From the NCBI RefSeq assembly GCF_000620085.1, contig NZ_KK211064.1, positions 1-64,000 on the forward strand: 64,000 nucleotides of DNA. The letters are read 5' to 3'. Source of the DNA: Marinobacterium jannaschii DSM 6295 (GTDB lineage: Bacteria; Pseudomonadota; Gammaproteobacteria; Pseudomonadales; Balneatricaceae). The position numbers and the translations under genes were made by a program. Every line of letters begins with the position of its first letter. Position 1 is the first letter of the stretch. Shown in pieces: positions 1 through 64,000 of the stretch. The notes below the pieces were generated by a model that worked only from the letters and a program-made list of their open reading frames with translations, did not search any database and was not told where the DNA came from.

Positions 1-275
1 CCACTTCGTGCCAACAGGTTCTCGTTTGCTAACCCTTGGGCACAGATATTGAGACGCCGGGCAACATCACCGATGGGTTCATCACGAAAGAGTGCCATAC
101 CCAAGACCATCCATAGAACCTGATCAGACGGTAGACGTCGTCGGCGAATACTCGCCTTGTCAGTCAGGGTCAGCGCTGACTCTATCCATTCAATCGGGAT
201 GTTCTGAGTGAAGGTGCTTTGATCTGAGAACTGGTGCAGCTCATCAATCTCAAGCAAGGTTTGGTGTAGGGGCAT
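1..275 (-). CDS. IS4-family transposase, N-terminal part (cut by window edge)
   Basis: The reverse strand reads ATG at 275 and stays open to the window edge, giving 91 residues. It contains the pattern IPIEWIESAL, RRRRLPSDQVLWMV and MALFRDEPIGDVARRL, which matches the N-terminal helical domain of IS4-type transposases. The catalytic DDE core lies outside the window. The gene would catalyse cut-and-paste movement of the IS. A terminator-like hairpin ending in seven Ts sits directly against the start codon, and the IS end follows at about 350. The family call is firm; the exact IS name cannot be given. Confidence 0.85.
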   Translation of the reverse strand, partial: MPLHQTLLEIDELHQFSDQSTFTQNIPIEWIESALTLTDKASIRRRRLPSDQVLWMVLGMALFRDEPIGDVARRLNICAQGLANENLLARS

Positions 276-310
276 AAAAAAATCCAGCAACCGACAGGGA
301 TGCTGGATTT
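276..310 (-). terminator. Terminator-like hairpin abutting the IS transposase start
   Basis: On the reverse strand AAATCCAGCA (310-301) pairs perfectly with TGCTGGATTT (289-280), with an 11-nt loop. A run of seven Ts (282-276) leads directly into the transposase ATG. The hairpin would stop transcripts entering from the dctP-like gene and so keep transposase expression low. This protective arrangement is known for several IS elements; its function here is inferred. Confidence 0.7.
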
Positions 311-350
311 TATTCAATTATGCCGTTTTTGGCTTAAGTGAACAGCATTG

Positions 351-372
351 GGCTGAGAAGCCTGCTTTTTTA
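351..372 (-). terminator. Remnant of the dctP-like terminator, split by the IS
   Basis: After the stop codon the reverse strand reads AAAAAAGCAGGCT TCTC AGCC and then meets the IS end. GCAGGCT-TCTC-AGCC is a perfect left arm, loop and half of a right arm; only TGC plus a T-run would be needed to complete a hairpin. The likely interpretation is that the IS landed in the right arm of the terminator. The missing half should lie beyond the other IS end, outside the window. Confidence 0.45.
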
Positions 373-387
373 TTACCCCAAGGGTAA

Positions 388-1467
388 TCAGGAAAGGGTA
401 CGGGCGTTAAGGTAAGCCTGTTCGGAGACGCCGTGCCACTTAACCGCCTGATCGCGGAACTGAACGAAGGACTCGAACACTTTCTTGGTTTTCGGATCTT
501 TCGCCGCTTCCTCAGCCACAACCTCGTCAGACAGCGCTTTCAGTTTCTCCAGCACTTCATCCGGGTATTTACGCAGCTCAACCTTGTGCTGGGTTACCAG
601 CTGCTCCAGCGCACGGTTATTCTTGGCGGTAAAGTCTGCCAGCATATCCTGGTTGGCTACGCGGATGGCGTTACGCACGATCACCTGCAGGTCCTTCGGC
701 AACGCTTCCAGCGCTTCTTTATTGACGAAACACTCAAGCGTAGTACCCGGCTCATGCCAGCCCGGATAGTAGTAGTATTTAGCCGCTTTATGCAGACCAA
801 ACGCCAGGTCATTGTATGGCCCGACCCACTCCGTCGCATCGATCGCCCCGGACTGCAGTGACGGGAAGATCTCCCCACCCGGCAGCAACACCGGTGTACC
901 GCCAGCGCGCTTCAGTACTTCACCACCGAGGCCCGGGATACGCATTTTCAGGCCTTCGAGGTCAGCTACATTGTTGATCTCTTTATTGAACCAGCCGCCC
1001 ATCTGCACACCGGTGTTACCGGCTGCGCCCGGCACCAGGCCAAACTCGGCATAGATCTCTTCCCACAGCTCCATACCGCCGCCGTGGTACAGCCAGGAGT
1101 TCATCTCCTGAGCCGTCAGACCAAACGGTACCGCCGCGAAAAACTGTGCAGCACGGCTCTTGCCTTTCCAGTAGTAGGCGGCACCATGCCCCATCTCAGC
1201 CGTACCACGGGAAACCGCATCGAAGATCTCCAGCGCGCCCACCAGCTCTTTGGCGCCGTAGACTTTTACCTTGATACGGCCACCGCTCATCTCATTGATC
1301 AGCTTGGCAAGGTAGTTGGCTCCGGTACCCAGGCCCGGGAAGTTCTTCGGCCAGGTGGTTACCATTTTCCATTTAAATTCAGGTGCAGCCTGAGCCGTTG
1401 TGGAGGTCATAGCCCCCGCAGCTACCGCAGCAGCACCGGCCCCCTTCAGAAATTGACGACGTTTCAC
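388..1467 (-). CDS. TRAP transporter substrate-binding protein, DctP/TakP type, Tat-exported
   Basis: Encodes 359 residues. A twin-arginine signal (RRQFLKG at residues 3-9, likely cleavage after TAQA at 27) precedes a DctP-family periplasmic binding domain. Features include TTWPKNFPGLG near the mature N-terminus, MRIPGLGGEVLKRAGG, and LQSGAIDATEWVGP, where ligand-contacting residues lie in TakP-type proteins that bind 2-oxo acids or related carboxylates. The GTG start is chosen because AGAGGGA lies just upstream and the Tat motif follows at once. No membrane subunits (DctQ/DctM) are adjacent, so it may be an orphan. It is divergent from the RpiR-type regulator, which could control it. The ligand is unknown. 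Confidence 0.9.
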   Translation of the reverse strand: MKRRQFLKGAGAAAVAAGAMTSTTAQAAPEFKWKMVTTWPKNFPGLGTGANYLAKLINEMSGGRIKVKVYGAKELVGALEIFDAVSRGTAEMGHGAAYYWKGKSRAAQFFAAVPFGLTAQEMNSWLYHGGGMELWEEIYAEFGLVPGAAGNTGVQMGGWFNKEINNVADLEGLKMRIPGLGGEVLKRAGGTPVLLPGGEIFPSLQSGAIDATEWVGPYNDLAFGLHKAAKYYYYPGWHEPGTTLECFVNKEALEALPKDLQVIVRNAIRVANQDMLADFTAKNNRALEQLVTQHKVELRKYPDEVLEKLKALSDEVVAEEAAKDPKTKKVFESFVQFRDQAVKWHGVSEQAYLNARTLS

Positions 1468-1609
1468 GAGACAAGTCCCTCTTTTGTTGTTATTTCAGCC
1501 CGAATGAACATAGCATGGGGCCAAATTCCCCGCAATTTGCGATGGGTTCTGTCGCTCGACAGCTTAAGGTTGTTATACTTTCGACGTTTGTTGTGTATGA
1601 GGATGAGCT

Positions 1610-2506
1610 TTGAACTCCTTCAACCTGCTGAAGTCTATCGCCGATGCACGGCCCAAACTGCGCAAATCGGAGCAAAAGGTCGCAGATTACGTTCTGGCTA
1701 ACCCCAATGACGTCATCCATATGCGTATTGTTGACCTTGCCTCTGAAGCCAGTGTCAGTGAACCCACCGTGGTTCGCTTTTGTCGTGCCCTGAACTATGA
1801 CGGCTTCCAGGATTTTAAGCTCACACTGGCACAGGGTGTGGCCTCCAATCCGAATTTCGAACAGTTCTCCCTCAACAGCAAAGATACCGTCACCGAGTTT
1901 CAGCAGAAAATTTTCGACTCGATGATCGGCAACCTGATCAATATCCGCGAACAGCTGGATTCCAACACCCTGGAAGAGGCAATTGCGGTTCTGGCCAACG
2001 CCTCCCGGGTCGAGTTTTACGGCTTCGGCGCCTCGGCACCGGTGTGTACCGACGCCCAGCATAAGTTTCACCGCCTCAAGGTATCTGCCGCGTCCTACTC
2101 TGACCCGCATATGCAGACCATCTCCGCAGTCACCCTGCGCGAGGGCGATGTCGTGGTGGCAATCTCCCAGACCGGCCGCACCAAGGATCTGCTGCACACT
2201 GTTAAGCTGGTCAAGGATACCGGCGCAACCGTGATATCACTCTGCCCGGGCAACACCCCGCTGGCTGAGCTGGCGACCATCCCGATCCATATCGATGTCG
2301 AGGAAGATAAGGATCTCAGTACGCTGATGTCCTCCCGCGTCATGCATCTGGTGGTAATCGATGTACTGGCCGTTGGCGTGGCGATGAAACTGGGACCGGG
2401 CCTGCTGGACCACCTCAAGACCATCAAGCGCAGCCTGCGCTCATTGCGCCAGAACGATAAGCGTCCGCCTATCCGGCGCCATCCGCTGCATAACGACAAT
2501 AGCTGA
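1610..2506 (+). CDS. RpiR/MurR-family transcriptional regulator, HexR-like
   Basis: 298 residues. The N-terminal helix-turn-helix of the RpiR family (about residues 5-75, with VADYVLANP and SVSEPTVVRFCRALNYDGFQDFK) is followed by a SIS sugar-phosphate-binding domain (about 125-265, with FYGFGASAPV and VVVAISQTGRTKDLLHTV). Length and layout resemble HexR, which senses 2-keto-3-deoxy-6-phosphogluconate in gammaproteobacteria; assignment to HexR itself is not proven. The TTG start is used because GAGG lies just upstream and the protein begins MNSFNLLKSIADARP, as in family members. A TATACT-like -10 lies near 1574. It is divergent from the dctP-like gene. Confidence 0.85.
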   Translation: MNSFNLLKSIADARPKLRKSEQKVADYVLANPNDVIHMRIVDLASEASVSEPTVVRFCRALNYDGFQDFKLTLAQGVASNPNFEQFSLNSKDTVTEFQQKIFDSMIGNLINIREQLDSNTLEEAIAVLANASRVEFYGFGASAPVCTDAQHKFHRLKVSAASYSDPHMQTISAVTLREGDVVVAISQTGRTKDLLHTVKLVKDTGATVISLCPGNTPLAELATIPIHIDVEEDKDLSTLMSSRVMHLVVIDVLAVGVAMKLGPGLLDHLKTIKRSLRSLRQNDKRPPIRRHPLHNDNS

Positions 2507-2528
2507 GCAACCGCTATTGTCACCACTC

Positions 2529-2548
2529 CCAGTGCTGAACAGCACTGG
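2529..2548 (+). terminator. Hairpin after the RpiR-type gene (possible terminator)
   Basis: CCAGTGCT-GAAC-AGCACTGG pairs perfectly, 22 bp after the regulator stop codon. There is no T-run after it, so it may be a weak or Rho-assisted terminator or an mRNA-stabilising hairpin. The remaining intergenic stretch to 2788 shows no gene. Confidence 0.45.
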
Positions 2549-2788
2549 CATGCCTGAATCCGACAACACCTTGCAGCGCCAGTATGCCTCCATCCGCATA
2601 TCGGACACCGCTTTCATTTTTTCTTCATCCTTCTCCCTTAAGCTTTAGTCCGCCTCCAAACTGATTGAAATTTGATCAGCTTTAATATACAAAGTTAACG
2701 AGGCTGTCTCAGAGAATTTTCAATGGGACCCTGTTCCAGCCCCCATTGAAGGCACTCTGACAACTTCGATTGTCCGGGAGTTGGAATT

Positions 2789-2998
2789 ATGTTGATTAGA
2801 AAAGAACAGAATCTTAACGATATCCAGACCGAGATTTTCGACCTGATGGTTGGCTTCGAGGATGAAGCGAAAATCAATCGCAAGCAGCACGCAACCCGCC
2901 GTGCACTTGAAGCCCGCCGTGCCATCGAACGACACTACGAAGAGAAAGAACTGGTCCGCAGTGTCGAAGATGACTGGTTAGACGATCTAGACGACTAG
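2789..2998 (+). CDS. Small charged protein, PA3496-like
   Basis: 69 residues, with GGAG 9 nt before the ATG. It is rich in charged residues, predicted mostly helical, and ends in an acidic tail (DDWLDDLDD). The central pattern ATRRALEARRAIERHYEEKEL resembles the short PA3496 family of Pseudomonas, described as putative envelope-integrity proteins; this is from memory and moderately sure. It has no signal peptide or membrane segment. It stands alone between the RpiR-type regulator and the convergent FMN oxidoreductase. Confidence 0.6.
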   Translation: MLIRKEQNLNDIQTEIFDLMVGFEDEAKINRKQHATRRALEARRAIERHYEEKELVRSVEDDWLDDLDD

Positions 2999-3067
2999 CC
3001 GTCTCCCGGTCATGTCACCGGGAAACAGGTCAGCAGATTGAGAGATGCGTCCGGGATAGCCGGCGAC

Positions 3068-4558
3068 TCAGTCCTGCGGATAGAGGATATTGAGGGGCAC
3101 TGAACGTCCCCCCTCCAGCACGATCGCTGCATGCTGGCGATCCAGTCCGCGAGGCTCTGTCACGCCACAGGAATGGGCGATCATCTCAACCTCATGCACT
3201 ATATGCTGATGGTAGCTGGCGACTCTTTGCGCCTTATCGGCAGCGACCAGGCCACGTTGCAACTCCGGCTGGTGCGTCGTAATGCCAGTCGGGCAGGTAT
3301 TCTTATTACACTGCAGCGCCTGTATACACCCCAGCGAGAACATAAAGCCGCGCGCACTGACAACGAAATCAGCCCCCATACAGATAGCCGCGGCAACATC
3401 GGTGGGGTTGATCAGCTTACCCGAGGCAACAATACGTATTCGGTCTCGCAACCCGTTCGCCTGCAGCTTGTTAACCAGCAGCGGCAGGCTTTCCTTCAGA
3501 GGCAAACCAACACTGTCCATCAATGGCATCGGTGCCGCGCCCGTACCGCCATCTGAACTGTCCAGAGTGATAAAGTCCGGCGCGCTCTCGGCACCACGCC
3601 GGATAATCGCGGCGCAGAACTCATCCAGCCAGTCTGTCGTTCCCAGTACCAGCTTGAAACCGCAGGGTTTTCCGCTTACTTCCCGGACGCGCATCAGCAT
3701 ATCCAGCAAGTCATCGATTGAAGCTATATCCGGATGACGGTTGGGGCTGATCGAAGCCTGTCCTTCGGGAATTCCCCGAATGGCCGCAATTTCGGCACTG
3801 ACTTTCTCAGCCGGAAGAATACCGCCTTTGCCCGGTTTTGCCCCCTGGGACAGCTTGATCTCAAACATCTTCACCTGCTCAAGGGCCGCCTTTTCACGCA
3901 GCTTTGCATCGCACAACAGTCCCTCTTCATCACGTACGCCATACTTCGCGGTACCAATCTGATAGACGATGTCGCAACCGGCCTGAAGGTGGAAGGGTGA
4001 TACCCCGCCCTCCCCTGTATTCATCCAGCAGCCGGCCTGCCGTGCCCCGGCGGCCAGCGACTCCACGGCAACCCGGGAAAGTGCGCCGTAGCTCATGCCG
4101 GATATATTAAAAAAGGATGCGGCCCGGTAGGGCTGGCGACAGCCGGCTCCGATTACCAGCGGCCGGGAGGGGGCCGCATCCTCCTTCAGGGTAGGGAAAG
4201 GGCAGTTCAGAAAGTAATAGGTACCGGGAACACGGAGGTCACGGCTGGAACCAAAGGCGACCGTATTATCCAGGTTCTTGGCCGCCCGATAGACCCAGCT
4301 GCGTTGCGCGCGGTTAAAGGGCATCTCTTCGCGGTCCATGGCAAAGAAGTACTGCCGGAGAAACTCACCGAGGTGCTCAAACCAGTAGCGAAACCGCCCC
4401 ACCAGCGGGTAGTTGCGCCGAATGGCATGATGGGTCTGGTGCTTATCGAGCTGGTAGATCACCAATGCCAGCACCAGTACAGAGACCAGTAACAACAGAA
4501 GTACGCCGCCAAAGATGGCGACAAAGTTAATAGCGAAGCTGCTTACCGGATCTGACAT
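3068..4558 (-). CDS. FMN-binding glutamate synthase family protein (membrane-anchored)
   Basis: 496 residues. An N-terminal membrane segment (about 10-35) is followed by a GltB-like TIM barrel that binds FMN. Diagnostic parts are the GEGG motif, KLSQGAKPGKGG, the flavin-side LDSSDGGTGAAP, and the [3Fe-4S] cysteines in GCIQALQCNKNTC (C-x5-C-x4-C). It lacks the glutaminase domain of GltB, so it is a stand-alone synthase-domain protein of the archaeal-type or GlxD-like kind. The electron donor and true reaction are unknown, and glutamate formation should not be assumed. It is monocistronic and convergent with the small gene before it. Confidence 0.85.
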   Translation of the reverse strand: MSDPVSSFAINFVAIFGGVLLLLLVSVLVLALVIYQLDKHQTHHAIRRNYPLVGRFRYWFEHLGEFLRQYFFAMDREEMPFNRAQRSWVYRAAKNLDNTVAFGSSRDLRVPGTYYFLNCPFPTLKEDAAPSRPLVIGAGCRQPYRAASFFNISGMSYGALSRVAVESLAAGARQAGCWMNTGEGGVSPFHLQAGCDIVYQIGTAKYGVRDEEGLLCDAKLREKAALEQVKMFEIKLSQGAKPGKGGILPAEKVSAEIAAIRGIPEGQASISPNRHPDIASIDDLLDMLMRVREVSGKPCGFKLVLGTTDWLDEFCAAIIRRGAESAPDFITLDSSDGGTGAAPMPLMDSVGLPLKESLPLLVNKLQANGLRDRIRIVASGKLINPTDVAAAICMGADFVVSARGFMFSLGCIQALQCNKNTCPTGITTHQPELQRGLVAADKAQRVASYHQHIVHEVEMIAHSCGVTEPRGLDRQHAAIVLEGGRSVPLNILYPQD

Positions 4559-4639
4559 CGATATCCCTCTGTACGTTCTCTGTTAGCTCCGGTGCGTGGC
4601 ACGGGGCTGATTCAGCCCCATATCCTAACGTGAATTCCT

Positions 4640-6305
4640 TCAGGAATTAGGATCCGGCGCAGAAAACTTCATATCGGGGATTTTATCGGTGATACACAGG
4701 GGCAACTCCAGTACAAAGCATGACCCCTGCCCCAACTGACTGGCAACCTGTATACGACCGCCATGCTCCTGCATGATGCCGTAGGAGATCGACAGTCCGA
4801 GGCCGGTACCTTCTCCAACCGCCTTGGTGGTGAAGAACGGGTCAAAAAGCTTGTGCAGATGCTCTGCTTTAATACCCCGGCCGTTATCTTCGACGCTAAT
4901 GCGTATCAGGCCGTCGCGGACTTCGCTGCTGACACGGATGACACCCACGGGTTTATCGATTGCCTGAGAGGCATTGACCAGCAGGTTCAGCAGCACCTGC
5001 CCCAGCTGTCCGATATTACATTTCAGTGCAGGCAGGGGCTTGAGTTTCGTTTCTATCTGGCTGTTGGACTGAATCTGGCTGTTGGCGATTTTAAGGGTCG
5101 ACTCGATACAGTTGTTGAGATCAGCCATCTCAAACTGTTCGCTGTCCTCACGCGCAAAATCCCGAAGCCCCTGAACTATTGACTTGACCCGCTCCATACC
5201 TTCAATCGATTCCTCCAGCAGGACAACGCAGTCTTCATCGATAAATTCAATATCGAGCGAGTGTTCCAGTGCTGCGATCTCCGCCTGTAATGCCTTGAAC
5301 TCCGCAGAGTCACATTCAGTGCAGCTGGCAAGGCGGCGATACTCAGCCAGCAGGCGCTGATAGCTTGCCATATAGCTTTTCAGGCTATGGAGATTACCCA
5401 TTACATAACCCATAGGATTATTGATCTCATGGGCAACACCGGCAGCCAACTGTCCGATAGATGCCATCTTTTCTGACTGCAGCAGCTGCCCCTGGGTCAG
5501 GCGAATCTGTTCATTGGCTTCAACCAGGGCCCGGTTACGCGACCTTAGCTGTTCCGTACGTTGCTCAACACGCGCTTCCAGCGAGCGGTTAAGCTCCTTT
5601 AGCTGTGCCTCGTAATCATCGCGTTTCTGCCGGCTGCTTCTCAGGCTATCCACCATCAGGTTGAACGCGCGGGCAACATCGGCCACTTCATCACGCCCCC
5701 CCCTCCGGCATTCTTATGTCCAGATCATCCTCTCTAATGCGCCGGGCAGCAGCTTGCAGCCCTACCAGCTGCCGGGTCAGGTAGGCACCCAGAATATAGG
5801 AGAACAGCGCCACCAGAAGCATTTCTGCGCCTGCAATCAGCAGACTCCATTGGGTGATCTCGTTTAGTGCGGCGACAATTTCCTCAGTACTGAGGCCGAT
5901 CTCAACACGGCCATAGATCACACCGGCTTCGCTGATCTCTGCATAGGTATCAAAGACCCCATCCTTTACAATCTGCATACTGTGGTCGGCCATAAATGCC
6001 TTTTCCAGTAACGCCTGATCACCTCCCTGAGCCAGCACCCGGCCCTCGGAATCGAGTACCCGGGCATACAGCAGGTCGGGATTCCCCATCACTTCAGTGA
6101 CAAATGCATCCAGCGATGCCAGGTCATAGGACAGAACAGCATCTTTCGTCGTGGTGGCAAAAAGGGATGCGGCGGTATGGGCACGCTTGACCAGTCCCTC
6201 ACTATTGGTCGAGCGCATATACTCCAATGCCGTGGTGATCAGTAAGATCAGCAACAACGCTTCAATCAGGGCAATGCCCAGGATCGTTTTCCAGCGTAGA
6301 GACAT
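4640..6305 (-). pseudogene. Sensor histidine kinase, split by a frameshift at a G8 tract (possibly phase-variable)
   Basis: The N-terminal part (6305 down to 5691) has TM1 (about 8-28), a periplasmic sensor region and TM2 (about 152-176), and enters a HAMP domain before stopping at PEGGA. The downstream part (from 5686) continues HAMP as DVARAFNLMVDSL. It is followed by a coiled coil, the H-box AAGVAHEINNPMG, the N-box [10 protein letters not shown], and the ATP-lid motifs DNGRGI, DPFFTTK and GTGLGLSI. Removing one G from the eight-G run joins the frames as GGRDEVADVARAF, a normal HAMP sequence, giving about 554 residues. AGGAG lies 6 nt before the ATG. It lies 17 bp after the PhnD-like gene, which probably supplies its ligand-binding partner. 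The break could be phase variation, mutation or sequencing error. Confidence 0.85.
5696..5703 (-). repeat. Homopolymer of eight G (reverse strand) inside the kinase gene
   Basis: Eight Cs on the forward strand are Gs in the coding strand. Seven Gs restore the HAMP-domain frame; eight give a stop three codons later. The site lies within the linker of a membrane sensor, so slippage would switch off the kinase part while leaving the membrane portion. Confidence 0.9.
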
Positions 6306-6322
6306 CCTGACTCCTGAGCCGT

Positions 6323-7147
6323 TTACTGTTTATTGCGGATGAGCCCGTCCAGCAGATCCAATCCCAGACTGCGGACATCATCCCAGTCCTCATTGCTGGC
6401 GCGCTGAAATCCTTTGAAGTTGAGTGACTTAAGCAGTGCCAGGCCTTCAGGGTCAGCGGTCATGTCCAGCATCGCCTGCCGGACCTGGGCAACGGTTTCG
6501 GAGGACACCCGGGGATGAGCGGCAAAAGCATGGGGCGTATAGGTATCCGTAGTCCAGAGCACTCTGAGCTTGTCTCGGACTTCCGGCGCGGTATTGTTAA
6601 ATGTGCGCATCACGCCGCCGCCCGCTGTAAAGAAGCCCCGGGCAACGCCCAGATAGACAGAGTCGTGAGAGCCGACATAGCGGGAACGGACACTGATCCG
6701 GTCCTGATTCAGTCTCGCCCTTGGCAGTACACTGGCCGCAAAGGCTGCCGGAGATGGAAATGCCAGCCCCTGTCCCTCCAGTTGCTGCAGAGAACTCACC
6801 TCGCTGTCCTTAGCCACTACCATTATGCCTTTGATTTTCTTATCTTTCTGATTGGCAAAGGCGACATAACCCGGGCTGCGGTGGAAGACCGTGTAGTGGT
6901 AGGGGTTCATATAGGAGAGATCATACTGGCTATTCGCCAGTCGCTTTTCGAAGGTGGGGATATCCTTGGCGGTGGCAAACCTGATCTGGTGTCCGCTCTT
7001 TTCGCTCAGATAGATAAGTACCGGGGTCCAAAGCCGTGCCAGCTTCTTTGCCGACTGCTGTGGAACAACTCCCAGTGTCAGGGTTTCCGCATCAACGATA
7101 CCCGGTATCAGACTTATACCGACTGTCAGTAACAGAGGCTTGAGCAT
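6323..7147 (-). CDS. PhnD-like periplasmic phosphate/phosphonate-type binding protein
   Basis: 274 residues from the ATG at 7147, chosen because GAGGGA precedes it and a signal peptide begins at once (MLKPLLLTVGISLIPGIVDA); a start 15 codons upstream would bury the signal. The PhnD/SsuA-type binding fold is shown by LTLGVVPQQSAKKLARLW, YLSEKSGHQIRFATAKDIPTFEKRL, DLSYMNPYHY and FPSPAAFAASVLPR. No ABC permease or ATPase is nearby. It is followed after 17 bp by the sensor kinase, so it likely acts as a periplasmic sensor subunit rather than an uptake protein. The ligand is unknown. Confidence 0.85.
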   Translation of the reverse strand: MLKPLLLTVGISLIPGIVDAETLTLGVVPQQSAKKLARLWTPVLIYLSEKSGHQIRFATAKDIPTFEKRLANSQYDLSYMNPYHYTVFHRSPGYVAFANQKDKKIKGIMVVAKDSEVSSLQQLEGQGLAFPSPAAFAASVLPRARLNQDRISVRSRYVGSHDSVYLGVARGFFTAGGGVMRTFNNTAPEVRDKLRVLWTTDTYTPHAFAAHPRVSSETVAQVRQAMLDMTADPEGLALLKSLNFKGFQRASNEDWDDVRSLGLDLLDGLIRNKQ

Positions 7148-7257
7148 CAGAGTTCCCTCTCGATTTACGTCCAGACAGTATGGATCATTCAACCGGAAAT
7201 ACCACCGGTACCCTCCCCCCGATAAGTGACCGGTACGACTGAATTACAGGTAAAAAA

Positions 7258-7282
7258 AACCGGAGCTCAACAGGCTCCGGTT
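7258..7282 (-). terminator. Original glmS terminator, now on the far side of the Tn7-like element
   Basis: On the reverse strand AACCGGAGC (7282-7274), a 7-nt loop and GCTCCGGTT (7266-7258) form a perfect 9-bp stem, followed by eight Ts. No gene on this strand directly precedes it except the transposon. The same CCGGT flanks the other transposon end behind glmS, so this is the glmS terminator displaced 11.7 kb by the insertion. Confidence 0.9.
7277..7281. other. Target-site duplication CCGGT, left copy
   Basis: CCGGT directly precedes the transposon terminus TGTGGGAG. The identical pentamer follows the other terminus at 18964-18968. Five-bp duplications are the rule for Tn7 insertion. Confidence 0.93.
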
Positions 7283-7430
7283 GTGGGAGAGTAATAAAGT
7301 ATCATACTTAGGATAGCCTCAAGCAGCATTCCACGGTAACCAAGACAATCCCTCTACAAAATAAAGTATCATACTGAAGTTACTTTAACCTTAATCGTTA
7401 CACGCTCCTCAAGTAATAAAGTATCATACT
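7282..7430 (+). repeat. Transposon left end with three spaced TnsB-type sites
   Basis: The 16-mer AATAAAGTATCATACT occurs without change at 7293-7308, 7360-7375 and 7415-7430. Three spaced copies are what the Tn7 left end has, where TnsB binds a related AATAAAGTC-containing repeat. Together with the terminal TGT this defines the glmS-distal end. No gene is seen between 7148 and 7523 other than these sites and the displaced terminator. Confidence 0.93.
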
Positions 7431-7523
7431 AATATGGTCTGCACTGACACTCCTTGTGTGGTGTGACTGCTATTGTCTGATACAGAGCTATGAACACCCT
7501 TCCTCACACCATCTCGAAAGTCA

Positions 7524-9590
7524 TCAACCTAAATATTTATTCAAATCTGACTCATCTACTTTTTTAATACTAATTTCGCTTACTATACTGCGGTCAAGAT
7601 TAATTAAAACATCACATATTGCGGCAAAGAGTCCACAATTATCTGCGCTAGCTTCTACTTTAGGCTTCGATAAGAATCGGGTCGACTGATGAGCTCCAAT
7701 ATGTGACTTCTTAACTGAAACCTTAAAGTCATCTACATCTAGAGAGTTATTTAGAGTTGAGTAGGATATACCTGTTGCTCTACTTATCTCAGTTACAAGT
7801 TTCGGATTTTTTTTCAGCAGAATTATTATGCCAACAACATCTTTTAACAGCTGATCCCTCAGCTCTTTTTTAACTGAATTTTCACACTTATTTAAATCGA
7901 AGTTAGAAAACCACTGTGATTGACGCTTAGATAATTTATCTGAAGAGATTTCAAATATTGATCTAATCGAGCAAGCAATTAGTGGTAAGTAATCTTCTTT
8001 ACACCTAGATGAGTATGCTTTATCTATAGCATTTATAATATCAGACACTGTTTCCATTCGAACAACATACTCGGACCCTGACTTTATTTTAAAAAGGGAC
8101 TTTTCATGAACGGCACCAGAGAGGTTTGAAAATTTTTGCTCAAAATCAATGATAATATCCCTGGAAACAACCCCAGTTACATTATCAACGTATTTAAATA
8201 TAATCTTCTTTTTACAAGGCTCTTCGATTGAGGGAAGCACTCGGCTACTTGATATTTCTCCATCAACGGTAATTTCTACTTCTGAATTTTCTACAGTCGC
8301 ACCTGAACTGTCTTTAACTTGAAATAGAAAGCTCTCCAAGTCTATCTGATCTGATGGTATATCAAACCTCACTGCCCTTTGCCTATCAATAAATATCGAC
8401 GCAACTCCATTTCTTTTATTATCAGAGCTTTTATTGGGAAAAGCTTTTCCTGTGGGAACTACTTTCCCTTTTCTTAACTCCCTCTTTAACCTAGACCCTT
8501 CAGTTTGAATCAATCTATTAAGGCTCTCCAAGTCTTTAATTAGACACCTTGTCAAGCTGCTATCTACAAAATTTGTTCTATCTGAATTAAAATCGATACC
8601 TTCACTATGACTCGTCACACTAACTCTGCCTATTATCTGAGGTAAAGTATCTTCTGTTCTTTTCTTCCTTAGCAGCTCAGGATCAAATACAGTAATGTTA
8701 TTAAAAAGATTTCTGTTTACATACACCAGAGGATAAAGAGCACTATCATGAACTCTCTTATTTAATGGAGATATGGTTTTAGAATTCTTTCCGTTAGGAA
8801 AATTAAATATTACTAGTTTAACATTAACTAAGTAATCCAATCGACTTAAAGAGAAATCAAAAGAGCGAATACATTCACCTTTGTGATAAAAGTCTACTTC
8901 ATTTTTTGATGAGTCATAGTCAACATAAAACAGCTGACAGTCTTCTTTCTCCTTCTGAAAAGACTTAAGGCTATCAGTAGAAACTATCTGTTCTTGATTC
9001 TCAATTTCTATTTTAATATTGAAGGTGTCATCTACAATTGCTGCTGCCAACTTCTCGATTACTCTACTATCAGATAAATCTGATAACAGCTCATCAAGCT
9101 CACCGTTTTCTGAGAATACTGTGATTGTTGTTCCACTTTTTTCGTATAAGTCTGTAGTTACCGAGATTTCAGTTCCAGAAACATCATCTTTCGCAACTAG
9201 CTCTGACTTAGAGACCGAAAACTTACTACGAGTTCCATTCTTACTAGTTACCCATTCAACTTTGTCACCAAACTTAAAAGCAGAAAGGAAACCAAGACCC
9301 TTTGATCCTTGAGTAAGCCGTTTTATACCATCTTGCTCCACTTCATGACCATAACTCTTCGAACTTTTCGAAATGTGGAATAGTGAATCAATTTCTTCCA
9401 TTCCCATCCCATTTCCATGATCACAGATCGATATTGTTTGCTTTGATTGAGATAATTTAATCGTGACATCAGGTGAAAATGCGTCGTATGCATTCTTAAT
9501 CAGTTCATTTAATGCAAACAGTGACGATGGTATTTTTTGCGATAGCTCTTCTATTAGGTTTCCACTAAATCGCAGTGAAGTAGTTGACAT
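7524..9590 (-). CDS. MutL/MORC-like GHKL ATPase (transposon cargo)
   Basis: 688 residues; AAGGAGG lies 7 nt before the ATG. The N-terminal quarter is a GHKL (Hsp90/MutL-type) ATPase: motif I ELIKNAYDA (29-37, with the Mg-binding Asn), motif II DHGNGM (57-62) and motif III GSKGLG (95-100). The middle looks like an S5-type transducer domain followed by beta-rich sequence. The C-terminal third (about 540-640) is helical and includes a helix-turn-helix-like TEISRATGISYSTLNNSL. No nuclease motif is recognised. It follows the methyltransferase by 83 bp in the same direction. MutL-like ATPases paired with methylases were described as parts of predicted restriction-modification systems and as relatives of eukaryotic MORC proteins (Iyer, Abhiman and Aravind). 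The gene is markedly AT-rich compared with the host. A defence role is inferred. Confidence 0.8.
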   Translation of the reverse strand: MSTTSLRFSGNLIEELSQKIPSSLFALNELIKNAYDAFSPDVTIKLSQSKQTISICDHGNGMGMEEIDSLFHISKSSKSYGHEVEQDGIKRLTQGSKGLGFLSAFKFGDKVEWVTSKNGTRSKFSVSKSELVAKDDVSGTEISVTTDLYEKSGTTITVFSENGELDELLSDLSDSRVIEKLAAAIVDDTFNIKIEIENQEQIVSTDSLKSFQKEKEDCQLFYVDYDSSKNEVDFYHKGECIRSFDFSLSRLDYLVNVKLVIFNFPNGKNSKTISPLNKRVHDSALYPLVYVNRNLFNNITVFDPELLRKKRTEDTLPQIIGRVSVTSHSEGIDFNSDRTNFVDSSLTRCLIKDLESLNRLIQTEGSRLKRELRKGKVVPTGKAFPNKSSDNKRNGVASIFIDRQRAVRFDIPSDQIDLESFLFQVKDSSGATVENSEVEITVDGEISSSRVLPSIEEPCKKKIIFKYVDNVTGVVSRDIIIDFEQKFSNLSGAVHEKSLFKIKSGSEYVVRMETVSDIINAIDKAYSSRCKEDYLPLIACSIRSIFEISSDKLSKRQSQWFSNFDLNKCENSVKKELRDQLLKDVVGIIILLKKNPKLVTEISRATGISYSTLNNSLDVDDFKVSVKKSHIGAHQSTRFLSKPKVEASADNCGLFAAICDVLINLDRSIVSEISIKKVDESDLNKYLG

Positions 9591-9673
9591 TTAAAACCTC
9601 CTTATTCTAAAAAACTTCTAATCTTTTCCAAATATAAAGATCAGAATCTATAAAATCAAAACTACCACTCCTA

Positions 9674-11005
9674 TTATTTTCGCATAATAAGAATGGACTC
9701 TTTCCCCATCGTCGACGCTATTTTATTTCTGACAGCCATTCGCTTTGTCGGTATTTTTCTCTCAACCTTATGAACAAAATGACACCCTTCGAACTCAAGT
9801 AACTCTCTCATTATACGATCTAATGGGACTTCAATGTTTGAAACTCTTCTATTACCCAAAGTCCATATCATATAAGCATCGTCCCGTAACATACTTAATG
9901 AGTTTACTAATGCTTTATCTAAATCATATACAAATGATGTCAATTTTTTTATATTATGTGGATTTACTTCCTCAATTTCACTTATACAACTACACAAAGA
10001 TTCAGACTTGTATCTTAGTTCGCTATATTTCTCTTTTGCATCCTTAATAGATCCTCCAAGACTCATAGAGTCAATGGCGTTCTGATGAGCCAAGAAGTCA
10101 TTTTTTCTTAGGTTATCAATATCATTCAAATCTATCCACATCAGTGGTAAGTAAGAAAACTGTCCATATGTAACCGTAGTCTGGTTATCGCCATAGGGAG
10201 GTGAACTAACTAATAAGTCATACTTATAAGGAGTTCTTATTTTTCCAGAAGCATCTGTGTTTTTAATAACAATATTACTAATTGATGAAGCCATCTTGAG
10301 CACATTTCTTTCTTTTAATATTTTCTTTTGTGCCTCTATTCTTTCTATATTCTTTCGAAGCCTTTTTTCAAAAACCTCTATCGCAGATGGGATCGTTTCT
10401 ATTTGATCATCTGACTTTATATGCAACTTATATGTAGAGCTTCTAGAATTACATACGGCCCGTACGGTGCTACTCATTGAGAGCCAAAATACTTTTCTTG
10501 CCCACTTTGAGGGCTCTTTTTTTATAGCTCGATGAATAACACTTAGCTCTACCTTTGCGGTAAAGGTAAACCATTTATCTATTCCGCTAAATTCCACAGA
10601 TACTTCATCAGATAAATCGTTCTTTATTGTATCTAATATTTTTTCAGATTTATCCTTTAACTTTTCAATATAAAGAGGCCCACTCTTTACCTCACAAGCT
10701 AAAACAGCAAGTGGATTGATATCTATCCCCAGAAAGTCCAAACCTCTACACATAGCTTCCCCTAGTGTAGTGCCGGAGCCAACAAACGGATCTAGTACTC
10801 TACGGATGCTTTGATCTTCCTCTAGAACCGCATCAATAAGTTCCCCCTGCATTTCAGGTATCATCATTGCAGGATATTGTATCAAGTCATGGCAGTGATG
10901 CCGTACAGATCGTCCTCTAAATGACCAGTACTCTTCATCTTCCAGTGTATACGCGCTTATCCTACTCTGGAGATCTAGATCCTTCTTATGTGCATTCACT
11001 ATCAA
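9674..11005 (-). CDS. DNA amino-methyltransferase (N6-adenine or N4-cytosine), transposon cargo
   Basis: 443 residues. SAM-binding motif I is DPFVGSGTT (72-80), followed by GIDINPLA, and the catalytic motif is SPPYG (268-272), typical of amino-methyltransferases. Motif I precedes the catalytic motif. The 190 residues between them probably include the target-recognition part. The start is uncertain: the first in-frame codon is TTG at 11005, with a GTG six nt further in, and neither has a strong ribosome site. It heads a two-gene operon with the GHKL ATPase. No restriction endonuclease or helicase is present, so it may be part of an unusual modification-dependent defence pair or a solitary modifier. 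Strongly AT-rich, so acquired from elsewhere. Confidence 0.85.
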   Translation of the reverse strand: MIVNAHKKDLDLQSRISAYTLEDEEYWSFRGRSVRHHCHDLIQYPAMMIPEMQGELIDAVLEEDQSIRRVLDPFVGSGTTLGEAMCRGLDFLGIDINPLAVLACEVKSGPLYIEKLKDKSEKILDTIKNDLSDEVSVEFSGIDKWFTFTAKVELSVIHRAIKKEPSKWARKVFWLSMSSTVRAVCNSRSSTYKLHIKSDDQIETIPSAIEVFEKRLRKNIERIEAQKKILKERNVLKMASSISNIVIKNTDASGKIRTPYKYDLLVSSPPYGDNQTTVTYGQFSYLPLMWIDLNDIDNLRKNDFLAHQNAIDSMSLGGSIKDAKEKYSELRYKSESLCSCISEIEEVNPHNIKKLTSFVYDLDKALVNSLSMLRDDAYMIWTLGNRRVSNIEVPLDRIMRELLEFEGCHFVHKVERKIPTKRMAVRNKIASTMGKESILIMRK

Positions 11006-11062
11006 TAGCTCATTTTTATGATCGATGGGGATTTGAAGCTTACAATGATAACAGTGTAGGAA

Positions 11063-11072
11063 GGTACGTACC
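11063..11072. promoter_or_regulatory. Palindrome GGTACGTACC upstream of the methyltransferase
   Basis: A perfect 10-bp palindrome lies about 60 bp before the methyltransferase start, in the AT-rich 184-bp gap after tnsE. It could be an operator or the enzyme's own target site; this is only a suggestion. Confidence 0.25.
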
Positions 11073-11189
11073 AGGTGTGAGCGAAAGAATCATTCAATCC
11101 TATCTCATTGTTTTAATTAGTAAAATATGGGATTTCATATTCGGTAGAATATTAATATTTACTATTATTAATAGCTTTTCCGATACAGC

Positions 11190-12788
11190 TCATACAATTT
11201 TTATCGAGAACCTCAGGGCCCACTTTTGTACATCTTCAACTGTTAATACTCCATCATTACCTGATTTTTGATGTGGTATCCCAAAGTGATTCTTGGTTCC
11301 GAACAGGCTATCTAAGAACTCCGTTGGCCATGATAAAGATGCCTTTAACAGCCTCTTCTCAATTTCAGATATGCTCTCTTCTAAGTTACTTATAGCTCTA
11401 GCATTAATCACTCTAGTCGACAGTGCTTCTTTAGAGTCAGATGTATCAACCTCTAACAGAACATAGGTCCCATTGCTGGTATTGACTCGGGTTACGGAGA
11501 AACACCTAGGGTTTCCATCAGACTTCAGAATATGCTTCTTGCACCTCCCAATAGAAGGCAGCTTTCTAAGCGGATACTGAATGATCTGACAGCCATGATT
11601 ATTCTGAAGCAACTTCAGCATCTCGAAGTAGCTGGTAAATTTGTTCAAATAGAGGTGGGCATCGTCTGTCTGCTCATCCAGATTGTCCCATTCAGCACTC
11701 GGTAAATCACCATTAGGCCCTTGCTCTTCGGTGCTAACATCACGAGAGGCTTCAGAGAGCTCCCCTTCATGATCACCTCCTAAGCCTATCGGTCGTCTCT
11801 TTTGGCTTATTTTCGATGTCTCTACTGCCCGTGCTAACGAGAATTCCGTTGAGATATCGCCAATCAAGACAGGCCTGTTTTCTTGGCTTGCTTCAACCGA
11901 GTCATCTACGTTATGACCAGAGGGCCTATCTGCTCCATCACCAACCTTATGACCTTTACCCGCCACTTGCGAATAAAACTTGGGACTAAAGAACTCGATA
12001 TTGTCTGGTAAGTTGGAGGGTATTTCTCTTATTCCATTGATCTCGTATACGAGCAAGGCTCTACTTTCCGGATCAAAGTGACCTTTTACATGCAATCTCG
12101 CTCCTTCCAAAGGGGGAGGTGCGAACTGAAAGGTCCATCTTCTATACTGTCCTACAGAATACCCATCAAGCATCTGGAGATTGCCGATGCTCTCAAAGGA
12201 GGCTCTCGCATCCGCATCAATTAATATCCAGGCGAGTACTCTGCGATAGCCATAATCATTGAATAGGTCTACTGGGCAGTTGCAGGTATCCAGAACATTA
12301 ATAATGGCCCTTCCAGTCTCTCCAAACTCTACTGAAAACTCATTGCTTAAAGCATCATGTAGCAGTGAAGTACGGGCCAAGTAGCCATTGTGGAAAAACA
12401 GTGCTCTCGCCAGCTCAAATTGAGGAAGGTAGAGTTTAGTTCCATCGGGTAGCGGGAACACAAAACAATACTGCTGGCGCTCGATAGGAAGCCTTCTTTC
12501 CAGGGCAGGGCAATTCCCAAGACTTTCAACCAACCAATCATTAGTCGAAGTTACCGAGAAGCTTTTTTCGTATCGTGTGAGGGAATATTCGCTGGTTTGG
12601 TTAATTATCTTCTTGCGAACCAGTACAGGCGCATTGGATAAAGATGTAGCATCCCGCCCGCTTTCCCTGCTGGGATAAATACTTAGGTTAACGCCCCACC
12701 TAGTTCCATCAGTTCTGCGGAATAGATCACCGATACCATTGATCCAGGTATCGTCCTTGAATCCTTTCAAGTAGATGCTTCCTTTCAA
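11190..12788 (-). CDS. tnsE: Transposition protein TnsE
   Basis: 532 residues from a TTG at 12788 that overlaps the tnsD stop (TTGA), with GGAG 8 nt upstream; Tn7 TnsE has 538 residues. Diagnostic conserved stretches are LPQFELARALFFHNGYL, FAPPPLEGARLHVKG, LPSIGRCKKHILKSDGNPR and YVLLEVDTSDSKEALSTRV, all matching Tn7 TnsE as I remember it. In Tn7, TnsE directs insertion to conjugal plasmids and lagging-strand DNA by recognising 3' recessed ends and the sliding clamp. Having both tnsD and tnsE means this element should use both the chromosomal and the plasmid-directed pathways. Reading from an upstream in-frame start would add 28 residues that overlap tnsD and lack similarity. Confidence 0.92.
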   Translation of the reverse strand: MKGSIYLKGFKDDTWINGIGDLFRRTDGTRWGVNLSIYPSRESGRDATSLSNAPVLVRKKIINQTSEYSLTRYEKSFSVTSTNDWLVESLGNCPALERRLPIERQQYCFVFPLPDGTKLYLPQFELARALFFHNGYLARTSLLHDALSNEFSVEFGETGRAIINVLDTCNCPVDLFNDYGYRRVLAWILIDADARASFESIGNLQMLDGYSVGQYRRWTFQFAPPPLEGARLHVKGHFDPESRALLVYEINGIREIPSNLPDNIEFFSPKFYSQVAGKGHKVGDGADRPSGHNVDDSVEASQENRPVLIGDISTEFSLARAVETSKISQKRRPIGLGGDHEGELSEASRDVSTEEQGPNGDLPSAEWDNLDEQTDDAHLYLNKFTSYFEMLKLLQNNHGCQIIQYPLRKLPSIGRCKKHILKSDGNPRCFSVTRVNTSNGTYVLLEVDTSDSKEALSTRVINARAISNLEESISEIEKRLLKASLSWPTEFLDSLFGTKNHFGIPHQKSGNDGVLTVEDVQKWALRFSIKIV

Positions 12789-14293
12789 ACTCCGAGTATC
12801 TCCTTTAAGAACAGGTAAGCGGGCTTCGTAAGCCGCTCTTCGCTCAATCCCGAGCACCTTAGCACCTGCCAACGTTTTGGTGACTTTCCTGCTTTCGAGA
12901 AGCGAATAAAGGTGCGAGTTATTCTTCTAATTTGGTATTCAAATATACTTTCGCAATAGCGCTCGAAGAACATACGACACAAAGGCATCTTAGCTAAATG
13001 CTTTTCGATACTGGCTTTGTGCCCCAGCGTGTTCAGGTACCAGTTCCTCGATTTTCTAGGAGTGTACAGCTGCTGTTCGCTTTGGTCACGGATTACGAAT
13101 AATTTCTTAACAGTATATCTATCTCGCTTGTACCAATCCGCTCTGAGCAGGGGGCCTAGTTTTATTTTTTTATGCTTTCTGTTCGTTTCCATTAACCAGA
13201 CGTAGTCGTGACGGTATAACCATGCGTAGACATGACCAATTCCGTTCGAGCGAGCTTGCTTAACACCTTGCTTTGCAACGGCTGAAAGCCACCAACTACG
13301 GTATTCGTTTACCCGTCTACGATTAGTAGTCATAGGCCGTTTGCTCGCAGTCTTCTTAACAGATGTAGTTCGAGCCGCAAGCTGAACAATGTCCGATATA
13401 GACCATCCTGGCTCCAGTAGGGCATGCAATACCACCAGATGCTCGAGATAGCTAAACGCCTTACGATGCTTCCTGAACATATCTTTCAGCCAGAAAGACT
13501 CTCCCGCTTCTTGTAAAAGTCCGTATCGTGCTAGCCAATCGGCTCCCCAAAACTGAACGATCAGATCTCTCACCAAATCATGGCGTATCTGATTGCCCCT
13601 ATTAAAGTGGTGGTCGACAGCCAATCTCCTATACAAGATCCCCCATTGGAGGAGTTCAGGTACGGGGGTTGCTCCAATATTTAGTAGGTCGCTTATGCTG
13701 ATTGCCAGTAGGTCACTTTGCCAAGCCCCTCGCTGCTGCCCAACCTGAGGGCAAATCTCTCCATCAGCAGCTAGGAAGGAGTGCCTCCTGGTATCATGAC
13801 GAAGTAATTTAGAGTCGACTAGTTGACCGTGTTCCGGGCAGCTTTCAGCCCCAAGAACTTGCCAAGTTCTACGCCAATAATATTCCCCATGCATGAGCAT
13901 CTGATTGTTAAAACATCCTGGACAATATCTCAGAAAACGGGGCTGCTTAATGCGAGAAGCCGCAATACCTGCAGTTAGATAAACAGTATTCTTTCGATGC
14001 GTTAAGAGCTCATTGAGGAGGCGGTTCCGTCTTTCTTCCCCCACAAATGGGGCATAGACAGGAAACAGCGTATGCTTGTACAGCAGCTCGGCCCCTGTTA
14101 CTCCAAGTTCTTTCGGATATAACGCCTCTATAAATTTCAGGTGTCCCGGGAGATCGGAGGTAGCAATGATTTTGCTGTCGCCAAAGACATCTCGAACTAG
14201 TTCCTTGGCAGATGTAATGCCGCATTGAACCCCATACCTCGCGATCGTGCTATAGAGCAGTTCATCACGATAAGGCAGGGGGAAACCCAACAT
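12785..14293 (-). CDS. tnsD: TnsD, attTn7 target-site selector (TniQ family)
   Basis: 502 residues (Tn7 TnsD has 508). The TniQ N-terminal domain begins MLGFPLPYRDELLYSTIARYGV. It carries HTLFPVYAPFVGEERR and a CCCH-type zinc site (YCPGCFNNQ, then SCPEHGQ), followed by helix-turn-helix regions that read the target. It should bind the 3' end of glmS and recruit TnsC. The insertion actually seen behind glmS supports this function. One base separates its ATG from the tnsC stop, so translation is probably coupled. Confidence 0.96.
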   Translation of the reverse strand: MLGFPLPYRDELLYSTIARYGVQCGITSAKELVRDVFGDSKIIATSDLPGHLKFIEALYPKELGVTGAELLYKHTLFPVYAPFVGEERRNRLLNELLTHRKNTVYLTAGIAASRIKQPRFLRYCPGCFNNQMLMHGEYYWRRTWQVLGAESCPEHGQLVDSKLLRHDTRRHSFLAADGEICPQVGQQRGAWQSDLLAISISDLLNIGATPVPELLQWGILYRRLAVDHHFNRGNQIRHDLVRDLIVQFWGADWLARYGLLQEAGESFWLKDMFRKHRKAFSYLEHLVVLHALLEPGWSISDIVQLAARTTSVKKTASKRPMTTNRRRVNEYRSWWLSAVAKQGVKQARSNGIGHVYAWLYRHDYVWLMETNRKHKKIKLGPLLRADWYKRDRYTVKKLFVIRDQSEQQLYTPRKSRNWYLNTLGHKASIEKHLAKMPLCRMFFERYCESIFEYQIRRITRTFIRFSKAGKSPKRWQVLRCSGLSEERLTKPAYLFLKEILGV

Positions 14294-14294
14294 G

Positions 14295-15950
14295 TTATCC
14301 CACTCTTTTCATCCAGCTCGGCACATCAAACAAGTCCTGACCGTATTTGAGGTCTTCGTAAAGACATCCCTTATCCGCTTGGGAAAACTTAAATCTCAAA
14401 TCGTCAGACGGAAGCGTATGCCATTCAGCCGGTTTTATATTCACTGTCTTTGGCTTATCCTGAACAGGCGTTTCTGAATACCAATCAAGTACGACCCGAC
14501 TCAATTCCGGCAGGGAAAGATTCGGATATTCTCTGAAGACTTTTTCAATTAGGGGATGCAGCAAGCTAGTTTCGCACTCCATAGCCTGTAACATACTGTA
14601 GAGGCGCAAAGCCTTTTCATTGCCATTGAAAGCTGGAGTGCTTTCCTTCTCTGCTTGCTTCTCGTCGATCTGTTTCTTTAATTCTATAAGCCGCTTATCA
14701 ATTTCTGGCATCTGAAGGTCAGAGTACTGAACGATAAGCTCCGGTTTGTCTTGCCGCAATGCATCAAGCATAGGATGTACCGGCTTCAGCTCCTGATCGT
14801 AAACTGTACGAAGCAGTTTCGCTGTTATTCGCTCCACTCCAGTGGCAATAGCACGCATTTGAGCAAGTACAAATAGCTTAACGACGATATCAAGCACACC
14901 CACGGACAGTTCAAACCAGCAATCTCGAATCTCTTCAGTTAACACTTCATCTTTTTTGGTCAACCATTGGTATTGCCATAACTTATCGGTAAAAGCCTGC
15001 CACTCAGTTTTTCTTACTTTACCGGTCTGCGGATCAACCCTGGCCAGACCCTTTTGCATAGGCCCCCAAAAGAGAGAACCAAACCCTGCACTCCGTCGAC
15101 CAGACTGGAGCTCCATTTCAAATATGGGTCGAGCCTTCGGGGTACCCACCATCACTACGGGAACCCCAATCACGTTTACCAAGGCTACGAAGAATTCCAG
15201 CATCGCTTCCTTACTTACTGAACGCTTAAGGGTCAGGCGCTGAATCTCATCGATGACGAGTATGCCTAATGCCCGCTGTGTCGCCACCTGACCCATCAGG
15301 GAAAGCAGAACTTCTGTGCTATGGCGTTTCCGTGCATATTTCTCTTCGTAACTAGTATGAAGAGTGCGATCAACCTCACGGAAAAAGTTCAAGCAAAGGC
15401 TCTTCAACGAACCATCTGAAGGGCACTCTATTCTCAGGTAAGTGAGTTGAACGAAATTGTATTCTTGGTGATAAATAGCCTGCGGGTAGGTAGCCAGGAT
15501 TCGGTTTATGGTCGAGCTCTTACCACTACCAGAGCAACCAATCAGAGATAAACTTTTGGCCGTCGATTTGGACTGTGCAAATTGAAAACTGTTAGAGGCT
15601 CCCGACATAATCCTTTGGTAGCCTTCCTGCATCTTTCTATTCAGGGAGCCATCCGCTATATTGCGACCAACGTAGCCTCCCCGAATCATGACAGACACCT
15701 TCTCTTCCAACTGCTTATGAGTTGATAAGGGTTGAAAGAAGTCATCTAAAAGCATACTGATCTGGTGAGCACGAATATGCGCCTTTTCGAAGCAGTCTTG
15801 CGGATTGAAGATAACCCTTCCACTCAACTGAACCTTGAGGTCTTGCAAGTCCATGATTGGTGGAAGAGCCTCTATCAAAGGATTACCACGGTAACGCTCG
15901 ATACCTGGATCAATATAGACAGCCTCAACGAAGTTTTCAGGGAGAGGCAT
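14295..15950 (-). CDS. tnsC: TnsC, AAA+ transposition regulator
   Basis: 551 residues (Tn7 TnsC has 555). Walker A is GCSGSGKS (138-145) and Walker B is LGILVIDE (229-236). TnsC bridges the target selectors TnsD or TnsE and the TnsAB transposase, and enforces target immunity. The ATG shares one base with the tnsB stop (TGATG), indicating coupled translation. The C-terminal tail past residue 480 is the expected TnsA-contact region. Confidence 0.96.
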   Translation of the reverse strand: MPLPENFVEAVYIDPGIERYRGNPLIEALPPIMDLQDLKVQLSGRVIFNPQDCFEKAHIRAHQISMLLDDFFQPLSTHKQLEEKVSVMIRGGYVGRNIADGSLNRKMQEGYQRIMSGASNSFQFAQSKSTAKSLSLIGCSGSGKSSTINRILATYPQAIYHQEYNFVQLTYLRIECPSDGSLKSLCLNFFREVDRTLHTSYEEKYARKRHSTEVLLSLMGQVATQRALGILVIDEIQRLTLKRSVSKEAMLEFFVALVNVIGVPVVMVGTPKARPIFEMELQSGRRSAGFGSLFWGPMQKGLARVDPQTGKVRKTEWQAFTDKLWQYQWLTKKDEVLTEEIRDCWFELSVGVLDIVVKLFVLAQMRAIATGVERITAKLLRTVYDQELKPVHPMLDALRQDKPELIVQYSDLQMPEIDKRLIELKKQIDEKQAEKESTPAFNGNEKALRLYSMLQAMECETSLLHPLIEKVFREYPNLSLPELSRVVLDWYSETPVQDKPKTVNIKPAEWHTLPSDDLRFKFSQADKGCLYEDLKYGQDLFDVPSWMKRVG

Positions 15951-18031
15951 CAGTCATCTTCCCCAAAAAGTTCGTCGATATAGTCCGGATAGTCTAGATC
16001 TGGTTCCGAGCGGTCGATTCTTACTACCTCGCCAGGCTTTTCGCTATGCTCTATGGCAGGACGATGCGCCATCTCTTTCCTTTCCCTAGTCTTTTCCTTC
16101 TGTTTATTTTCGTTGATAGCACGGATTCGTTGAGCGTTAGATAAACTCGATGTATCTGGGGCAGATTTCTCGGCTTGGGCAATCTTATCAATGACGAATT
16201 CCTCATGTTGACGCTTCTTCGCTTTCGACTGAATTTTTGCCCTGGCGGATGTCTTCTTCTGCTCATCTCTTATCAACCAAACATCCCAGAATGAGGCCCC
16301 TCTAAACTCCCTAGATACATCGGCCAGATTACAGACCCAATACTTAATAGACCCCCTTTCAGGAAAGAGGTAGATTCTATCTGCAACTAGAGGATCATAA
16401 GCTGCGTCTATAGCACCAGGGCGTTTTACACTCTTACCTCGATGCATCCAGCCTTTCTGCAATAATTCTGACGATGTGTAGTAAAGACCAAACAAACAGG
16501 CACCTTGCTCTGACAAGGTTGCCCTTTTTTTAGGTAGTAACGCGATTCGAATTGCATCTGAATCAGCCTGACTTAGGCGCCCGGTTCTATTCTGCAATCC
16601 CCAATTCCAGAGCTCTATAGGCGTATTGGGAAGATCTGAAGGCATGTCGGCATCTCTATCGTACTTGTCCAATACGGCGTATTGGTTGTGGTAAAGCACG
16701 CTCGAGAGAATGATTTGGGTAAAGTCTCTCACCGTCAACTTGGCATCTAAGCGGTAATCCCTGCCTCCTCGCTTTTTCACCGTAGTGCCAGAAACATAAC
16801 CAGGTACGAAATGACCGAACGAAGCCTGGATCGTCCTAAAGTTCCGTTCCACTATGCCTTTAGCATCTCCCCGATAAGGCGGTGTATTTTCTATCCTTAC
16901 CGAGAAACTACTCTCTAGATTCTCAACTTGGTGTCCTAACAATTCCCCTCTGTCGGCTAAAACGGCGTCAGGTAATCCAACACTTGGCCAATCCTCCGGC
17001 TCGATGTCGAACTCTAATGCACTGCAATAGGCCGTTTTATCTGAGGCCGCCATATACAGTGCTTGCATTGCAGCTACATAAGAGGGCGTTTCAAATCCAA
17101 TGTAGAAGCCTGCAATCATGCGGCTAAATACATCGATTACCATATACACTACTGGTCGACCAACAATATTCCCGCGATCACTGTCAGAAACGACATAAAT
17201 ATCGGCGACGGTGGCATCGATTTCATAACGAGAGCCTGGGCCAAGCACTTGCGTATTTGCCTTACTGTGCAAAGGCCTAATATCCTTGTTGTACTCAATG
17301 CTAGAAACTCGCTTTTTGAGGGTTTCTGGTTGTTGATACTCGCGCTTGTAGAAGTGCAGCATTTGCCAGTTACTAGGTAGCTCAGACTCCGAAGTATCTG
17401 GAAAGTAATTGCGATACATAGATTCAAAGCGGCGATGCGCATAGAGGAACGAATGCCCTTTATCTATAAGCAAATAGCGATCGATAGCGATACGAAACAA
17501 GCGTTCCGTGAACTCGTCTAATTTAGCGCCAACTCCAGGCGCATCTTTACGTGGGCGCCCAAGCTTCTTATCCTTGGCATGACGCCTTTTACCTTTCCCA
17601 CCAGAATTTTTGTAGTCAGGCAACAGAGCATTCGGTACTTGGCCACGCTGCCAAAATCTCCTAACCAGACGATACAATGTCTGCTTGGTCGAACCCTTTT
17701 CGGCGAGAATGCGATTTATAATAGCCCCACGGCTTTTCGGCTCAAAGAAATCAGGCAGTTCAACTAGTGGCTTTATCAGAGTGAAGTTACTATCGCGTTT
17801 GCTTCTAGCAACGCTTCCCTCCAGAGGGGACTCAAAAGCCAGGTCCTTATAAGGATCCTCCAGCCGTTGAAGGTTCTCTTGATCGATAGCCTCAATCAAT
17901 TCTTCAACTATCGCAATCTCGGGAAAAGCTGATTCATCATCTATATCGATCCAGACGAGGTGCTCGCCAAGCAGTTGCAGAACACGATATCGGCGGTCAC
18001 CGAACTGAAGCACATCATTGATTCGAAACAA
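15950..18031 (-). CDS. tnsB: TnsB, DDE transposase
   Basis: 693 residues (Tn7 TnsB has 702). The TTG start overlaps tnsA by 17 nt and follows GGGAGG by 6 nt. Helix-turn-helix DNA-binding regions fill roughly residues 90-240. The retroviral-integrase-type core has D272 (YEIDATVADIY), D360 (VLADRGELLG) and E395 (DAKGIVERNF), each one position below the Tn7 numbering 273/361/396 that I recall. It should bind the AATAAAGTATCATACT repeats at both ends and cut the 3' strands. Confidence 0.96.
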   Translation of the reverse strand: MFRINDVLQFGDRRYRVLQLLGEHLVWIDIDDESAFPEIAIVEELIEAIDQENLQRLEDPYKDLAFESPLEGSVARSKRDSNFTLIKPLVELPDFFEPKSRGAIINRILAEKGSTKQTLYRLVRRFWQRGQVPNALLPDYKNSGGKGKRRHAKDKKLGRPRKDAPGVGAKLDEFTERLFRIAIDRYLLIDKGHSFLYAHRRFESMYRNYFPDTSESELPSNWQMLHFYKREYQQPETLKKRVSSIEYNKDIRPLHSKANTQVLGPGSRYEIDATVADIYVVSDSDRGNIVGRPVVYMVIDVFSRMIAGFYIGFETPSYVAAMQALYMAASDKTAYCSALEFDIEPEDWPSVGLPDAVLADRGELLGHQVENLESSFSVRIENTPPYRGDAKGIVERNFRTIQASFGHFVPGYVSGTTVKKRGGRDYRLDAKLTVRDFTQIILSSVLYHNQYAVLDKYDRDADMPSDLPNTPIELWNWGLQNRTGRLSQADSDAIRIALLPKKRATLSEQGACLFGLYYTSSELLQKGWMHRGKSVKRPGAIDAAYDPLVADRIYLFPERGSIKYWVCNLADVSREFRGASFWDVWLIRDEQKKTSARAKIQSKAKKRQHEEFVIDKIAQAEKSAPDTSSLSNAQRIRAINENKQKEKTRERKEMAHRPAIEHSEKPGEVVRIDRSEPDLDYPDYIDELFGEDD

Positions 18032-18845
18032 GATACACCTCCCGGATAAAATTTAGCTCTCCGAGTTTTAGATCCGAAGCCTTAAGTTTGGTGGTTGGAA
18101 TAAACAAATCGAAGGTGAAATAACGCTTAGCCAGCAATTGCCTCACTTCGTGGAGAGACTCTCCGAGCGGTAGATCGTAGGCTGTATCCAATGCCTTACA
18201 GATAGAGATAACTGTTTTATCCCGATTTCTTTCGAGATGATGGGCGTAAAACTTTATCTGCTGAAGATCTATCTCCGTACTCTCTTCCTCTTCTCGCTGT
18301 GCTGGATAAAGCCACTTAATGTTTGTCGCAACCACAGCAGGCACTTCTGCTTCCGTGATCAGATACCAAGGCAACGCTTTCTCATGCCAATATCTACGTT
18401 CTAGCTCAAGCTTTTCCACAGTCCGACGATCATTCAATGCATCCCTATACTTCACTTGTAGGACAAATCTAGGCTCTTTCGCATTACTTGAATCGACTAG
18501 AAAGTCAGATGACATGTACTGATCAACACCCGCAACCTTGGGGTGCTTTATACCCGCATCTGCAGCGAGTCGGCGGGTAATATCTCTTTCTAACGGGAAT
18601 TGCTCTCGAATTTGGGTAACTTCGCTATGCCATTCCAGCATCAAAAAGACAGATAACTCGAGATCTGATAACAGGTGATGTGTGCGCTTGGACTTATGTC
18701 CAAAGACACGGTGGACTCGTCCCAAGGAGGGTAGATCCCGAACTGTTAGCCAGGGCTTGTAGTCAGAATGCTGACCTATGCCACGGCCTTCCTTGACCAT
18801 CTTTGCTAGCCGGGCCTCTGTAAGCCCATTCTTTTGTGACTTCAT
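18015..18845 (-). CDS. tnsA: TnsA, 5'-strand endonuclease of the transposase
   Basis: 276 residues (Tn7 TnsA has 273). The restriction-endonuclease-like catalytic residues fall at exactly the Tn7 positions: E63 (LLSDLEL), D114 (MSSDFLVD), Q130 and K132 (FVLQVKY). EKLELERRYW follows as in Tn7. It cuts the 5' strands so that the element leaves by full double-strand excision. No good ribosome site precedes the ATG; instead a hairpin and T-run abut it, so translation may be weak. It is first in the tnsABCDE operon, next to the right end. Confidence 0.96.
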   Translation of the reverse strand: MKSQKNGLTEARLAKMVKEGRGIGQHSDYKPWLTVRDLPSLGRVHRVFGHKSKRTHHLLSDLELSVFLMLEWHSEVTQIREQFPLERDITRRLAADAGIKHPKVAGVDQYMSSDFLVDSSNAKEPRFVLQVKYRDALNDRRTVEKLELERRYWHEKALPWYLITEAEVPAVVATNIKWLYPAQREEEESTEIDLQQIKFYAHHLERNRDKTVISICKALDTAYDLPLGESLHEVRQLLAKRYFTFDLFIPTTKLKASDLKLGELNFIREVYLVSNQ

Positions 18846-18894
18846 AAAAAAACCGCCGAACCTTGCTCATAAAACGAGCATAGGCACGACGGTT
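18846..18894 (-). terminator. Terminator-like hairpin directly before tnsA
   Basis: Reverse-strand AACCGTCGTGCC (18894-18883) pairs with GGTTCGGCGGTT (18862-18851) with two wobbles and one mismatch. Inside is a second stem, TGCTC/GAGCA. Seven Ts follow and lead straight into the tnsA ATG. It would stop glmS read-through, replacing the glmS terminator that the insertion displaced, and would restrain tns expression. The Tn7 right end has a comparable hairpin before tnsA, as I remember its sequence. Confidence 0.7.
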
Positions 18895-18896
18895 CC

Positions 18897-18963
18897 AGTA
18901 TGCAACTTTATTACTCAGTATGATACTTTATTGCTTAGTATGATACTTTATTACTCACCGACA
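18897..18963 (-). repeat. Transposon right end with three tandem TnsB-type sites
   Basis: The AATAAAGTATCATACT repeat (reverse strand) is at 18937-18952 and 18917-18932. A variant with two changes lies at 18897-18912. Spacing is exactly 20 bp. Closely packed repeats are a right-end feature of Tn7, where TnsB binding also represses the tns promoter. The terminal 5'-TGT lies at 18963. Confidence 0.93.
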
Positions 18964-18968
18964 CCGGT
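18964..18968. other. Target-site duplication CCGGT, right copy
   Basis: CCGGT follows the right terminus ACA and matches the left copy at 7277-7281. It lies 20-24 nt past the glmS stop codon. Confidence 0.93.
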
Positions 18969-18988
18969 TTATTCAGGTCGGGCGTAAC

Positions 18989-20815
18989 TTATTCAACCGT
19001 CACCGATTTTGCCAGGTTACGCGGCTGATCCACATCGGTGCCTTTCAGCACTGCTACATGATAGGACAGCAGCTGTAGCGGTACAGTGAAGACGATCGGT
19101 TCAAGGATCGCGGGGACTTCAGGCATATGCAGTACCGCCATACCCTCTTCTGGCTTCACTTGTTCGCTACAGCCGGCAAAGACAAACAGCTCGCCACCGC
19201 GGGCACGGACTTCCTGCAGGTTGGCTTTCAGCTTATCCAGCATACCGTTGCGGGGAGCTACCGTAACGACCGGCATATCCTTGTCGACCAGCGCCAGCGG
19301 GCCATGCTTCAGCTCACCGGCCGGATAGGACTCAGCGTGAATATAAGAGATCTCTTTAAGCTTCAGAGCGCCTTCCATCACCACCGGGTACATAGGGCCG
19401 CGGCCGAGGAACAAGCTGTGATGCTTCTCAGCAAACGACTGAGACATCAGCTCGATATCCTTATCCATCTCCAGCACCTGGCGGGTCAGTTCCGGCAGTT
19501 GTTGCAGCGCAGCTACGATTTCAGTCTCTTTCTCTTCGCTCAGGTTATGACGGCGGCCCAGCGCCAGTGTAGTCAGCAACAGGCCTACCAGCTGTGTCGT
19601 AAACGCCTTGGTGGATGCGACGCCGATCTCAGGCCCGGCATTGGTCATCAGGCAGAGGTCAGATTCACGTACCAGAGAGCTGCCCGGCACGTTGCAGATG
19701 GTCAGGCTGGCCAGCACGCGATCCTTAATCTCGCGTAGCGCCGCCAGGGTATCAGCCGTCTCACCGGACTGGGAGACACTGATAAACAGGGTGCCTTCCG
19801 GCAACACCACCGGACGGTAGCGGTATTCACTGGCCACTTCCACATTACAGGGAATGCCCACCAGGTCTTCAATCCAGTACTTGGCGACCATGCCGGCATG
19901 ATAACTGGTACCACAGGCGATAATCTGGACCTGTTTCACCTGATCAAAGATCTCTGAAGCTCCGGCACCAAACGCCTGCTCCAGCAGACGGCCATTGCTC
20001 AGGCGACCCTCCATCGCGGCGGCCAGAACCTTTGGCTGCTCGTAGATCTCTTTCATCATGTAGTGCTTATACTCGCCTTTATCGGCAGAGGAAACACTAT
20101 GCTCGTAGCGCACAACATCACGCTCGACAGACGCACCCGCCTGATCCCAGACTTCGATTCCGTCACAGCTGATACGGGCGACATCGCCTTCATCCAGAAA
20201 CATAAAGCGATCGGTCACCTGCAACAGGGCCAACTGATCGGAGGCAATAAAGTTCTCGCCGATACCGACGCCAACCACCAGCGGGCTGCCTTTACGTGCA
20301 GCGATCATCTGTCCCGGATTATCCATCTGGATTACACCCAGGGCAAAAGCGCCTTCAAGCTTCGCCACAACTGTATTCACCGCGTCAAGGATAGCGCTGC
20401 CGCCATTCAGTTCAGCCTGCAGCAGGTGCGCAACCACTTCGGTATCGGTGTCAGAGGTAAACCGGAAGCCCTGCTTGATCAGTGCCGCTTTCAGGACTTC
20501 GAAGTTTTCGATAATACCGTTGTGAACAATCGCCAGGCGATCCCCTGACATATGAGGGTGGGCGTTGTTCTCGGTCGGCTTACCATGTGTCGCCCAACGG
20601 GTATGCGCGATACCCAGATGGCCTGACAGCGGGTTCTCAGCCAGCGCATCTGCCAATGCCTGTACCTTGCCGGTACGACGCAGGCGCTCTGTAGTATTAC
20701 CATTACTCACTGCCATACCGGCAGAGTCATAACCACGATATTCCAGACGACGCAGGCCTTCCAGCAAGATCTCAGCAACAGGACGTGCCGCAACGGCACC
20801 TACAATTCCACACAT
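18989..20815 (-). CDS. glmS: Glutamine-fructose-6-phosphate aminotransferase
   Basis: 608 residues. After Met1 is the catalytic Cys2 of the class-II glutaminase domain (CGIVGAVAAR), then HTRWATHGKP. The second half has two SIS sugar-isomerase domains (ACGTSYHAG, SQSGETADT) and ends DVDQPRNLAKSVTVE, the conserved tail whose codons form the TnsD binding site. It makes glucosamine-6-phosphate for cell-wall and lipopolysaccharide precursors. It lies 18 bp after glmU in the same direction. Its coding sequence is intact despite the transposon; its own terminator has been moved away. Confidence 0.98.
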   Translation of the reverse strand: MCGIVGAVAARPVAEILLEGLRRLEYRGYDSAGMAVSNGNTTERLRRTGKVQALADALAENPLSGHLGIAHTRWATHGKPTENNAHPHMSGDRLAIVHNGIIENFEVLKAALIKQGFRFTSDTDTEVVAHLLQAELNGGSAILDAVNTVVAKLEGAFALGVIQMDNPGQMIAARKGSPLVVGVGIGENFIASDQLALLQVTDRFMFLDEGDVARISCDGIEVWDQAGASVERDVVRYEHSVSSADKGEYKHYMMKEIYEQPKVLAAAMEGRLSNGRLLEQAFGAGASEIFDQVKQVQIIACGTSYHAGMVAKYWIEDLVGIPCNVEVASEYRYRPVVLPEGTLFISVSQSGETADTLAALREIKDRVLASLTICNVPGSSLVRESDLCLMTNAGPEIGVASTKAFTTQLVGLLLTTLALGRRHNLSEEKETEIVAALQQLPELTRQVLEMDKDIELMSQSFAEKHHSLFLGRGPMYPVVMEGALKLKEISYIHAESYPAGELKHGPLALVDKDMPVVTVAPRNGMLDKLKANLQEVRARGGELFVFAGCSEQVKPEEGMAVLHMPEVPAILEPIVFTVPLQLLSYHVAVLKGTDVDQPRNLAKSVTVE

Positions 20816-20833
20816 TATTCGTTATCCCTTCCC

Positions 20834-22213
20834 TTACTTACTGCGCTTAACCGGACGCTGCCAGCCTTTAATATTGATTTGCTTACCACGGGCTACTGCC
20901 AGCTCGTTGTCGGCCACTTCCTTGGTCACCGTTGAACCTGCGCCCACGGTAGCACCGGCACCTACCTTAACGGGTGCAACCAGCGAGCTGTTGGAGCCGA
21001 TAAATGCACCATCACCGATCTCTGTCAGCGACTTATTCACGCCATCGTAGTTACAGGTGATAGTACCGGCACCCACATTGACGTCCTTACCGATCACGGC
21101 ATCACCAATGTAGGTCAGGTGGTTTACCTTGGAACCTTCGCCGATAGTGACCTTCTTAGTCTCGACAAAGTTACCGACCTTAGCCTTGTCAGCCAGCACC
21201 GTGGCCGGACGCAGGCGGGCAAAAGGACCGATATCACACTGTTCTCCAACCACAGCATCTTCAAGCACGGAGTTGGCCTTGATCACCGTACCATCGCCGA
21301 TGGCACTGTTGCGGATAACACAGTTGGATTCGATCACAACGTTGCTGCCGATACGGACGTTACCTTCCAGCACTACATTCACATCGATACGTATATCGGT
21401 GCCCAGCTCGACCTCTCCACGCACATCAATGCGGGCAGGGTCTGCCAGGGTAGCACCGGATAGCATCAGCGTTTCAGCACGGCGTAACTGGTACCAGCGC
21501 TCCAGCTCTGCCAGCTGGACACGGTTGTTGACGCCCTGCACTTCCTGCTCGGTCTCCGGCTGGATCGCCTGAATAGAAACACCCTGCTGCGCAGCCATCG
21601 CGATTATGTCTGTCAGGTAATATTCACCCTGAGCATTTTCGCTGGACAGTTGTGGCAGCCAGTCGTTCAGCTTGGCAGCTGAGACCGCCAGAATACCGGT
21701 ATTCACTTCGCGAATCGCTTTCTGCGCATCGCTGGCGTCTTTGTGCTCAACGATCGCGACAACTTCGTCGCCCTCATTCCGTACGATACGACCATAGCCG
21801 GTCGGATCCTGCAGATCGACAGTCAGCAGGCCGAGGTTGCCGCCTGCGGCAATATCAACCAACTCCGCCATCGTCTCGGTCTTTGTCAGCGGTACATCAC
21901 CATATAGCACCAGTACCACACTATCCGCGGCAACCTGAGGCAGCGCCTGCGCGACGGCATGACCGGTGCCCAGCTGTTCCGCCTGCAGGGCAAAAGAGAC
22001 CGCCTGTCCTTCCAGGGTCGCCTTAACCTGGTCGGCACCATGGCCCACCACAACATGTACGGATGCACTTTCCAGTGCTGAAGCATTATCAATTACGTGC
22101 TGTACCATGGGCTTACCGCCCACTGCATGCAGAACCTTAGGCAGCGCGGACTTCATGCGACTGCCCTGTCCTGCAGCAAGAATAACGACATCTACAGACA
22201 TTTTGTCAGACAT
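20834..22213 (-). CDS. glmU: Bifunctional UDP-GlcNAc pyrophosphorylase / GlcN-1-P acetyltransferase
   Basis: 459 residues. The N-terminal uridyltransferase has VVILAAGQGSRMKSALPKVLH, and the C-terminal left-handed beta-helix acetyltransferase has hexapeptide repeats, GNFVETKK and GAGTITCNYDG. It makes UDP-N-acetylglucosamine. Two starts are possible: ATG at 22213 (touching AAGGA) or ATG at 22201 (MSVDVVILAAG, 12 nt after AAGGA). The second is closer to the usual family N-terminus, so both should be considered. Upstream member of the glmU-glmS pair. Confidence 0.97.
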   Translation of the reverse strand: MSDKMSVDVVILAAGQGSRMKSALPKVLHAVGGKPMVQHVIDNASALESASVHVVVGHGADQVKATLEGQAVSFALQAEQLGTGHAVAQALPQVAADSVVLVLYGDVPLTKTETMAELVDIAAGGNLGLLTVDLQDPTGYGRIVRNEGDEVVAIVEHKDASDAQKAIREVNTGILAVSAAKLNDWLPQLSSENAQGEYYLTDIIAMAAQQGVSIQAIQPETEQEVQGVNNRVQLAELERWYQLRRAETLMLSGATLADPARIDVRGEVELGTDIRIDVNVVLEGNVRIGSNVVIESNCVIRNSAIGDGTVIKANSVLEDAVVGEQCDIGPFARLRPATVLADKAKVGNFVETKKVTIGEGSKVNHLTYIGDAVIGKDVNVGAGTITCNYDGVNKSLTEIGDGAFIGSNSSLVAPVKVGAGATVGAGSTVTKEVADNELAVARGKQINIKGWQRPVKRSK

Positions 22214-22333
22214 TCCTTGGTCGTGAGACCGTGTAAATTAGAAAAGATAAATACACAAAATAAACAGATTGGACGAACTTTATAGGAACCACTATCTTAT
22301 GCAATACCACTTGTCATAGATAAATTGACAACT

Positions 22334-23074
22334 ATGAGTAATGATATTTTTGATCAGCTTGGCCTATCGCCAAGAGAAGTCAGTATATACAAAGCCTTAC
22401 TGAGCCTTGGCCCCGCTTCGATTCGTAATATCGCCGAAAAGGCCGGTATAAATCGTGGCACAAGCTATGAAACTTTAAAGGAATTACAGCAGAAAGGTGT
22501 CGTTACCTACCTGCCTAAAGGCAAGCGGCGATACTTCTCGCCCAGAGAACCCGAGGTGCTGCTGCAACTGGCGGAAGCCCGCCGTTCAGCGCTGGATTCG
22601 GCGATTGATAACCTGAAAGAGTCGGTCATTCCAGGATTAAATCACCTGAGGCCGGATTTCAGCAGCGCCAATGTACAGTTTTATGAGGGCGACGAAGGCA
22701 TCGAGTGGGTATTGCGTGACATCCTGAACACCGTTTCTTCCCAGGACAAGAAACAGTATGCGGTGTTCTCCTCTAAACCAATCCGTGCCCACCTCTATCG
22801 CCCCTTTCCCAACTTTACCCTGCAGCGGGTACAGAAAGGTATCGAGGTTAAGGTGATTGCCATCGGTGACGGCGGTGAGGATGCCGCACTGTCAGAACGA
22901 AAGTGGATCAGAACGGAGGGGAAAGTCGACGCGGCCTATATTGCGGTCTATCCGCCGAAATGTGCCATTATCTCGCTGGCTTCAGAAAACTACCCCACGG
23001 CAGTGGTCATTCAGTCAAAGGAAGTCGCAACGGCACAGCAGATCGTCTTTGATACCCTGTGGGGGTTGCTCTGA
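22334..23074 (+). CDS. TrmB-family transcriptional regulator
   Basis: 246 residues from the ATG at 22334; an in-frame TTG nine nt earlier is also possible. The N-terminal winged helix of the TrmB type (FDQLGLSPREVSIYKALLSLG, INRGTSYETLKELQQKGVV) is followed by a C-terminal domain of about 150 residues. This contains FYEGDEGIEWVLRDIL and AIISLASENYPTAVVIQS, similar to the region that in other proteins binds sugars or other effectors. It is divergent from glmU, so control of glmU-glmS is possible but unproven. No clear Shine-Dalgarno is seen. It ends at a bidirectional terminator shared with atpC. Confidence 0.8.
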   Translation: MSNDIFDQLGLSPREVSIYKALLSLGPASIRNIAEKAGINRGTSYETLKELQQKGVVTYLPKGKRRYFSPREPEVLLQLAEARRSALDSAIDNLKESVIPGLNHLRPDFSSANVQFYEGDEGIEWVLRDILNTVSSQDKKQYAVFSSKPIRAHLYRPFPNFTLQRVQKGIEVKVIAIGDGGEDAALSERKWIRTEGKVDAAYIAVYPPKCAIISLASENYPTAVVIQSKEVATAQQIVFDTLWGLL

Positions 23075-23117
23075 TAGGCGCTAGAGCCGACGATGCCAGC
23101 CCGGCCACAGAAGCAAT

Positions 23118-23147
23118 AAAAAAGGCAGCCTGAGGGCTGCCTTTTTT
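23118..23147. terminator. Bidirectional terminator between the TrmB-like gene and the atp operon
   Basis: AAAAAAGGCAGCC-TGAG-GGCTGCCTTTTTT is a perfect stem with A- and T-runs on both sides, so it can end both the rightward regulator transcript and the leftward atp operon. Confidence 0.95.
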
Positions 23148-23162
23148 GTCTGCACGTTGTAA

Positions 23163-23588
23163 TTAACGAGCAACTTTCTTGCGAACCTGCTGCAGGGTAC
23201 GCAGCTGTGCAACAGCTTCAGCCAGCTGAGAGGCGGCTTTCGAGTATTCAAACTCGGAAGTTTTATTCGCCATCGCCTGCTGAGCCTGTTTCTGAACTTC
23301 CATTGCAGCCGCTTCGTTCAGGTCAGCCGCTCGCAGCGCAGTGTCTGCAAGCACAATAACCTTGTGCGGTTGTACTTCAAGGAAGCCGCCGGAAACGTAG
23401 AAGACATCATCTTCGCCGCCCTGCTTGCGAAGCTCGACAGGGCCTGGTTTCAGTTCCGTCAGAAGCGGAGCGTGACCTGGATATACACCCAGGTCACCCA
23501 GGCTACCTGTTGCGGATACGAATTCGATCAGACCAGAGAAGATCTCTTCTTCAGCGCTGACGATATCGCAGTGAACAGTCATAGCCAT
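23163..23588 (-). CDS. atpC: ATP synthase F1 epsilon subunit
   Basis: 141 residues. An N-terminal beta-sandwich ([30 protein letters not shown]) and a C-terminal two-helix domain that inhibits ATP hydrolysis are both present. Last gene of the atpIBEFHAGDC operon, next to the shared terminator. Confidence 0.98.
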
Positions 23589-23623
23589 GTTTATTACCTC
23601 TTAAAGGTTTCCGCTAGGAACGA

Positions 23624-25012
<1,389 letters not shown>

Positions 25013-25036
25013 TTAATCTTTTGAACCTGTTCACTG

Positions 25037-25900
25037 TTATACAGCAGCAGCACCACTAACGATCTCAGAGATTTCCTGAGTAATCGCAGCCTGACGAGCT
25101 TTGTTATAAACCAATTGCAGCTCATCAATAAGGTCGCCAGCATTGTCTGTGGCGTTCTTCATCGCCAACATCCGTGCTGCCTGTTCACAGGCATTGTTCT
25201 CAACCACGGCCTGGAAGACCAGGGACTCTACGTAACGTGACAGCAAGCCGTTCAACAGCTCTTTTGCTTCAGGTTCGTAGATGTAGTCCCAGTGATGGTT
25301 GAGACGCGTATCATCATCGTCTGCCTTGAGCGGAAGCAGCTGCTCGACAGCTGGCTTCTGAGTCATGGTGTTTACAAAGGAGTTGGATACCAGGAACAAC
25401 TGGTCCAGCTTACCTTCGTCGTAGGCATCCAGCATGACCTTAACGGAACCAATCAGGTCCGCTACTTCCGGTGCTTCACCCAAATGGGTCTTAGCGGCTA
25501 CTACATTGCCACCGAAGCTCTGGAAAAAAGTCACTGCTTTGGAGCCCAGCGCACAGATATCAATCTCTACGCCCTGATCCGCGAACTCTTTCATCGCCTG
25601 CGTAGTTGCTTTGAACTCGTTTACGTTCAAGCCACCACAAAGGCCGCGGTCAGTCGCAACCACGATAAAGCCAACTCGCTTGACTTCACGTTCTTGCAGA
25701 TACAGATGCGTGTATTCGGGGTTGGACTTAGCCAGATGCTGGATCACGCCACGGATACTCTGAGAGTACGGGCGGGAAGCCTGCATACGGTCCTGGGCAC
25801 GGCGCATTTTAGATGCAGCTACCATTTCCATGGCGCTGGTAATCTTACGCGTACCACCGATACTCGCAATCTTCGTCTTTATCTCTTTGCCGACTGCCAT
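25037..25900 (-). CDS. atpG: ATP synthase F1 gamma subunit
   Basis: 287 residues. The N-terminal helix [32 protein letters not shown] and the C-terminal helix [20 protein letters not shown] form the rotating coiled coil, and [11 protein letters not shown] is conserved. It is the central stalk between atpA and atpD. Confidence 0.98.
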
Positions 25901-25979
25901 AAGTTCTTACCTTTGACCTAATATTTTGCTGAGGTCTGCACAGCATCTGCGTGCAGACCACCTCAATCACACGAAGTGA

Positions 25980-27524
25980 TTACCAGGTCTGTGTAGACTT
26001 GAACTTCTCGATGCCAGCCTTGAACTGAGCAGCAATTTCATCGTTGTAACTGCCGGACTCGTCCACTTTCGCCATCAGGTCTGCATACTCAGACTTGAAG
26101 TAAGCGATCAGGGCTTCTTCGAATGCACCGATTTTCTTCAGGTCAACGTCTTTCAGGTAACCTTCGTTGGCAGAGTACAAGCTCAGGCCCATCTCAGCGA
26201 CGGACATAGGCGCGTACTGCTTCTGCTTCATCAGCTCGGTTACAGCCTGACCATGCTCCAGCTGGTTACGCGTAGCGTCGTCCAGGTCAGAAGCGAACTG
26301 TGCGAATGCAGCCAGTTCACGGTACTGAGCCAGAGCCAGACGAATACCGCCACCCAGCTTCTTGATGATCTTAGTCTGAGCAGAACCACCTACACGGGAT
26401 ACGGACAGACCGGCGTTGATCGCCGGACGGATACCCGCATTGAACAGGTCAGTTTCCAGGAAGATCTGGCCATCAGTGATGGAGATAACGTTAGTTGGTA
26501 CGAACGCAGATACGTCGCCACCCTGGGTTTCGATGATCGGCAGTGCAGTCAGGGAACCTGTCTGGCCTTTCACTTCACCGTTAGTGAATTTTTCTACGTA
26601 TTCGGCGTTTACACGCGCAGAACGCTCCAGCAGACGGGAGTGTAGGTAGAAAACGTCACCCGGGTAAGCTTCACGACCTGGCGGACGGCGCAACAGCAGG
26701 GAGATCTGACGATATGCCCATGCCTGTTTTGTCAGATCATCATAGATGATCAGCGCGTCTTCACCGCGGTCACGGAAGTATTCGCCCATAGTACAACCGG
26801 AGTAAGGCGCCAGGTACTGCATAGAAGCAGGGTCTGAAGCACCGGCAGCAACAACAATGGTGTGATCCATTGCGCCGTGCTCTTCCAGCTTACGTACTAC
26901 GTTTGCAATAGTAGACTGCTTCTGACCAACAGCGACGTATACACATTTTACGCCAGTGCCTTTCTGGTTGATGATCGCATCAATTGCCAGGGCAGTTTTA
27001 CCAGTCTGACGGTCGCCGATAACCAGCTCACGCTGACCACGACCAACAGGTACCATTGCGTCTACTGCTTTGTAACCGATCTGTACAGGCTGATCTACAG
27101 ACTTACGTTCGATTACGCCAGGCGCTACTTTTTCAACAGCGTCTGTCAGTTTAGCTTCGATCGGGCCTTTGCCGTCGATCGGGTTACCCAGTGAATCGAC
27201 AACGCGACCACAAAGTTCCGGACCAACAGGTACTTCAAGGATACGGCCGGTGCAACGTGCAGTTGCGCCTTCTGCCAGGCCTGAAGCAGTACCCAGTACT
27301 ACAGCACCTACGGAATCACGCTCCAGGTTAAGAGCCATACCGTAAACGCCACCAGGGAATTCGATCATTTCCCCGTACATTACATCAGCCAGGCCGTGGA
27401 TGGTTACGATACCATCAGACACGCTGACTACAGTGCCCTCATTACGGGCTTCTGAAGACACATCCAGCTTTTCGATGCGCTTCTTGAGAATCTCGCTGAT
27501 CTCAGATGGATTCAGTTGCTGCAT
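25980..27524 (-). CDS. atpA: ATP synthase F1 alpha subunit
   Basis: 514 residues. Walker A is GDRQTGKTA; the arginine finger region is [10 protein letters not shown]. It provides the non-catalytic nucleotide sites of F1. Start ATG at 27524, 14 nt after atpH. Confidence 0.99.
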
Positions 27525-27538
27525 GCTTTTTATTCCCC

Positions 27539-28075
27539 TCAGGAATTCATCGCTTCGGCCAACTTCGCGAGTCGCGCGCGAACGGAGCCGTCGATCACCA
27601 GGTCATCGGTGCGTACTACTACACCACCCAGGATAGATTTATCTACCTGAGCAATGAGTGACACTTCGCAACCTAGTTTTTTGCTCAGTGCCTGAGTAAG
27701 TTTCTGTTCCTGCTCGTCTGCCAAGGCGAAAGCGGTAGTCACTTCAATATCCAGTGACTGCTCGCGGCTCGCTTTCAGCTTGTCGAACTGAGAAGCAACT
27801 TCCGGCAAAACCGACAGACGTTTGTTATCTGCCAGCAGCTTAAGGAAGTTAATACCCGCTTCGTCAGCCTTTTCTCCGCACAGATCAACCATAACTTCTG
27901 CTTTCTGCGCATCAGTCAGAGACGGTGTACCCAGTACACGGGCTACAGTCTCATCCTGTACCGCAGCAGCAGCCAGGTTAAGCATTACGGACCACTGATC
28001 GAGGCTTCCCTTATCCGCGGCAAACTCAAAAGCAGCCTTGGTGTAAGGTCGAGCGACGGTGTTGACTTCAGCCAT
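27539..28075 (-). CDS. atpH: ATP synthase F1 delta subunit
   Basis: 178 residues, all-helical N-terminal half ([17 protein letters not shown]) and the conserved C-terminal [24 protein letters not shown]. It joins F1 to the peripheral stalk. Confidence 0.98.
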
Positions 28076-28089
28076 CGTTTATTCCTCGC

Positions 28090-28560
28090 TTAAAGCTCAG
28101 CGGCCAGTTTTTCAACAAGCTTGCCGTGTGCTTTTTCGTCGATGGAAGCTTCCAGAACTTTTTCAGCACCAGCCAGTGCCAGCGCCGCTACCTGAGAGCG
28201 CAGCTGTTCACGAGCCTGATTGATTTCCTGATCCAGTTCCGCCTGAGCAGCAGTTTTAACGCGACCAGCTTCGTCGGAAGCCTGTTCTTTGGCTTCGTCG
28301 ATGATCTGGTTAGCACGCTTGTTAGCCTGCTCAATGATGGCGGCTGCTTCTTCTTTGCTCTTACGCAGATCAGCAGCGGCCTTCTCTTTAGCCAGCTGCA
28401 GGTCGCGCTCAGCACGATCAGCAGCGTCCAGGCCTTCAGCAATCTTCTGCTTACGTTCTGCCAGTGCGGCCGTAATAGGCGGCCATACGTACTTCATGCA
28501 GAACCAAACAAAAATTGCGAACGCGATGACCTGACCAATGATGGTGAGATTGATATTCAC
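28090..28560 (-). CDS. atpF: ATP synthase Fo subunit b
   Basis: 156 residues. One N-terminal membrane segment ([20 protein letters not shown] region) is followed by a long charged, Ala/Glu/Lys-rich helix that dimerises as the peripheral stalk. Confidence 0.98.
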
Positions 28561-28635
28561 GCCATTAACCCTCGCAGTTGTCGTACAAACAAGTAGCTCC
28601 TCGCCTCAGAGGGAGGAGGTTACATATCTACTTTA

Positions 28636-28893
<258 letters not shown>

Positions 28894-28954
28894 TTAATTA
28901 ACTAAAAGTTTGAGGTTTAAGAAAAACTTGTTTATCAGATTAAGACGCGTCAGA

Positions 28955-30224
<1,270 letters not shown>

Positions 30225-30421
30225 CCCGACTGACCTCAGTTTTCTGCCCCTATTCAGCGCATAAGCATCCGAATAGCGTGCAGATTATATGAGCTAACTG
30301 GAGGCGAAACAACCAGCTAAATAGGTATTTGCACTAATGTAGTAAAGTGAGGGTAAAACGGTTTGCGACAAGCGTCCTACCAATCCGATTTCAGGGCTGC
30401 ACAGCGAGGTGCCAAAGCGCT

Positions 30422-31315
30422 TCAGCTCAGCTGCCTCAGCAGGACTTCCAGCATTTCAGCATTTTCATAGGCAATCGTTATTTTACCTTTGCCTTTGGCG
30501 TTCTCACTGATTTTCACCTGCGTCGCTAACTGCTTCGACAGTGAATTCTCCCACTCTTTGAAGTCAGCCCGTGGAGCTGGCTTCTCCGGCGCCGGGTTGC
30601 TTTTGGCAGCCTGGATCTTTTTCACAAAAGCTTCGGTCTGGCGCACAGACATCCCTTTGGCAACCACCTGGCGGGCGGCATCGATCTGACTTTCGTCCAG
30701 AGCCAACAGGGCCCGGGCATGTCCCATCTCCAGATCGCCATACTCAAGCAGTTTACGCACGTCCTGCTGCAGGTTGAGCAGGCGCAGCAGATTGGTTACC
30801 GCCGAACGGGATTTCCCCACCGCCTGTGCCACTTCAAGCTGGGTCAGTTCAAACTCACTCTGCAGTCGTTGCAGCGCCAGTGCTTCTTCGATGGGATTAA
30901 GGTTCTCACGCTGTATATTTTCGATCAGCGCCATGGCGATGGCCGCTTCATCAGGGACATCCCTTACCACCGCCGGGATATCCGTCAGCCCGGCCATCTG
31001 GCTTGCCCGCCAGCGACGTTCACCGGCGATGATCTCATACTGACCTTCTGCCACGGGCCTGACCACAATGGGCTGCATCACCCCCTGGACTTTAATCGAG
31101 TCGCTCAGCTCTTCCAGTGCCTGAGGCTCAAGGTCACGGCGAGGCTGGTATTTACCACGCTGAATACAGTCAAGATCGAGGTGTACCAGGGCACCGTCAC
31201 GCACTTCAGCGGCGCTATCTGCCGCGATGGGGGTCGACAGTTCAGGCGCTGTATCCTCGACTCCGGACAAAAGTGCATCCAGGCCCCGTCCCAGGCCTCG
31301 TTTCTTCACTGCCAT
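30422..31315 (-). CDS. parB: Chromosome-partitioning protein ParB
   Basis: 297 residues. The ParB/Srx CTPase domain has YQPRRDLEPQALEELSDSI and GERRWRASQMAG. A helix-turn-helix follows (QLEVAQAVGKSRSAVTNLLRLL), then a C-terminal dimerisation domain. It binds parS, loads as a CTP clamp and spreads. Its likely targets in this window are the TTTCACGTGAAA palindromes at 48.0-50.2 kb. It starts one base after the parA stop. Confidence 0.98.
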   Translation of the reverse strand: MAVKKRGLGRGLDALLSGVEDTAPELSTPIAADSAAEVRDGALVHLDLDCIQRGKYQPRRDLEPQALEELSDSIKVQGVMQPIVVRPVAEGQYEIIAGERRWRASQMAGLTDIPAVVRDVPDEAAIAMALIENIQRENLNPIEEALALQRLQSEFELTQLEVAQAVGKSRSAVTNLLRLLNLQQDVRKLLEYGDLEMGHARALLALDESQIDAARQVVAKGMSVRQTEAFVKKIQAAKSNPAPEKPAPRADFKEWENSLSKQLATQVKISENAKGKGKITIAYENAEMLEVLLRQLS

Positions 31316-31316
31316 C

Positions 31317-32111
31317 TTAAGCTTCCTGTAATACTTCGTTTTTCGCCTGGCGGCTGCGGCGAATCAGTTCACCGGCCAGCGCCAGGTAGGCAACAGCGCC
31401 GCGGGAATTTTTATCATAAAGCAGCGCCGGCAGGCCATGGCTGGGCGCTTCAGCCAGGCGTACATTGCGGGGAATGACGGTGCGATAGACCTTTTCCCCG
31501 AAATACTCCAGCAGGTGATCAGAGACATCTTTTGTCAGGCTCATGCGCGGATCAAACATGGTACGCAGTATGCCTTCGATCTTAAGCTCAGGATTCAGGC
31601 GCTGATTGATCTTATTAATAGTCCCCACCAGGGCGGAGATACCTTCCAGGGCGTAGTATTCGCATTGCATAGGAATAATAACGCCACTGCTGGCTGCCAG
31701 CGCATTGACGGTGAGCAGATTGAGTGACGGCGGATTATCGATCAGCACATATTCATACTCTTCGATAATCGGCTGCAGTGCCATCTTCAGCCGGAACTCC
31801 CGCCGCGGCATCTGCAACAGTTCGACTTCAGCAGCGGTCAGGTCACCATTGGAACCGATCAGGTCATAACCGGCCGGACAATTACTGATACGAGTCTCGA
31901 CCGCACTGGCCTGATCGGTCAGCAGTTCGTAAACGGATCCTTCCAGTGTATGTTTATCCACACCACTTCCCATTGTGGCGTTACCCTGTGGATCCATATC
32001 GATCAGCAGCACCCGCTTTTTCGTAACAGCCAGCGAGGCAGCCAGATTTACGCAGGTGGTCGTTTTACCCACACCACCCTTCTGGTTGGTGATCGTCAGG
32101 ATTTTAGCCAC
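31317..32111 (-). CDS. parA: Chromosome-partitioning ATPase ParA (Soj)
   Basis: 264 residues. The deviant Walker A is KGGVGKTT (residues 11-18), followed by LLIDMDPQGNATMG and VLIDNPPSLNLLT. It is a short, chromosomal-type ParA with no N-terminal DNA-binding extension. It works with ParB to move origins apart. It overlaps tightly with rsmG (2-nt gap) and parB. Confidence 0.98.
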   Translation of the reverse strand: MAKILTITNQKGGVGKTTTCVNLAASLAVTKKRVLLIDMDPQGNATMGSGVDKHTLEGSVYELLTDQASAVETRISNCPAGYDLIGSNGDLTAAEVELLQMPRREFRLKMALQPIIEEYEYVLIDNPPSLNLLTVNALAASSGVIIPMQCEYYALEGISALVGTINKINQRLNPELKIEGILRTMFDPRMSLTKDVSDHLLEYFGEKVYRTVIPRNVRLAEAPSHGLPALLYDKNSRGAVAYLALAGELIRRSRQAKNEVLQEA

Positions 32112-32113
32112 GG

Positions 32114-32746
32114 TCAGATTCTCCCAAGAATCAGCAGATGCCGCTCCCCTTCTGTTTCAGGAACATCCAGAGGGTGGCATTGTTTCAGCTCGTAGCCGGC
32201 AGGCAGTTCTGCCAGCTCGCTGTCAGGATACAGTCCTTTCATTGCAAGAAAAACACCATCCTGATGGCACAGTGGACCGGTCCACTGGATCATTTGCTGC
32301 AGTGAAGCAAAAGCGCGGGAGATCACCTGCTGGAATGGCTCAACCCGGTACTCTTCCAGGCGGGTATGTACCACGGTCAGGTTCTCGAGCCCGAGTTCCA
32401 GCTTGACCTGATTCTGGAAGCGGGTCTTTTTACCGTTACTGTCGAGTGTAGTCACCGCCAGCTCGGGTCGACAGATCGCCAGAGGAATTCCCGGCAGGCC
32501 CGGCCCGCTGCCAACGTCGATAATCGGCAGCTCCGAAACGAATGGCAGTATCGACAGGCTATCCAGCAGGTGACGGCTGACCATCTCCTGCGGGTCACGC
32601 ACCGCAGTCAGGTTATAGGCCTTATTCCACTTGATCAGCAGCGCCAGGTAATCCAGCAGCTTGTCGATCTGCTGCTGACTGATGTCGAGGTTCATCCGGG
32701 AGATGCCCCGGGTCAGTTGTGTTGCCAGTGTTGGATCCAGCGTCAT
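32114..32746 (-). CDS. rsmG: 16S rRNA (guanine527-N7)-methyltransferase
   Basis: 210 residues. SAM-binding region IIDVGSGPGLPGIPLAI and the conserved NLTAVRDPQEMVSRHLLDSL are present. It methylates G527 of 16S rRNA. The ATG overlaps the mnmG stop (TAATG), so translation is coupled. Confidence 0.98.
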   Translation of the reverse strand: MTLDPTLATQLTRGISRMNLDISQQQIDKLLDYLALLIKWNKAYNLTAVRDPQEMVSRHLLDSLSILPFVSELPIIDVGSGPGLPGIPLAICRPELAVTTLDSNGKKTRFQNQVKLELGLENLTVVHTRLEEYRVEPFQQVISRAFASLQQMIQWTGPLCHQDGVFLAMKGLYPDSELAELPAGYELKQCHPLDVPETEGERHLLILGRI

Positions 32747-34641
32747 TAACCTGTTGCCTTCTGCTGTTTGTCTGCCAATTGACGTTTTTTAAGATTGACC
32801 AGCAGCAATGACAGCGCAGCCGGCGTCATGCCCTGAATACGTGAAGCCTGGGCAATGGTTGCCGGGCGAATCTCTTCCAGCTTGCTGGTCAGTTCATTCG
32901 ACAGACCACTTACCTGCTGGTAATTGAAATCGGCTGGCAGCGGCGTATTTTCCTGGCGTCGCAGCTGCTCGATCTCATCTTTCTGGCGATCGATATAGCC
33001 GGCATATTTAAACTGGATCTCAACCTGTTCAGCGACCTGGGGATTTTCCACTGCCTCCCCCTTCAGGGCCGCGACATCCGGATAGCTCAGTTCCGGCCGC
33101 TTCAGCAGATCCGCCAGATTATATTCCCGGCTCAGCGGCGTCTTCAGCTTTGCATTCAGCTGCTCGGCGGCTTCAGTGGCCGGCTGAATCCAGGTCTCTT
33201 GCAGACGCTGTTGTTCGCGTTCGATCTGTTCACGTTTTTCGCAGAACTGGCGCCAGCGCGCTTCGCCGACCAGTCCCAGCTGATAACCTTTCTCAGTCAG
33301 GCGCAGGTCAGCATTGTCTTCACGCAGGATCAGGCGGTATTCGGCACGGCTGGTAAACATCCGGTAGGGCTCAGAAGTGCCCAGAGTAATCAGGTCATCC
33401 ACCAGTACGCCGATATAGGCTTCATCGCGGCGTGGGTACCAGGCTTCTTTGCCCTGGGCCCGGGCCGCCGCATTGTAACCCGCGAGTAATCCCTGGGCTG
33501 CCGCTTCTTCATAGCCGGTGGTACCGTTGATCTGACCGGCGAAAAACAGGCCGCTGATATGTTTGGTTTCCAGCGTATGTTTCAGATCCTGGGGATTGAA
33601 GAAATCGTACTCGATGGCATAGCCCGGACGGGTGATATGGGCATTTTCAAAACCCCGGATCGAACGTACCGCGGCCAGCTGAATATCAAACGGCAGGCTG
33701 GTTGATATGCCGTTGGGATAAAGCTCATGGGTGGTTAAACCTTCCGGTTCGACAAACACCTGATGCTGGTTCTTGTCCGCGAAGCGCATGATCTTATCTT
33801 CGACGGAGGGGCAGTAACGCGGACCGGCACCATCGATCACCCCGGTATAGAGTGGCGAGCGGTCAAGGCCGCTGCGCAGAATCTCATGGGTACGTTCATT
33901 GGTGTGAGTGATGTAGCAACTGATCTGCTGCGGCTGCTCCGCTGCTGATCCCATGTAGGACATCAACGGCGTCGGCGTATCTCCGGGCTGTTCCTGCATC
34001 AGTGAGAAGTCAACGCTGCGAGCGTCGATACGCGGAGGCGTTCCGGTCTTCAGGCGTTCAACGCGCAGGGGAAGCTCACGCAAACGATCAGCCAGCGCGA
34101 CAGAAGGAGGGTCTCCCGCCCTACCTGCCGCATGGTTTTCCAGTCCGATATGGATTTTACCGGCGAGGAAGGTGCCTGCTGTCAAAATGACCGACTCGGC
34201 ATGAAAACGGATACCGGTCTGGGTCACCACTCCCCTGATGCGATCGCCCTCGATAATCAGGTCGTCGGCAGATTGCTGGAATAAAACCAGGTTCTCCTGA
34301 TTTTCAAGGATATGTCGGATTGCCGCCTTGTAGAGAATCCGGTCAGCCTGAGCCCGGGTTGCTCTGACGGCCGGGCCTTTGCGTGAGTTCAGAACCCTGA
34401 ACTGAATACCACCGCGGTCTGTTGCCCGTGCCATGGCACCATCGAGTGCATCAACTTCTTTCACCAGATGACTTTTGCCAATACCACCGATAGCCGGATT
34501 ACATGACATCTGCCCGAGTGTTTCGATGTTGTGAGTCAGCAGTAATGTCTGTGCGCCCATGCGTGCAGCTGCCAGGGCAGCCTCGGTTCCTGCATGACCA
34601 CCACCAATGACGATGACGTCAAATCGGCTTGGGTAATCCAC
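32746..34641 (-). CDS. mnmG: tRNA uridine 5-carboxymethylaminomethyl modification enzyme MnmG (GidA)
   Basis: 631 residues. FAD-binding [17 protein letters not shown] lies near the N-terminus, followed by [23 protein letters not shown]. The helical MnmE-binding C-terminus includes YAGYIDRQ and [12 protein letters not shown]. With MnmE it modifies wobble U34 of certain tRNAs. It starts at GTG 34641 after GAGG. In E. coli and relatives oriC lies just upstream of this gene. Confidence 0.98.
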
Positions 34642-35411
34642 GCCTCTACCTCGTTTATAAATTCAGAAGACTTCCCGGAATCGGGAGAGAACAAAAAGGG
34701 AGCTGATTATACCTCTCTCTAAGCAACGAGGGAATGGTACAAAATTTGTACAGTGTCAGACTGAATGACTTTCTCTCTGTCTAACCTGATAAAAATATAT
34801 AAGAAGAATATATATAAAGATCTTTTGTTATTGTTTGTTATTAATAGGCTTGCCCCTTTCTGTGTCTATCCTAATAAAATCCTTATAAAACATGAATTTA
34901 TCAGGAACCAAACTATGTAAAGAAGGTGCGGACCCGTGGTGTTCTGCCTTGGTATAAGCTGTCTATAAAGAGGCGGGTTATCCATAGGCCAATCTGTCCA
35001 CACGGTTATCCCGGGGTTACTTAACCTCAGGCTGACACCTTATCCATAGGATATACCGGACGGGAATTTGCCAACGGATTGGGCCTGATTCCCTGTACAG
35101 ATAACAGCGGTACCTGTGTGTAAGCTTGGGGTTGATTGTGAATCAAATGCTATACACAATCATAACGATGGGAATGGGAAGCTTTAAGGCCTGATTGTCA
35201 AGGTCATCCACAGCGGCTATACCGGAAGGTTGATCCACTGCCCTGTGTAATTATAGTTTTATTATATATATCAATTAGATAGATGGTTATATATTCGGTT
35301 GATTAGCTGTCAATAAGTGTAATCCGGATTAATCATAATAGGTGGATAAGTAGTGGAAAAGCGGGGATAAACCGCTGTGCGTAAGTCTGCCACTCAGGTG
35401 AAAGGGAGCTT
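34642..35411. other. Candidate oriC segment A, upstream of mnmG
   Basis: This 770-bp gene-free stretch has an AT-rich run (34787-34845) containing GATCTTTTGTTAT, which fits the E. coli 13-mer (34819-34831). It is followed by near-consensus DnaA boxes: TTATCCATA at 34978 and 35040, CTATACACA at 35150, TCATCCACA at 35203, and the reverse of TTATCCACC at 35341. The layout (AT-rich side next to mnmG, boxes after) resembles E. coli oriC. No box is perfect. A near-palindrome of two 7-bp arms, GTACAAA/TTTGTAC, lies at 34737-34751. The segment may be the origin or an evolutionary remnant of it. Confidence 0.5.
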
Positions 35412-36260
35412 TTGAGTCAAATGCTGCTCAGACAGTGGGTAAGTTTTTTTTCGATTTCTTTGTGGATAACACTGAGTGGCTGCAGTACTTCAATGCCCTC
35501 TTCCACTTCGGATACACAACAGCTTTTACTGGTCCCTCCCCCACTGGATCAGTTCGGCTTCGAGGCCGGTCGACTGGAAACCGCGGATCTGGACTGGATC
35601 GCCGTGATGCCGCCGCAACAGCCCTTAACGGCGCTGCGGGTCTATATCGAGGGAGATCTTTCATTCTGGAACCTCGAAATACCGCGTATTGCGCCTTTCT
35701 CTCTGGCCTACAGGTTATTCCTGACGGATCCTTCGCCACAGAAAATCTATCTGGGAAATATCTGTAACAGCCCCTTCAGTGATCGCTGGTGTCGCAGCTA
35801 CTATCAGGAACAGCCCAGGTTCGGGGCCGCTTCTGTCCGCGCTATGCGTCAGGCACTGACATCATTGCAAGGACGCTACGGAGAGATAGGTTTTGAGCTG
35901 ATCGGAACTTACGACGGTGGTGCGCTGGCAATGTTGACGGCAGCGCAGGACCATCGCGTGACCGCGGTGCGGACGCTGTTTGCACCACTGGATTTCGAAA
36001 AGATGTCGGCTATCAATAATGTCCGGCCGATGATCGCCGGTCCCGAGCAGTTTTATCATCTGCTACAGCGGCTTCCCCAGCTACACTGGTTCGAGGTTGG
36101 GGACGATCTAATGCCGGAGGTGGTTGCGGCTGCTTACGCGGACAGGTATCGGGATCGCAGTTGTCTCAGGATCAGGGTAATCACCCGTGGCGGAGACTGG
36201 ACCTGGTGGGCACGGCAGTGGCCGACCTTGTTGTCTGATATTCCCTGGTGCCAGTCGTAA
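35412..36260 (+). CDS. Lipoprotein of the alpha/beta-hydrolase type lacking the serine nucleophile
   Basis: 282 residues. A signal peptide ends in a lipobox (TLSGCS, lipidated Cys about 24). The body matches a family of small lipoprotein alpha/beta hydrolases (LRVYIEGDLSFW; YLGNICNSPFSDRWC; ELIGTYDGGALAMLTAA). At the nucleophile elbow, where relatives have GYSGGGA, this protein has GTYDGGA, so the serine is replaced. A start at the TTG 35412, after AAAGGGAGC, is likely. The gene sits between two DnaA-box segments and is transcribed away from mnmG. Enzyme activity is doubtful; a binding role is possible. Confidence 0.7.
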   Translation: MSQMLLRQWVSFFSISLWITLSGCSTSMPSSTSDTQQLLLVPPPLDQFGFEAGRLETADLDWIAVMPPQQPLTALRVYIEGDLSFWNLEIPRIAPFSLAYRLFLTDPSPQKIYLGNICNSPFSDRWCRSYYQEQPRFGAASVRAMRQALTSLQGRYGEIGFELIGTYDGGALAMLTAAQDHRVTAVRTLFAPLDFEKMSAINNVRPMIAGPEQFYHLLQRLPQLHWFEVGDDLMPEVVAAAYADRYRDRSCLRIRVITRGGDWTWWARQWPTLLSDIPWCQS

Positions 36261-36952
36261 TCAGGTTATGCACAGTGGGCCGGCTGTTTGAGTCAGAACA
36301 GCTCTGGGCGGAACCGCTACTGTTGGCTTGGATATCTGGGTTCAATGTGTATAAAAATAGTTGTTTGTAATCATAATGTTACTGATTATTCTCATCAGAT
36401 TTTCCGTCATGGAGCGCTTATTCCAGGGTTGCTTGCCCTGTGTTAATAACATGATGGGATTTACTCCCCCATCTTTTTACACATAATTCACATAGTTATG
36501 CACAGGGTTCTGTCTCAGAACGGTAATGGCAGTAACATCAGGCAAAGCATGGCAGCGCCCGCCAGTGAGATCAGGGGAAAGCTAAATCTGGAATCCATAG
36601 TTCGATGCTCCTTGAGATGATTACTCGACCATATCGGGTAACAGATTTAAATGCAAATAAATATCAATTAGATTTAGATTTGCGCTGCTTAGCCGATCCT
36701 GCTGTCTCACTGAGCAAGGGATCATTTTAATCTGTCAGCATTTCATCCGGACCTTCGCTGCCCGTCACCTTTTATTCACAGTCCGCTCTGAAAGTCTGGG
36801 TTCCGCTCCTGCCCTGTATTTCTGCTCAGTGCCGTCAGACGCTGTTGCTGTTTATCCACATCGGGTATGACCGGAGCTGATATCCACAAAAAAGGCCTGC
36901 TGTCATATGCTGGCAGCAGGCCCTTGGGTGCAGCGGTTGTGGATAGTTAAGA
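36261..36952. other. DnaA-box cluster, candidate oriC segment B
   Basis: In 690 gene-free bp there are five perfect TTATNCACA boxes: 36266-36274, 36346-36354 (reverse), 36496-36504, 36772-36780 and 36852-36860. Two single-mismatch boxes follow at 36880-36888 and 36938-36946 (reverse). Between them is an AT-rich run at about 36635-36683 that could unwind. The number of perfect boxes is the highest in the window, making this the strongest site for DnaA binding. Whether it is the origin itself or part of an origin with segment A cannot be settled by reading. Confidence 0.6.
36888..36922 (-). terminator. Terminator after trxC
   Basis: On the reverse strand GGCCTGCTG (36922-36914), an 11-nt loop and CAGCAGGCC (36902-36894) form a perfect stem followed by six Ts. 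It ends the mnmE-trxC transcript and sits among the DnaA boxes. Confidence 0.92.
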
Positions 36953-37390
36953 TCAGAGGCTGATACCCTGCTGCAGCAGCCACTGTTTAAGCTGTGCCAG
37001 AGGAACGGCTCCGTTCAGTCGTGCCACCTCTTGGCCCTGCCGGAACAGGATCAGGGTCGGAATGGAGCGGATCTGCCACTGTGCGGCAATGGCCTGTTGT
37101 GCTTCGGTATCCAGTTTGGCGAGTCGAAGATGGGGTTCAAACTGCTGCGCCGCCTGGTTGAAGACCGGTGCAAACTGCTGACAGGGACCACACCAGCTGG
37201 CCCAGCAATCGACCAGTACCGGAATATCATTCTTAGCGAGAGTGGCGCTTATATTTGCTGCTGTGATATCGAGCGGCTTGCCTGTGAATATCACCTGCTT
37301 GCATTTGCCACATTTCGGGCCATCGCCCAGTCGTTCTTCCGGCAGACGGTTGCTCACCTGGCAGTGTGGACAACTGATATTGATAGCCAT
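36953..37390 (-). CDS. trxC: Thioredoxin 2
   Basis: 145 residues. An N-terminal zinc site (CPHC at 7-10, CGKC at 27-30) is followed by a thioredoxin fold with active site WASWCGPCQ and the cis-Pro loop RSIPTLILF. The zinc module distinguishes TrxC from TrxA. It reduces protein disulfides in the cytoplasm. It follows mnmE by 11 bp in the same direction. Confidence 0.96.
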   Translation of the reverse strand: MAINISCPHCQVSNRLPEERLGDGPKCGKCKQVIFTGKPLDITAANISATLAKNDIPVLVDCWASWCGPCQQFAPVFNQAAQQFEPHLRLAKLDTEAQQAIAAQWQIRSIPTLILFRQGQEVARLNGAVPLAQLKQWLLQQGISL

Positions 37391-37401
37391 TCGAACTCTC
37401 C

Positions 37402-38769
37402 TTACTTTCCGATACAGAATGAACTGAAGATACGTCCCAGCAGATCATCACTGCTGAACTCTCCGGTGATCTCGCTAAGTGCCTGTTGCGCCTGTCTGAG
37501 GTCTTCCGCCAGAAGCTCACCGGCACCATTGACTTCCAGCTGCATACGGCCAGTATCGAGTAGCTCATAGGCTCGTTCGAGGGCATCAAGGTGGCGGCGT
37601 CGCGCCATAAAACCGCCTTCGGTGGTGGCGCTGAAGCCCATGCAGGCTTTCAGGTGACTGCGTAACAGTTCGATCCCTTCGCCCTGCTTGGCGGACAGGC
37701 TGATCAGGTCATGGCCAAAGCTCTGGCGATGGCCGATCGTCTCGCCAGTCAGCTCAGCCTTGTTACGGATCACGGTGATCTTCTCCTGCTGTGGCAGCTG
37801 ATGGACAAAATCAGGCCAGATCTGTTCCGGGTCTTCCGCTTCTGTGGTGGTACTGTCTACCATCAGCAGTACCCGGTCGGCACTCTTGATCTCCTGCCAG
37901 GCCCGGTCGATGCCGATCCGCTCTACTTCATCCGGCGCATCCCGCAAACCGGCTGTATCGATAATATGCAGTGGCATGCCATCGATATGAATATGCTCAC
38001 GCAGGACATCGCGGGTGGTACCGGCAATATCGGTGACGATGGCACTGTCCTTGCCTGCCAGCGCATTCAGTAGTGAGGACTTACCGGCGTTGGGACGGCC
38101 GGCGATCACCACATTCATACCCTCACGCAACAGGCTGCCCTGACGGGCCTCTGCCTGTACGGCTTCCAGCTGGCTGATAATGCTGTTCAGGTCATTGGCG
38201 ACCTTGCCATCGGCCAGGAAATCGATCTCCTCTTCGGGGAAGTCGATCGCCGCTTCGACGTAGATGCGCAGCTGAATCAGGCTCTCGACCATCTCATGGA
38301 TGCGGCGGGAGAACTCGCCCTGCAGAGAGCGCAGGGCGCACTTAGCAGCCTGTTCTGAGGCGCTGTCGATCAGGTCGGCAATGGCTTCGGCCTGGGCCAG
38401 ATCGAGCTTATCGTTGAGGAAGGCTCGTTCGGAAAACTCCCCCGGACGGGCCAGTCGTGCCCCCAGCTGCTGCACCCGACGCAGCAGGAAGTCCATTACT
38501 ACCGGGCCGCCGTGGCCTTGCAGCTCCAGTACATCCTCACCGGTGAATGAGTTGGGGCCGGGAAAATAGAGGGCGATACCCTGATCGATCTCTTCTCCTT
38601 CAGGGCCGAGAAAAGCACCGTAATGGGCATAGCGCGGCTTGGGTGTCAGTCCCAGAACCTGTTTGCCAATCGCCAGTGCCTGTTGGCCGGAAAGCCGGAT
38701 GATGCCCACGCCACCACGACCGGGTGGGGTGGCCTGGGCAGCGATAGTGTCCTGATCTAATATGCTCAT
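37402..38769 (-). CDS. mnmE: tRNA modification GTPase MnmE (TrmE)
   Basis: 455 residues. The N-terminal folate-binding domain starts [22 protein letters not shown]. The G domain has [21 protein letters not shown] and DTAGLRD. The C-terminal FCIGK carries the catalytic cysteine. It partners MnmG encoded 3 kb away. It lies downstream of the yidC terminator, so it should have its own promoter. Confidence 0.98.
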
Positions 38770-38798
38770 AGCGGTCTATTTTAACTGCGGAAATTAAA

Positions 38799-38820
38799 AA
38801 AGGCTCCCGAAGGAGCCTTT
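38799..38820 (-). terminator. Terminator after yidC
   Basis: AAAGGCTCC-CGAA-GGAGCCTTT is a perfect stem (TTCG loop on the reverse strand) with a T-run, between yidC and mnmE. It ends the rpmH-rnpA-yidC operon. Confidence 0.95.
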
Positions 38821-38838
38821 TAACAGGATAGATAACGT

Positions 38839-40512
38839 TTAGGCTTTCTTCGCCGGCACGTCTTCATCACCGCGTTCGATCTGCTTATTGATCAAGTACT
38901 GCTGTGCGATGGAGAGTACGTTGTTGATCACCCAGTACAGTGTCAGACCTGCCGGGAACCAGAGGAAGAAGAAGGTGAACAGAATCGGCAGCATCTTCAT
39001 CACTTTAGCCTGCATCGGGTCCGGCGGTGTCGGGTTCAGCATCTGCTGAATGAACATGCTGGCACCCATCAGGATAGGCAGGATGAAGTATGGATCTTTT
39101 GCCGACAGGTCAGCCAAGTAGAGGAATTCTGCGTGACGCAGCTCTACCGATTCCATCAGTACCCAGTACAGGGCGATGAAGATTGGCATCTGCGCCAGGA
39201 TCGGCAGACAGCCGCCCAGAGGATTGATCTTTTCCTTCTGGTACAGCTTCATCATCTCCTGGGACATCTTCTGGCGGTCGTCACCATACAGCTCTTTCAT
39301 GCGCTGCATTTCCGGGCCGAACTTACGCATCTTCGCCATCGATTTGAATGCCTTGGCATTCAGATGGAACAGCGCCGCTTTAACCAGGATGGTAATGCCG
39401 ATGATGGCCAGACCCCAGTTACCCAGCAGGCCGTGGATCCAGGTCAGCAGGGAGTAAAGCGGGGACGCGACAAACCACAGGATGCCGTAATCAACGGTCA
39501 GCTTGAGGTTTTCTGAAGCGGCCTGCATCTGCTCCTGATCCTTAGGACCGGCGTAGAAGTGGGCACTTACCGTCTGGCTATCACCTGGGTTTACAGTGAA
39601 GTCCGGAGACAGGAAGCCTACGATATAGTTACCGTTGGACTTACGGCTCTGGTAGCTGTATTCCGCACCCGGCTCAGGAATCCAGGCACTGACGAAATAG
39701 TGCTGCACGAAGGCAACAAAGCCATCCTGGGATTTCTGCTTGAACTGCGCTTCATCCATATCGTCGAAATCAACTTTCTGGTAGTTGTCTTCGGCGGTAG
39801 AGAATACGGCACCCAGATAGGACTGCATGCCCATATCGGTTGTCGAGGTCGGGTCGGCGCTCTGGTCGCGCTTAATCTGACCGAACAGGCGTGCCTGCCA
39901 GCTGTTGCCTGACTGGTTGTCGACGATGTAATCCAGGCCGACATTGTAGGAACCTTTATTAAAGGTATAGCGTTTAGTGATCTGTACACCGTCTTTAGTG
40001 GTGAGTTTCAGATCAACCTGTACGCTTTCCTGGCCGTCGAGCAGGAACTCTTTTTTCGCGACGCTGTAGGCTGGACGGCCATCTTTGCTGGCATCCGGCC
40101 CGTTTGCACCCACCAGACCGCTCTGTGATACATAGGTACGGTTCGGTGTCTGTTCTAGCAGGACGAAAGGTTGTTCAGCACCCTGAACTGCTTTATGCGC
40201 CGGCAGTGCAACCTGAATAATGTCACCGCCCTTACGGTCGATGATCACGTCCAGAACGTCAGTACGTACTGTGATCAGCTGGGCAGTTGTTGTCGGGGCT
40301 TTGTTGTCACCGGCCGCGGGAATATCCGCGTTTTTCTGCTCCTCATCGGACTGAGGCAGTTCAGAATCGGTAGACGAAGTGCTGTAGGCAGAGGTTGAGG
40401 ATACGGTCTGGGCCACTGCAGGCTCCTGACCGTAATCTTCGTTCCACTGCAGTACAAGCATATAAGAGATCAGTGCCAGGGCGGCAACCAATATGACTCG
40501 CTGTACATCCAT
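38839..40512 (-). CDS. yidC: Membrane protein insertase YidC
   Basis: 557 residues. An N-terminal signal-anchor (VILVAALALISYMLVLQW) precedes a large periplasmic P1 domain (about 60-330) and the conserved five-helix insertase core (YGILWFVASPLYSLLTWIHG; INPLGGCLPILAQMPIFIALYW; YLINKQIE). It inserts inner-membrane proteins, including the Fo c subunit encoded nearby. It follows rnpA by only 13 bp, and yidD, usually between them, is absent. Confidence 0.98.
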   Translation of the reverse strand: MDVQRVILVAALALISYMLVLQWNEDYGQEPAVAQTVSSTSAYSTSSTDSELPQSDEEQKNADIPAAGDNKAPTTTAQLITVRTDVLDVIIDRKGGDIIQVALPAHKAVQGAEQPFVLLEQTPNRTYVSQSGLVGANGPDASKDGRPAYSVAKKEFLLDGQESVQVDLKLTTKDGVQITKRYTFNKGSYNVGLDYIVDNQSGNSWQARLFGQIKRDQSADPTSTTDMGMQSYLGAVFSTAEDNYQKVDFDDMDEAQFKQKSQDGFVAFVQHYFVSAWIPEPGAEYSYQSRKSNGNYIVGFLSPDFTVNPGDSQTVSAHFYAGPKDQEQMQAASENLKLTVDYGILWFVASPLYSLLTWIHGLLGNWGLAIIGITILVKAALFHLNAKAFKSMAKMRKFGPEMQRMKELYGDDRQKMSQEMMKLYQKEKINPLGGCLPILAQMPIFIALYWVLMESVELRHAEFLYLADLSAKDPYFILPILMGASMFIQQMLNPTPPDPMQAKVMKMLPILFTFFFLWFPAGLTLYWVINNVLSIAQQYLINKQIERGDEDVPAKKA

Positions 40513-40525
40513 GGCGGGATAACCG

Positions 40526-40900
40526 TTATTTTTGCTGATGGGCTCGCTTTGCTTTCTTTCGCATACGTGACCAGCACTTATTTGCCAGACGATGAACTTG
40601 CTCGTTATCGAGACTATCCAGGCCTTTGCGGGCCAGAATAACTATATCCACCGGTGGAAGGTCGTGCTGATTAAGGCGAAAAGACTCGCGAATGATACGC
40701 CGAACACGGTTACGTTGCACCGCTCGTCGTACATTTTTTTTGGAGATCACAAACCCGAGCCGGGGGTGGTCGAGTCCGTTGTGATTGGCGAGAATGAGGA
40801 TCTGCTGATCGGGGACTTTCAGCGTGACATCATCAAATACACGCTGAAAACCCCCGCCAGTTAGTATGCGTAACTGACGAGGGTATCCATAATCGGTCAT
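40526..40900 (-). CDS. rnpA: Ribonuclease P protein component
   Basis: 124 residues. The signature NRVRRIIRESFRLNQ and the preceding FVISKKNVRRAVQRN are diagnostic. It supports the RNase P RNA in tRNA 5' processing. It lies 27 nt after rpmH. Confidence 0.97.
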   Translation of the reverse strand: MTDYGYPRQLRILTGGGFQRVFDDVTLKVPDQQILILANHNGLDHPRLGFVISKKNVRRAVQRNRVRRIIRESFRLNQHDLPPVDIVILARKGLDSLDNEQVHRLANKCWSRMRKKAKRAHQQK

Positions 40901-40927
40901 GTAAAAAACCGGTCCTGCTGCCTGAGA

Positions 40928-41062
40928 TCAGGCAGACAGGCTCTTACGGCCTTTAGCGCGACGACGGTTCAGAACCTGACGGCCATTTTTGGTAGCCATG
41001 CGGGCACGGAAACCGTGAGTACGTTTGCGTTTCAGAACGCTTGGTTGAAATGTTCTTTTCAT
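40928..41062 (-). CDS. rpmH: Ribosomal protein L34
   Basis: 44 residues, read directly: begins [19 protein letters not shown] and ends GRKSLSA. It is the classical length and sequence. First gene of rpmH-rnpA-yidC, divergent from dnaA. Confidence 0.97.
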
Positions 41063-41528
41063 TGGTCAGTCCAGTCGTGTCTAACGTTTGAGTTAGGTGG
41101 CTGAGTATCCACGTGTGTAAAAAATAGACGCGAAATTCTAGGGAATATATCGGCACTGATCAAGCCTTATTCTTACTTTCGGTGAAAAAAGAACCTGAAT
41201 ATTTTTCCAGCACAACAGCCCCTTGGGACGCCCTATTGGCTCTGTTTTTTCTGTGGAAAAGTTAGTTAATATTATTTATAACAACTGATTAGGGTGTTGG
41301 TAACTCTATTGATAATAGGTTGATGAGCTGTTGCTACTGTGAATTAGTCGGTTTCAGGGCGCTTTTTTTCGTCTCCCTATGCCTGCAATCACAGTGCTTT
41401 CCTGAGTTGTAAACAGCTTTCAATTAATTAACAAACATTGTGGATAAGTGGGGTTTTAGCAGGTAGAATCACTGCAATTATTTGTTTGGCCCGATAGTCA
41501 CAGCTGCCAATTGAGGACCGGTTATATT
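41063..41528. promoter_or_regulatory. rpmH-dnaA intergenic region with a perfect DnaA box
   Basis: This 466-bp gap carries TGTGGATAA at 41440-41448 (a perfect reverse DnaA box) about 80 bp before dnaA, suitable for autoregulation. Weaker forms are TGTGGAAAA near 41251 and GTATCCACG near 41105. It is AT-rich in places (about 41262-41285). In Pseudomonas this interval holds an origin, but here there are fewer boxes than in 36261-36952. Divergent promoters for rpmH and dnaA must lie here. Confidence 0.6.
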
Positions 41529-43103
41529 ATGTCGATGGAACTTTGGGATCGTTGTTTGCAGAGTCTGCAGGAAGAGTTTCCGGCTCAGCAATACAACACC
41601 TGGATTCGACCATTAAAAGTATCTCCGGATTCTCAGGGCAGCCTGATCCTGCTGGCCCCCAACCGCTTTGTGCGTGACTGGGTGAGTGGCAAGTTTCTTT
41701 CCCGTATTCGGGAGATTGTCTGTCAGGTCAGCGGCGATATCAGTGCCGACGTCAGGCTTGAAGTGGCACAGGTTACCAGTGGCTCAATGGCGGCTCGCAG
41801 CCGCACTGCTCCCCGGACGGTTCCACCAAGGCCTGCCCCCCGCCCTGCTCCGATGGCACCGCCAGCTGCTCCGCACATGTCGCATCAGGCAGCGCCTGAG
41901 CCGGCCCGGATGGCTGCTGCGGCACCGTTCCAGACTCCATCGCAACCCGGTGAACAGGTTTCTGTGCTTCCGGCCGAGCCGGAACCGCAGGCGCAGTTGC
42001 CGCTTGAACCCGAGGTGCTGATGCCCAGCTCCGCAGTGCGGATGCCGGAGCGCACCGTCGATGTTGAAGGTGGCCTGAGACATCAGTCCAATCTGAATGC
42101 CTCCTTTACCTTTGAGTCTTTCGTTCAGGGTAAGTCTAACCAGTTGGCACTGGCGGCGGCACGTCAGGTTGCCGACAATCCTGGCAGCTCTTACAACCCA
42201 CTGTTTATATACGGTGGTGTTGGCCTCGGTAAAACCCACCTGATGCACGCGGTGGGTATGGAGATGCTGAAGCGTAACCCGAATGCCAAGATTGTCTATC
42301 TGCATTCCGAACGCTTTGTGGCGGACATGGTTAAGGCATTACAGCTGAATGCGATCAACGACTTCAAGCGCTATTACCGTTCCGTCGATGCGCTGCTGAT
42401 CGATGACATTCAGTTCTTTGCCGGTAAAGAACGTTCCCAGGAGGAGTTTTTCCACACCTTTAATGCCTTGCTGGAGGGCGGCCAGCAGATGATCCTGACA
42501 TCTGATCGCTACCCGAAAGAGATTAATGGTGTAGAAGAACGTCTGAAATCCCGTTTTGGCTGGGGACTCACCGTGGCCATCGAGCCTCCGGAGCTGGAAA
42601 CGCGGGTTGCGATCCTGATGAAGAAGGCCGACGAGGCCCAGGTAATGCTGCCGGATGATGCTGCTTTCTTCCTGGCACAGAAAATTCGATCCAATGTACG
42701 TGAGCTGGAAGGCGCCCTTAAGCGCGTGATCGCCAACGCACATTTCACCGGTAATCCGATTACCACGCCGTTTATCAAAGAGTCCCTGAAAGACCTGCTG
42801 GCTTTGCAGGACAAACAGGTTAGTATTGATAACATTCAGCGGGTAGTTGCTGATTACTACAAAATAAAAGTTTCCGATCTACTGTCTAAACGTCGCAGCC
42901 GTTCCGTTGCCCGTCCACGCCAGGTGGCAATGAGTTTGTCGAAGGAGCTGACTAACCATAGTCTGCCAGAAATCGGCGATGCCTTCGGCGGTAGAGATCA
43001 CACCACAGTACTCCATGCTTGTCGTAAGATTAAAGAGCTACGTGAGAGTGATACGGATATCAGAGAAGATTATCAGAACCTGCTACGTCATTTGACAGCG
43101 TAG
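41529..43103 (+). CDS. dnaA: Chromosomal replication initiator DnaA
   Basis: 524 residues from ATG 41529 ([28 protein letters not shown]). Domain I is followed by a long Pro/Ala-rich domain II (about 90-190). The AAA+ domain has Walker [10 protein letters not shown] and Walker [10 protein letters not shown]. Domain IV carries the signature [15 protein letters not shown]. The long linker makes it larger than the E. coli protein (467). An in-frame TTG at 41511 would add six residues and is less likely. Confidence 0.98.
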
Positions 43104-43130
43104 CCGTTTCGGTCAAAAGGTGGGTAACCG

Positions 43131-44234
43131 ATGAGATTTGTCATTTCGCGCGAAGCGCTAATCAAACCTCTACAGCTTGTGGCTGGTGTCGTCGAGCGTC
43201 GTCAGACGTTGCCGGTACTGTCTAACATCCTGTTAACGGCTGAAGGCGATCAGCTTTCGATGACCGGTACAGACCTGGAGGTCGAACTGGTGGGGCGCGT
43301 GCAGCTGGATGAGCCGGCTGAAGCAGGCTCTGTGACAGTGCCAGCGCGTAAGCTGATGGATATCTGTAAGTCTCTGCCGGACGAGAGCCGGATCGAGCTG
43401 ACCCTTTCCGGTCAGAAGGCGATCATCAAATCCGGCCGCAGCCGCTTTTCCCTGTCAACGCTGCCGGCGGCCGAGTTCCCGAATGTCGAGGAGAGCCCTG
43501 AGACGCTGGAACTGAGCATGCTGCAGAGCCAGCTGCGTCAGCTGATCGATAAGACCGGCTTCTCTATGGCACAGCAGGATGTGCGCTACTACCTCAATGG
43601 TATGCTGCTGGAAATTGCCAATGGCCAGCTGCGCTCAGTGTCGACGGACGGTCACCGTCTTGCGACCTGTGTCAGCGAAGTGCAGGCCGATAACAGCCTG
43701 AACCACCAGGTGATTGTGCCGCGTAAGGGTATCCTTGAGCTGGCGCGACTGCTGCAGGGGGGCGATGACCCGGTACGCCTGGTGATTGGTGCCAACCATG
43801 TCCGGGCGCATGTGGGAGACTTTATCTTCACCTCTAAACTGGTGGACGGTAAATTCCCTGACTATCAGCGTGTAATCCCGCGTAACGGCGACAAGTTTAT
43901 GCTGGGTGATCGTCAGGAACTGCGTCAGGTCTTCAGCCGTATTGCGATCCTCTCTAATGAGAAGTACCGCGGCGTACGTCTGACCCTGTCCAATGGCTTC
44001 CTGCAGGTGATGGCGAATAACCCGGAGCAGGAAGAAGCAGAAGAAACGGTGGCAGTGGATTATGAAGGCGACAGCCTGGAGATCGGCTTCAACGTAAATT
44101 ACCTGCTGGATGTACTGTCTATCCTCAACTCCGATGTGGTGCGCTTCAAACTGAGCGATCAGAACAGCAGTGCCCTGATCGAAGGTTTCGATGAGGAAGG
44201 TGCACTTTACGTTGTTATGCCAATGCGTATGTAA
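43131..44234 (+). CDS. dnaN: DNA polymerase III beta subunit (sliding clamp)
   Basis: 367 residues, the normal clamp length. MRFVISREALIKPLQLVAGVVERRQTLPVLSN starts domain I, and the C-terminal YVVMPMRM is conserved. It follows dnaA by 27 bp. Confidence 0.99.
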   Translation: MRFVISREALIKPLQLVAGVVERRQTLPVLSNILLTAEGDQLSMTGTDLEVELVGRVQLDEPAEAGSVTVPARKLMDICKSLPDESRIELTLSGQKAIIKSGRSRFSLSTLPAAEFPNVEESPETLELSMLQSQLRQLIDKTGFSMAQQDVRYYLNGMLLEIANGQLRSVSTDGHRLATCVSEVQADNSLNHQVIVPRKGILELARLLQGGDDPVRLVIGANHVRAHVGDFIFTSKLVDGKFPDYQRVIPRNGDKFMLGDRQELRQVFSRIAILSNEKYRGVRLTLSNGFLQVMANNPEQEEAEETVAVDYEGDSLEIGFNVNYLLDVLSILNSDVVRFKLSDQNSSALIEGFDEEGALYVVMPMRM

Positions 44235-44291
44235 TTTCTTCCGGGTCGCTGCGGCTGCGCAGTGACCCGCCCTTCGATACTTCCCACCTGA

Positions 44292-45374
44292 ATGTCTATT
44301 CTCGATCTGCGTATTCAGACAGTCCGTAACCTGTCAGCAGTCGCCATGCAGCCTTCCACCCGTATCAATATTATCTGCGGTGAAAACGGCAGTGGTAAAA
44401 CCAGTGTACTGGAGGCGATTCACCTGCTTGGACTGGCCCGCTCTTTCCGTACCAGCCAGGTTCGCCATCTGATCCAGTCCGGTCAGCCGGGGTGTGTGGC
44501 GCATGCCCAGGTGGACAGTGCCGGTCACCGACAGCCACTGGGTGTAGAACGGCGTCTGGATGGCGATCTTAATATCCGATTTGCCGGTGAGAACATCGAC
44601 CTTTCCACCCTGGCCGGACTGTTGCCGCTACAGGTGATCAACTCCGATACCTTCCAGTTGCTGGAGGGATCGCCCTCGATCCGGCGCCAGTTTGTCGACT
44701 GGGGTGTGTTCCATGCTGATCGCCGCTTTATTCAGTGCTGGCGGAGTTTTAAACGGGTACTTAAACAAAGGAATAGCCTGCTGAAATATGGTAAAATTGA
44801 CCATCGCATGCGGCAGGTTTGGGACCGTGAATTTGTTAGCTATTCCGAGCAGTTAACGGCATCCAGAATCGACTATCTGCGGCAGCTTCAACCCCATTTC
44901 GAGGCGATCATCAAGCGCCTCCTGCCCGACGTTGAAATAGCCCTTGGCTTCTATCGGGGATGGGATCGCAAAGCGGATCTGGACGTGGTTCTGGAGAAGG
45001 CTTTTCAGCGAGAGCTGCAGCAGGGTTTTACCAATGCCGGACCGCAGCGCGCCGATCTGCGTATTAAGGCCAATGGCCACAGTGCCAGCGAACGCCTCTC
45101 CAGGGGACAGAAGAAACTTGTGGTCAGCGCCTTGAAGCTGGCCCAGGGAGCGCTGTTCAATCAGATGAGTTCCAGGCCCTGTATCTATCTGATCGATGAC
45201 CTGCCGTCCGAACTGGACAGCCACCATAGCCGGCTGTTCTGCGAGTTTTTGGAGGAATCCTCCAATCAGTGTTTTATTACCTGTGTCGATGCTGACGCAT
45301 TGGCGTATCCATGGTCGACACAAACGGATGTCGCTCGGTTCTCAATCGAATCCGGCGCTCTGTCGCGAGTATAA
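44292..45374 (+). CDS. recF: DNA replication and repair protein RecF
   Basis: 360 residues of the ABC/SMC-like ATPase type. Walker A is GENGSGKTSVLE, the signature is LSRGQKKLV, and Walker B is IYLIDDLPSELD. It acts in RecA loading at gaps. Between dnaN (57-bp gap) and gyrB. Confidence 0.98.
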   Translation: MSILDLRIQTVRNLSAVAMQPSTRINIICGENGSGKTSVLEAIHLLGLARSFRTSQVRHLIQSGQPGCVAHAQVDSAGHRQPLGVERRLDGDLNIRFAGENIDLSTLAGLLPLQVINSDTFQLLEGSPSIRRQFVDWGVFHADRRFIQCWRSFKRVLKQRNSLLKYGKIDHRMRQVWDREFVSYSEQLTASRIDYLRQLQPHFEAIIKRLLPDVEIALGFYRGWDRKADLDVVLEKAFQRELQQGFTNAGPQRADLRIKANGHSASERLSRGQKKLVVSALKLAQGALFNQMSSRPCIYLIDDLPSELDSHHSRLFCEFLEESSNQCFITCVDADALAYPWSTQTDVARFSIESGALSRV

Positions 45375-45383
45375 ATGAGTTAG

Positions 45384-47813
<2,430 letters not shown>

Positions 47814-47853
47814 TCCGCTAGCTCGCTTCGGATATTCGGAGCAGTAGAGTTTG

Positions 47854-47884
47854 AAAAGGCGAGCCTCAGCGGGCTCGCCTTTTT
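47854..47884 (+). terminator. gyrB terminator
   Basis: AAAAGGCGAGCC (47854-47865), a 6-nt loop and GGCTCGCCTTTT (47872-47883) form a perfect stem with a T-run, 40 bp past the gyrB stop. Confidence 0.95.
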
Positions 47885-48069
47885 ACTTTTTGTTGTTCCT
47901 TCTTTTGGTCCCTGCCTATCCCTCTTTTCCTCTCAGCTTTCAGCCTGCCTCTTGTCTAACTATTCGCTCGTTGGTCGCACTAGTGATGACTGATATCCCA
48001 ACTTAGTTAGCAGCGAGATTCGATTTTATTGCCGTCTACTTTGATCCGCAGGATCGATTTCCCTGCTGC

Positions 48070-48085
48070 TGTTTCACGTGAAACA
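48070..48085. other. parS centromere site (perfect)
   Basis: TGTTTCACGTGAAACA, a 16-bp perfect palindrome identical to the widely conserved bacterial parS consensus. It is the binding and loading site for ParB, whose gene is 17 kb away. Confidence 0.95.
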
Positions 48086-49418
48086 CTTTGCAGTTCTAGC
48101 ATGTTTTCGGTGGCTCAGCCGCAGAAATTTTTTCTGAAAGCCAGTGCTGTGATGTGGGAATAATAGTGTGAAAATGGACTTTCGCGGTTCGGGGTTTCCT
48201 ACCAGGATTTTAACCTGCGTTCTTCGCCAAGCTTTTCTCAGGTAAATTCGCGCTACAAAAATAATTCCATTAATACTGGGACTACTTGAAGGGAGTTTCC
48301 TCGCTCGACACTTTTAGTCTGGATCAGGCTCACTTTGCTCACACTGGCAGACTTACTGAAAGAACTTTAAAGAGCTGTGCCAATCGATCGATCGCTTAGG
48401 TAGATTGACGGCTTTTTGTGTTTTGGTAGATGCGGCTTTCCCACGTTGGCGAATGCTGGTGACAGGCGCATGTCGCAGTTTTAGTTTGGTCTGTGCTTCG
48501 TTGCCGTCGGCTAAAGAGCCATGTTTGAGAGTTGTGGTTGTTGGTCTGTTTCAGATGGCACTTTGGGGGCAGTAGATCTCTGGGAAACACTTGAGAGGCA
48601 GCTTGATCTGAAAGCTTTATTAGTTAGGTTGGGCGGTAACTCCTCTCTTTTGGGAAGACGAGATTGTCACGTTATTTCGGTTTCTATCTGTGCTTAGCGA
48701 TCGTATTCAGGCCCGACTACCTTCACCTCAGATCATTAAAATACGGACCTCGACGGTGTAACAGATTGCTCAGTCGTTGAAGGCTCTTTAGTGGCCCTTG
48801 TTGTTGCTATCGGCAGACCAGCAAAAATTCAAGATGGCTCTGTTGGGTTTCAGGTGAAACCAATACTGGCAAGGCAGCGTATCAAGCTTTCCCTATTGAT
48901 CGGTTCACAGATTTGTTTTGGCACTAACCTGCTATCTGTTCGAGTTATCCTACTGTGATATGGCTGATGACTAAGCTGTGGCGAGCGATGTCTGATGGTT
49001 AGTACTGCCACTAGCTATGCCAAGCCTTAGTGTACTTAGTGAGGCTATGCAGAAGAGGAAGTCACCATAGAGTAAGGTCTGGCGGTTGGGTACGTTATGG
49101 GCTTAATTGCCAAGTATCGAAGCTGGTTTCTGTTGGGAGGGGTATCGGCAGTGCTATCAGTACAGCGACCTTCTGGCTAAAGCAATGTTCAGATTGCTAC
49201 CTAAGCAGTGAGAGAGCCTGCTATGTGCTTCTATCTGAGCGGGAAGCGTGCTGTCTGATTATGGGATCGGTAAAGGAGCGGAGTAGACGATGGGGAAGTC
49301 TGAGCTCTGGATCTGTGCAGTTAGCTCTAGATGGGTATTGTCAAAGTGCCTCGGTCTAACGCTAACTGAAGCTACTGTGTATGGCAGCGATAGATCTTAA
49401 ACTGGTAATCGTGATCGC

Positions 49419-49434
49419 TGCTTCATGTGAAACA
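49419..49434. other. parS-like site (two mismatches)
   Basis: TGCTTCATGTGAAACA differs from the consensus at positions 3 and 8. Binding is plausible but weaker. Confidence 0.5.
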
Positions 49435-49682
49435 CCTACCTGACCAACTCCCCTCTGTTGTCATTAGTTTAATGCAGTGGATCTAAGATAGATCAACTTC
49501 CCCCCTTCCTTTTACTTATCCCCCATTACTGACTTCACTTAGAGCTGAGCCGAATATCTTTACCAGAGCCGCTTGGCTAATTTGTTCTCTAGAGCCTAGA
49601 TGGATATATGTTGTTTGATCCCCTGGGCCTTCGCCCCTGAAGCGACCCCTGGAGCTTATCTGCTGCTGACCTATCTAATGGA

Positions 49683-49698
49683 TGTTTCACGTGAAACC
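49683..49698. other. parS site (one mismatch)
   Basis: TGTTTCACGTGAAACC differs from consensus only in the final base; the inner 14 bp are a perfect palindrome. Confidence 0.9.
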
Positions 49699-50195
49699 GT
49701 TACCTCCAGCTAGTAATCGTGAACGATGAGCCTGAGGTTTTTAAGGCTTGGTTTGATGCAACCATCTACCCTTCTCCGTAATCCAGGCATCCTTTTACAG
49801 GTATATAACGCAGTAAGCAGGTCGCTTTGTATTCCTTATAAGTACAGCTGCCAACAACGGTTAATAGGTGGTTGGCAGCGTGTATGGTCTGCTGGATTGC
49901 CGGCTTCTAGCTGCTCTATTGGCTCTTCGAATTCTGCCTAGTCCTTTACCGATTGGTTGGGTCTCTGAGCTAGCGGTATGGACGATCGTTGACCGAATAC
50001 TCGGTAATGTCATTTTTAATGACAGATAGATTCCCTAGGACTGACCGTCGTCGAGATGTATTTGGGGAGTCTGGTAGGCCTTCCTGGAAGACATTGTTGG
50101 GGCTGTAGTAAGCGGAAGCTATTCTGGAAATGCTGTGTTGGGATGCGCAGGCTTATCCCAACCTACTCCGAAAACTCCTCGGATAGTGCCGGAGG

Positions 50196-50211
50196 TGTTT
50201 CACGTGGAACA
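50196..50211. other. parS site (one mismatch)
   Basis: TGTTTCACGTGGAACA differs at one position and is close to the Pseudomonas form TGTTCCACGTGGAACA. It stops only 9 bp before the heptanucleotide repeat array. Confidence 0.88.
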
Positions 50212-50220
50212 TGGTAAGCC

Positions 50221-50360
50221 AGAAGCCAGAAGCCAGAAGCCAGAAGCCAGAAGCCAGAAGCCAGAAGCCAGAAGCCAGAAGCCAGAAGCCAGAAGCCAGA
50301 AGCCAGAAGCTAAAAGCTAAAAGCTAAAAGCTAAAAGCTAAAAGCTAAAAGCTAAAAGCT
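50221..50360. repeat. Heptanucleotide tandem repeat, 20 units
   Basis: Twelve exact AGAAGCC units (50221-50304), one hybrid AGAAGCT (50305-50311) and seven exact AAAAGCT units (50312-50360) follow without interruption. The sudden change of unit type through a single hybrid suggests growth by slippage from two seeds. The forward frame through it (KPEARSQ repeated) has no other support as a gene. Confidence 0.97.
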
Positions 50361-50391
50361 TCTCCGGTGTGTCCTCCGAGAAACAGGCACT

Positions 50392-50419
50392 AAAAAGCCG
50401 CTCCGAAGAGCGGCTTTTT
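50392..50419 (-). terminator. glyS terminator
   Basis: AAAAAGCCGCTC-CGAA-GAGCGGCTTTTT is a perfect stem with T-runs in both directions, 21 bp past the glyS stop. Confidence 0.95.
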
Positions 50420-50440
50420 GCTTCCTACAGCTAAGGTTAA

Positions 50441-52519
50441 TTAGCCCAGGATGGAGATATCGGCGACACCGAGGAACAGGCTGCGCAGCTGGCTCAGCAG
50501 CGCCAGGCGGTTATTGCGGACCGCTTCGTCGTCGGCCATGACCATTACGTCTTCGAAGAAGTTGTCGACGCTGCTGCGCAGTGCGGACAGTTTCTCCAGC
50601 GCGGCCTGGTAGTCACCGGCTTCAAACAGCGCTTCGATACCCGGCTGGATATTCTGCAGCTCCGCGGCCAGTGCCTGCTCGGCAGCATCCTGCAGCAGGC
50701 TCTCAGAGACCGCTGGGGTGCCTTTGACTTCCTGCTTGCTGAGGATGTTGGAGACACGCTTGTTGGCGGCTGCCAGCGCTTCCGCTTCGCTCAGGCTGCG
50801 GAAGTGGTTAACGGCCTTAACGCGCTTGTCGAAGTCCAGTGGGCTGGTTGGCTTAACGGCCAGAACCGCTAGGAAAACCTCGGCAGAGATGCCGGCGTCT
50901 TCGTACCAGGCACGGAAACGCTCCAGCATAAAGTCGAGGACTTTCTCTTCCAGGCCTTCGCGCGCCGGCAGGTCGTTGTGGTTGTCGGCAGCGATCTTCA
51001 ACAGTTCGCGCAGGTCCAGGTCCAGGCCGCTCTCTACGATGATACGCAGGGTGCCCAGCGTCGCGCGACGCAGGGCGAACGGGTCTTTAGAACCTGTTGG
51101 TGGCTGGTTGATACCGAACAGGCCGACCAGGGTATCCAGACGGTCGGCGATGGCGACAGCCATACCGGTCTGTGTAGTTGGCAGCTGGTCGCCGGCAAAA
51201 CGAGGCATATAATGCTCGTCCTGCGCCTTAGCCACTTCTTCCGCTTCGCCATCGTTGGTGGCGTAGTGGTAACCCATCAGGCCCTGCAGTTCTGGGAATT
51301 CCAGAACCATGTCAGAGACCAGGTCCGCCTTACACAGCAGACCGGCACGCTCGGCCCAGCCTTTGTCGGAGCCGATTTTCTCGGCGATCAGACCTGCCAG
51401 CTTGGCGATACGCTCAGTCTTCTCGTGAACGGTTCCAAGGTCTTTCTGGAACACGATCTTCTTCAGCTGTTCGGTACGGGTTTCCAGCGAGGTCTTCTTA
51501 TCCGTCTCGAAGAAGAAGGCGGCATCGGCCAGACGCGGACGGATCACCTTCTCGTTACCTTCGATCACCTGCTGCGGCTCTTTCGACTCGATGTTGGAGA
51601 TGGTGATAAAGAACGGTGCCAGCTCGCCTTCCTTATTCAGCAGGTGGAAGTATTTCTGGTGGTCCGCCATAGAGGAGATCAGGGCCTGGGCAGGTACATC
51701 CAGGAAGCGCTCTTCGAAGCGACCCAGCAGTGCAACCGGCCACTCGTTCAGGGCGGTCACTTCATCCAGCAGACCGGAATCGATCACTACTTCGGCACCG
51801 ACCTTCTCCGCTTCGGCCAGCGCCTGGCTACGGATCAGCTCGCGGCGCTCGGCAAAGTCGGCCAGCACGTAACCACGCTCTTTCAGCGTTGTCGCGTAGT
51901 CAGCAGGTGCGATCAGCTCGATCTCCTGATTGTAGTGGAAGCGATGACCGCGGGTTTTACGGCCGGCCTTCAGGCTCATGATCTCGCATTCGATCACTTC
52001 GTCACCCAGCATCATCACGACCCATTTAACCGGGCGGACGAACTCGGCTCGGGAGGCGCCCCAGCGCATACGCTTGGCGATCGGCAACTTGTCCAGCGCA
52101 TTCTGGATGATAGCGGGCAGTGCATCGGCCAGCGGCTTGGCTGCAGTTTCCTGACGGAAGCAGAGTTTTCCATCCTGTTCTTCCAACTGATCGACGCTGG
52201 TGCCGCACTTCCTGGCGAAACCTTCCAGTGCCTTGGTCGGGTTACCGTCGGCATCGTAGGCGATACGTGCCGGTGGGCCCTGCATAAAGAAGGTGCTGGC
52301 GGGAACTTCCGTGGCCAGGCTTTCGATCAGTACAGCCAGACGACGTGGTGCGGCGTAGGATTTAACCGCAGAGTCTTTTAGCAGCGCTTTGGCATCTTTA
52401 CCCAGTGCGGATTCGATACCGGCCAGGATCTCTTTTTGCAGTGCGTTGGACAGGGTCAGCAGGGCCTTAGGTGGCAGCTCTTCGGTACCCAGTTCAAACA
52501 GAAAATCTTTAGCAGCCAT
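50441..52519 (-). CDS. glyS: Glycyl-tRNA synthetase beta subunit
   Basis: 692 residues. It begins KDFLFELGTEELPPKAL and includes the HD-like core and the C-terminal anticodon-binding DALR-like region. It pairs with GlyQ in the bacterial alpha2beta2 enzyme. Its ATG overlaps the glyQ stop by one base. Confidence 0.98.
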   Translation of the reverse strand: MAAKDFLFELGTEELPPKALLTLSNALQKEILAGIESALGKDAKALLKDSAVKSYAAPRRLAVLIESLATEVPASTFFMQGPPARIAYDADGNPTKALEGFARKCGTSVDQLEEQDGKLCFRQETAAKPLADALPAIIQNALDKLPIAKRMRWGASRAEFVRPVKWVVMMLGDEVIECEIMSLKAGRKTRGHRFHYNQEIELIAPADYATTLKERGYVLADFAERRELIRSQALAEAEKVGAEVVIDSGLLDEVTALNEWPVALLGRFEERFLDVPAQALISSMADHQKYFHLLNKEGELAPFFITISNIESKEPQQVIEGNEKVIRPRLADAAFFFETDKKTSLETRTEQLKKIVFQKDLGTVHEKTERIAKLAGLIAEKIGSDKGWAERAGLLCKADLVSDMVLEFPELQGLMGYHYATNDGEAEEVAKAQDEHYMPRFAGDQLPTTQTGMAVAIADRLDTLVGLFGINQPPTGSKDPFALRRATLGTLRIIVESGLDLDLRELLKIAADNHNDLPAREGLEEKVLDFMLERFRAWYEDAGISAEVFLAVLAVKPTSPLDFDKRVKAVNHFRSLSEAEALAAANKRVSNILSKQEVKGTPAVSESLLQDAAEQALAAELQNIQPGIEALFEAGDYQAALEKLSALRSSVDNFFEDVMVMADDEAVRNNRLALLSQLRSLFLGVADISILG

Positions 52520-53493
52520 TACTTGTTTTCCTCCTCGCAGGCAGCCAGTACTTCCTGGCGGATTGATTCTTCTGCCAGAGGGAAGCCAAGTGCTTTACGG
52601 GCATTGAAATAAGCCTGGGCGACATCGCGGGCCAGTGTACGAACGCGCAGGATATAGCGCTGGCGTTCAGTGACAGAGATGGCGTGGCGGGCATCCAGCA
52701 GGTTAAAGGTGTGTGAAGCTTTCAGAACCTGTTCGTAGGCAGGCAGTGGCAGCGGTGTTTCCAGCGCCAGCAGCTTGTTACATTCACGCTCATGGAAGTC
52801 GAAGTTGCCGAACAGGGTGTCGACATCGGCATGTTCGAAGTTGTAGGTGGACTGCTCTACTTCATTCTGGTGGAACACGTCGCCGTAGCTGACTTCGGAA
52901 CCGTCCGGGTGACGGGCCCAGACCAGGTCATAGACGCTGTCGACCTGCTGGATATACATGGCGATACGTTCCAGACCGTAGGTGATTTCGCCGGTTACCG
53001 GGTAGCATTCCAGGCCACCGGCCTGCTGGAAGTAGGTGAACTGAGTCACTTCCATGCCGTTGAGCCAGACTTCCCAACCCAGCCCCCAGGCACCCAGCGT
53101 CGGCGATTCCCAGTTGTCTTCGACGAAGCGGATATCATGTACCAGCGGATCGATACCGATATGGGCCATAGAGCCCAGGTATAGCTCCTGGAAGTTGTCC
53201 GGATTGGGTTTCAGTACCACCTGGAACTGGTAGTAGTGCTGCAGGCGGTTGGGGTTCTCACCGTAACGGCCGTCGGTTGGACGGCGGCTTGGCTGCACGT
53301 AAGCTGAGCGCCAGGATTCCGGGCCGATGGAACGCAGGAAAGTCGCCGGGTGGAATGTCCCCGCCCCTACTTCCATATCCAGTGGTTGCACGATTACACA
53401 ACCCTGCTCTGCCCAATACTGCTGCAGTGCAAGGATCAGTCCCTGAAATGTACCTACGTCTGGAGTCACCTTGTCAGTCACGGAATTCACCAT
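52519..53493 (-). CDS. glyQ: Glycyl-tRNA synthetase alpha subunit
   Basis: 324 residues. [17 protein letters not shown] and [19 protein letters not shown] are diagnostic of the catalytic class-II alpha subunit. A start a few codons in is possible, but the ATG at 53493 is adopted. Upstream partner of glyS. Confidence 0.98.
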
Positions 53494-53680
53494 TTAACGA
53501 AATTGGCCGGATAGAGACGCTGCATCACCGCCAGGGTGTTAAGAATATGCAGCAGAGCCTCCGGAAAATAAGAGCGAAAGTATACACCAAAATTGGCCAC
53601 AAGCGGGGGGCTGTAGCGGCTTGATAGGTGGATAAGCCAGCCCGCTCGGACTGCTCCGAAAGCCTGCTGACAGAAACAGA

Positions 53681-53706
53681 AACGGACAGCCGAGGCTGTC
53701 CGTTTG
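53681..53706 (-). terminator. Hairpin after the YtoQ-family gene
   Basis: AAACGGACAGCC and GGCTGTCCGTTT form a near-perfect stem around a short loop, in the gap between ytoQ and glyQ. The T-run is short and interrupted, so strength is uncertain. Confidence 0.7.
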
Positions 53707-53740
53707 AGGCGTCTTATCCTGACTGAGTCAGGGTAAGGGA

Positions 53741-54187
53741 TCAGTAATCCAGGCAGAGGTATTTCAGTACCTCGATCACCTCTTCCGTGTTGGAGGCCAC
53801 GGCCTGGGCGCAGGCATCGATCTCTTTCAGCGGATGGGTCAGCTCCGGGGCATGCTCGACGATCAGGGACTTGCCGTGGGCGATCGCCATACCGGCATCA
53901 AAGGCGGCATTCCACTGACGGTACTTATCGCCGAAACGGACGATCACGATATCGGCCCGCTTGATCGCCGTCAGGTGGCGGATACTGTTGATCTTAGCGG
54001 CCTTGTGATCCTTCCAGAAGTTGCTCTGTTCGGCGCCCAGCAGTTCGTCGCCGCAGTTATCACTGGATTCATGATCGGTGTTGGGCGTCAGGATATCGAC
54101 CGGCAGGCCGTTCTGGTGCACGGCACGCTTGATCTGATCGCGCCATTCGGTGTGGATCTCGCCGGACAGGTAGACGGTATAACGCAT
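53741..54187 (-). CDS. ytoQ: YtoQ-family protein (nucleoside-deoxyribosyltransferase-like fold)
   Basis: 148 residues from ATG 54187, chosen because AAGAG lies upstream and the protein then begins RYTVYLSGEIHTEWRDQI as in YtoQ; a longer reading adds 17 unrelated residues. Conserved parts are LTPNTDHESSDNCG, IKRADIVIVRFGDKYRQWNAAFDAG and HPLKEID. The family's function is unknown; its fold resembles nucleoside 2-deoxyribosyltransferases. It stands alone, convergent with no neighbour. Confidence 0.9.
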   Translation of the reverse strand: MRYTVYLSGEIHTEWRDQIKRAVHQNGLPVDILTPNTDHESSDNCGDELLGAEQSNFWKDHKAAKINSIRHLTAIKRADIVIVRFGDKYRQWNAAFDAGMAIAHGKSLIVEHAPELTHPLKEIDACAQAVASNTEEVIEVLKYLCLDY

Positions 54188-54349
54188 AGTTAAATCTCTT
54201 GGCAGAAAAATATCGGCCGGAAGGCTCTGCACTGGCACAGGCTTGCCGTTTACCGATGGATGAAATTAGCACTCTGTGGTGCCTTGGCTTGTGCAGGCGG
54301 CCTGCTGCATTGCTTGAATCGCATCGCAGAAGGCCGCCCGGAGAACAGC

Positions 54350-55798
54350 TTAACGCTTCCAGAAGATCGGCGTAAACAGTACCAGCAGGGTAAATACCTC
54401 AAGTCGTCCCAGCAGCATGGCGAAGCAGAGCACCCACTTGGCAGTGTCATTGATATCCCCATAGTGGGCGGCAACATCACCCAGGCCCGGGCCGAGGTTA
54501 TTCAGCGTAGCGCCGACCGCCGACCAGGCGGTGACCTGATCCAGCCCGGTGGCGAGCAGGATGATCAGCATTACGACGAAGACAATCAGGTAGACTGAGA
54601 AGAAGCCCCAGACCGCTTCCAGTACCTTGTCCGAGATCGGCTTGCGGCCCAGCTTGACCGGGATCACGGCGTTGGGGTGTACCAGGCGTTTGATCTCACG
54701 GTAGCCCTGCTTCAGGATCAGCACGATCCTGATCACCTTCATACCGCCGCCGGTGGAGCCGGCACAACCGCCGGCAAAGGCGGCGACAAACAGCAGGAAC
54801 GGCAGCATTACCGGCCAGTGGGCAAAGTCGGCGGTGGCGAAGCCGGTAGTAGTGGCGACCGAGACCACCATAAACACCGCTTTGCGGACGGACTCCAGCG
54901 GCGCGTAGGTATCGGTCTGGATCAGGGCAAACACCGCCAGCAGCGAGATCGCCAGCAGCGAGCTGATATAGAACTTAAACTCCGGGTCATGCAGGTAGTG
55001 ACTCAGCGAGCGCATCCGCCAGGCGAAGAAGTGCAGGCTGAAGTTGACCGCCGAGATCACCATAAAGAACACGCAGATCGCTTCGATCATCGGGTTGTCG
55101 AAGTAGCCGATACTGGCATCATGGGTGGAAAAGCCGCCGATTGCCACGGTGGAAAAGGAGTGACTGATCGCATCAAACCAGCTCATGCCCGCCAGGTAGT
55201 AGCCGATGGCACAGGCCACCGTGAGGGCCAGGTAGATATACCACAGCGCCTTGGCCGTCTCGGTAATACGTGGTGTCAGCTTGGAGTCTTTCACCGGCCC
55301 TGGCGTTTCGGCGCGGTACAGCTGCATCCCCCCTATCCCCAGCATCGGCAGGATCGCCACCGCCAGGACGATAATCCCCATACCGCCGAGCCACTGCAGC
55401 TGCTGGCGGTAGAACAGGATCGACTCCGGCAGGTCGTCGATACCGGTAATCACCGTGGCCCCGGTGGTGGTCAGTCCCGACAGGGACTCGAATACCGCAT
55501 CCACCACGCTGAGGTGGGGGTTATCCGACAGCATCAGCGGGAAGGCCCCGAAGAGTCCCAGTACGGCCCAGAACAGTACGGTGATCAGGAAGCCGTCCCG
55601 GGTGCGCAGGTCATCCCGCACCCGGTAGACCGGAATCCACATAAAGAAGCCGGTCATCAGGGTAATCAGGAAGGCGGACAGGAAGGCCAGTGTGGCGCCG
55701 TCATCATAGGAAACTGAGATTGCCACCGGTGGCAGCATGGTGATGCTGAAGATCATCAGCAGGATGCCAAGAATACGAAGGATCACTTTGTAGTGCAT
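54350..55798 (-). CDS. trkH: Trk potassium uptake protein TrkH
   Basis: 482 residues with ten or more membrane segments and four selectivity P-loops (for example SGLTTTGATVI, STVAIGGFSTHDA, VSVATTTGFATAD and ATLNNLGPGLGD). It forms the K+ channel gated by TrkA. It follows trkA by 15 bp in the same direction. Confidence 0.97.
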   Translation of the reverse strand: MHYKVILRILGILLMIFSITMLPPVAISVSYDDGATLAFLSAFLITLMTGFFMWIPVYRVRDDLRTRDGFLITVLFWAVLGLFGAFPLMLSDNPHLSVVDAVFESLSGLTTTGATVITGIDDLPESILFYRQQLQWLGGMGIIVLAVAILPMLGIGGMQLYRAETPGPVKDSKLTPRITETAKALWYIYLALTVACAIGYYLAGMSWFDAISHSFSTVAIGGFSTHDASIGYFDNPMIEAICVFFMVISAVNFSLHFFAWRMRSLSHYLHDPEFKFYISSLLAISLLAVFALIQTDTYAPLESVRKAVFMVVSVATTTGFATADFAHWPVMLPFLLFVAAFAGGCAGSTGGGMKVIRIVLILKQGYREIKRLVHPNAVIPVKLGRKPISDKVLEAVWGFFSVYLIVFVVMLIILLATGLDQVTAWSAVGATLNNLGPGLGDVAAHYGDINDTAKWVLCFAMLLGRLEVFTLLVLFTPIFWKR

Positions 55799-55813
55799 CG
55801 GATGCGTCCTGCC

Positions 55814-57190
55814 TTAGAAGAATGCCAGTCCAACCTGGAACAACCGCTCTACATCGGTGATCCGTTTCTTGTCGACCAGGAACAGGATCACATGGTCGCC
55901 GTTTTCCACCACCACATCATCGTGGGCGATCAGTACCTCATCGTTCCGGATAATGGCACCGATGGTACAGCCCGGCGGCAGATTGATCTCCTCGATCGCC
56001 CGCCCGACCACCTTGGAGGAACGCTCGTCACCGTGTGCCACGGCTTCCAGGGCTTCGGCTGCACCGCGACGCAGGCTGTGTACCGCCGCCACGTCGCCAC
56101 GGCGGACATGGGTCAGCAGCGCGCCGATGGTGGTCTGTTGCGGCGAGATAGCGATATCGATCGCCCCACCCTGCACCAGATCGACATAGGCCGGGTTGTT
56201 AATCAGTGTCATCACCGTGCGCACGCCGAGTCGCTTGGCCAGCATCGACGCCATGATATTGGCTTCGTCGTCATTGGTCAGGGCGCAGAAAACATCAGTG
56301 TCTTCGATGTTCTCTTCCAGCAGCAGGTCCTTGTCGGAAGCGCTGCCGTGCAGCACGATGGTGTTGTTGAGGCGTCGGGCCAGGCCCTCGCAGCGGCTCA
56401 TGCTGCGCTCGATGATCTTGACCTGAAAGTCATTCTCGATCGAGCTGGCGAGGCGGGCTCCGATATTACCGCCGCCGGCGATAATGATGCGTTTGTAGGG
56501 GCGGTCGAGGCGGCGCATCTCCGACATCACGGCGCGGATATCCTTACGCGCAGCGATAAAGAACACCTCGTCATCGGCTTCGATCACCGTATCCCCTTTC
56601 GGGATGATCGGCGAGCCGCGCCTGAATATGGCTGCCACGCGGGTGTCGACCGCCGGCATATGGGCGCGCAGGTAGGAGATCTCGCGTCCCACCAGCGGGC
56701 CACCGTAGTAGGCGCGGACCGCAACCAGCTGGGCCTGGCCCTCGGCAAAGTCGAGTACCTGCAGTGCGCCCGGATGTTCTATCAGACGCTTGATATGCCG
56801 TGTTACCAGCTCTTCCGGGCTGATCAGGACGTCGACCGGGATCGCCTTGTCATTGAAGATGGAGAGGTTCTTCTTCAGGTAGTCATGCTCGCGTACGCGG
56901 GCGATCTTGGTCGGGGTATGGTACAGCGTCTGGGCCAGCTGACAGGCGATCATATTGACTTCGTCAGAGTTGGTCACCGCGATCAGCATATCAGCATCCT
57001 GGGCGGCCGCCTGGTCCAGCACGGAGGGATAGGAGGCCTTGCCTTCCACCGTGCGGATATCGAGCCGGTCCTGCAGTTCGCGCAGTCGGCTGGTGTCGGT
57101 ATCGACGATGGTAATATCGTTTGCTTCGCTGGCGAGGTTTTCTGCCAGCGTGCCGCCTACCTGGCCAGCACCCAGAATGATGATTTTCAT
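55814..57190 (-). CDS. trkA: Trk potassium uptake regulator TrkA
   Basis: 458 residues with two RCK units, each a Rossmann NAD-binding fold ([37 protein letters not shown]) plus a TrkA-C domain. It gates TrkH according to nucleotide. Between rsmB and trkH. Confidence 0.98.
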
Positions 57191-57203
57191 GCTTGCACTT
57201 TAA

Positions 57204-58514
57204 TTATTCAGCCTGATCCGCTGATTTCTCCAGTACTGCGTAAAAGAAGCCGTCATGGCCGCCATCCTGCGGGAACAGCTGACGTCCGAATGGCCGCGGC
57301 TCTCCCCACTCTGCGTCGATCTCACAATGTACGGCGTCCGCTGTGGCGGCCATAAAGCGCTTGATCAGGCGCTCATTTTCCTGCGGGAAGATCGAGCAGG
57401 TGGCATAAACCAGGCGACCGCCCGGTTTCAGCATCTGCCAGCAGTTGTTCAGAATCGCCCACTGAATCTGACTCAGCTGCTGAATATCCTCACCTTTTCG
57501 CAGGTATTTTATATCCGGGTTACGGCGAATAACACCGGTGGCTGAACAGGGGGCATCCAGCAGTATGCGGTCATAAGCCTGCCCATCCCACCAGTCCTGC
57601 GATGCGGCATCGGCCTGATGCAGTGTGGCCGTCAGGCTGAGGCGCTGCAGGTTCTCTTCGATGCGCGGCAGGCGGCGCTGTTCCAGCTCCACCGCTTCGA
57701 CGCTGGCCAGCGCAGGCTCGGCTTCGAGGATGTGGCACAGTTTGCCGCCCGGGGCCGCACAGGCATCCAGTACCCGTTGCCCGGCCTGCAGATCCAGCAA
57801 TCCGGCTGACAGCTGGGCGGCTTCGTCCTGCACGCTGCAGTCGCCAAAGAAGAATCCCGGTAACAGATCGACATCACAGGCTTCTTCCAGTGTCACGCCA
57901 TCCGGGCTGTGACGGCAGGCATGAGCCGCATGGCCCTCGCCTTGCAGCTGTTCCAGATACTGCTGGCGGCTGAGCTTGAGACGATTGACCCGCAGTGTCA
58001 GCGGGGCCTGCTCGCAGTTATTGCCCTCTAGGATCTGCTGCCAGTGATCGGGCCAGTTGTTGCTCAGCTTACTGATAAACCATTCCGGATGGTTGTATTG
58101 CCATACCGGGTTGTCACCCAGCGCTAGTTCCAGCGCCTCACCTTCGCGCTGGTAGTTGCGCAGAATCGCATTCAGCAGCCCTTTGGCCCAGCCCTTGTTC
58201 AGGTCTGTGGTCGCAGAGACGGTTTCGTTGATCGCCGCATGTGCCGGGATACGCATACTGCGCAACTGGTAGAGGCCGACCAGCACTAGCACCCGGACAT
58301 CGTAGTCCTGTGGCTTAAACGGCTTTTTCAGCAGTCGTGTTGCCAGCAGGTTGAGGCGCGGGAAGTCACGCATCGTGCCGAAGCAGAGCTTCTGCAGCAG
58401 GGCGCGGTCTTTATCCGGGCAGCGCTCTAGCGCCGCCGGCATGACCGCATTCAGGGAGCCCTGATGGCGCAGCAACGGCGCCAGTGTTTCTGCTGCGAGG
58501 GTACGGATATTCAT
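57204..58514 (-). CDS. rsmB: 16S rRNA (cytosine967-C5)-methyltransferase RsmB
   Basis: 436 residues. An N-terminal NusB-like helical domain precedes a methyltransferase with DACAAPGGK, DAPCSATGVIRRNPD and YATCSIFPQENE, carrying both catalytic cysteines. The stop of rsmB and start of trkA are 13 bp apart. Confidence 0.97.
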   Translation of the reverse strand: MNIRTLAAETLAPLLRHQGSLNAVMPAALERCPDKDRALLQKLCFGTMRDFPRLNLLATRLLKKPFKPQDYDVRVLVLVGLYQLRSMRIPAHAAINETVSATTDLNKGWAKGLLNAILRNYQREGEALELALGDNPVWQYNHPEWFISKLSNNWPDHWQQILEGNNCEQAPLTLRVNRLKLSRQQYLEQLQGEGHAAHACRHSPDGVTLEEACDVDLLPGFFFGDCSVQDEAAQLSAGLLDLQAGQRVLDACAAPGGKLCHILEAEPALASVEAVELEQRRLPRIEENLQRLSLTATLHQADAASQDWWDGQAYDRILLDAPCSATGVIRRNPDIKYLRKGEDIQQLSQIQWAILNNCWQMLKPGGRLVYATCSIFPQENERLIKRFMAATADAVHCEIDAEWGEPRPFGRQLFPQDGGHDGFFYAVLEKSADQAE

Positions 58515-58523
58515 CTGCGGTGG

Positions 58524-59468
58524 TTATCCCAGCTGTTTGCCTGTCGGGAACAGGTCGCGTTTGGCATTAAGGATGGCACTGGCCTGCAGCGGCTTGCCGC
58601 CCGGCAGCTGCAGCTTGGTCAGGCGCAATGAGCCTTGGCCACAGCCCACCTGGATACTGCGCTTATCGGTACTGATAATCTCGCCCGGGGTTGCGGTCGC
58701 GCTATTATCCGCTTCGGCAAACCAGATCCGCATCGTCTGGCCGTCCAGCTCGCAGAAAGCCACCGGCCAGGGACTCAGACCACGCACCTGGCGGGCGATC
58801 AGCTCAGCCGGCTGGCTCCAGTCGATCCTGCCCTCCTGCTTCTCGAGCTTCTGGGCGTAGTTGGCCAGGCTGTCATCCTGTTTCTCGGGATCGGCCTTGT
58901 CATCGCGGATCAGCGCCAGGGTTTCGACCAGTGCCCCGGCACCCATTTCCGCCAGGCGGTCGTGCAGGTCACCACTGGTGTCGCTGTCGCTGATCGGCGT
59001 TTCTACTTTGTAGAGCATATCGCCGGTGTCCAGGCCTACATCCATCTGCATGATAGTGATGCCGGTGCTCTGATCCCCTGCCAGTACGGCACGGTGGATC
59101 GGTGCGGCACCGCGCCAGCGCGGCAGTATAGAGCCATGCACATTGATACAGCCCAGGCGCGGGGTGTCCAGCACCGCCTTGGGTAGCAGCAGACCATAGG
59201 CCACCACCACCATAATATCGGCATTCAGCGCGGCCAGCTCCGCCTGCTCGGCTTCGCCCTTAAGGCTCAGGGGCTGATAGACCGGAATATCATGTTCCAG
59301 CGCCAGTTTCTTAACCGGACCCGGTGTCAGCTTACGGCCGCGACCGGAGGGGCGATCAGGCTGGGTGTAGACGGCAATCACTTCGTGCTCACTGCCAAGC
59401 AAGGCCTGCAGGCTGGTGGCGGCAAAGTCCGGGGTGCCGGCAAAGATAATACGCAGAGGGTTGGACAT
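58524..59468 (-). CDS. fmt: Methionyl-tRNA formyltransferase
   Basis: 314 residues from ATG 59468, with GGAG 8 nt upstream; the protein then begins [16 protein letters not shown], the family N-terminus, whereas a longer reading adds 32 unrelated residues. The catalytic region has [16 protein letters not shown]. It formylates initiator tRNA, complementing Def encoded just upstream. Confidence 0.98.
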
Positions 59469-59529
59469 CGATAAAACTCCCAAACGAGGAACAGGATCTG
59501 AGGCGGTGTGAAAACTATGACGACTTGGC

Positions 59530-59615
59530 CGTAGGACGTTAAAAAAGCCACTCGAAATGCTCATTTACCCGTGTAAATTCCGCTTTCTCGTGGCTTTTGC
59601 CTTCTCTGGCCTACG
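59530..59615. other. Long interrupted hairpin between def and fmt
   Basis: Four helices stack around one axis: CGTAGG/CCTACG (59530/59610), AAAGCCAC/GTGGCTTT (about 59545/59590), GAAAtGC/GCtTTC and ATTTAC/GTAAAT, with loop CCGT. On the reverse strand the inner part ends in six Ts, so it could end def transcription, but its length and compact symmetry suggest a repeat element or structured RNA. It lies in an unusually long (217 bp) def-fmt gap. The GTAAATGAGCATTT-like core is one I have seen in other gammaproteobacterial intergenic hairpins, from memory only. Confidence 0.6.
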
Positions 59616-59630
59616 CTCACTGTGTTTCTA

Positions 59631-59652
59631 CCCAGCTTCAACCGGGCTGGGC
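59631..59652 (-). terminator. Second hairpin after def
   Basis: CCCAGC, a 7-nt loop and GGGCTGGG form a stem close to the def stop. There is no T-run, so it may be a stabilising structure rather than a terminator. Confidence 0.4.
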
Positions 59653-59685
59653 CTCAGTTACCTGTTGTGATGAGTGGCGATCAGA

Positions 59686-60201
59686 TCAGGCCTGTGCAGC
59701 CTGAGCGCGGTGCAGCTTTTCCAGCTTATTGCGGATGCGATTGCGCTTCAGGGGCGAGATATGGTCGACAAACAGCTTGCCGTTGAGGTGATCGATCTCA
59801 TGCTGGATGCAGACGGCCAGCAGGTCATGGGCTTCGAAGTTCTGTTCGTTACCCTCGCCATCCAGTGAGGTGACACGGATATGCTGTGGGCGCACCACAT
59901 CTTCGTAGAAGCCGGGAACAGAGAGGCAGCCTTCCTGGTACTTGTGCGGCTCGGTATCAATCACTTCAAACTCGGGATTGATCAGCACCAGGGGTTCATC
60001 CTGATCGTCCGAGATATCGATCGTCACAATGCGTTTGTGGATGTTAACCTGTGTTGCCGCCAGGCCAATGCCGGGGGCGGCATACATGGTTTCAAACATG
60101 TCGGCGATCTCGGTACGGATCTCCGGCGTTACTTCTTCGACTTTAGCTGCAACTGTACGCAGACGTGGGTCAGGGAATTCTAGAATAGTAAGCTTTGCCA
60201 T
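59686..60201 (-). CDS. def: Peptide deformylase
   Basis: 171 residues. Motifs [16 protein letters not shown] and the metal-binding HEIDH are intact. It removes the N-formyl group from new proteins. Together with fmt it makes a functional pair. Confidence 0.98.
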
Positions 60202-60343
60202 TGTTTTTTCGTGTTGCTACGGTTGCAATGTTTAGCCGTGAATGGCGAAAATCGTGTTACCACCGATTATAACGGACATGAGGTCGGATGTATCGCGGTA
60301 GGATCTGCTGAAAACGGGGTTTTACCGGCATCAGGAAGAGATT

Positions 60344-61375
60344 ATGAAAAAACTGCTCTGTGGTTTGCTGACGGGTTGGTTATTACTGGCTGAACCGGCG
60401 GCAGCCGAAGTTCGCAAGGATGTGCTGGCACTGCGTGAGGATCATCCTCAGGAGTATGTGGTCGTGAAAGGGGATACCCTTTGGCATATCTCCGGCCGAT
60501 TCCTGCAGACGCCCTGGCGCTGGCCCGAACTCTGGGATATCAACTCCCAGATCGACAACCCTCACCTGATATACCCCGGCGATGTGATCCAGCTGGTATG
60601 GGTCAACGGCAAGCCGAAGCTGAAACTCAAGCGCGGCATGGTAAAACTGATGCCGAAAGCACGGGTAACTTCCCTGCAGCAGGCGATCCCGGCGATCCCG
60701 CTACGCGATATTATCGCTTTCCTGCAGGAAAACCGCGTACTGGAAGACGACCTCTATACCCGTTCCCCCTATGTCCTGGGTGCTAATAATGAGCGCATCA
60801 TTGCCGGTGCCGGCGACCGGGTCTATGCCCGGGGTGAGCTGCTGGACGAGTCGCCGCGCCAGACCATCTATCGCGCGGCCGGTGAGTACTACGACCCGGA
60901 GACAGAAGAGTTTCTCGGCTATGAACTGCTGAAGATCGCCGATGTGGTGGTGGCGGACAAGAAAGCCGATGTACTGACACTGGATGTACGCCGCTCGCAC
61001 AAGGAGATCCGCATCCTCGACCGCGTGGTGCCGACCGAAGAGGAGCGTATCCAGTCGCTGTTCCACCCGGCTCCGGCTCCGGAGAAGAGTGAAGCTAAGG
61101 TGCTGTCGGTGTTGGGCGGCGTGAATGATGGCGGCCAGTTCAATGTAGTGGCCTTCAATCTCGGGCAGCGCGAAGGGCTGGAACCGGGTCATGTATTTTC
61201 TATCTACCGCCGTGGCGAACGGATCAAAGACCCGGTAACCCGTGAACTGATCACCCTGCCGGAGGAGCGGTCCGGTCTGATGATGGTATTCCGCAGCTTT
61301 GAGAAAGTCAGCTATGGCCTGGTATTGCACAGCTCCAATGTGGTCTCGGTCGGTGACAGTCTGCGCGAACCTTAA
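60344..61375 (+). CDS. LysM-domain secreted protein
   Basis: 343 residues. A signal peptide (MKKLLCGLLTGWLLLAEPAAA) is followed by one LysM module (YVVVKGDTLWHISGRFLQ, LIYPGDVIQLVW) that binds peptidoglycan, and then a region of unknown function about 250 residues long. It lies between def and dprA, where Pseudomonas has a similar gene. Divergent from def. The role is probably in the cell envelope; nothing more can be said. Confidence 0.92.
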   Translation: MKKLLCGLLTGWLLLAEPAAAEVRKDVLALREDHPQEYVVVKGDTLWHISGRFLQTPWRWPELWDINSQIDNPHLIYPGDVIQLVWVNGKPKLKLKRGMVKLMPKARVTSLQQAIPAIPLRDIIAFLQENRVLEDDLYTRSPYVLGANNERIIAGAGDRVYARGELLDESPRQTIYRAAGEYYDPETEEFLGYELLKIADVVVADKKADVLTLDVRRSHKEIRILDRVVPTEEERIQSLFHPAPAPEKSEAKVLSVLGGVNDGGQFNVVAFNLGQREGLEPGHVFSIYRRGERIKDPVTRELITLPEERSGLMMVFRSFEKVSYGLVLHSSNVVSVGDSLREP

Positions 61376-61446
61376 GCCCGGCCTGAGCTGAACGGGCCGC
61401 AGGCGGGGCGGGATGCCCTGCCGCAGAACATTTTCAGGGAACAGAT

Positions 61447-62571
61447 ATGACGGACAATCCCATGGACTGGGTCGCCGTTGCAGCAGTCCCGGGAATCGGT
61501 GCCATCACCTGCCAGCGTCTGCTGCAGGCTGACTGGACGCCTTCCCGGTTGCTGGCGGCAAACGATGAACAATGGCACTGGCTGGGGCTGAAGCCCCGCG
61601 CACGCCAGGCCCTGCAGGCCTATCAGAACGGCCAGGGACCGCTGCACCAGGCGATCGGGCAGGTACGGCAATGGCTCGACCGCTACCCGGATGCCCATCT
61701 GCTGACCCTTGGCGGTGATGGCTACCCTACCCTGCTCAAGGCCATCGCCGACCCGCCGCCGATCTTGTTGCTGCGTGGCGATCCATCTGTATTACACCGG
61801 CCCCAGGTAGCGGTGGTCGGCAGTCGCAACGCCAGCCGTACCGGCTGCGATCATGCGCAGAGCTTCTCCCGCGTGCTGGCCGCCAGCGGCCTGGTTATCA
61901 CCTCGGGTATGGCCTACGGTATTGACTCTGCCGCCCATAAGGCCGCCGCCGATCAGCAATTGCCTACCGTCGCGGTATTCGGCACCGGCCCCGACAAGCT
62001 CTATCCGGCGCGTAACCGCCTGCTGGCGCAACAGATTCTGGAAACCGGAGGCTGTTGGCTGTCGGAGTTGCTACCCGGGACACCCCCGCTGGCCCAGCAC
62101 TTTCCGCGCCGAAACCGGATTATCAGTGGTCTCAGTGCCGGCGTGCTGGTGGTTGAGGCTGCCCCCCGCAGCGGTTCGCTGATCACCGCCCGTCTGGCCC
62201 TGGAGCAGGGACGGGAGGTGTTCGCGATACCCGGCGCCCTGAATAATCCCATGAGTCACGGTTGTCATACACTGATTCGCGAAGGCGCGGTGCTGGTGCA
62301 GTCAGTACAGGATATTGTCGATCAGCTCGGTGCCTTGCTGGGCAGTTACCTGCCAGCGCCAGCGCCGCCGGTCGCCGTTGCAGATCCGCTGCCGGAACTG
62401 GCCGCTGGCGAGCGCGCAGTGCTGGATGCGATGGGCTATGAGTTGATCTCGCTGGAGCAGCTGCTGCAGGTGACCGGGCTGCAAGTGCCGGAGCTAAGCA
62501 GGCAGCTGGTGGTGTTAGAGCTCAAGGGCTGTATCGAAGCGGCGGGCAGTGGCTACCTGCGCCTGAAGTAA
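61447..62571 (+). CDS. dprA: DNA-processing protein DprA (Smf)
   Basis: 374 residues. The Rossmann-like core has VAVVGSRNASRTGCDHA and ITSGMAYGIDSAAHKAA, then FPRRNRIISGLS and the SGSLITA loop. A C-terminal winged-helix segment follows. It loads RecA on incoming single strands in transformation. It follows the LysM gene by 71 bp. Confidence 0.97.
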   Translation: MTDNPMDWVAVAAVPGIGAITCQRLLQADWTPSRLLAANDEQWHWLGLKPRARQALQAYQNGQGPLHQAIGQVRQWLDRYPDAHLLTLGGDGYPTLLKAIADPPPILLLRGDPSVLHRPQVAVVGSRNASRTGCDHAQSFSRVLAASGLVITSGMAYGIDSAAHKAAADQQLPTVAVFGTGPDKLYPARNRLLAQQILETGGCWLSELLPGTPPLAQHFPRRNRIISGLSAGVLVVEAAPRSGSLITARLALEQGREVFAIPGALNNPMSHGCHTLIREGAVLVQSVQDIVDQLGALLGSYLPAPAPPVAVADPLPELAAGERAVLDAMGYELISLEQLLQVTGLQVPELSRQLVVLELKGCIEAAGSGYLRLK

Positions 62572-62790
62572 GCCTCTGTCGGTTTATAACCCTATGCTTA
62601 CTGTGGCGAAAACGCAGTTAATTGCTGATAAAATTTGGAAAAAGTGGGTCGAAGGCAGCCGCGCTTAGCGGGCTGAGCTGCCTGAGGGTAGCTGGCTGAA
62701 GATTACAGCTAAAATCAGGCTGGATTCTAGCCGCCGCTGGCCACGACGCACAACCCGATAAAAGAAGCTGCGTAGAAAGGCTGAAAATCA

Positions 62791-63360
62791 ATGAACACCG
62801 ATAATCAAAGCGGCCCGGTCCGGCAGGCTGTTCAGGCAATGCGTGAAGGTGGCGTCATCGCCTATCCCACCGAGGCTGTCTGGGGCCTGGGTTGTGATCC
62901 CTTTAACCATCAGGCTGTCGAGCGCCTGCTGGCCCTGAAGTCCCGCCCGGTTGAAAAGGGCGTCATCCTGATCGCCGCCGAGCTGCAGCAGGTCGAGTTC
63001 TTGCTGGCGGCACTATCCGACGATGACCGCAAACGGGTCACCGCCGACTGGCCAGGCCCCGTCACCTGGGTGCTGCCCGATCCGCAGAAACAGATTCCCG
63101 ACTGGATCAAAGGCCAGCATAGCGGTGTTGCGGTAAGAGTGAGCGCTCACACCAAGGTCCAGGAGCTCTGCCTCGCCTTCGGCGGACCGCTGGTGTCGAC
63201 TTCGGCGAACCCGGCGGGTGAGGAGCCGGCCAGGAGCCAATCTCAGGTCGATAGTTACTTCAATGGTCGTCTTGATGCGGTGGTTCCGGGTAAACTTGGC
63301 GATCTGGCTCAACCGACCCAGATTCGCGATCTGAAAAACGATCGCGTACTGCGTACTTAA
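62791..63360 (+). CDS. tsaC: Threonylcarbamoyl-AMP synthase TsaC
   Basis: 189 residues, the short YrdC-type without the Sua5 extension. It begins with IAYPTEAVWGLGCDP, contains LKSRPVEKGVILI and ends the core with VSTSANPAGEE. It makes the threonylcarbamoyl intermediate for t6A in tRNA. The gap from dprA is 219 bp; nothing was seen in it. Confidence 0.96.
   Translation: MNTDNQSGPVRQAVQAMREGGVIAYPTEAVWGLGCDPFNHQAVERLLALKSRPVEKGVILIAAELQQVEFLLAALSDDDRKRVTADWPGPVTWVLPDPQKQIPDWIKGQHSGVAVRVSAHTKVQELCLAFGGPLVSTSANPAGEEPARSQSQVDSYFNGRLDAVVPGKLGDLAQPTQIRDLKNDRVLRT

Positions 63361-64000
<640 letters not shown>

Follow-up and report, generated by a model that had tools for sequence, protein, structure and literature searches.

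GHKL ATPases encoded beside methylases were predicted in 2008 to belong to restriction systems (Iyer et al., PMC2292703), and in that work a helicase gene accompanies roughly 70% of the MORC neighbourhoods. The role of MORC-like ATPases in bacteria has been a standing question since that prediction. In 2013, paraMORCs with a C-terminal domain of the HEPN family (Ymh) were described in restriction-modification neighbourhoods (PMC3710099). M.BbrUII and M.HgiDII, from systems that include a GHKL protein, are 5mC enzymes (PMC5867850). PD-lambda-5, an experimentally tested anti-phage system with a methyltransferase, is located on a prophage and was likened by its authors to RM+Abi (Vassallo et al., 2022; PMC9519451); its testing made use of a host deleted for mrr. 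A HATPase and a receiver domain are named among the predicted, non-validated systems of DefensePredictor (PMC13092281), and the terms MORC, GHKL and HATPase do not occur in the main text of a survey of Tn7 cargo (PMC8649781).

We analysed a window of 64,000 nucleotides (the whole stretch of DNA under study, from Marinobacterium jannaschii) in which a methyltransferase gene adjoins a GHKL ATPase gene. With a probability of roughly 60%, we read this pair as a small mobile defence module of restriction-modification type, coupled to DNA modification and with a paraMORC-like ATPase as the restriction partner. An earlier note on this DNA had proposed an undescribed system. This stands for the exact pair, of which no description was found in the open-licence PMC literature, but not for its type, given the 2008 prediction of GHKL/methylase systems and the HEPN paraMORCs of 2013. 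As its relatives travel in phages and other mobile DNA, the pair probably serves as a compact defence against viruses, of a previously predicted type.

The pair is carried by an element of 11,682 bp, inserted about 25 bp beyond the glmS stop. Its termini are alike at 25 of 27 bases, CCGGT flanks it on both sides as a 5-bp target duplication, and a 16-base repeat occurs three times at each end, with two mismatches in a single copy (chance mean 0.00). Together with tnsABCDE and the insertion next to glmS, these end repeats and the duplication identify it as a member of the Tn7 family:

7277–7281, no strand: target-site duplication CCGGT, left copy (sequence)
7282–18963, no strand: complete Tn7-family element by glmS (end match, duplication, repeats, tns genes)
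7282–7430, plus: left end, away from glmS, carrying the repeat AATAAAGTATCATACT at 7293, 7360 and 7415 (sequence)
11190–12872, minus: tnsE (PF18623, E 1.1e-44)
12785–14293, minus: tnsD/tniQ (PF06527, PF15978)
14295–15950, minus: tnsC (PF13401, PF11426)
15950–18031, minus: tnsB (only by PF09299, Mu-transpos_C, and position)
18015–18845, minus: tnsA (PF08721, PF08722)
18897–18963, minus: right end, next to glmS, carrying three repeats, of which one has two mismatches (sequence)
18964–18968, no strand: target-site duplication CCGGT, right copy; glmS ends at 18989 (sequence)

The earlier note had taken the pair to be AT-rich, the sole cargo of a Tn7 element and placed at its glmS-distal end. The mapped element bears out all of this: tnsA to tnsE were recognised by Pfam between matched, duplicated ends, nothing else is carried, and the pair lies at the glmS-distal end. 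GC content in 1-kb steps is 0.345–0.40 over the pair, against 0.42–0.48 over the tns genes and, outside the element, 0.53–0.57 in the left 7 kb and 0.56–0.57 in the right 3 kb. Both reading frames that had been assigned to the cargo were found at the coordinates given:

7524–9590, minus: GHKL-S5 ATPase, 688 aa, whose C-terminal half has a beta-rich and a PD-lambda-5_A-type domain (sequence, Pfam, alignment, model)
8451–9590, minus: ATPase residues 1–380, predicted GHKL + S5 module of MORC/Hsp90/MutL type (Pfam, model, best VIA match over 7–371)
8136–8408, minus: ATPase residues ~395–485, beta-rich, possibly Ig-like, after a low-confidence linker (model; weak Pfam Big matches, E 0.08–0.11)
7527–8057, minus: ATPase residues ~512–688, helical C-terminal domain, PD-lambda-5_A-like (model, alignment, profile matches)
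9674–11005, minus: amino-methyltransferase (DPFVGSGTT, SPPYGD), 443 aa, of an MvaI/BcnI-associated family (sequence, Pfam, PADLOC, motifs)

The two genes are separated by 83 bp. Their adjacency and common strand suggest that they may form an operon in the window, as had been claimed, with the reservation that a weak terminator-like hairpin sits where the methyltransferase gene ends (9665–9696) and that promoter-like matches are no more frequent than expected by chance.

The methyltransferase, whose length is counted from a putative TTG start, was correctly recognised as an amino-methyltransferase: the motifs are present, PF01555 matches at E 1.9e-7, and the PADLOC MTase_II model PDLC03360 matches at nearly full length (E 3.9e-182). 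Motifs and model together predict an enzyme of type II restriction-modification. Related methyltransferases adjoin an MvaI/BcnI endonuclease in five of seven plasmid loci examined and a GHKL protein (double-GHKL) in the other two. Because relatives of the methyltransferase pair with one or the other, the ATPase takes the position that belongs to the endonuclease in a type II-like system. No MvaI/BcnI endonuclease was found in the window's own genome by a model that was also silent in the controls of that search; the same model matches in two records known to contain one.

The earlier note had described the partner as a GHKL ATPase of MutL/MORC type beside a methylase. Its motifs (ELIKNAYDA, DHGNGM, GSKGLG) are present with key residues invariant in all seven aligned proteins, and PF13589 (HATPase_c_3) matches residues 24–133 at E 1.2e-16. 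In a structure model built from the seven-row alignment (good within each domain, pTM 0.41), residues 7–371 are predicted to form a MORC/Hsp90-type ATPase module, about equally similar to MORC3, SMCHD1, MORC2 and Hsp90 (Z 17–18, VIA); the 50 VIA matches listed all fall inside residues 1–387. Foldseek against viral models returned RIIA, topoisomerase, Hsp90 and unnamed matches, which we take to reflect the GHKL part. The GHKL + S5 module is thus shared with MORC proteins, by Pfam for GHKL and by model and VIA for GHKL-S5. A regular-expression scan found the MORC signature GhXhhpXXRhl in the S5 domain of none of the seven proteins, so the protein is not MORC proper; what holds of the description is the conserved pair and the MORC/Hsp90-type module.

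A GHKL-S5 module lacking the MORC signature, in a methylase and restriction context, places the ATPase in the paraMORC group in the broad sense. ExxxH, which in paraMORC2 marks the C-terminal part of S5, occurs nowhere in the window ATPase and is missing from four of the seven proteins overall, and HxH, a feature of paraMORC5, is present in the C-terminal domain of none of the seven. Pfam gave neither a TIR match (the paraMORC4 trait) nor a nuclease match of RE fold (E-D-ExK, DUF4263; the trait of paraMORC3 and Shedu I-D). As the earlier note had it, profile searches recognise neither a helicase nor a nuclease in the cargo pair; for the ATPase, Pfam, PADLOC and NCBIfam models detect no nuclease domain. 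The BbrUII/HgiDII family (NF050001) shares the N-terminal ATPase (E 2.8e-16), at 59.2 bits against a cut-off of 550 and over residues 22–195 only. Simple membership was rejected, as the likeness ends near residue 200 both in the HMM match and in a profile alignment made with two proteins, a member scoring over the cut-off and a relative scoring under it. Identity as MutL or HtpG was likewise rejected (22.3 and 35.8 bits against curated cut-offs of 180 and 371).

The C-terminal half had been called unassigned, which is only partly right: beyond a linker, two domains can be discerned in it, one beta-rich and one helical. The search turned up no housekeeping match, finding a PD-lambda-5_A-like end instead. 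All eight relatives match PD-lambda-5_A models at E values up to 0.1 (window 1.1e-7, best 2.8e-16). A profile of the ATPase C-terminal domain scored 31.1 against PD-lambda-5-like C-termini, whereas none of 100 profiles with shuffled columns exceeded 20.1; the hhalign probability is low (35%, E 4e-4), and the aligned stretch ends ahead of the conserved His. The helical domain thus resembles the C-terminus of PD-lambda-5_A at the level of sequence profiles. The pair differs from a full-length PD-lambda-5_A with a D12-type methyltransferase: the window ATPase matches the model at positions 337–460 of 467 only, and the methyltransferase, for which PDLC03360 is the best model, matches D12 at just E 0.034. 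PD-lambda-5 models matched at 14 places in 12 genomes, the window's own included, and seven loci were examined (L024–L028, L033 and L034; the count leaves out L029–L032, L036 and L037). A D12-type methyltransferase lies next door in five of these seven, and Pfam finds the N-terminal part of the matching proteins weakly ParB-like in two of four scanned. Another such model, PDLC03996, gave matches in 4 genomes out of 249.

Within the C-terminal domain, the aligned relatives share an invariant Arg and an invariant His. The HEPN motif R-x(4-6)-H is not conserved there, being present in the domain only in L060 of the seven. Ymh (four proteins) scored 12.8 against the domain, where 50 shuffles reach 17.0. 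A first Abi_C set (9 of 10 loci, L088 omitted for an internal stop and L086 in the wrong frame) scored 16.0 with at most 15.0 in 50 shuffles; the cleaned set of eight rows, without L086 and L088, scored 11.3 where 100 shuffles reach 17.9, and 19.6 against the PD-lambda-5-like set (shuffles at most 14.6). Abi_C therefore offers nothing for the ATPase domain and a hint for the PD-lambda-5-like set. HEPN identity by sequence was rejected, with the motif not conserved, Ymh under its shuffle maximum and Abi_C inconsistent.

Full-length relatives were retrieved with the ATPase as sole query, so adjacency to a methyltransferase was not selected for. In seven of eight distinct loci with both flanks visible (six of seven without the window), a same-family methyltransferase lies immediately beside the ATPase in the same orientation, and the neighbourhood search that the earlier note had suggested thus finds the pair conserved in other genomes. 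Among proteins matching in the GHKL part only, none of nine distinct wide-flank loci has a full-length methyltransferase. Four IMG/VR phage-type contigs carry the pair, three with an S24-peptidase repressor directly upstream; co-transcription is clearer in these contigs, with their gene overlap of 4 bp, than in the window. In Rheinheimera pacifica the neighbours of the pair are tnsA, tnsB, tniB and tniQ, which belong to a Tn7-like element other than that of the window; its ends were looked for and not found, and the ORF upstream of that pair has no TnsE match. The pair therefore recurs on unrelated mobile elements. In G758, reading of the flanks recognised neither a transposase nor a known defence gene beside it.

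In the eighth locus (G424), four genes separate the ATPase from the methyltransferase, one of them an MvaI/BcnI endonuclease, and further such endonuclease genes lie near the ATPase relative. The G424 methyltransferase clusters with endonuclease-paired methyltransferases (100/100). A methyltransferase tree with 14 rows requires two changes for the eight that have an ATPase relative, and its basal forks are poorly supported; the starred branches force at least two, all owing to the G424 methyltransferase. A single origin of the pairing in the other seven loci may thus be compatible with the tree, though the tree does not demand it.

Close relatives are rare. At E 1e-8, 11 of 369 genomes from the class match the ATPase, ten in the GHKL part alone; at E 1e-9, 20 of 398 genomes from the phylum do so, at full length only its own genome and G758. 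E. coli genomes gave no blastn match, and plasmids and phages no full-length tblastn match. The methyltransferase profile found only the window's own genome among 57 at E 1e-20, and nothing in the viral contigs where the ATPase query did find relatives.

Our preferred reading draws on results obtained by computation: the pairing and its mobile recurrence, ATPase motifs that are intact, the modelling of residues 7–371 as a MORC/Hsp90-type module, the likeness of the C-terminal domain to PD-lambda-5_A and the place of the ATPase in the endonuclease slot. BbrUII/HgiDII, which shares the N-terminal ATPase, offers a precedent. The methyltransferase would mark a short sequence in host DNA, probably as N4-methylcytosine, and the ATPase would stand in for the endonuclease: a dimeric clamp of MORC/Hsp90/MutL type, closed by ATP, it would act on unmarked DNA. 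The PD-lambda-5_A-like domain would carry or trigger the effector step, for which DNA cutting and shutdown of the infected cell are candidates. Restriction by cutting is without sequence support because the ATPase has no recognised nuclease domain, and the same feature favours a non-cutting variant in which a MORC-like clamp entraps and silences unmarked DNA while the methyl mark spares the chromosome. The even fit of residues 7–371 to MORC and Hsp90 structures agrees with it, as does the entrapment and condensation of DNA by C. elegans MORC-1 (PMC8277788). We consider it unlikely, as the MORC signature is missing in all seven proteins and the C-terminal similarity suggests an effector or regulator in PD-lambda-5 style. 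More doubtful is a minimal two-gene immunity, in which the clamp alone would read missing methylation and silence or lock foreign DNA uncut. Such a system, disseminated by prophages and Tn7 elements, would be a bacterial counterpart of the silencing of transposons by MORC.

A suicidal response, with the ATPase sensing missing methylation or phage action and an RNase-like C-terminal toxin halting the infected cell, would suit the likeness to PD-lambda-5_A, from a system compared to RM+Abi (PMC9519451), the Ymh C-termini known on paraMORCs (PMC3710099) and the invariant Arg and His; with R-x(4-6)-H confined to L060 and the Ymh and Abi_C scores as they are, we hold it, too, to be unlikely. That the ATPase only assists or regulates an ordinary endonuclease encoded elsewhere, the Tn7 pair being modification and addiction cargo, recalls G424, whose ATPase relative has in its neighbourhood an MvaI/BcnI endonuclease with a methyltransferase, and further endonuclease genes of this kind. 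This is the least probable account: the phage-type contigs have self-contained, overlapping pairs, and the search of the window's own genome, by the model silent in its controls and positive in two known holders, found no such endonuclease. The G424 gene order and the grouping of its methyltransferase, the G758 flanks, the low hhalign probability with an aligned stretch ending ahead of the His, and the end of the BbrUII/HgiDII likeness near residue 200 also count against the preferred reading, a paraMORC-like restriction partner.

The two-gene version is small enough for cloning and dissection, and could reveal whether, and how, a GHKL clamp substitutes for a restriction endonuclease. With MvaI/BcnI type II systems it shares a methyltransferase of the same family, but has an ATPase in place of the endonuclease. 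Like the paraMORC/MORC restriction systems (PMC2292703), it sets a GHKL-S5 ATPase within a putative DNA-methylase operon; unlike those described there, it lacks a helicase, a recognised nuclease and the MORC signature, and the paraMORC2 and paraMORC5 features are missing as well. In BbrUII/HgiDII, too, a GHKL protein with a homologous N-terminus is the restriction partner of a methyltransferase, whereas homology was not found past about residue 200 and the score is far below the cut-off. VcSduA, a paraMORC3 Shedu protein, is likewise an anti-phage GHKL ATPase with a C-terminal domain; it acts without a second gene and has a PD-(D/E)xK nuclease domain, and is described without mention of a methyltransferase in the available part of the report (PMC12137116). 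Proteins matching the PD-lambda-5 model (not the E. coli original) differ in an N-terminal part that is not GHKL-S5 and in the D12-type methyltransferase of another family beside them. PD-lambda-5 nevertheless joins a similar C-terminal domain in one protein to a DNA methyltransferase partner and is prophage-borne, as four relatives of our pair lie in phage-type contigs; these relatives and the C-terminal domain tie the pair to a tested anti-phage system.

The methyltransferase and the ATPase are the sole cargo of a complete Tn7-family element and lie at its glmS-distal end, as the earlier note had stated; all other genes of the element are tns genes.

7282-18963: Tn7-family element, 11,682 bp, inserted ~25 bp past the glmS stop codon
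9674-11005, minus strand: methyltransferase, cargo
7524-9590, minus strand: ATPase, cargo, with 83 bp between it and the methyltransferase gene

The element ends are identical at 25 of 27 positions, and a 5-bp duplication, CCGGT, is present on both sides. Inside each end are three copies of a 16-base repeat, one copy with two mismatches (chance mean 0.00). Pfam recognises tnsA, tnsB, tnsC, tnsD and tnsE, tnsB only through Mu-transpos_C and its position. As listed, the tnsA and tnsB frames overlap by 17 bp (18015-18031), and tnsD and tnsE by 88 bp (12785-12872) counted from a TTG start, the start of tnsE being uncertain. The GC content of the cargo pair is below that of both the rest of the element and the flanks.

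Relatives were sought with the ATPase protein, or alignments of it, as query. They were found in Rheinheimera pacifica (L002, 66%), in genome G758 (E 2.9e-250) and in IMG/VR contigs (L038/G424, L043, L060, L061, L062 and L064), giving nine distinct loci including the window. L062 is cut by a contig end, leaving eight with both flanks. A methyltransferase of the same family adjoins the ATPase on the same strand in seven of these eight (6/7 without the window). It precedes the ATPase in the window, L002 and G758; in L043, L060, L061 and L064 the order is reversed, with a 4-bp overlap between the genes. At the eighth locus, G424, four genes separate the two: one is SfsA-like, one encodes an MvaI/BcnI endonuclease and the remaining two match nothing in Pfam clearly. 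The G424 methyltransferase clusters with endonuclease-paired methyltransferases (100/100) and the contig holds further MvaI/BcnI genes; it is not counted as the same pair. Across its 50 kb (L057, L094-L097) the MvaI/BcnI endonuclease gene occurs four times, three times with an open frame and once interrupted by stops.

As a contrast, nine distinct wide-flank loci were selected from the listed matches in the GHKL part only (L010, L011, L039/L044, L068-L073). No full-length member of the methyltransferase family occurs in any of the nine; L070 has a 47-column match. None was seen in 20 loci with a flank of only ~1.5 kb either, five of them already counted, which says little. The GHKL-only ORF of L011 (297 aa) comes from a 2.17-Mb Neisseria gonorrhoeae record labelled plasmid that looks like a chromosome. 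In L071, L072 and L073, on reading, a receiver-like protein comes after the GHKL protein, with Vsr-like or C5 methyltransferase genes nearby, an arrangement resembling the published HEF_HK/Response_reg_2 systems.

The pair occurs in several contexts. In L002 it adjoins tnsA, tnsB, tniB and tniQ of a different Tn7-like element, whose tnsB is 23% identical to that of the window; the ends of that element were searched for and not found. An S24-peptidase repressor lies directly upstream of the pair in L043, L060 and L064, and two of these repressors have a CI-type HTH; no such repressor was recognised in L061. Acinetobacter phages (24 records) match parts of the L043 flank, up to 18% of it, and the same kind of search gave no match for the L064 flank. 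In G758 the neighbouring genes look chromosomal on reading, one encoding a NUDIX protein.

The methyltransferase matches PF01555 (E 1.9e-7), and the PADLOC type II methyltransferase model PDLC03360 covers it nearly end to end (E 3.9e-182). Motif I (DPFVGSGTT) comes first, followed ~195 residues on by SPPYGD. Among 31 records of plasmid relatives, the seven loci read are of two sorts. In five of five, from Geobacillus, Liquorilactobacillus, Macrococcoides, Parabacteroides and Lactococcus (28-34% identity), an MvaI/BcnI endonuclease adjoins the methyltransferase, the Geobacillus gene being annotated hypothetical and assigned by Pfam (E 4.3e-53). Next after the Rhizobium and Hymenobacter methyltransferases (37-39%) comes a double-GHKL protein. 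By analogy with the MvaI and BcnI methylases, which produce N4-methylcytosine (m4C), the window enzyme probably makes this modification too. The double-GHKL proteins (828 and 842 aa, a GHKL domain at each end) directly follow the methyltransferase on plasmids of Rhizobium etli (L003:3902-7779) and Hymenobacter monticola (L004:3932-7897), a second arrangement with GHKL in place of the endonuclease.

A structure model of the ATPase, built from seven relatives (mean pLDDT 74, pTM 0.41), gives the following parts.

Residues 1-160: GHKL
Residues 160-340: S5-like
Residues 345-374: long helix, followed by a low-confidence linker
Residues ~395-485: beta-rich domain
Residues ~512-688: helical domain

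The linker is a low-complexity repeat in the phage-type relatives L043, L061 and L064 and, over a shorter stretch, in L060. Unit (DGEQTKD, DPNSQPDET, TDTTTQPDE, PAPA) and length differ among these four (e.g. L043 residues ~402-465), as if the length of this connection from the S5 part to the beta-rich domain could vary freely. Among the VIA-align matches listed, those spanning residues 7-371 are MORC3 (5ix2_A, Z 18.3, rmsd 4.2, 297 aligned), SMCHD1, MORC2, MORC4 and Hsp90, whose Z values lie close together. The GHKL residues E29, N33, D57, G59, G61, G95, K97, G98 and G100 are invariant in all seven ATPases. None of the seven carries the MORC signature, which makes the ATPase paraMORC-like as Iyer et al. 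2008 (PMC2292703) use the term. The ExxxH mark of paraMORC2 and the HxH mark of paraMORC5 are missing, and Pfam scans detected neither the TIR extension of paraMORC4 nor the RE-fold extension of paraMORC3.

Scanned alone, the C-terminal domain is matched by PADLOC PD-Lambda-5_A models in eight of eight relatives with E values of 0.1 or less (five models, lowest E 2.8e-16; window E 1.1e-7, positions 472-594 of 613). By hhalign, the eight domains align with seven PD-lambda-5_A-like C-termini at score 31.1 and E 4e-4, with a probability of only 35%; 100 column shuffles reached at most 20.1. Y508, S541, R543, G632 and H634 are invariant in our eight domains, and the PD-lambda-5_A-like family likewise keeps one Arg and one His, plus Glu, Leu and Trp; the aligned stretch takes in the conserved Arg and ends before the His. 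These proteins matched the PD-lambda-5_A model in their N-terminal part and are weakly ParB-like there (Pfam E 0.03-0.09, two of four scanned); the model had hits in 12 of 274 genomes, that of the window included. A D12-type methyltransferase adjoins the gene in five of the seven loci read, one by Pfam and the rest by reading. Given this C-terminal similarity and the methyltransferase beside each, two modules with different N-terminal parts appear, by sequence comparison, to share a C-terminal domain. The D12-type enzymes follow PD-lambda-5_A-like genes in several genomes from the same class as the window (L024-L027, L033), which suggests that the PD-lambda-5 family extends beyond the prophage form known from E. 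coli. According to PMC9519451, nine of ten phages were affected by PD-lambda-5, which is described there as an RM+Abi system in compacted, prophage-borne form.

How might the pair act? No nuclease domain was recognised in the ATPase, in keeping with the earlier note, which saw no nuclease in the pair. A HEPN relationship of the C-terminal domain found no support in motif and profile comparisons, and an MvaI/BcnI partner was not found in the own genome by a search with a positive control in records holding one. A non-cutting, MORC-like silencing mechanism therefore stays under consideration, though we regard it as unlikely. The simplest reading is one of marking and damage. By position the ATPase would substitute for the endonuclease of a type II-like system, probably with an m4C mark; by its modelled fold it would be an ATP-driven dimeric clamp, with a C-terminus resembling a tested defence protein, PD-lambda-5_A. 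The methyltransferase would mark host DNA, the clamp would engage on DNA without the mark, and the C-terminal domain would deliver or trigger damage.

Several elements of this design have precedents. Excerpts of PMC2292703 predict restriction systems with GHKL ATPases beside methylases and place a helicase in ~70% of MORC neighbourhoods, a minority being without one. Portions of two further papers report paraMORCs in R-M neighbourhoods with C-terminal HEPN-family (Ymh) fusions (PMC3710099) and GHKL proteins with an extra C-terminal HATPase_c beside methylases (PMC8011034). A GHKL N-terminus also characterises BbrUII/HgiDII, a named family of restriction enzymes. A description of the two-gene unit was not found in the open-licence PMC literature. 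The proposal of an undescribed system thus has to be narrowed, the general class having been predicted in PMC2292703: what is new is the specific unit of methyltransferase and GHKL ATPase, its repeated occurrence both on Tn7-family elements and in phage-type contigs, and a PD-lambda-5_A-like domain on a GHKL ATPase.
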